Source: a bacterium
GTDB taxonomy: Bacteria; JACRDZ01; JAJRWM01
Direction: 5' to 3'
Assembly: GCA_024276815.1 (NCBI GenBank)
Contig: JAJRWM010000146.1
Location: 1-22,011, forward strand
Length of the DNA: 22,011 nucleotides
Of this stretch, positions 1-22,011 are shown piece by piece. The position numbers and the translations under genes were made by a program. The notes below the pieces were generated by a model. The model was not told the origin of the DNA and did not search any database. It saw only the letters and a list, made by a program, of their open reading frames with translations. How positions within the stretch are numbered: position 1 is the first letter of the stretch; each line of letters opens with the position of its first letter.

Positions 1-869
1 TACGGGCGGCCGCTCCAGCGCAGTTTTTCGCTCAGCACCTGAAAGTAGTCCTTGTCGGGCGAGACGACCAGCGTCAGGTAATCCTCCGACCTTTTTATCA
101 CTACTTCGCCCCTGGGAGCGACCTCGTAAAACTCCTGGCCGTCTACCGTTAAATTGACTTTATTGCCCTTTGAGAGATTAACCACTTTCAGGATTCGTTT
201 ACTGTTGACTATCACCGGCCGGTTGGTCAAGGTATGGGGACAGATCGGCGTGATAATCAGAGCCTCCATGTCAGGATGAACGATGGGGCCGCCGGCCGAA
301 AGCGAATAGGCTGTCGAACCGGTCGGGGTCGCCACGATCAAACCGTCGGCGGCGTAAGTTGTCATATCTTTTTCGTCAATCAAAACCTGAAGATCAATCA
401 GGCGGGAAAGCGCGGTTTTGTTAATCACGACATCGTTAAGCGCCTGACAGCGATTGACCACCCTCCCCTCTTCAAAATGACTGACCTCCAGCATCATGCG
501 TTTTTCAGTTCTGTAATCAGCGGCGATTATCAGTTCCAGGGCCGGCAACATCTCCCCGACCTTGACTTCAGTGATAAAGCCAAGGCCCCCCATATTGACA
601 GCCAGAATGGGCAGCTTTAGTGAGGCAGTCAGCCGGGCCAGCGAAAGCAAGGTGCCGTCACCGCCAAGAGCGACAATCAGATCAACCCGCTCAATTAATT
701 CCCGAACCGGCAGAACACTATGATCGCCATCAATAAACCCGGCGGCTTCAGTCGTTAGAATATAGTTTAAGGAACGTGAGTTAAACCATTCAATTAATTG
801 AGGTAAAACCCTGTTTATCCTGGCTGATTCCGGTTTTGGCTTTATGACTACGCCGATTCGTTTAATCAT
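1..869 (-). CDS. nadK: NAD kinase, 3' end cut by window edge
   Basis: Phosphorylates NAD to NADP in the cytoplasm. I read this frame directly from the reverse strand: it starts at ATG 869-867 and stays open to base 1, giving 289 residues. Family motifs are present: GGDGT at residues 69-73 (nucleotide and phosphate binding), an ALND motif, TPTGSTAYSLSAGGP in the middle, and a VDGQ turn in the C-terminal beta region. The visible end, LRWSGRP, is typical of the last few residues of NAD kinases, so little is missing. The start overlaps the tlyA stop by 8 bp, so translation is probably coupled. The tlyA-nadK pair is a common bacterial arrangement, often followed by recN, which cannot be seen here. 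Confidence 0.95.
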   Translation of the reverse strand, partial: MIKRIGVVIKPKPESARINRVLPQLIEWFNSRSLNYILTTEAAGFIDGDHSVLPVRELIERVDLIVALGGDGTLLSLARLTASLKLPILAVNMGGLGFITEVKVGEMLPALELIIAADYRTEKRMMLEVSHFEEGRVVNRCQALNDVVINKTALSRLIDLQVLIDEKDMTTYAADGLIVATPTGSTAYSLSAGGPIVHPDMEALIITPICPHTLTNRPVIVNSKRILKVVNLSKGNKVNLTVDGQEFYEVAPRGEVVIKRSEDYLTLVVSPDKDYFQVLSEKLRWSGRP

Positions 870-1659
870 CGAGCAGCTCTTCTATACGATTTTTTATAAC
901 TTCCATATCATTCGTCTCGTTACTGTTTTCTAAATGGATGAAAAACTCCTTGTTACCTTTCGCGCCTTTAATTGGGGAAACGGTCAAGTCCTTTATCTGC
1001 CAAGCGGTTTCATCACAAAAACCGGTAATTTTCTCCAGCACCTGACGATGAACCGCGGTATCCCTGATTATACCACCCTTGCCTACCTGTTGACGACCGG
1101 CTTCAAATTGCGGTTTGACCAGCGAGACTACCTCGGCGTTCGGCGTCAGGATTGTTTTCAGGGCGGGCAGGATCAGTGTGATGGAGATGAAAGAGACATC
1201 CATAACGGCCAGGGCCGGCGGTTCGGGAATTATTTCAGGGGTCAGGTAGCGGGCGTTGGTTTTTTCCAAAACCACAACCCGCTGGTCATTACGCAGCCGC
1301 CAGTCAAGCTGGTTGTAGCCAACGTCCACGGCGTATACTTTTTCGGCGCCCCGGGTAAGCAGGCAATCAGTGAAGCCGCCGGTTGAAGCGCCAACGTCGA
1401 TAGCCAGTTTACCATCGACCTCAACATTAAAATAATCCAGGGTCGAGGCAAGCTTCAGACCGCCCCGGCTGACAAATGGCTCAGGTTCGCCTTTGGTACG
1501 GATTTCAATGTCGGTTAAAACTTTGGTGGCGGGCAGATCAACAACCCGGTCGGAGACCAGTACCTTGCCGGCCCTGATTACACGCTGGGCTTTCTCACGA
1601 CTGGCGGCTAATCCCCTCGCAACCAGCAGTACATCCAACCTCTCTTTGTTGGCGGAAAT
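862..1659 (-). CDS. tlyA: TlyA-family rRNA 2'-O-methyltransferase, apparent ATT start
   Basis: An S4 RNA-binding domain is followed by an FtsJ-like Rossmann methyltransferase; the family methylates rRNA cytidines (haemolysin TlyA family). Visible features are the S4 segment near RLDVLLVARGLA, the SAM-binding motif IDVGASTGGFTDCLL, the MDVSFIS aspartate motif, the LVKPQFEAGR lysine and a late GNKEFF glutamate. The nearest standard start is TTG at 1638, but that would remove the conserved R-L of the S4 domain and has AGAGAGG touching it with no spacing. Seven codons upstream, ATT at 1659-1657 lies 8 nt after a perfect GGAGG (1672-1668) and gives ISANKERLDVLL, matching the usual family N-terminus at 265 aa. 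I therefore chose ATT. It directly follows the TAA of the upstream gene in the same frame. An ATG to ATT change or sequence error is possible. Confidence 0.9.
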   Translation of the reverse strand: MSANKERLDVLLVARGLAASREKAQRVIRAGKVLVSDRVVDLPATKVLTDIEIRTKGEPEPFVSRGGLKLASTLDYFNVEVDGKLAIDVGASTGGFTDCLLTRGAEKVYAVDVGYNQLDWRLRNDQRVVVLEKTNARYLTPEIIPEPPALAVMDVSFISITLILPALKTILTPNAEVVSLVKPQFEAGRQQVGKGGIIRDTAVHRQVLEKITGFCDETAWQIKDLTVSPIKGAKGNKEFFIHLENSNETNDMEVIKNRIEELLDD

Positions 1660-1672
1660 TTATTTTTCCTCC
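1657..1672 (-). promoter_or_regulatory. Shine-Dalgarno deciding the tlyA start
   Basis: On the minus strand GGAGG (1672-1668) lies inside the last sense codons of the upstream propeller gene. It is followed by 8 nt containing that gene's TAA, and then ATT (1659-1657). Spacing and strength are ideal for initiation at ATT, and no ATG, GTG or TTG occurs at that distance in this frame. Confidence 0.7.
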
Positions 1673-3624
1673 AGGGCGTAAAAATCACCCATATCAGTGC
1701 CAAAGTAAAGCAGGCGGCCATAATAGGCCAGAGAACCGTTAACCTGGTTGCCGATATGAAACCTGGACAACTCTTTCCCTGATTCCAGATCTATGACATA
1801 AAGATTATCATCCCAGGTGAGGTAATAAATATTTTTACCTATTATGATCGGCGAGGAAAAGATGCGGTGCTTGGTGTCAAACTTCCAGGCCAGAGCGCCA
1901 TTCGCGACATCCGCCCCGTAAATCGTGCCGCCGTCGGTAGCGAAGGATACCATACCCTCGCTGCTGATGGCGCCGGCGTTAATCGGGGAACTGGTCTGAA
2001 TTGACCAGAGAAGTTTACCGGTCTTGGCGTTCAGGGCGACAAACTCTCCCGCCCAGGAGCCGATAAAAACCTTGTCATCAACCAGACACGGCGAAGCGTA
2101 AATACTTTCGAGCATGTCATATTTCCAGATGATATCACCATTCAAGGCGTCATAAGCATAGAGAATCCCGCCGCAGGAACCGACGTATACCACGCCCTTG
2201 GCTATAGCGGGAGAAGAATATATCGCGTTCATGGTTTTTTGGGACCAGAGAATTTCTCCTGTTTTAGCGTCAAGACAATACATGCGGCTTTTGTAGGAGT
2301 ACGAGCCGACATAGATGCGGTCATTATAGAAAGCCGGCGAGCTGATACAGGAATCGCCCACCGCTGTTTTCCATTTCACATTACGGTTTGCCAGGTCCAG
2401 AGAATAGACATAACCGTCGTTATCGCCGACATAGAGGATATTGTTGTTGATTAGTGGCGATGAATCAACCGGCATACCGATATAATACGACCACATCTTG
2501 CGGCCGGTATTGGCGTCCAGAGCCGTAATCAGGCCGTCGCCTGTGCCCACGTAGACCATCCCCCTGGTTATCGCGGGCGACGAAAGGATGGGGCTGCCGA
2601 GTTTTGTCCGCCAGGCGATCTGGAGTTCGGGCGCAAAAACAACATCAACCACCGGATTGTTTTCCAGGTTAAACCTGAACCGTTCCCAGTAAACGGCTTT
2701 CCTCTTTTCAGCGGGGACAGATTCCACCCCCACCGTCCGGATTTCAGCTCTCAGTTTTCTGGAAAGCCATTTATTGACAGTGGCAATATAGCCTTTGGCG
2801 TAATCGTTAAATTCATAATCCCTGATCGCTTCTTGCGGCAGCCCCTGGATTTTTCTGGCATAATCAATTTGTTTGGTCCCGTGGCTAAATTTCCAGGCGA
2901 AATAATAAACCGCTGTCATATTGTTGAAATCCATACGCAGACTACTGATGCGCAACGCTTCGTCCGTCGCGATAGTCTCGCCGGAAACACGTTGCAGGTT
3001 CAAAATTTCGTTATAATAGCTCTGGGAGTTCAGCCGCAAATGATTCTTGGAACGCCAAACCTGATTGTCGTACCAAATCGGGCGGTCCTTGGTTGTGCTC
3101 ATGTAATCACATAAATCAAGAGGCGAAAGCAGGGTAAACAGGGTGATGCCGTTATCGTAATAATCTTTCCTGATAATCTCGAAAGCACGTTTTAAAAGAC
3201 GCTTTTTAATGCGCTGGAGACGGGAATAGTCTTTCAGGTCCGGCAGGGTCGCTCCAAGCTGGTAAGCGAGAAAGATTACGGCTTCACGATAACGGTTGTT
3301 TTTATATCGTTCCATGGTTTTCAAAATAAGATCAAAAGCGTTTTTGCGGCTTTTAACTATTTCCCGAATATCTTTGTCGCCAGTTATCTGTTCGTAATAT
3401 TTATCTTCAATGAGCTGAAGCATTACCTTCAGGTTCTCATCTTCGACATTATCATTCATATTAGGATACTTGGCGTGGGTAATCTTGTTAATATAGGCAT
3501 TCCAGTCTTGAGGGAAGGCGTTTTTGCTGTTGGCGTACAGAGGGAACTGGCAAAGTGCCAGGAGAGAACAAATTACATAAACACAAACTATGATATAGGA
3601 ATCTTTTGCATTGTTTTTTCGCAT
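1660..3624 (-). CDS. Exported PQQ-type beta-propeller repeat protein
   Basis: A 654-residue protein with an N-terminal hydrophobic segment (about residues 10-30), likely a signal peptide or anchor. A mostly helical, unrecognised region follows (about 35-330), then eight PQQ/BamB-like propeller blades (about 335-654). Each blade repeats the pattern SSPA..., (I/V)YVG, a D-x-x-(T/N)-G turn and a closing W. The strand IAWRTKLG just before blade 1 probably closes the ring with the last blade. BamB-like propellers are protein-binding scaffolds, and PQQ itself need not be bound. The function is unknown; it could be an envelope or cell-surface assembly or sensing protein. It is the first gene of the tlyA-nadK transcription unit, and the ribosome site before ATG 3624 is weak. 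The helical domain does not match any family I recognise. Confidence 0.85.
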   Translation of the reverse strand: MRKNNAKDSYIIVCVYVICSLLALCQFPLYANSKNAFPQDWNAYINKITHAKYPNMNDNVEDENLKVMLQLIEDKYYEQITGDKDIREIVKSRKNAFDLILKTMERYKNNRYREAVIFLAYQLGATLPDLKDYSRLQRIKKRLLKRAFEIIRKDYYDNGITLFTLLSPLDLCDYMSTTKDRPIWYDNQVWRSKNHLRLNSQSYYNEILNLQRVSGETIATDEALRISSLRMDFNNMTAVYYFAWKFSHGTKQIDYARKIQGLPQEAIRDYEFNDYAKGYIATVNKWLSRKLRAEIRTVGVESVPAEKRKAVYWERFRFNLENNPVVDVVFAPELQIAWRTKLGSPILSSPAITRGMVYVGTGDGLITALDANTGRKMWSYYIGMPVDSSPLINNNILYVGDNDGYVYSLDLANRNVKWKTAVGDSCISSPAFYNDRIYVGSYSYKSRMYCLDAKTGEILWSQKTMNAIYSSPAIAKGVVYVGSCGGILYAYDALNGDIIWKYDMLESIYASPCLVDDKVFIGSWAGEFVALNAKTGKLLWSIQTSSPINAGAISSEGMVSFATDGGTIYGADVANGALAWKFDTKHRIFSSPIIIGKNIYYLTWDDNLYVIDLESGKELSRFHIGNQVNGSLAYYGRLLYFGTDMGDFYALEEK

Positions 3625-3670
3625 TATTTTCAGCGTGTCTCACAATTATTTAGATGAGTAAACCGAGAAA

Positions 3671-3700
3671 AAAATAGCACAAAACGCTAATGAAAGTCAA
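3671..3700 (-). promoter_or_regulatory. Sigma-70-type promoter for the propeller-tlyA-nadK operon
   Basis: On the minus strand there is TTGACT (3700-3695), an 18-bp spacer and TATTTT (3676-3671). The minus-10 box is preceded by TGC, giving an extended minus-10. It lies about 47 bp upstream of the ATG at 3624. Confidence 0.55.
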
Positions 3701-3768
3701 GCAGTTTAATCCGTTTTCGGAGTCCCTCTGTTTTTTTGGGCCAGAGAATTAAATAACCCCGGAGTGTG

Positions 3769-3890
3769 GTAACGCGTCAGTGAAGTGGGGGAACCAGTAA
3801 TGTCATGCCAGCGTATGCAGGAATCTAGTGGATTCCCGTTGGCACAGGAATGACAAAGAAGGTCTTTTCCCCGGAAGACTGACGGGTTAC
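3769..3890. mobile_element. 122-bp MITE-like element, copy 1
   Basis: One of two copies in the window, in the same orientation, differing by my count at 8 of 122 positions from the copy at 14855-14976. The ends are inverted repeats, GTAACGCGTCAGT on the left and the complement of GTAACCCGTCAGT on the right (12 of 13). The interior holds a small palindrome of the GTCATKCC...GGAATGAC type, able to fold as hairpins. The flanks GGAGTGTG (3761-3768) and AGAGTGTG (3891-3898) match at 7 of 8, consistent with an aged 8-bp target duplication. It has no transposase gene and so must be mobilised in trans. The GTAA ends with 8-bp duplications resemble the IS66 family (inference). It fills most of the 336-bp gap between the propeller gene and pheA. 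Confidence 0.85.
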
Positions 3891-3909
3891 AGAGTGTGAA
3901 CGTTTCAGC

Positions 3910-3938
3910 TTTCAAAAAATGGCTGAATGTTGTATACT
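3910..3938 (+). promoter_or_regulatory. Weak candidate promoter for the aromatic operon
   Basis: TATACT (3933-3938) is a good minus-10 box, but the element 17 bp upstream, TTTCAA, is a poor minus-35. It lies just downstream of MITE copy 1 and about 22 bp before the pheA ATG, implying a leader too short for a classical attenuator. Confidence 0.35.
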
Positions 3939-3960
3939 TGTTCGGGTTTAGGAGATAGGT

Positions 3961-5034
3961 ATGGATCTCGATGAATTACGAAAACAAATAAACGACATAG
4001 ATGAGCGAATCCTTGCGCTTCTCAATGAGCGGGCGGGTATCGCCAAAGGGATCGCCGAGGTTAAAACGAAACTGGGGCTGCCCTTTTACGCGTCAGGGCG
4101 GGAAGCCAAAGTAATCGGACGTTTAACCAGGATGAATAACGGCCCCTTTCCTGACAAGTCGGTTCAGGCGATTTTCCGGGAGATAATGTCGGCGACCCTG
4201 GCTCTGGAAAAACCGATCAGGATCGCTTATTTGGGGCCTGAAGCAACCTTTACTCATCTGGCGGCGATTGAGAAGTTTGGCTCTTCAGCTAACTTTATCC
4301 CGGCCAGAAGTATCAAGGATGTTTTCAGCCACGTTGAGCATGAGTGGGCCGACTACGGAGTGGTGCCCATTGAAAATTCATCCGAAGGCGTGGTCAATTA
4401 CACCCTGGATATGCTGATTGACTCGCCGCTGAAAATTTGCGCTGAACTGGTGCTGCCCATTTCGCAATTTCTGCTGTCAAAAGATACCGACCTGTCGAAG
4501 ATTGACACTGTCTACTCGCATCCCCAGGTCTGGGGGCAGTGCCGTATCTGGATGGAAGAAAATCTGCCGACCGCCAAACACGTCGAAGAGCTTTCGACCT
4601 CGCTGGCCGCTCAAAAAGCAAGTCAAAATCCGGGAACGGCCGCGATTGCCAGCTTCCTGGCCGCCAAGATTTACGATCTGAACATCCTGGGCAGCCGCAT
4701 CGAGGATAACGTGGATAATCGAACACGTTTTCTGGTTATCGGTAACAATATCGGCGAACCGACCGGGCAGGATAAGACGTCGATAATGTTCTCTATCAAA
4801 GATGAGGTCGGAGCCTTGTTCAATATGTTGAAACCGTTTGGCAACCATAACCTCAACCTCACCAAGATCGAGAGCCGCCCTTCCCGCCGTCAGGCCTGGC
4901 AATACCTGTTTTTTGTTGATTTCCGGGGCCATATCAGTCAAATGGAGGCTCGGGAAGCGCTCAAAGAGTTGGAAGGCAAGTGTCTATTATTAAAGGTCTT
5001 GGGGGCATACCCTGAAGACACGAGTTTAGGGTAG
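3961..5034 (+). CDS. pheA: Bifunctional chorismate mutase / prephenate dehydratase
   Basis: Converts chorismate to prephenate and then to phenylpyruvate, the committed steps to phenylalanine. The 357 residues show an N-terminal AroQ-type chorismate mutase (about 1-88, beginning DLDELRKQINDIDERIL), a prephenate dehydratase domain (about 88-265, with VPIENSSEG at 135-143, SHPQ at 186-189 and NRTRF at 253-257), and a C-terminal ACT domain with GALF (284-287) and ESRP (304-307). GALF and ESRP are the sites that bind phenylalanine for feedback inhibition in characterised enzymes. The start ATG follows GGAG (3951-3954) at 6 nt. It is the first gene of the aromatic operon; its TAG stop lies 6 bp before the hisC start. 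Confidence 0.96.
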   Translation: MDLDELRKQINDIDERILALLNERAGIAKGIAEVKTKLGLPFYASGREAKVIGRLTRMNNGPFPDKSVQAIFREIMSATLALEKPIRIAYLGPEATFTHLAAIEKFGSSANFIPARSIKDVFSHVEHEWADYGVVPIENSSEGVVNYTLDMLIDSPLKICAELVLPISQFLLSKDTDLSKIDTVYSHPQVWGQCRIWMEENLPTAKHVEELSTSLAAQKASQNPGTAAIASFLAAKIYDLNILGSRIEDNVDNRTRFLVIGNNIGEPTGQDKTSIMFSIKDEVGALFNMLKPFGNHNLNLTKIESRPSRRQAWQYLFFVDFRGHISQMEAREALKELEGKCLLLKVLGAYPEDTSLG

Positions 5035-5040
5035 ATTATT

Positions 5041-6126
5041 TTGTTGACCCGTAAGTGTCTTGACCGGATTCTGGTGTACCAGCCGGGAAAACCGATCAGT
5101 GAGGTGAAGCGGGAACTGGGCGTTGAACGCGTAATCAAACTGGCCTCGAACGAGAATCCGCTCGGCCCCTCTCACCTGGCTGTTCAGGCTATATATGACG
5201 CGGCCAGGCAAACCAGCGTTTATCCCGACGGCGCCGGCTATTACCTCAAAAATAAAATCGCCAGTCTTGCCCGGGTGAAACCGGAAAATATCATCATAGG
5301 CAATGGTTCCGATGAAATAATCAGGATGCTTACGCTTGCCTATGTTAACCCCGGGGACGAAGTGATCAACGGTGATTTATCCTTTATCACTTATCGTATC
5401 GCCACCGATCTGGCCGACGGGAAGAATATTCACGTTCCCTTCACCCGGGACCTGAGAACAGATCTGACCGCGACCCTGGACGCCGTGACCAAGCGCACGA
5501 AAATTATTTTTATCGATAATCCCAACAATCCTACGGGAACAATTGTTGACCAGAAAGAAGTCGCCGATTTCCTGGCCAAAGTACCGCGAGATGTTGTTGC
5601 CGTATTTGACGAAGCCTATTTTGAATATATTGAGGATGAAAATTATCCCGATATGATGGAATACATCCGCTCCGGCCGGGAAAACATCGTCATCTTGCGC
5701 ACCTTTTCCAAGATCTATGGTCTGGCCGGCTTAAGGATCGGTTATGGTATTGGTTCGCCGGCGGTAATTGAAAACCTGAACAAGGTCCGCTGTCCCTTCA
5801 ATACCAGCTTCATTGCTCAGAAAGCCGCTTTAGCCAGTCTTGATGATCCGCTACAGATCGAACGCGGCATCGCCAACAATGAGATCGGCAAGTCTTATCT
5901 ATACCAGGAACTTAAGTCCCTTAATGTCGAAGTCACGCCAAGTTACGGGAACTTCATTCTGGCTAAATTCCCGATATCAGGCAAAGAATTATTTGAGAAA
6001 CTCCTGAAAAAAGGTATAATTGTGCGTCCATTAACCGGTTACGGATTAACCGATTATCTGCGTGTCAGCGTTGGCAGAGTGGATGAAAATGAAATATTTA
6101 TCGACGCGTTGAAGGAATTATGGTGA
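5041..6126 (+). CDS. hisC: Histidinol-phosphate / aromatic aminotransferase
   Basis: A PLP-dependent fold-type I aminotransferase of the HisC family, 361 aa. Visible signatures are SNENPLGPS near residue 37, NPNNPTG (160-166), D190 followed by EAYFEY, and the PLP lysine in [17 protein letters not shown] (K224). By sequence it is HisC-like, but it sits between pheA and aroF/tyrA with no other histidine genes. It therefore probably also, or mainly, transaminates phenylpyruvate and hydroxyphenylpyruvate, as hisC next to tyrA does in Bacillus. The start is TTG at 5041 (or 5044), with only a weak AGGG in the end of pheA, so translation is probably coupled to pheA. It stops at TGA. Confidence 0.92.
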
Positions 6127-6151
6127 AAATTTGCCGCAAAGGAGCTTAGTT

Positions 6152-7165
6152 ATGATAATCGTATTGCGCCCTGACGCTACCGAGGAGCAACTCGAACATA
6201 TTAAAGAGAAGCTGTCGGGCTTGGGTTTCAAGCTTAATATTTCCGTGGGAGCGGAACGTACGGTAATCGGTATTATCGGAGACCGTAGCGTTTTGGAGGA
6301 ATACCCCCTGACTGCTATGCCGGGCGTGGAATCCGCTATGGCGGTCAGTAAGCCTTACAAGGTCGCCAGCCGTGAATTCCACCCGGAAAACACGGTGATC
6401 AAGCTGGACAACCTGGTAATCGGGGCAGAAAAAATAATGGTTATCGCCGGTCCCTGCTCGGTTGAAGATAAAGATTTGTTGCTCGAAATCGCTCAAACCG
6501 TGAAGAAAATGGGCGCGACCATGCTCAGAGGCGGCGCGTTTAAACCGCGTACCTCGCCCTACGCTTTCCAGGGATTGGGAGAAGAAGGTCTGAAATATCT
6601 GGCGGCGGCCCGTGACGCTACCGGCCTGAAAATAATAACCGAAGTGATGGATCCCCGCGATGTCGCTTTGGTCGAGAAATACGCCGATATCATTCAACTG
6701 GGCGCCCGTAATATGCAAAACTTCAATTTGTTGAAAGAAGTGGGCAAGTGTAAAAAACCGGTCCTTTTAAAAAGAGGGCTGATGTCAACCATCATGGAAC
6801 TACTGATGTCGGCTGAGTATATCATGTCGCAGGGCAATAAAGAAGTCATTTTGTGCTAGAGAGGTATTCGCACCTTCGAGACCATGACTAGAAACACCCT
6901 GGACCTCAGCGCCGTCCCGGTGCTCAAGAAATTGACTCACCTACCGGTGTTTGTCGATCCCAGTCATGGAGTCGGCAGTTGGGAATATGTTGAGCCAATG
7001 TCTAAAGCCGCTGTCGCCGTGGGAGCTGACGGCTTAATGATCGAGGTTCACTCAAATCCTGAAGAAGCGTTCAGTGACGGCGCTCAGTCGTTGTTGCCGA
7101 AAAAGTTCGAAAAACTGATGAAGGCAATCCGACCCATCGCCAAGGCGACTGACAGAGAGATTTAA
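6152..7165 (+). pseudogene. aroF: DAHP synthase (type I beta) interrupted by one in-frame TAG
   Basis: 3-Deoxy-7-phosphoheptulonate synthase, the first step of the shikimate pathway (PEP plus erythrose-4-phosphate). Start: ATG 6152 after AAAGGAG (6138-6144). An N-terminal ferredoxin-like regulatory domain (about 1-70) precedes the TIM barrel. Codon 236 (6857-6859) is TAG inside VILC-stop-RGIRTFE, where the family has VILCERGIRTFE, so exactly one Glu codon (GAG to TAG) is changed. The frame then continues perfectly to TAA at 7165. With the stop counted as a residue, the metal ligands fall at C102, H272, E298 and D309, the numbering known for Thermotoga maritima DAHP synthase. Three of the four ligands lie after the stop, so a truncated product would be inactive. 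No other damage is seen. It may be a sequence error, a recent mutation or a read-through site. It is the only DAHP synthase in this operon. Confidence 0.93.
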
Positions 7166-7169
7166 AAAG

Positions 7170-8060
7170 ATGGAGGATGGTTTTTTCCGCAAAATAACCA
7201 TCGTTGGGGTTGGTTTGATTGGCGGCTCCATTGGTCTTAATTTAAAAAACAGGGCAAATCCTCCCCGGGTTACCGGTCTCGGGCGTCGTGAAAGCTCCCT
7301 CCGGAAAGCCCTGGAATGTCAGGCTGTTGATGAGATTACAACCTCTCTTGCGGAGGCTGTCGAGGACAGCGATCTAATCGTCTTATGCACTCCGGTCGGT
7401 AAAATCATTGATTATATTGGTCGATTATCTCAGGTGAAATTACCTGATAATTGTTTGCTCACGGACGCTGGCAGCGTTAAAGGCGCTATCGTTGACACGT
7501 GTTTGAAAAAATTACCGGTTCCCGGGCGTTTTGTCGCCGCTCACCCGATGGCCGGTTCGGAAAACTCCGGCGTTGAGCACGCTACCGCTGATTTGTTCAA
7601 GAAGACCACTTGCTTTATCACTCTTCAGCCCGGCCAAAACGAAAACGATGAAAATGTTCTGAAAGTGAAAAGCTTTTGGCAAAGCCTGGGCAGTGTCGTT
7701 ATCCGCAAAAATCCCGACGAACACGACCGTATGCTCGCGCGCTCCAGTCACTTGTCCCACATCCTGGCTCCGGCGTTTGTCCGGTTGATAAAAAATTATC
7801 AGGAAAACACTGATCCCGAGATAAATAACGCTCTGGCCGGAAGTTTTCGGGATATTACCAGGGTCGCTGGAAGCTCCCCTGCCCTCTGGTGTGACATCTT
7901 CTCTGCCAACAAAGAAAATACTGTGGCGGCGATCGAAGATTTCAGTTTCCAGTTGGAGCAATTAAAAAACTATCTTGTAAGTCTGGATTCCGGCGAGTTG
8001 ACAGAAGCTCTTGAGGAAGCCAGGAAGTTCAGAGACAGTATCTATAATGAAAAAGAATAG
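7170..8060 (+). CDS. tyrA: Prephenate dehydrogenase
   Basis: Oxidatively decarboxylates prephenate to 4-hydroxyphenylpyruvate for tyrosine, using NAD(P). The 296 residues hold a Rossmann domain with GVGLIGGS (13-20), TDAGSVK (98-104), AHPMAGSENSGVE with the catalytic-type His125, and the helical C-terminal part with HDRMLARSSHLSH. There is no C-terminal ACT domain, so this short form is probably not regulated through such a domain. It begins 5 bp after the aroF stop and its last 14 bp overlap aroA, which indicates a tight operon. No strong ribosome site is visible before the ATG, so translation may depend on ribosomes arriving from aroF. That would be affected if translation ended at the internal aroF stop. 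Confidence 0.95.
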   Translation: MEDGFFRKITIVGVGLIGGSIGLNLKNRANPPRVTGLGRRESSLRKALECQAVDEITTSLAEAVEDSDLIVLCTPVGKIIDYIGRLSQVKLPDNCLLTDAGSVKGAIVDTCLKKLPVPGRFVAAHPMAGSENSGVEHATADLFKKTTCFITLQPGQNENDENVLKVKSFWQSLGSVVIRKNPDEHDRMLARSSHLSHILAPAFVRLIKNYQENTDPEINNALAGSFRDITRVAGSSPALWCDIFSANKENTVAAIEDFSFQLEQLKNYLVSLDSGELTEALEEARKFRDSIYNEKE

Positions 8061-9336
8061 CTGGATAATCAAACCCCGGAAAGGCCTTAGGGGTATATTC
8101 ACGGTTCCGGGAGATAAATCAATTTCCCATCGTAGTCTGTTTTTCGGTTCGCTCGCCAACGGGATGACCGAGATTACCGGGTTTTTAGCCGGCGAAGACT
8201 GCTTGAGAACCCTGGAAGCCTTTCGGGGTCTGGGTGTTGAGATCTCCCATGATGGAGATCGGTTGACTATCCAGGGCAAGGGTTTGTTCGGCCTCAAGGA
8301 ACCGGTTAATGTTTTGGATATGGGTAATTCCGGCACTTCTACCAGGCTGTTCTGCGGTTTGTTGGCCGGGCAAAAGTTTTACAGCGTTTTAAGCGGCGAT
8401 AAATATCTCAATAATCGCCCGATGAAACGGGTGACAGCCCCGCTGGGCAAAATGGGCGCACGCATCTTGGGACGCGAACAAGGCAATCTGGCTCCTCTGG
8501 CAATAGCGGGCCAACCTTTAAAAGCTATTGTTCATCACTCAAAAATTGCCAGCGCCCAGGTTAAGACCTCCCTGACTTTGGCCGCTATTCACGCTTCCGG
8601 TAATACTGTCATCACGGAACCGCAAAAATCCCGGGATCATACAGAGAGGATGTTGTCCTGTTTAGGCTATCCGATAAAACAGGTCAACGATTTAGAAATT
8701 GAGGTTCCCGGTCACGCTGAAATGTCAGCCGCCCCGATTGACATCCCGGGCGACATCTCTTCCGCGGCTTTTTTTGTTGTGGCGGCTTTAATCACGCCGG
8801 ATTCAGAAATAGCCATCCAAAACGTCGGCCTTAATCCCACCCGTACCGGTATTATTGAAGTTTTGCGGGATATGGGCGCCAAGATTAAAATCGAAAATAT
8901 CCAGGAAATCAATTCGGAACCACGGGCTACCCTGATTGTTAAAAGCAGCCGGCTTAAAGGGATTGAAATCGGCGGCGGGATGATCCCCAGATTAATCGAT
9001 GAAATACCTATACTCGCGATTGCCGCCGCGGTCGCTGAAGGAGTTACGATCATTAAGGACGCTCAGGAACTGAGGGTCAAGGAGAGTGACCGCATCACGG
9101 CCGTAGTCAGTCAACTGAGAAAGCTGGGCGTTGACGCTACGGAGACCGGGGACGGCATGACAATTCAGGGTCGGGAGCGGCTCATGTCAGGAAAGATTAA
9201 CAGCTTCGGCGATCATCGGATCGCCATGGCTTTCGCTGTCGCTGCTCTGAACGCTGACCGGGAAGTTGAGATCATGGATATCGATTGCGTTAAAACTTCT
9301 TTTCCCGCTTTTTATTCAACCTTATCTTCTCTTTAA
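8047..9336 (+). CDS. aroA: 5-Enolpyruvylshikimate-3-phosphate synthase
   Basis: Transfers enolpyruvyl from PEP to shikimate-3-phosphate, the penultimate step to chorismate. The 429 residues from ATG 8047 begin MKKNSWIIKPRKGLRG. Family motifs are GDKSISHRSLFF near the N-terminus, NSGTSTRLFCGLL (PEP loop region), RPMKRVTAPLGKMGA, DEIPILAIAAA, ELRVKESDRI and FGDHRIAMAFAVAAL near the end. An in-frame TTG at 8011 would add 12 residues inside tyrA that do not resemble the family, so I chose the ATG. The gene overlaps tyrA by 14 bp. It is the last gene of the aromatic operon; the next gene has its own promoter and no clear hairpin terminator follows. Confidence 0.96.
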   Translation: MKKNSWIIKPRKGLRGIFTVPGDKSISHRSLFFGSLANGMTEITGFLAGEDCLRTLEAFRGLGVEISHDGDRLTIQGKGLFGLKEPVNVLDMGNSGTSTRLFCGLLAGQKFYSVLSGDKYLNNRPMKRVTAPLGKMGARILGREQGNLAPLAIAGQPLKAIVHHSKIASAQVKTSLTLAAIHASGNTVITEPQKSRDHTERMLSCLGYPIKQVNDLEIEVPGHAEMSAAPIDIPGDISSAAFFVVAALITPDSEIAIQNVGLNPTRTGIIEVLRDMGAKIKIENIQEINSEPRATLIVKSSRLKGIEIGGGMIPRLIDEIPILAIAAAVAEGVTIIKDAQELRVKESDRITAVVSQLRKLGVDATETGDGMTIQGRERLMSGKINSFGDHRIAMAFAVAALNADREVEIMDIDCVKTSFPAFYSTLSSL

Positions 9337-9448
9337 AGTCATTTCATATATAATTTAGTATTGATGGTTAGCGGTGCTAAGTCTGGATAAATCCTGGTTA
9401 TTTCTTGTGTCAGAGGCTAACAGGAAACATTTGTCAGCTCGCTTTCGG

Positions 9449-9477
9449 TTAACATTTATCTATTTTTGTGATATAAC
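9449..9477 (+). promoter_or_regulatory. Strong sigma-70-type promoter for the HD-GYP pair
   Basis: TTAACA (9449-9454), a 17-bp spacer and TATAAC (9472-9477), with TGA directly before the minus-10 (extended minus-10). Five of six bases match consensus in each box. It lies about 50 bp upstream of ATG 9531 in the 194-bp gap after aroA. Confidence 0.65.
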
Positions 9478-9501
9478 GTTAATTATTAATAATGCCGATT
9501 A
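9474..9501 (+). promoter_or_regulatory. Possible sigma-28 promoter overlapping the sigma-70 one
   Basis: TAACGTTA (9474-9481), 12 bp, then GCCGATTA (9494-9501). Against the flagellar sigma-28 consensus TAAAGTTT-N11-GCCGATAA this is 6/8 and 7/8, with a spacer 1 bp longer than optimal. It is placed correctly about 30 bp before ATG 9531. It is weaker evidence than the site at 11955. Confidence 0.35.
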
Positions 9502-9530
9502 TGTTCCTAAAAACCAAGCGAGGTGAAAAC

Positions 9531-10685
9531 ATGGGTAAAATGCTGTCGAAATACCTGACGTCTGGTATTAAGTTAACAAACGCCATATCTGATGATGCTG
9601 GAACAGTGCTTTTTAGCAGCGGTCATGAGATAACAAAAAAAGATATTGATTATTTAATCGAGAATCAAATTAATACCGTGAATGTTGAGGCTGACGATCT
9701 GCTCAAATTCCGCTCCCAGTCGAAAATGAGCGCGGAAAGCCGTTCAATAAACGCTTTAGAATACAGCAATCCCCTGCTTGAGGATTTACCGTCAACTGTT
9801 TCCAGGGAAACTCAAAAAGCGGCCATTGGGGCGGTACATTCCACCCTGAAGAATATAAACAACGGGCAACCGGTAAAACTGGCGCAAACCCAGGAAGCCG
9901 TTGATAGCATAGTGCTGGAAATATTTGATAACACCTCGTCGATTATCAACCTGCTGAATAGCGTTGATTTGGATAGCTATATTTTTTCACACTCGCTCAA
10001 TGTCTGTGTTTTAAGTATCCTGACCGCGATGGAACTAGGTGTTGATAAAGAAATGATTAAGAAAATAGGTATCGTCGCGTTGCTGCATGATATTGGCAAT
10101 ACCAAGATCGACCAGGGAATTCTAAACAAAAAAGGCAAATTGACAGAAGTGTAATTTGAGGAAGTCAGAAAACATCCCTTGTACTCCTATAAATTAATAT
10201 CCCAGGATGACAAATTTGACCCGGCCGCCGCCTATGGAGCGCTGCAACATCATGAAAAATTAAATGGAAGCGGTTATCCTCAGAAACTAAAAGGTTCCCA
10301 GATCACCCAGGACGCTAAGATATTATCTGTCGCTGATGTTTATGACGCGCTGACCTCGGAACGCCCTTTTCGGGACCGGCTGGAACCTTATGAAGCGATG
10401 AAAATAATTATCAGCGGCAATGGTACGCTCTTTTATCCCAATGTCGTCAGCGCTTTTGTAAAAGTTATGTCGCTCTATCCGGTAGAGAGCTTCGTCAAGC
10501 TGTCCAGCGGCGAGTTGGCGATTGTTACCAGGTCGTCAAAAAAATCGGCTATGATGCCGGTGGTTCGTGTTATAATCGATATTTCTGGGAACAAAGTTCG
10601 CGATAGCGAAGAAATCGATTTAAATTACGATACTCGTTATATCAGCGGCCCGATTAGTAGAACTTCCGAATTATTGCGTGGATAA
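9531..10685 (+). pseudogene. HD-GYP c-di-GMP phosphodiesterase-like, interrupted by one in-frame TAA
   Basis: Paralog of the next gene, aligning with it without gaps around the lesion. Start: ATG 9531 after GAGGTG, beginning MGKMLSKYLTSGIKL like the paralog's MSKMLVKYLTPGVTT; an upstream ATG at 9492 lacks this match. The protein has an N-terminal domain (1-130), the HD half (HDIGN at 186-190) and, after the stop, the second half with HHEKLNGSGYP and ADVYDALTSERPF. Codon 208 (10152-10154) is TAA where the paralog has GAA (E208). The rest reads open to TAA 10685, 384 residues counting the stop. The HDIGK lysine is Asn here (AAT at 10098-10100, paralog AAG). Truncation would remove the HH and GYP motifs, so the gene is inactive unless the stop is read through or is an error. 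Confidence 0.88.
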
Positions 10686-10688
10686 ATT

Positions 10689-11837
10689 ATGAGCAAAATG
10701 CTGGTCAAATACCTGACGCCTGGCGTTACAACCGCTCGCCCGATAAAAGATGAAAATGATAACGTCCTTTTCCCCAGAGGTCACAAATTAACCGAACAAG
10801 ACATTCAAAGCCTGGTTGAGCGGAGAATAGTGCTTGTTTTTGTGGATAAAGAAGACCTGTTCCAACTCCGAAAAAAGGCCCAAGGCGACAAGGAAGAACC
10901 TGCTGCCGGTTCACTGCAATACAAAACGCCCTTGATCGATGATGTTCAGCTTCTGGTATCTGAGGATACCCAGAAAGCGGCCATTGAGGCGGTGCATTCC
11001 GTAATTGGCGATATGCGTAGCGGCAAGCCGCTTGATTCAGCCCAATCGCAGGATGTTGTTGATACTATGGTCCTGGAAATGATGGCCAATAAAGACGCCA
11101 TGGTCAACCTGATTGACATAAAAACCTTCGATGATTACACTTTCTCCCACCCAGTTAATGTCTGCGCTTTAAGTATCCTGATCGCTATCGAGATGGGGTG
11201 CTCCGCGGAGGAAATCAAAGTGTTTGGAGTTGGCGCGTTGTTGCACGATGTTGGTAAGGTAGAAATTCAGGACGAAATTCTTAATAAAAGAGGCGCTTTG
11301 ACAGACGAAGAATTCCTGGAAATGAAAAAGCATCCCGTCTTCAGCCGCAATATGTTGGTCCAGGATAAAAAAATCAGCGAGCAATCCATCAATATCGCTT
11401 TTCAGCATCATGAAAAATTCAACGGGGCCGGTTATCCGCAAGGATTAAGCGGTGAACAAATAGATAAATTCGCCCGGGTCGCGGCCATCGCCGATGTCTA
11501 CGACGCTTTAACCTCGGACCGGATTTACCGACCAAAAATGAAGCCCTATGAAGCGATGAAAATAATTCTCAGCGGTAACGGCACTCATTTTGACCCGGAA
11601 GTGGTCAAGGTTTTTGTCAAGCACATGTCTGTTTACCCGGCTGAAAGCATCGTCAGGCTGTCGAGTAACGAGATAGCGATAGTTATCAAGGCCAATGAAA
11701 ATACTTTAATCGCGCCGGTTGTGAGATTAATAGTTGACAAAAACGGCAATAAGGTTTCTAATAAAGAAGAGATTAATTTGAGCGAAGATTCTCGATACAT
11801 ATGCGAAGCATTGTCAGAATCCGATTTAAACCCATAA
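10689..11837 (+). CDS. HD-GYP domain protein, probable c-di-GMP phosphodiesterase
   Basis: An intact 382-residue protein. HD-GYP proteins hydrolyse cyclic di-GMP and commonly promote motility. An N-terminal domain (about 1-130) begins SKMLVKYLTPG and has the usual G-(x)-L-(x)-G-(x)-LTE pattern. The HD-GYP domain carries HDVGK (186-190), the following H215, HH (240-241), GYP (248-250) and ADVYDAL (268-274), so all expected metal and signature positions are present. A small beta-rich tail (about 300-370) is typical of the family. It starts 3 bp after the stop of its tandem paralog, with only a weak GTGGA ribosome site, so coupling is likely. It ends in TAA TAA TAA. The sigma-28 promoter and the FlgM-like gene follow directly, linking it to motility. 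Confidence 0.93.
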   Translation: MSKMLVKYLTPGVTTARPIKDENDNVLFPRGHKLTEQDIQSLVERRIVLVFVDKEDLFQLRKKAQGDKEEPAAGSLQYKTPLIDDVQLLVSEDTQKAAIEAVHSVIGDMRSGKPLDSAQSQDVVDTMVLEMMANKDAMVNLIDIKTFDDYTFSHPVNVCALSILIAIEMGCSAEEIKVFGVGALLHDVGKVEIQDEILNKRGALTDEEFLEMKKHPVFSRNMLVQDKKISEQSINIAFQHHEKFNGAGYPQGLSGEQIDKFARVAAIADVYDALTSDRIYRPKMKPYEAMKIILSGNGTHFDPEVVKVFVKHMSVYPAESIVRLSSNEIAIVIKANENTLIAPVVRLIVDKNGNKVSNKEEINLSEDSRYICEALSESDLNP

Positions 11838-11954
11838 TAATAAATGAATTTGTCCCGGTGTCGCTTTGCTCTGCGGGGTATTAGCGATGTGATTCGGCGG
11901 CATCGATATACATAACGGCCTGATAAATAAAAAACGGAAAGAGAAAATACTGGT

Positions 11955-11981
11955 TAAAGTGAGAAATGTATTTGCCGATAA
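11955..11981 (+). promoter_or_regulatory. Sigma-28 (FliA/SigD-type) flagellar promoter
   Basis: TAAAGTGA (11955-11962), exactly 11 bp, then GCCGATAA (11974-11981). The minus-10 matches consensus at 8/8 and the minus-35 at 6/8. Transcription would start near 11988-11990, about 55 nt before the ATG at 12043 of the FlgM-like gene. Confidence 0.8.
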
Positions 11982-12042
11982 TAATAATCACTTAGGTTTA
12001 TATGATGTTGGGGGTATCGCCGAATGGGAGAGTTGTTTATAT

Positions 12043-12312
12043 ATGAAGCCAATAGACAGGAAGCGGAAATCCCCATCTTTGACTCCACTCTTATTGAGAG
12101 TTGACAAGAAAAAATCCAACCAGACGGAATCCACATCGACAGTGAACGCGAATTATTTCAGCGACCCAAAACTAGTCGCTAAAATTAAAGGTATCGAAAT
12201 TATTAGGGAAGAAAAGATCAGCGAAGCGAAGGCCAAATTATTGCGCCGTTCCTATGAGTCATCTCACATCTTGGATAACCTGGCAAGCCAGATACTCAAA
12301 AAACTCGGTTAA
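12043..12312 (+). CDS. flgM: FlgM-like anti-sigma-28 factor
   Basis: An 89-residue protein. The C-terminal half reads IEIIREEKISEAKAKLL, a spacer, then ILDNLASQILKKLG. This is the FlgM pattern in which two helices (IREEKI...IKAKI and the terminal IA.KLL helix) bind and silence the flagellar sigma factor. The N-terminal half is basic, Ser/Thr-rich and probably disordered, as in FlgM. I chose ATG 12043 (GGGAG about 13 nt upstream) over an in-frame GTG at 11959, because that GTG lies within the sigma-28 promoter and would be upstream of the transcript start. The promoter fits the known negative feedback in which flgM is expressed by sigma-28. The nitronate monooxygenase gene follows after 15 bp. 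No other flagellar genes are in the window. Confidence 0.75.
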   Translation: MKPIDRKRKSPSLTPLLLRVDKKKSNQTESTSTVNANYFSDPKLVAKIKGIEIIREEKISEAKAKLLRRSYESSHILDNLASQILKKLG

Positions 12313-12327
12313 CAATAAGGGGGAAGT

Positions 12328-13278
12328 ATGGAGTTACCACAATTAAAATTTGGGAATATTGTGGCAAAAATCCCAATAATTCAGGGTGGAATGGCAGTGC
12401 GGGTATCAACCGCGCCGCTTGCCGCAGCGGTCGCCAATGAAGGCGGTATCGGTGTTATCGCGGTTAGCGGAATGCCCATAGATGAAATAAGAGAGCAAAT
12501 CAGGGTAGCCAAAACCTTGACGAAAGGTATCCTGGGTATCAACGCGATGGTGGACTTGAGGGAATTCTTCGAAACGATTAAAGCCACTATCGAAGAAGGT
12601 ATCGATGTTATTTTTGCCGGCGCCGGATTTTCCCGCGATCTTTTCGCGATCGGCAAAGAAGCCGGTATTCCCGTGGTACCCATTGTCTCGTCAGCCAGAC
12701 TGGCCAAAATCGCCGAGAGATTGGGAGCCGCGGCGGTTGTTGTCTAAGGTAAGGAAGCCGGGGGGCATCTGGGCACGGATATTTCAATAAAAACCCTGGT
12801 GCCTGAAATACGTAAAGCCATTAAAATTCCCTTAATTGCCGCCGGAGGTATTATCGATGGCAAGGGTATCGCTGAAATGTTGAGGATGGGCGCTAACGGC
12901 GTTCAGATGGCGACTCGCTTTGTCTTGAGCGATGAATGCACTGTGTCCCGAAAATTTAAAGAGCTTTATCTGAAAGCTGAAAAAGATGACGTGGTAATTA
13001 TCAAGAGCCCGGTTGGACTGCCGGGACGCGCGATAAGAAATAAATTTATCAAGGCTGTCGAGAATGATGAGGTTGAGTTATATCCCGACTGCGACGGTTG
13101 TCTGAAGAATTGTCACCGCGATTATTGTATTCTCCATGCGCTGAACAACGCTCAACAGGGCGATATCGACAACGGCGTTGTCTTTGCTGGTGAAAATGTT
13201 TACAAGATTAAAGATATTTTGCCGGTAAAAGAAATCTTCAGCCGCCTGGTTTCTGAAGTCAAAGCGGAACCAGCCTAG
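12328..13278 (+). pseudogene. Nitronate monooxygenase family FMN enzyme, interrupted by one in-frame TAA
   Basis: FMN-dependent TIM-barrel enzyme of the nitronate monooxygenase / FabK-like enoyl reductase family. Start: ATG 12328 after GGGGGAAG. Motifs are PIIQGGM (phosphate/FMN), ANEGGIGVIA, GAGFSRDLF, IAAGGIIDG and GVQMATRFVLS. Codon 140 (12745-12747) is TAA inside VVV-stop-GKEAGGHLG, where the family has VVVEGxEAGGHxG, so a single Glu codon is lost. The catalytic-type His of EAGGH (147) and the FMN-phosphate loop lie beyond the stop. The frame then runs cleanly to TAG 13278, 316 residues counting the stop. The C-terminus has a cysteine-rich patch (CDGCLKNCHRDYC) seen in some anaerobe homologs. 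The substrate cannot be told; both nitronate oxidation and enoyl-ACP reduction occur in the family. Confidence 0.88.
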
Positions 13279-13304
13279 CTTTGCCCCCGGTACTTTTAAA
13301 CGAC

Positions 13305-13335
13305 AAAAACTCCCCCGCAGTTCACTGTGGGGGAG
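13305..13335 (-). terminator. Rho-independent terminator of the HDOD-GAF operon
   Basis: An 11-bp stem (13310-13320 with 13325-13335, one G-T pair) with a TTCA loop. On the minus strand it is followed directly by TTTTT. It lies 36 bp past the GAF gene stop. There is no T-run on the plus side, so it should work mainly for minus-strand transcripts, although the hairpin also follows the plus-strand gene ending at 13278. Confidence 0.85.
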
Positions 13336-13370
13336 GCTCCAAGTAAAAAACAAACAGCGGGTGAATCAGG

Positions 13371-13970
13371 TTAAAACGGCTCCCAGTTTTTGGTGTATTT
13401 ACGAATGGCTTCGTAGAGGCGGGAATACTCTATAACAAAAGAAGCCTGGCTCAACAGGGCGATCAGAATGGTCAAATGGTCTTCCTGGAAAGCTTCACGG
13501 CTTTTTTTATCGCTGATATTTAAAACACCTATCGTCTCACCCCTGACTTTAAGTGGAACACTGACAAAAGATTTTGTGCGATAACGCTTGTCATTATTTT
13601 TTTGCTTGAAGCGGGGATCGCTTTCGATGTCAGTCACCAGAATGGACCTTCCTGTTTCCGCGACCTTGCCGCTAATCCCTTTACCTATCTTCACCCTGGC
13701 TTGCAGGTTTTTACTTTTACCGGTAGAGGCGACCACTTCAAGTTCCCGGGTGTCTTTATCCAACAACATGATCGTACCGCAATCAGCGTCGAGAACCTGA
13801 GCGGCGCAATCAACTATGTTTTTTAAGATAACTTCCGTTCGGAGGGATGTGTTCAAGACCTTGATACTATCCATCAGAAGGGAAAGCCGCTTGATTATTT
13901 CTTTCAAGCGAGTGTTTTCCTCTTCCAGTAGTTCAAGTTTTTTCTCAATGTTCATATTAACCAACTGCAT
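13371..13970 (-). CDS. GAF-domain protein with N-terminal coiled coil
   Basis: A 199-residue soluble protein. Residues about 5-45 form a charged heptad-like coiled coil (IEKKLELLEEENTRLKEIIKR), followed by a single GAF domain (about 45-185) with GKGISGKVAETG, DPRF and SVPLKVRGETIGVLNISDK. No output domain is fused, so it probably acts by binding a ligand and a partner protein. The GAF domain closely resembles the one inside the SpoIIE-type protein at 17289-19895 (GEGISGWVAEKG, SDVENDPRF, SVPL), suggesting related signals. It starts 4 bp after the HDOD gene stop with little ribosome site of its own, so the two are probably translated together. The ligand is unknown. Confidence 0.88.
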   Translation of the reverse strand: MQLVNMNIEKKLELLEEENTRLKEIIKRLSLLMDSIKVLNTSLRTEVILKNIVDCAAQVLDADCGTIMLLDKDTRELEVVASTGKSKNLQARVKIGKGISGKVAETGRSILVTDIESDPRFKQKNNDKRYRTKSFVSVPLKVRGETIGVLNISDKKSREAFQEDHLTILIALLSQASFVIEYSRLYEAIRKYTKNWEPF

Positions 13971-13974
13971 AAGA

Positions 13975-14826
13975 TCAGATTTTTAAGAATGAATCCTCTT
14001 CTTCCATGATTCGATCGACACGGTTTCTGATATCTTCAATGTCCGCCTTGGCAATTTTCAGATCGGCAATCATTTCATCAGGGAACAAGTCCTTCTCAGT
14101 AGAACCGCCTACTCCATAACCAGACGCCAGGGCCAAACGGTTGGCGCAATATACCAGCAAGGATAACCGGTCGCCATTCCTGGCTTTTTCCAAATCGTTA
14201 TGTTCTTCAACGACATGAACCAGCACGTCAGGAAAATTCCATTTCTTTAAAACAGACGCTCCCAGCCTATTATGGGTAAAACCGAGAATTTGTCTTTCGG
14301 CTTCATTGAATGAAATGCCCTCGTTGCACACCTTTTGGAATATTTTGGAAAAGATTGAGCCGACATATTTACTCAAAACAACCTTACCTATATCATGGAT
14401 CAGCCCCGCGGTAAACGCTTCATAGGGATCGGACAGCATCATTTTTTGCGCGATTTCCCTTGAGGTAATCGCTACGACTATGGAGTGTTTCCACATCAGG
14501 CTCTCTTCCAGGTTAAGCGCCTGCTGCTCGCCGTATATCTGGCGGAAAGAGACAGTTACCACCAGGCTTTTCAAGGTTTTCAGCCCCAAAACAACAATCG
14601 CTTCCCTGATCGAGGGTATATCATGAGAGAAAGAATACAAAGCGGAATTGGCTAATTTCAACACCTTGGCAGTCAGCGATTGATCCCGGGCGATTAAGGC
14701 GCCCAGGTCTTTGGCCGAAGAATTATCAGAACTAACCATTTTTACGACTTTGGATGAGATTACTGACATCACAGGCAAATCAGACGCCTGATTTACTATC
14801 TTATCGTGTAAACCCGCTGGTATCAA
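13975..14826 (-). CDS. HDOD-domain signalling protein
   Basis: A 283-residue protein that is almost entirely an HDOD domain (about 10-220), a non-catalytic or divergent HD relative common in signalling and motility regulation. Seen: SDLPVMSVISSKVVKMVSSD, ARDQSLTAKVLKLANSALYS, IREAIVVLGLKTLKSLV, and AGLIHDIGKVVL, which keeps the HD pair. The C-terminal 60 residues are helical. The start is TTG at 14826 because GGAAGGGG lies about 7 nt upstream and no better start exists. It is the first gene of a two-gene operon with the GAF protein, ending at the terminator at 13305-13335. MITE copy 2 sits 28 bp upstream of the start and may affect expression. Confidence 0.9.
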   Translation of the reverse strand: MIPAGLHDKIVNQASDLPVMSVISSKVVKMVSSDNSSAKDLGALIARDQSLTAKVLKLANSALYSFSHDIPSIREAIVVLGLKTLKSLVVTVSFRQIYGEQQALNLEESLMWKHSIVVAITSREIAQKMMLSDPYEAFTAGLIHDIGKVVLSKYVGSIFSKIFQKVCNEGISFNEAERQILGFTHNRLGASVLKKWNFPDVLVHVVEEHNDLEKARNGDRLSLLVYCANRLALASGYGVGGSTEKDLFPDEMIADLKIAKADIEDIRNRVDRIMEEEDSFLKI

Positions 14827-14854
14827 AAAGTATCCCCTTCCTATTACATTTAAA

Positions 14855-14976
14855 GTAACCCGTCAGTGAAGTGGGGGAACCAGTAATGTCATTCCAGCGT
14901 ATGCAGGAATCTAGTGGATTCCCGTTGGCACGGGAATGACAAATAAGGCCTTTTCCCCGGAAGACCGGCGCGTTAC
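14855..14976. mobile_element. 122-bp MITE-like element, copy 2
   Basis: Same length and orientation as the copy at 3769-3890. The ends are GTAACCCGTCAGT and the complement of GTAACGCGCCGGT. It is flanked by a perfect 8-bp direct repeat, CATTTAAA (14847-14854 and 14977-14984), which marks a transposition target duplication and fixes the element boundaries. The inner palindrome (ATTCCCGTTGGCACGGGAAT) can form a stable hairpin with 8-bp arms. It lies between the divergent HDOD gene and the phosphofructokinase promoter, in a 323-bp stretch without genes. Confidence 0.9.
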
Positions 14977-15086
14977 CATTTAAATAATAACTCACGAGAG
15001 CTGATTATGTCATAATTGCGTTGAAAGTTCAAATTGTTTTTACCAACCATAAACAATCTCTTCCACTGTTTTATCAAGGGTTACGC

Positions 15087-15115
15087 TTGACAGCGAATTT
15101 AATCATTGCTACTAT
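15087..15115 (+). promoter_or_regulatory. Strong sigma-70-type promoter for the phosphofructokinase gene
   Basis: Perfect TTGACA (15087-15092), 17-bp spacer, TACTAT (15110-15115), with TGC directly before the minus-10. It is about 35 bp upstream of ATG 15150, which itself follows a GGGGAAGG ribosome site. Confidence 0.8.
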
Positions 15116-15149
15116 GATTGCACATAATTCAGAAGGGGAAGGTTGATAA

Positions 15150-16181
15150 ATGCGTATTGCGATACTAACCGGCGGCGGTGATTGTCCTGGGCTGAACGCG
15201 GCTATCAGGGCAATTGTCAAAAAAGGCATTAAAGTCTATCAGGACAGAATATTTGGTTATCACAATGGCTGGGCCGGGCCGATAAACGATGATATCGGCG
15301 AGATCGCTTTGTCAGACGTGTCAGGTCTCCTGCCTCGCGGCGGCACCATCCTTGGCACGTCACGGACTAATCCCTTCAAGATTGATAACGGATTAAATAT
15401 CATTAAGGGAAATATGGAAAAACATGAGATTGACGTGCTGGTGGCCATCGGAGGCGAGGATACCCTGGGGGTGGCGGCCAAACTAGCCAGGGAAGGTGTT
15501 AAGATAATCGGTATCCCCAAGACTATTGATAATGATTTAACGGGAACTGTTTATACTTTTGGCTTCGATACGGCGGTTTCAATTATCACCGAGGCGATTG
15601 ATCGTCTCCATACAACGGCTGAATCCCACCAGAGAGTCATGGTGCTTGAGGTTATGGGAAGACATGCCGGCTGGCTGGCGGTTACCGGCGGCATCGCCGG
15701 AGGCGCCGATTTAATCCTGGTGCCGGAAGAAGAATTTAACATCGATGATGTTTGTCAGTCGCTTAAAAATAGACATGAGAAGGGCAAGACTTTCAGTATC
15801 GTGGTGGTTGCCGAAGGAGCGCGTTCCCGGGATAAAGACGGACTGGTGACCATAGACAAGTCGCGGGACGCTTTTGGCCATGTCAAGCTGGGCGGTATCG
15901 GGCATGAACTTGGTAAGCGGATTGAAGAGCGTACCGGATTTGAAACCAGGGTTACGGTTCTTGGGCATGTTCAAAGGGGCGGGACGCCGACGGCCTTTGA
16001 CCGGGTGCTGGCCACCCGGTACGGTATCGGCGCGATTGACGGCGCCCATAACAACCAGTTGGGTAAAATGGTGTCCTTGAGAGGAAACAGGATTACCTAT
16101 GTTTCACTGAATACCGTTACCAGGGGATTGAAAACTATCGATTCCGAACTGCTGGACATCGCGAAAGTATTCTTTGAGTAA
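15150..16181 (+). CDS. pfp: 6-Phosphofructokinase, PPi-type specificity residues
   Basis: Phosphorylates fructose-6-phosphate in glycolysis. The 343 residues hold GGGDCPGLNAAIR (8-20), GGEDTLG (101-107), PKTIDNDL (123-130, catalytic D127), MGRHAGWLA and GHVQRGG. In E. coli numbering, which coincides here, ATP enzymes have Gly104 and Gly124, whereas this protein has Asp104 and Lys124, the pair known for PPi-dependent enzymes (for example Amycolatopsis). It is therefore probably a reversible pyrophosphate-fructose-6-phosphate phosphotransferase, although group members differ and only an assay would settle it. It is monocistronic with its own promoter, and its stop lies 1 bp from the stop of the converging receiver gene. 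Glycogen synthase lies further along. Confidence 0.93.
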   Translation: MRIAILTGGGDCPGLNAAIRAIVKKGIKVYQDRIFGYHNGWAGPINDDIGEIALSDVSGLLPRGGTILGTSRTNPFKIDNGLNIIKGNMEKHEIDVLVAIGGEDTLGVAAKLAREGVKIIGIPKTIDNDLTGTVYTFGFDTAVSIITEAIDRLHTTAESHQRVMVLEVMGRHAGWLAVTGGIAGGADLILVPEEEFNIDDVCQSLKNRHEKGKTFSIVVVAEGARSRDKDGLVTIDKSRDAFGHVKLGGIGHELGKRIEERTGFETRVTVLGHVQRGGTPTAFDRVLATRYGIGAIDGAHNNQLGKMVSLRGNRITYVSLNTVTRGLKTIDSELLDIAKVFFE

Positions 16182-16182
16182 G

Positions 16183-16587
16183 CTATTTATCCATTTGGGT
16201 TCTGCGTAGTAATGATTTTACCCGTTTTTGCAGAACATCAGCGTCAAACGGTTTGGAAATGTATTCATCGGCGCCGGCGTCAAAGCCATCGAATTTATCG
16301 CTGATTGAGGTTCGGGCGGTAAGCATAATTATTGGTATCGAAGCGGTTGTTCGATTGCTTTTGAGATGTTTGGAAACGTCCAGTCCGTCCATAATCGGCA
16401 TCATGATATCCAGGATTATTATGTCCGGCTGATCGCGATGGATACTTTCCAGGGCGTCTTTGCCATCTTTAGCGAGTTGGATTTCATAATTCTCGTCGGA
16501 CAGTATCTCCTGAACAATCTGTCTGACCAACTGGTCATCATCAACTATTAACACCTTGGGCTTTTGGGGTTTCATTGTCTTTTCCAT
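16183..16587 (-). CDS. Stand-alone response regulator receiver (CheY-like)
   Basis: 134 residues containing a single receiver domain and no output domain. The acidic pocket is D16-D18 (VDDD), the phospho-acceptor is D60 (IILDIMMP), with T90 (MLTAR) and K112 (SKPF) all in place, so it should be phosphorylatable. The tail KRVKSLLRRTQMDK is like that of single-domain regulators in complex signalling networks. Its cognate kinase is not visible. The neighbouring STAS and SpoIIE-type genes make a link to partner switching possible, and the HD-GYP/FlgM region makes motility possible. ATG 16587 follows GGGAG at about 9 nt. It converges on phosphofructokinase with a 1-bp gap, leaving no room for a terminator between them. 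Confidence 0.92.
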   Translation of the reverse strand: MEKTMKPQKPKVLIVDDDQLVRQIVQEILSDENYEIQLAKDGKDALESIHRDQPDIIILDIMMPIMDGLDVSKHLKSNRTTASIPIIMLTARTSISDKFDGFDAGADEYISKPFDADVLQKRVKSLLRRTQMDK

Positions 16588-16615
16588 ACCATAACGCTCC
16601 CTTCAGCACATACCT

Positions 16616-16645
16616 AAATTACCACAAGCTCTTTAATCTTGTCAA
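16616..16645 (-). promoter_or_regulatory. Sigma-70-type promoter for the receiver gene
   Basis: On the minus strand, perfect TTGACA (16645-16640), 18-bp spacer and TAATTT (16621-16616) with TGG before it. It lies about 30 bp upstream of ATG 16587. Confidence 0.55.
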
Positions 16646-16718
16646 TAACAATCAATTTTTGCGGGTAATCCTGACGGTATCGGAAATGCCTGGCGTCGTT
16701 TCGAGCCAGAAAAAACAC

Positions 16719-16747
16719 TTGACTTGTCGTTATTTAGCAGGTAATAT
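16719..16747 (+). promoter_or_regulatory. Sigma-70-type promoter for the STAS gene
   Basis: TTGACT (16719-16724), 17-bp spacer, TAATAT (16742-16747). The STAS ATG at 16797 has a strong AAGGAGGG site (16779-16786). Confidence 0.55.
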
Positions 16748-16796
16748 GTTCTAAATGTTTGTGTAATATAGCTTCTTCAAGGAGGGTAGATATATT

Positions 16797-17147
16797 ATGG
16801 AGTTAGAAATTCGTGAACTCGAAGGCGTCAATATCATTGATATTAAAGGCGAACTGATGGCCAGCACCAAGGCGAAACTCAAAGGCGCCATGATGGATTT
16901 ATTTGCTGAAGATAAATTTAATATCATTCTTAACTTCAAAGAAGTATATATTATTGACAGCTCAGGAATCGGCTTGCTGGTCTCCGCGTTGCAACAAACC
17001 AGAGAAAGAGGCGGGGATATCAAAATCCTCAATTTGAGTGGCTTTTCGAAAAGAACCTTTAAGGTGACCGGTTTGAGTACTGTCTTCCATCTCTTCAATA
17101 ACGAGGAAAAAGCGGTGCAGAGCTTCCATATCAAGGATCAATTCTAG
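16797..17147 (+). CDS. STAS-domain anti-sigma factor antagonist (SpoIIAA/RsbV type)
   Basis: 116 residues forming one STAS domain. The signature YIIDSSGIGLL places the phosphorylatable serine at 55 or 56. In partner switching, the unphosphorylated antagonist binds an RsbW-type kinase and frees its sigma factor; a SpoIIE-type phosphatase reactivates it. The next gene on the opposite strand (17289-19895) carries both a SpoIIE phosphatase and an RsbW-like ATPase domain in one polypeptide, so this protein is its likely substrate and partner (inference from context). It has its own promoter and a very strong ribosome site. The two genes converge across a 141-bp gap with no convincing terminator. 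Which sigma factor, if any, is controlled is not shown. Confidence 0.93.
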   Translation: MELEIRELEGVNIIDIKGELMASTKAKLKGAMMDLFAEDKFNIILNFKEVYIIDSSGIGLLVSALQQTRERGGDIKILNLSGFSKRTFKVTGLSTVFHLFNNEEKAVQSFHIKDQF

Positions 17148-17288
17148 CTTTTAAAGCGGTTAACGATCATATGTAAGGCAAAACAAGAGCCTTGGAAATC
17201 CCTTTTTTGAAAAAAAGTAGGTTTCTTGACACCTTCCCCATATCTATCCTTAAGAAAGCCCCCCTGACAGGTAAGAACGTTACACGCT

Positions 17289-19895
17289 CTAATCATCGTC
17301 AAGGCTTGATTTAAGAGACTTGGTCATGACCACCAGCATCCCGTCATCCTCTTTCTGAAACTTGACTGAATCCATAAACGATTTCATCATAAAGACTCCT
17401 CTGCCTGAACTTTTGAAGAGCAGGTTTGCGTCGCTGGTCGGATTGGTGACTTTGTCGGGATCAAAAGATAATAAACCGCAGTCCTTTACCGAGAAGACAA
17501 GGCCCTTGTCGTTGATGGTAAAGGATAATTTGATCGTACGATGACTGTCATTCTTGTTGCCATATTTAATCGCGTTGACAATCGCTTCGTTTAAGGCCAC
17601 GATGACCGCGGAAATCTCTTCCTTATCCTCAAAATCAATGCTGTTGGCTGTCAGTTTTATCAGCGCTTCGATCATGGGCAGGTTTTGCAGGGAACTCTGG
17701 ATCTCCAACTCCAACAGCTTCTCTTCAGAGACAAAGCGCTCCCCGGGGATTTTATCGGCGGTCAGGTTGTTCAGGATCATATTTTTACGATGTGGCGTAA
17801 AGTATTCATCACATTTTATATTTTCGGACAGTTCTTTGAGTAACGGCAAATAATGATCGTTGATCCTGAGGATCTTTACAACATCATATTCCTCCTCATA
17901 ACGAACCAGGACTAACGTCAGGTCATCACTGGCCGGTTGATCCCCGACAAATTCGTGAACGGTGTCGCAAATCAGTTCCCTGATCTCCCCTATCTCCTTG
18001 TCCCGGTTTTTCAAGATAAGATTAATCAGGCGCTCTTCGCCGAATAGTTCCTTGTTTTTATTGCGGGCTTCGACGATTCCGTCAGTGTATAACAGAAGCA
18101 AATCGCCAGGATTTAACTGGAGCGTTTGCTCATGATATTCGATATTGGGGAAGGTGCCGACCATGATATCGCCGGAATACAATTCCTGCGGTTCGGAACT
18201 TTCCTTGAGGAAAAGAAGCTGAGGATCATGCCCGGCGTTGGCGAAGGTCAGCGAGCTATCTTCAGAGTTAATAACACAGTAAAAAAGCGTAATAAACATG
18301 TCGGGGCGCGATTCATCCTTATTGGCCAGAATCAGTTCGTTAATCCGGGATAAGACCATACCGGGAGACAGAGTATCCCTGGCTTCGGTATAAATGAAAC
18401 TGCGAGCCATGACCATCAGGAGCGCCGCCGGCATCCCCTTCCCGGAGACATCGCCAATCGCGACCCCCAGAGAGTTCTCGTCAATGTGGATAAAATCGTA
18501 GTAATCGCCGCCGACCTGGAGAGCGGGAATGCTAACAGCGTTGATGTTGAAATTGGGAAAGTCAGGGGAATCCTTCGGCATCAGGCTCATCTGTATCTCG
18601 TGAGCAATCTCCATTTCCCGGTCCATACGCTCTTTTTCAATTAAATACTCGTGCAGGTTAGCGTTATCTATGGCGACAGAGGCCTGGCTGGCCAGGGTTG
18701 ACAACAAATCCAGATCGTCAGTGGTGAAAATTTCGCCCTGGCGTTTATTGTTAACATTGATAACCCCTACCGGCGTACCATGGGTAAGCAATGGTACTGA
18801 CAACAGGGATTTGGTGTCGTAACGCTTGCCGCTGCGAGCTTTTCTGAAGCGGGGATCATTTTCAACATCGGAAATTAACAGCGGTTTCCCTTTCTCTGCC
18901 ACCCAGCCGGAAATACCCTCGCCTACTTTGATCCGGACTTTTTTAATGATGTCGTCTTCAATGCCAATAGCGGTTTTGATCGTCAATTCATTGCTTTCTT
19001 TATCAATAAGCATCAAAGAACCGGTTTCGGCCTGAAGTTCCTCGGTCGCCAGAATGATAATCAAACGCAGAAGCTCGTCAAGGTCAAAAATGGAAGTCAT
19101 GGCCTTGCCGACTTCGTTTATTACATACAACTCCCCTACCTTCTTGTCCAATGCTTGAGTTGTTGTGTGAAAGCTGTTAATCATTTTGTTGAAGTTGCGG
19201 GCGATTCGTCCCAACTCATCATGGCTGGGGATCTCTACCTGGGTTGTCAAATCTCCCTTGTGAACATTTAATATCGCTTCGTTCAATTTGATTAAAGGCA
19301 CCTGGATAATCCGGTGAATAAAAAAGCCCATACCCAAGAGAGTCAGGAAGATCAGGCAGAGAATAATTATCAGACTGGAGGTGATTTGCCCCCTCGCCCC
19401 GTCGGCGAAGATATCAGGCGAGAAAGCTATTTCCAGGATGCCCAGCGTTTTGGCTTCTTTGCCATGGCATTGGAAACATCGCGGCTGATTTTTTAACAAA
19501 AACTGGGTGGTGGGAAATTTCTCCAGGGAAATATTTAACGGTTTACTGTTATTCACCAGTATTTTAATTTTCCTTGGAGATGGTTTTGCCCGTTCCTCAT
19601 ACTCCGAGAAGATTATCTTACCACTGGCGTCACTCAGGGTAATGCTGTCAATTTTCGGGTTTTTTACCTGGGTAGCGATTTCCTGTCTGATCTTTTCCTT
19701 GTCGCCTGAGATCATTTGCAAGAGGATGTCTTTGAAAACGACTTGCTGCATAGAATCAAGGGTCGCGTGGAGTTGGCTTTGCAGCCTCAGGTTCCAGGAG
19801 TAATTAACGCCGCCGCCAAGCGCAATGAGAAAAAGCATCGAAATGATTATGATGATCAGTATCTTGACTTTTAACTTTTTGATTAATCTAAACAA
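17289..19895 (-). CDS. Membrane sensor: haem-motif, HAMP, GAF, SpoIIE phosphatase and RsbW-like kinase
   Basis: About 868 residues. TM1 (about 12-31) is followed by an extracytoplasmic sensor (about 35-172) with one c-type haem motif CFQCH (140-144), TM2 (about 174-195), HAMP (about 195-248), GAF (about 255-415), PP2C/SpoIIE phosphatase (about 430-668; GGDYYDF, GDVSGKGMPAALLM, YTDGIVEA, SDDLTL) and a C-terminal HATPase (about 720-860; N box ALNEAIVNAIKYGN, DCG, SSGRGVFMM). It likely senses redox state or a gas ligand and both phosphorylates and dephosphorylates STAS antagonists such as the one at 16797. Start: TTG 19895, 7 nt after AGAAGG, giving FRLIKKLKVKIL before TM1. A TTG at 19937 would add 14 residues but lacks a good ribosome site. 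Having phosphatase and kinase in one chain suggests a self-contained switch. Confidence 0.9.
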   Translation of the reverse strand: MFRLIKKLKVKILIIIIISMLFLIALGGGVNYSWNLRLQSQLHATLDSMQQVVFKDILLQMISGDKEKIRQEIATQVKNPKIDSITLSDASGKIIFSEYEERAKPSPRKIKILVNNSKPLNISLEKFPTTQFLLKNQPRCFQCHGKEAKTLGILEIAFSPDIFADGARGQITSSLIIILCLIFLTLLGMGFFIHRIIQVPLIKLNEAILNVHKGDLTTQVEIPSHDELGRIARNFNKMINSFHTTTQALDKKVGELYVINEVGKAMTSIFDLDELLRLIIILATEELQAETGSLMLIDKESNELTIKTAIGIEDDIIKKVRIKVGEGISGWVAEKGKPLLISDVENDPRFRKARSGKRYDTKSLLSVPLLTHGTPVGVINVNNKRQGEIFTTDDLDLLSTLASQASVAIDNANLHEYLIEKERMDREMEIAHEIQMSLMPKDSPDFPNFNINAVSIPALQVGGDYYDFIHIDENSLGVAIGDVSGKGMPAALLMVMARSFIYTEARDTLSPGMVLSRINELILANKDESRPDMFITLFYCVINSEDSSLTFANAGHDPQLLFLKESSEPQELYSGDIMVGTFPNIEYHEQTLQLNPGDLLLLYTDGIVEARNKNKELFGEERLINLILKNRDKEIGEIRELICDTVHEFVGDQPASDDLTLVLVRYEEEYDVVKILRINDHYLPLLKELSENIKCDEYFTPHRKNMILNNLTADKIPGERFVSEEKLLELEIQSSLQNLPMIEALIKLTANSIDFEDKEEISAVIVALNEAIVNAIKYGNKNDSHRTIKLSFTINDKGLVFSVKDCGLLSFDPDKVTNPTSDANLLFKSSGRGVFMMKSFMDSVKFQKEDDGMLVVMTKSLKSSLDDD

Positions 19896-20050
19896 AAAAG
19901 GACCTTCTAACTCAGAACAAAATTTTCGCGAAACCAAACTGCCTGTCTTGAATTTTGTATAGCCAGATTTATTGCCGCCCTGAATAGCCTCAGAGGTTTA
20001 ATCTCACTTCCTAAAACATCTCATATCCGTGAAACAACGTCGCTCAATAA

Positions 20051-21511
20051 TTATTTACGTTTAATATTGATCGCCTTGCGGTATAAATCAAGGTATTTCT
20101 TCGCCGAGGCGTGCCATGAGAAGTCAGCCTTCATGCCTCTTAACTGTATCCGCTTCCAGGTTTTTTTGTCGGCATAAACCCCTATGGCTTTAGCGATAGT
20201 TTGCAATAACTCTTTGGAGTCATAGGCGGTGAAGGCAAACCCGTTACCGTTTTTCTGGTCGTAATTGATGATGGTATCATACAGACCGCCGGTACGCCGC
20301 ACTATGGGTACGGTGCCATATCGCAGGCTGATTAACTGTCCCAAGCCGCAGGGTTCGTATCGGCTCGGCATTAAAAACAGATCGCTGCCGGCGTATATTT
20401 TCTGGGCCAGCTTGGCGTCGAAAGCCAGAGCGACCCCGGCTTTTTGGGGATATTTCTTTTTTATTTCTTCAAACATTTCGTGGTATTTTGGCTCGCCAGT
20501 CCCCAAAAGAACCAGTTGCAGGTCCATTTTCATTATTTCATCTATCACTTCATTAATGAGATCAAAGCCTTTCTGGTCGGCTAAACGGGAAACGATGCCG
20601 ATTAAAGGCAGGTCTTTATGCGGCAACTGGTATTCGTCCTGAAGCTCTTTCTTGCAAAACGACTTGCCGGCGAGGTCAGCGACAGAATAATTGCCGGCGA
20701 TCATAGGGTCTGTTTCCGGGTTCCAGTCGTCATAATCAATACCGTTAACCACGCCGAAGAGATCCTGTTTCCTCGCGGCTAACAGACCCTCCAGACCGCA
20801 ACCGTATTCCTCGGTCTGGATCTCTCTACTATACTTTTGGCTGACAGTGTTAAGCAGTTCGCTGAAGACAAGCCCACCCTTGATAAAAGACACCTTCCCG
20901 TAATATTCAAGCGTGTCCGATGTATAAACATCCCGGCCCAGGCCGAGGGCGGAAAGGCTCTCCGGCGGGAACAGTCCCTGATAAGCCAAGTTATGAATGG
21001 TAAACAGCGTTGCTGAATCCGCGAAAAACGGGTCTTCTCGGTATAATGTCTTTAAATAGGTAGGTATCAAACCTGTCTGCCAGTCGTGACAATGAAAGAT
21101 GTCTGGTTGAAAGTCCATTCGCTTGCACAGCTCTAAAACGGCTTTAGCGAAAAACGAAAAACGCAGATCATTGTCTTGATAATCCTTGCCCCGTTCGCCA
21201 TATAACTCATCACGGTTAAAATAAGCGCTGTTATCAATGAAGTAAACCGTAACCCCGGAAACGAGTTCTGTCGTGAAAACGCTGGCGATCTCGTTCCGGT
21301 CAGCGATTTTAAAAGTAATTTTACTTTGGAGTTTTTTTAATTTAAATTTTTTGGGATCGATCTTTTTATACTTGGGCAGGAAAAGCTTCACCGTATGCCC
21401 GGCTTCAGGGAAGAACTTGGGCAAAGCGCCGGCGACATCGGCAAGACCGCCTGTTTTGGCGTAGGGAACAACTTCCGGGGCTACAAAAGCAATGTTCAGT
21501 TTTTTTTCCAT
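20051..21511 (-). CDS. glgA: Glycogen synthase, ADP-glucose type (GT5)
   Basis: Extends alpha-1,4-glucan from ADP-glucose. The 486 residues are the normal family length. The N-terminal domain carries KTGGLADVAGALP (19-31), the ADP-glucose-binding motif. Further motifs are HCHDWQTGL, TIHNLAYQG, VVNGIDYDDWNP, IGIVSRLADQKGFDL, and the C-terminal SRYEPCGLGQL with the catalytic-type glutamate, followed by GTVPIVRRTGGL. The ATG at 21511 lies 7 nt after GGAGG. A glycosyltransferase gene ends 164 bp upstream on the same strand; the AT-rich gap contains a palindrome and a possible promoter. Glycogen storage fits with the phosphofructokinase nearby. Nothing unusual is seen in the protein. Confidence 0.96.
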   Translation of the reverse strand: MEKKLNIAFVAPEVVPYAKTGGLADVAGALPKFFPEAGHTVKLFLPKYKKIDPKKFKLKKLQSKITFKIADRNEIASVFTTELVSGVTVYFIDNSAYFNRDELYGERGKDYQDNDLRFSFFAKAVLELCKRMDFQPDIFHCHDWQTGLIPTYLKTLYREDPFFADSATLFTIHNLAYQGLFPPESLSALGLGRDVYTSDTLEYYGKVSFIKGGLVFSELLNTVSQKYSREIQTEEYGCGLEGLLAARKQDLFGVVNGIDYDDWNPETDPMIAGNYSVADLAGKSFCKKELQDEYQLPHKDLPLIGIVSRLADQKGFDLINEVIDEIMKMDLQLVLLGTGEPKYHEMFEEIKKKYPQKAGVALAFDAKLAQKIYAGSDLFLMPSRYEPCGLGQLISLRYGTVPIVRRTGGLYDTIINYDQKNGNGFAFTAYDSKELLQTIAKAIGVYADKKTWKRIQLRGMKADFSWHASAKKYLDLYRKAINIKRK

Positions 21512-21547
21512 TTGCCAACCTCCGAAACAAACAATTATTTAAATAAT

Positions 21548-21567
21548 TTTATAGGCATACCTATAAA
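21548..21567. promoter_or_regulatory. Perfect 8-bp inverted repeat upstream of glgA (operator-like)
   Basis: TTTATAGG-CATA-CCTATAAA, 9 of 10 base pairs symmetric, centred about 46 bp upstream of the glgA ATG in AT-rich DNA. The size and symmetry suit a dimeric regulator's binding site. A cruciform or an RNA hairpin without a T-run is an alternative. Confidence 0.4.
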
Positions 21568-21610
21568 TGCCATATAAATTAGATATAATAAATATACCTT
21601 AGTTTCTTAA

Positions 21611-21640
21611 AAATTAAAAACTATATTTTGGTAGAGTCAA
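21611..21640 (-). promoter_or_regulatory. Weak candidate promoter for glgA
   Basis: On the minus strand, TTGACT (21640-21635), 18-bp spacer, TAATTT (21616-21611). The architecture is like the receiver-gene promoter, but in very AT-rich DNA, where chance matches are common. It would put the inverted repeat at 21548-21567 within the leader. Confidence 0.3.
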
Positions 21641-21675
21641 GAATTTTTCGCACATTTGTTTGTAGCCCATATGAT

Positions 21676-22011
21676 TTACCTCTCGGAAAGCGCTTCTTTA
21701 TAAACAGCCAGAGTCTTTTCAGCGATTTTATCCCAATTATAGACATCATGTAACAGTGAATGGTTCCGCTCTTTTTCCGCCGGCGAGATACCTTTGTTAA
21801 ATATGTCCGTTAATGCGAAGGAAAGAGCGTCAATATCGCCAAGAGGAAAGTAACGGTATTCATTGAGCGGTACTTCCAGGTGCTGGGGAATATTGCTGAC
21901 CAGGACCGGCAGACCGTAACTTAAAGCCTCCAGCAAAGCGATCGGTAGCCCTTCATAATATGACGGCAGCACGAACAAACCGGCGTTGGAAAACAGTTCG
22001 CCCAGTTGCGA
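21676..22011 (-). CDS. Glycosyltransferase (GT4-like), C-terminal part only
   Basis: The frame is open to the right window edge: 111 residues of the C-terminal Rossmann domain of a GT-B glycosyltransferase. The diagnostic segment LFVLPSYYEGLPIALLEALSYG, with its E-x7-E glutamates, is followed by PVLVSNIPQHLEV and a short helical tail ending VYKEALSER. This is the donor-binding half of GT4-type enzymes, which build polysaccharides or glycolipids. The acceptor cannot be told without the N-terminal domain. It lies just upstream of glgA on the same strand, so a role in glucan or cell-surface sugar synthesis is possible but not shown. Confidence 0.88.
   Translation of the reverse strand, partial: SQLGELFSNAGLFVLPSYYEGLPIALLEALSYGLPVLVSNIPQHLEVPLNEYRYFPLGDIDALSFALTDIFNKGISPAEKERNHSLLHDVYNWDKIAEKTLAVYKEALSER

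Follow-up and report, generated by a model that had tools for sequence, protein, structure and literature searches.

An in-frame TAG in the aroF gene of the bacterium investigated here belongs to a set of about 26 in-frame TAA and TAG codons detected in 605 kb of its genome, nearly restricted to positions of glutamate and in many cases located in essential genes. This set, the TAG of aroF included, most likely stems from faulty sequence data, although the changes do not bear the full signature expected of a uniform fault. The aroF gene is located in the window, i.e. the whole stretch of 22,011 nucleotides that was analysed, which is the entire contig C72 of an assembly of 246 contigs and 2.39 Mb rated 91% complete. 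That the cause of the stops acts genome-wide follows from the comparison of conserved glutamate columns, of which 10/2023 are occupied by a stop codon in this genome versus 0/2188 in two control genomes treated alike, making the genome a clear outlier.

The in-frame TAG of aroF

The aroF gene (6152 to 7165, forward strand), encoding a type I-beta DAHP synthase with an N-terminal ferredoxin-like regulatory domain, extends from the ATG at 6152 to the TAA ending at 7165 and is intact save for one TAG at 6857 to 6859 (TGC TAG AGA, 6854 to 6862), with which it is not an open reading frame in the standard code. The first-pass annotation had described this single TAG at codon 236, the otherwise perfect frame, the conserved glutamate at the position and its derivation from GAG by a one-step change, all of which hold, with glutamate found in 36/36 aligned homologous loci and encoded by GAA or GAG in the homologues inspected. 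Translated through the TAG, the product is a full-length enzyme with matches to the Pfam families DAHP_synth_1 (PF00793, E 9e-85) and DAHP_snth_FXD (PF18152, E 1e-21). It aligns with 4grs and, ungapped across residues 1 to 332 and with glutamate opposite the TAG, with 1rzm, the DAHP synthase of T. maritima. The latter alignment confirmed the assignment of the metal ligands C102, H272, E298 and D309 in the T. maritima numbering, which are all kept in aroF (codons checked by eye) and of which H272, E298 and D309 lie downstream of the TAG.

Neither the remainder of aroF nor the operon displays signs of decay. The intact neighbours on the forward strand are a chorismate mutase/prephenate dehydratase gene (3961 to 5034), recognized from its open reading frame and homologues, a prephenate dehydrogenase-like gene (7170 to 8060) and an aroA (EPSP synthase)-like gene (8011 to 9336), with all three names derived from sequence motifs. 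A search for another DAHP synthase gene, which the first-pass annotation had proposed, was run and found none in the 246 contigs (2.39 Mb, 91% complete), with aroF as the sole one.

In-frame stop codons across the genome

Two further genes of the window are interrupted in the same way. An HD-GYP-type HD domain gene (9492 to 10685, forward strand) contains one in-frame TAA at 10152 to 10154, where glutamate is found in 5/5 homologues and in the tandem paralogue at 10689 to 11837, and a nitronate monooxygenase/FabK-like gene (12328 to 13278, forward strand) contains one in-frame TAA at 12745 to 12747, the glutamate position of the motif VVVxGKEAGGH, with glutamate in the aligning paralogue. The read-through product of the latter matches the Pfam family NMO at residues 13 to 309 (E 3.1e-62). 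Together with the genome-wide set, these two stops rule out an event private to aroF.

The genome-wide counts cover 605 kb of 2389 kb, including two short loci, and were obtained by six-frame comparison against relatives, a complete genome from a distant organism and portions of E. coli K-12, whereby best-frame filtering with the stops kept was used for the stop list. A six-frame comparison with the stops masked as X had resulted in many wrong-frame matches and was hence replaced, while a codon-bias scan for interrupted genes flagged the true cases GlnA, trigger factor and PlsX, but was too noisy alone. Among the approximately 26 accepted stops none is a TGA. Homologues possess glutamate at the stop of aroF, the HD-GYP and NMO genes, EF-Ts, PyrH (first stop), GltD, PlsX, a UbiA/MenA-type gene, GAPDH (WYDNxWGY), FabH (TSDxW), a NuoG-like gene, PtsI and PrmC (second stop), and in the case of GlnA glutamate was assigned from the motif; some names of interrupted genes likewise rest on motif reading. 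Stops at variable places that can accept glutamate occur in ClpX, trigger factor, GalT, IlvB, RplA, PrmC (first stop), a HAMP protein, a glycosyltransferase and, twice, in genes of uncertain identity. Two stops are located at serine-like positions, occupied in homologues by Ser, Thr, Ala or Leu, namely the second stop of PyrH (L009+6827) and L075+16077. Comparing paralogues inside the genome led to the same result. PyrH and PrmC, although interrupted twice each, are otherwise well conserved proteins.

When 80 loci from other uncultured genomes were tested alike, a stop was observed at 2/7581 conserved glutamate columns, and both cases look like gene-end or wrong-frame alignments. A stop at the glutamate position of aroF is hence improbable as a chance event. 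The stop pattern was absent from the relative G001 of the same phylum and likewise from the closest relatives with data. The first-pass annotation had treated the TAG as an event specific to aroF, a view that is refuted by about 26 similar stops in 605 kb that include genes which cannot be lost.

Several interrupted loci are of interest in their own right. The adjacent, essential genes for EF-Ts and PyrH are interrupted by three in-frame TAR codons over a span of 680 bases (L009, contig C8, 6150 to 6827). The gene for PrmC, the release-factor-activating methylase, has two in-frame TAG codons (L252, contig C226, 739 to 1252, minus strand) and is directly preceded by an intact prfA. On contig C5 (L006, approximately 1422 to 1917), ferritin-like (rubrerythrin-type) frames are arranged head to tail in one frame with single stops between them and represent either separate genes or one interrupted gene.

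Data-level fault and glutamate decoding as possible explanations

With prior rarity taken into account, a fault in the sequence data is ranked first, decoding of the stop codons as glutamate second, and a real local mutation or a mutator lineage behind. A fault would consist of G-to-T changes in the consensus, equivalent to C-to-A on the opposite strand, that originate in DNA damage, low contig coverage or an unknown defect, and such changes would surface as stops mainly since glutamate codons are the commonest codons converted in this way. The living cell would then carry GAG at codon 236 and produce a normal DAHP synthase. Consistent with a fault, the stops are spread through unrelated and essential genes that no cell could lose, and all assignable stops fit GAR to TAR or TCG to TAG, i.e. 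G to T or C to A only, with the stops at serine-like positions as expected from TCG to TAG by C to A.

On the other hand, a uniform G-to-T/C-to-A fault predicts the replacements Asp>Tyr, Gly>Cys, Gly>Trp and Ser>Tyr and also TGA codons derived from GGA. An excess over the control was absent for Asp>Tyr (3/1511 versus 8/1909), Gly>Cys (8/2540 versus 14/3113) and Ser>Tyr (5/1395 versus 8/1729), and the drastic changes pooled amounted to 47 versus 46 when scaled from the control by the number of columns. That neither a TGA nor a Tyr-derived stop is present among 17 assignable stops has a P of 0.005 under the uniform fault, which at the observed glutamate rate is rejected with P 3e-11; when the rate is allowed to vary, the comparison has limited power, and the likelihood ratio for changes at glutamate only takes values of 161, 4 or less than 1 according to which classes and columns are included. 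By our own weighing, the evidence against a uniform fault corresponds to P of about 0.001 to 0.01, which is moderate and not conclusive. The counts would be matched more closely by an artefact restricted to GAA and GAG words than by a uniform fault. We know of no process that limits sequence errors to such words, and when a fault acting on GAR words irrespective of frame and strand was considered, the other codon phases did not show an excess, in a test of little power. Also against a uniform fault, columns of the window that are conserved among homologues show no greater deviation than those of other genomes. Nine tRNAs did not show U-C or G-A stem mismatches, nor did the tmRNA show damage of the G-to-T type (by-eye reading). 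The tmRNA is ordinary, with the tag ANQYDYALAA (L058, contig C28, 2989 to 3340, minus strand).

According to the main rival, unlikely in our assessment, UAA and UAG are decoded as glutamate at internal sites, by natural suppression or a dual-meaning code, while still ending most genes. GAA and GAG would drift harmlessly to TAA and TAG, and other G-to-T changes would be purged by selection. Glutamate decoding accommodates the excess of stops at conserved glutamate columns over the controls in combination with the missing missense excess, the finding that every accepted stop is TAA or TAG and none TGA, and the presence of two such codons each in the essential and otherwise well conserved PyrH and PrmC. 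What it lacks is the decoding machinery. A search by anticodon-loop patterns and similarity to tRNA-Glu did not detect a UUA or CUA anticodon among the 33 tRNAs of the 91%-complete assembly, a set that is probably incomplete, and the one tRNA-Glu found has a UUC anticodon, reading GAA and GAG. Two candidate suppressor tRNAs were rejected, as the match at C65:9103 corresponds to the strand of an anticodon stem in a long-armed tRNA and that at C39:6345 to a tRNA-Lys(UUU). Release factors are normal, with RF1 uninterrupted and above the NCBIfam cut-off and with the recognition motifs PxT (PVT) and SPF as well as GGQ present in RF1 and RF2, so that neither factor is recognizably altered. TAR also remains the main terminator, as TAA and TAG end 66% and TGA 34% of the long genes without a preference for TGA, and backup stops are not in excess, the next in-frame stop following at a median of 18 to 23 codons after TAA/TAG and of 10 codons after TGA. 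Glutamate decoding further does not explain the two stops at serine-like positions and is absent from the other tested genome of the phylum.

A bacterium with intact RF1 and RF2 reading UAR as glutamate at about 1% or less of its glutamate sites would represent an early, ambiguous stop codon capture in which PrmC itself is interrupted twice, a scenario to which we assign a low probability. If UAR is read through, PrmC would couple the strength of termination to its own read-through, and if the stops are present in the cell, this would be the first bacterium known to us to decode UAR as glutamate. Dual-meaning UAR is, to our knowledge, known so far from eukaryotes only. The two leading explanations thus have opposite weaknesses, an artefact without its missense trace and decoding without its machinery.

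It is improbable that the sampled strain truly carries a nonsense mutation in aroF and obtains aromatic amino acids externally or through an unassembled second enzyme. Such a mutation would concern the single DAHP synthase of a 91%-complete assembly, and the window indeed contains an HD-GYP gene in which the stop and the loss of two conserved residues resemble ordinary decay, but the mutation leaves the equivalent stops in EF-Ts, PyrH, GAPDH, FabH, PlsX and others unexplained and is at odds with the lack of decay in the rest of aroF and its operon. Least probable is a mutator lineage with real G:C to T:A mutations at a high rate, which matches the G-to-T or C-to-A character of the assignable nonsense changes, but in which Asp>Tyr or Ala>Ser replacements should survive selection longer than stops in essential genes, the opposite of what the data display.

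The first-pass annotation had named read-through, mutation and error as the options for the aroF TAG, which was the correct set, and its interpretation of the stop is, overall, partly supported. Read-through with glutamate is retained as a possible outcome, while every supporting part of it that was tested is missing; the conclusion that the operon has lost its first-step enzyme should be dropped, as should the focus on aroF, until the reads are seen. With respect to the preferred explanation, a fault in the data would imply that a public genome holds false gene truncations numbering in the dozens to hundreds and that conclusions drawn from one gene, such as 'aroF is broken', are unsafe. The comparison of missense against nonsense changes would then provide a cheap test for such false truncations.

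Known stop codon reassignments and further features of the window

In the peritrich ciliate code (NCBI table 30), a eukaryotic full reassignment, UAA and UAG encode glutamate and UGA is the stop. Both UAR codons would equally mean glutamate in the present genome, in which UAR is, in contrast to the complete reassignment in peritrichs, the main terminator. In the nonstop nuclear code of Blastocrithidia, UAR encodes glutamate and UAA also serves as stop, with tRNA-Glu(UUA) and tRNA-Glu(CUA), a changed eRF1, UAA as sole terminator and tandem UAA codons after the true stops (PMC12153298). The present genome shares with Blastocrithidia the occurrence of UAA and UAG at glutamate positions within genes and the continued termination at UAA. 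It differs in that none of the cognate tRNAs (from a tRNA set that is probably incomplete), the factor change, termination by UAA only or the tandem stops were seen, and in that UAR makes up less than 1% of the glutamate codons.

Bacterial reassignments concern UGA, which is read as Trp, for example in Organicella (PMC8204192), or as Gly in Gracilibacteria and Absconditabacteria (PMC8629427). As in the present case, these came to light in uncultured bacteria through in-frame stops that interrupt essential genes; however, a matching tRNA is present and true recoders lose release factor 2, while the present genome retains both factors and uses UGA as a normal stop. False inferences about stop codons arising from pseudogenes or contamination have been described in the Codetta screen (PMC8629427). 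In-frame stops mimic a reassignment in those cases as well, but the stops of this genome are located in essential genes on many contigs and at glutamate rather than at Trp.

A nucleotide search of E. coli with one gene of the window gave no match. The upstream HD-GYP copy (9492 to 10685) has, besides its TAA, Lys>Asn at 10098 in HDIGK and Asp>Tyr at 10434 in FDP, residues which homologues keep, and as judged from these changes the gene may be a degenerate, decaying duplicate. A short, putatively FlgM-like reading frame at 11959 to 12312 separates the HD-GYP pair from the NMO gene.
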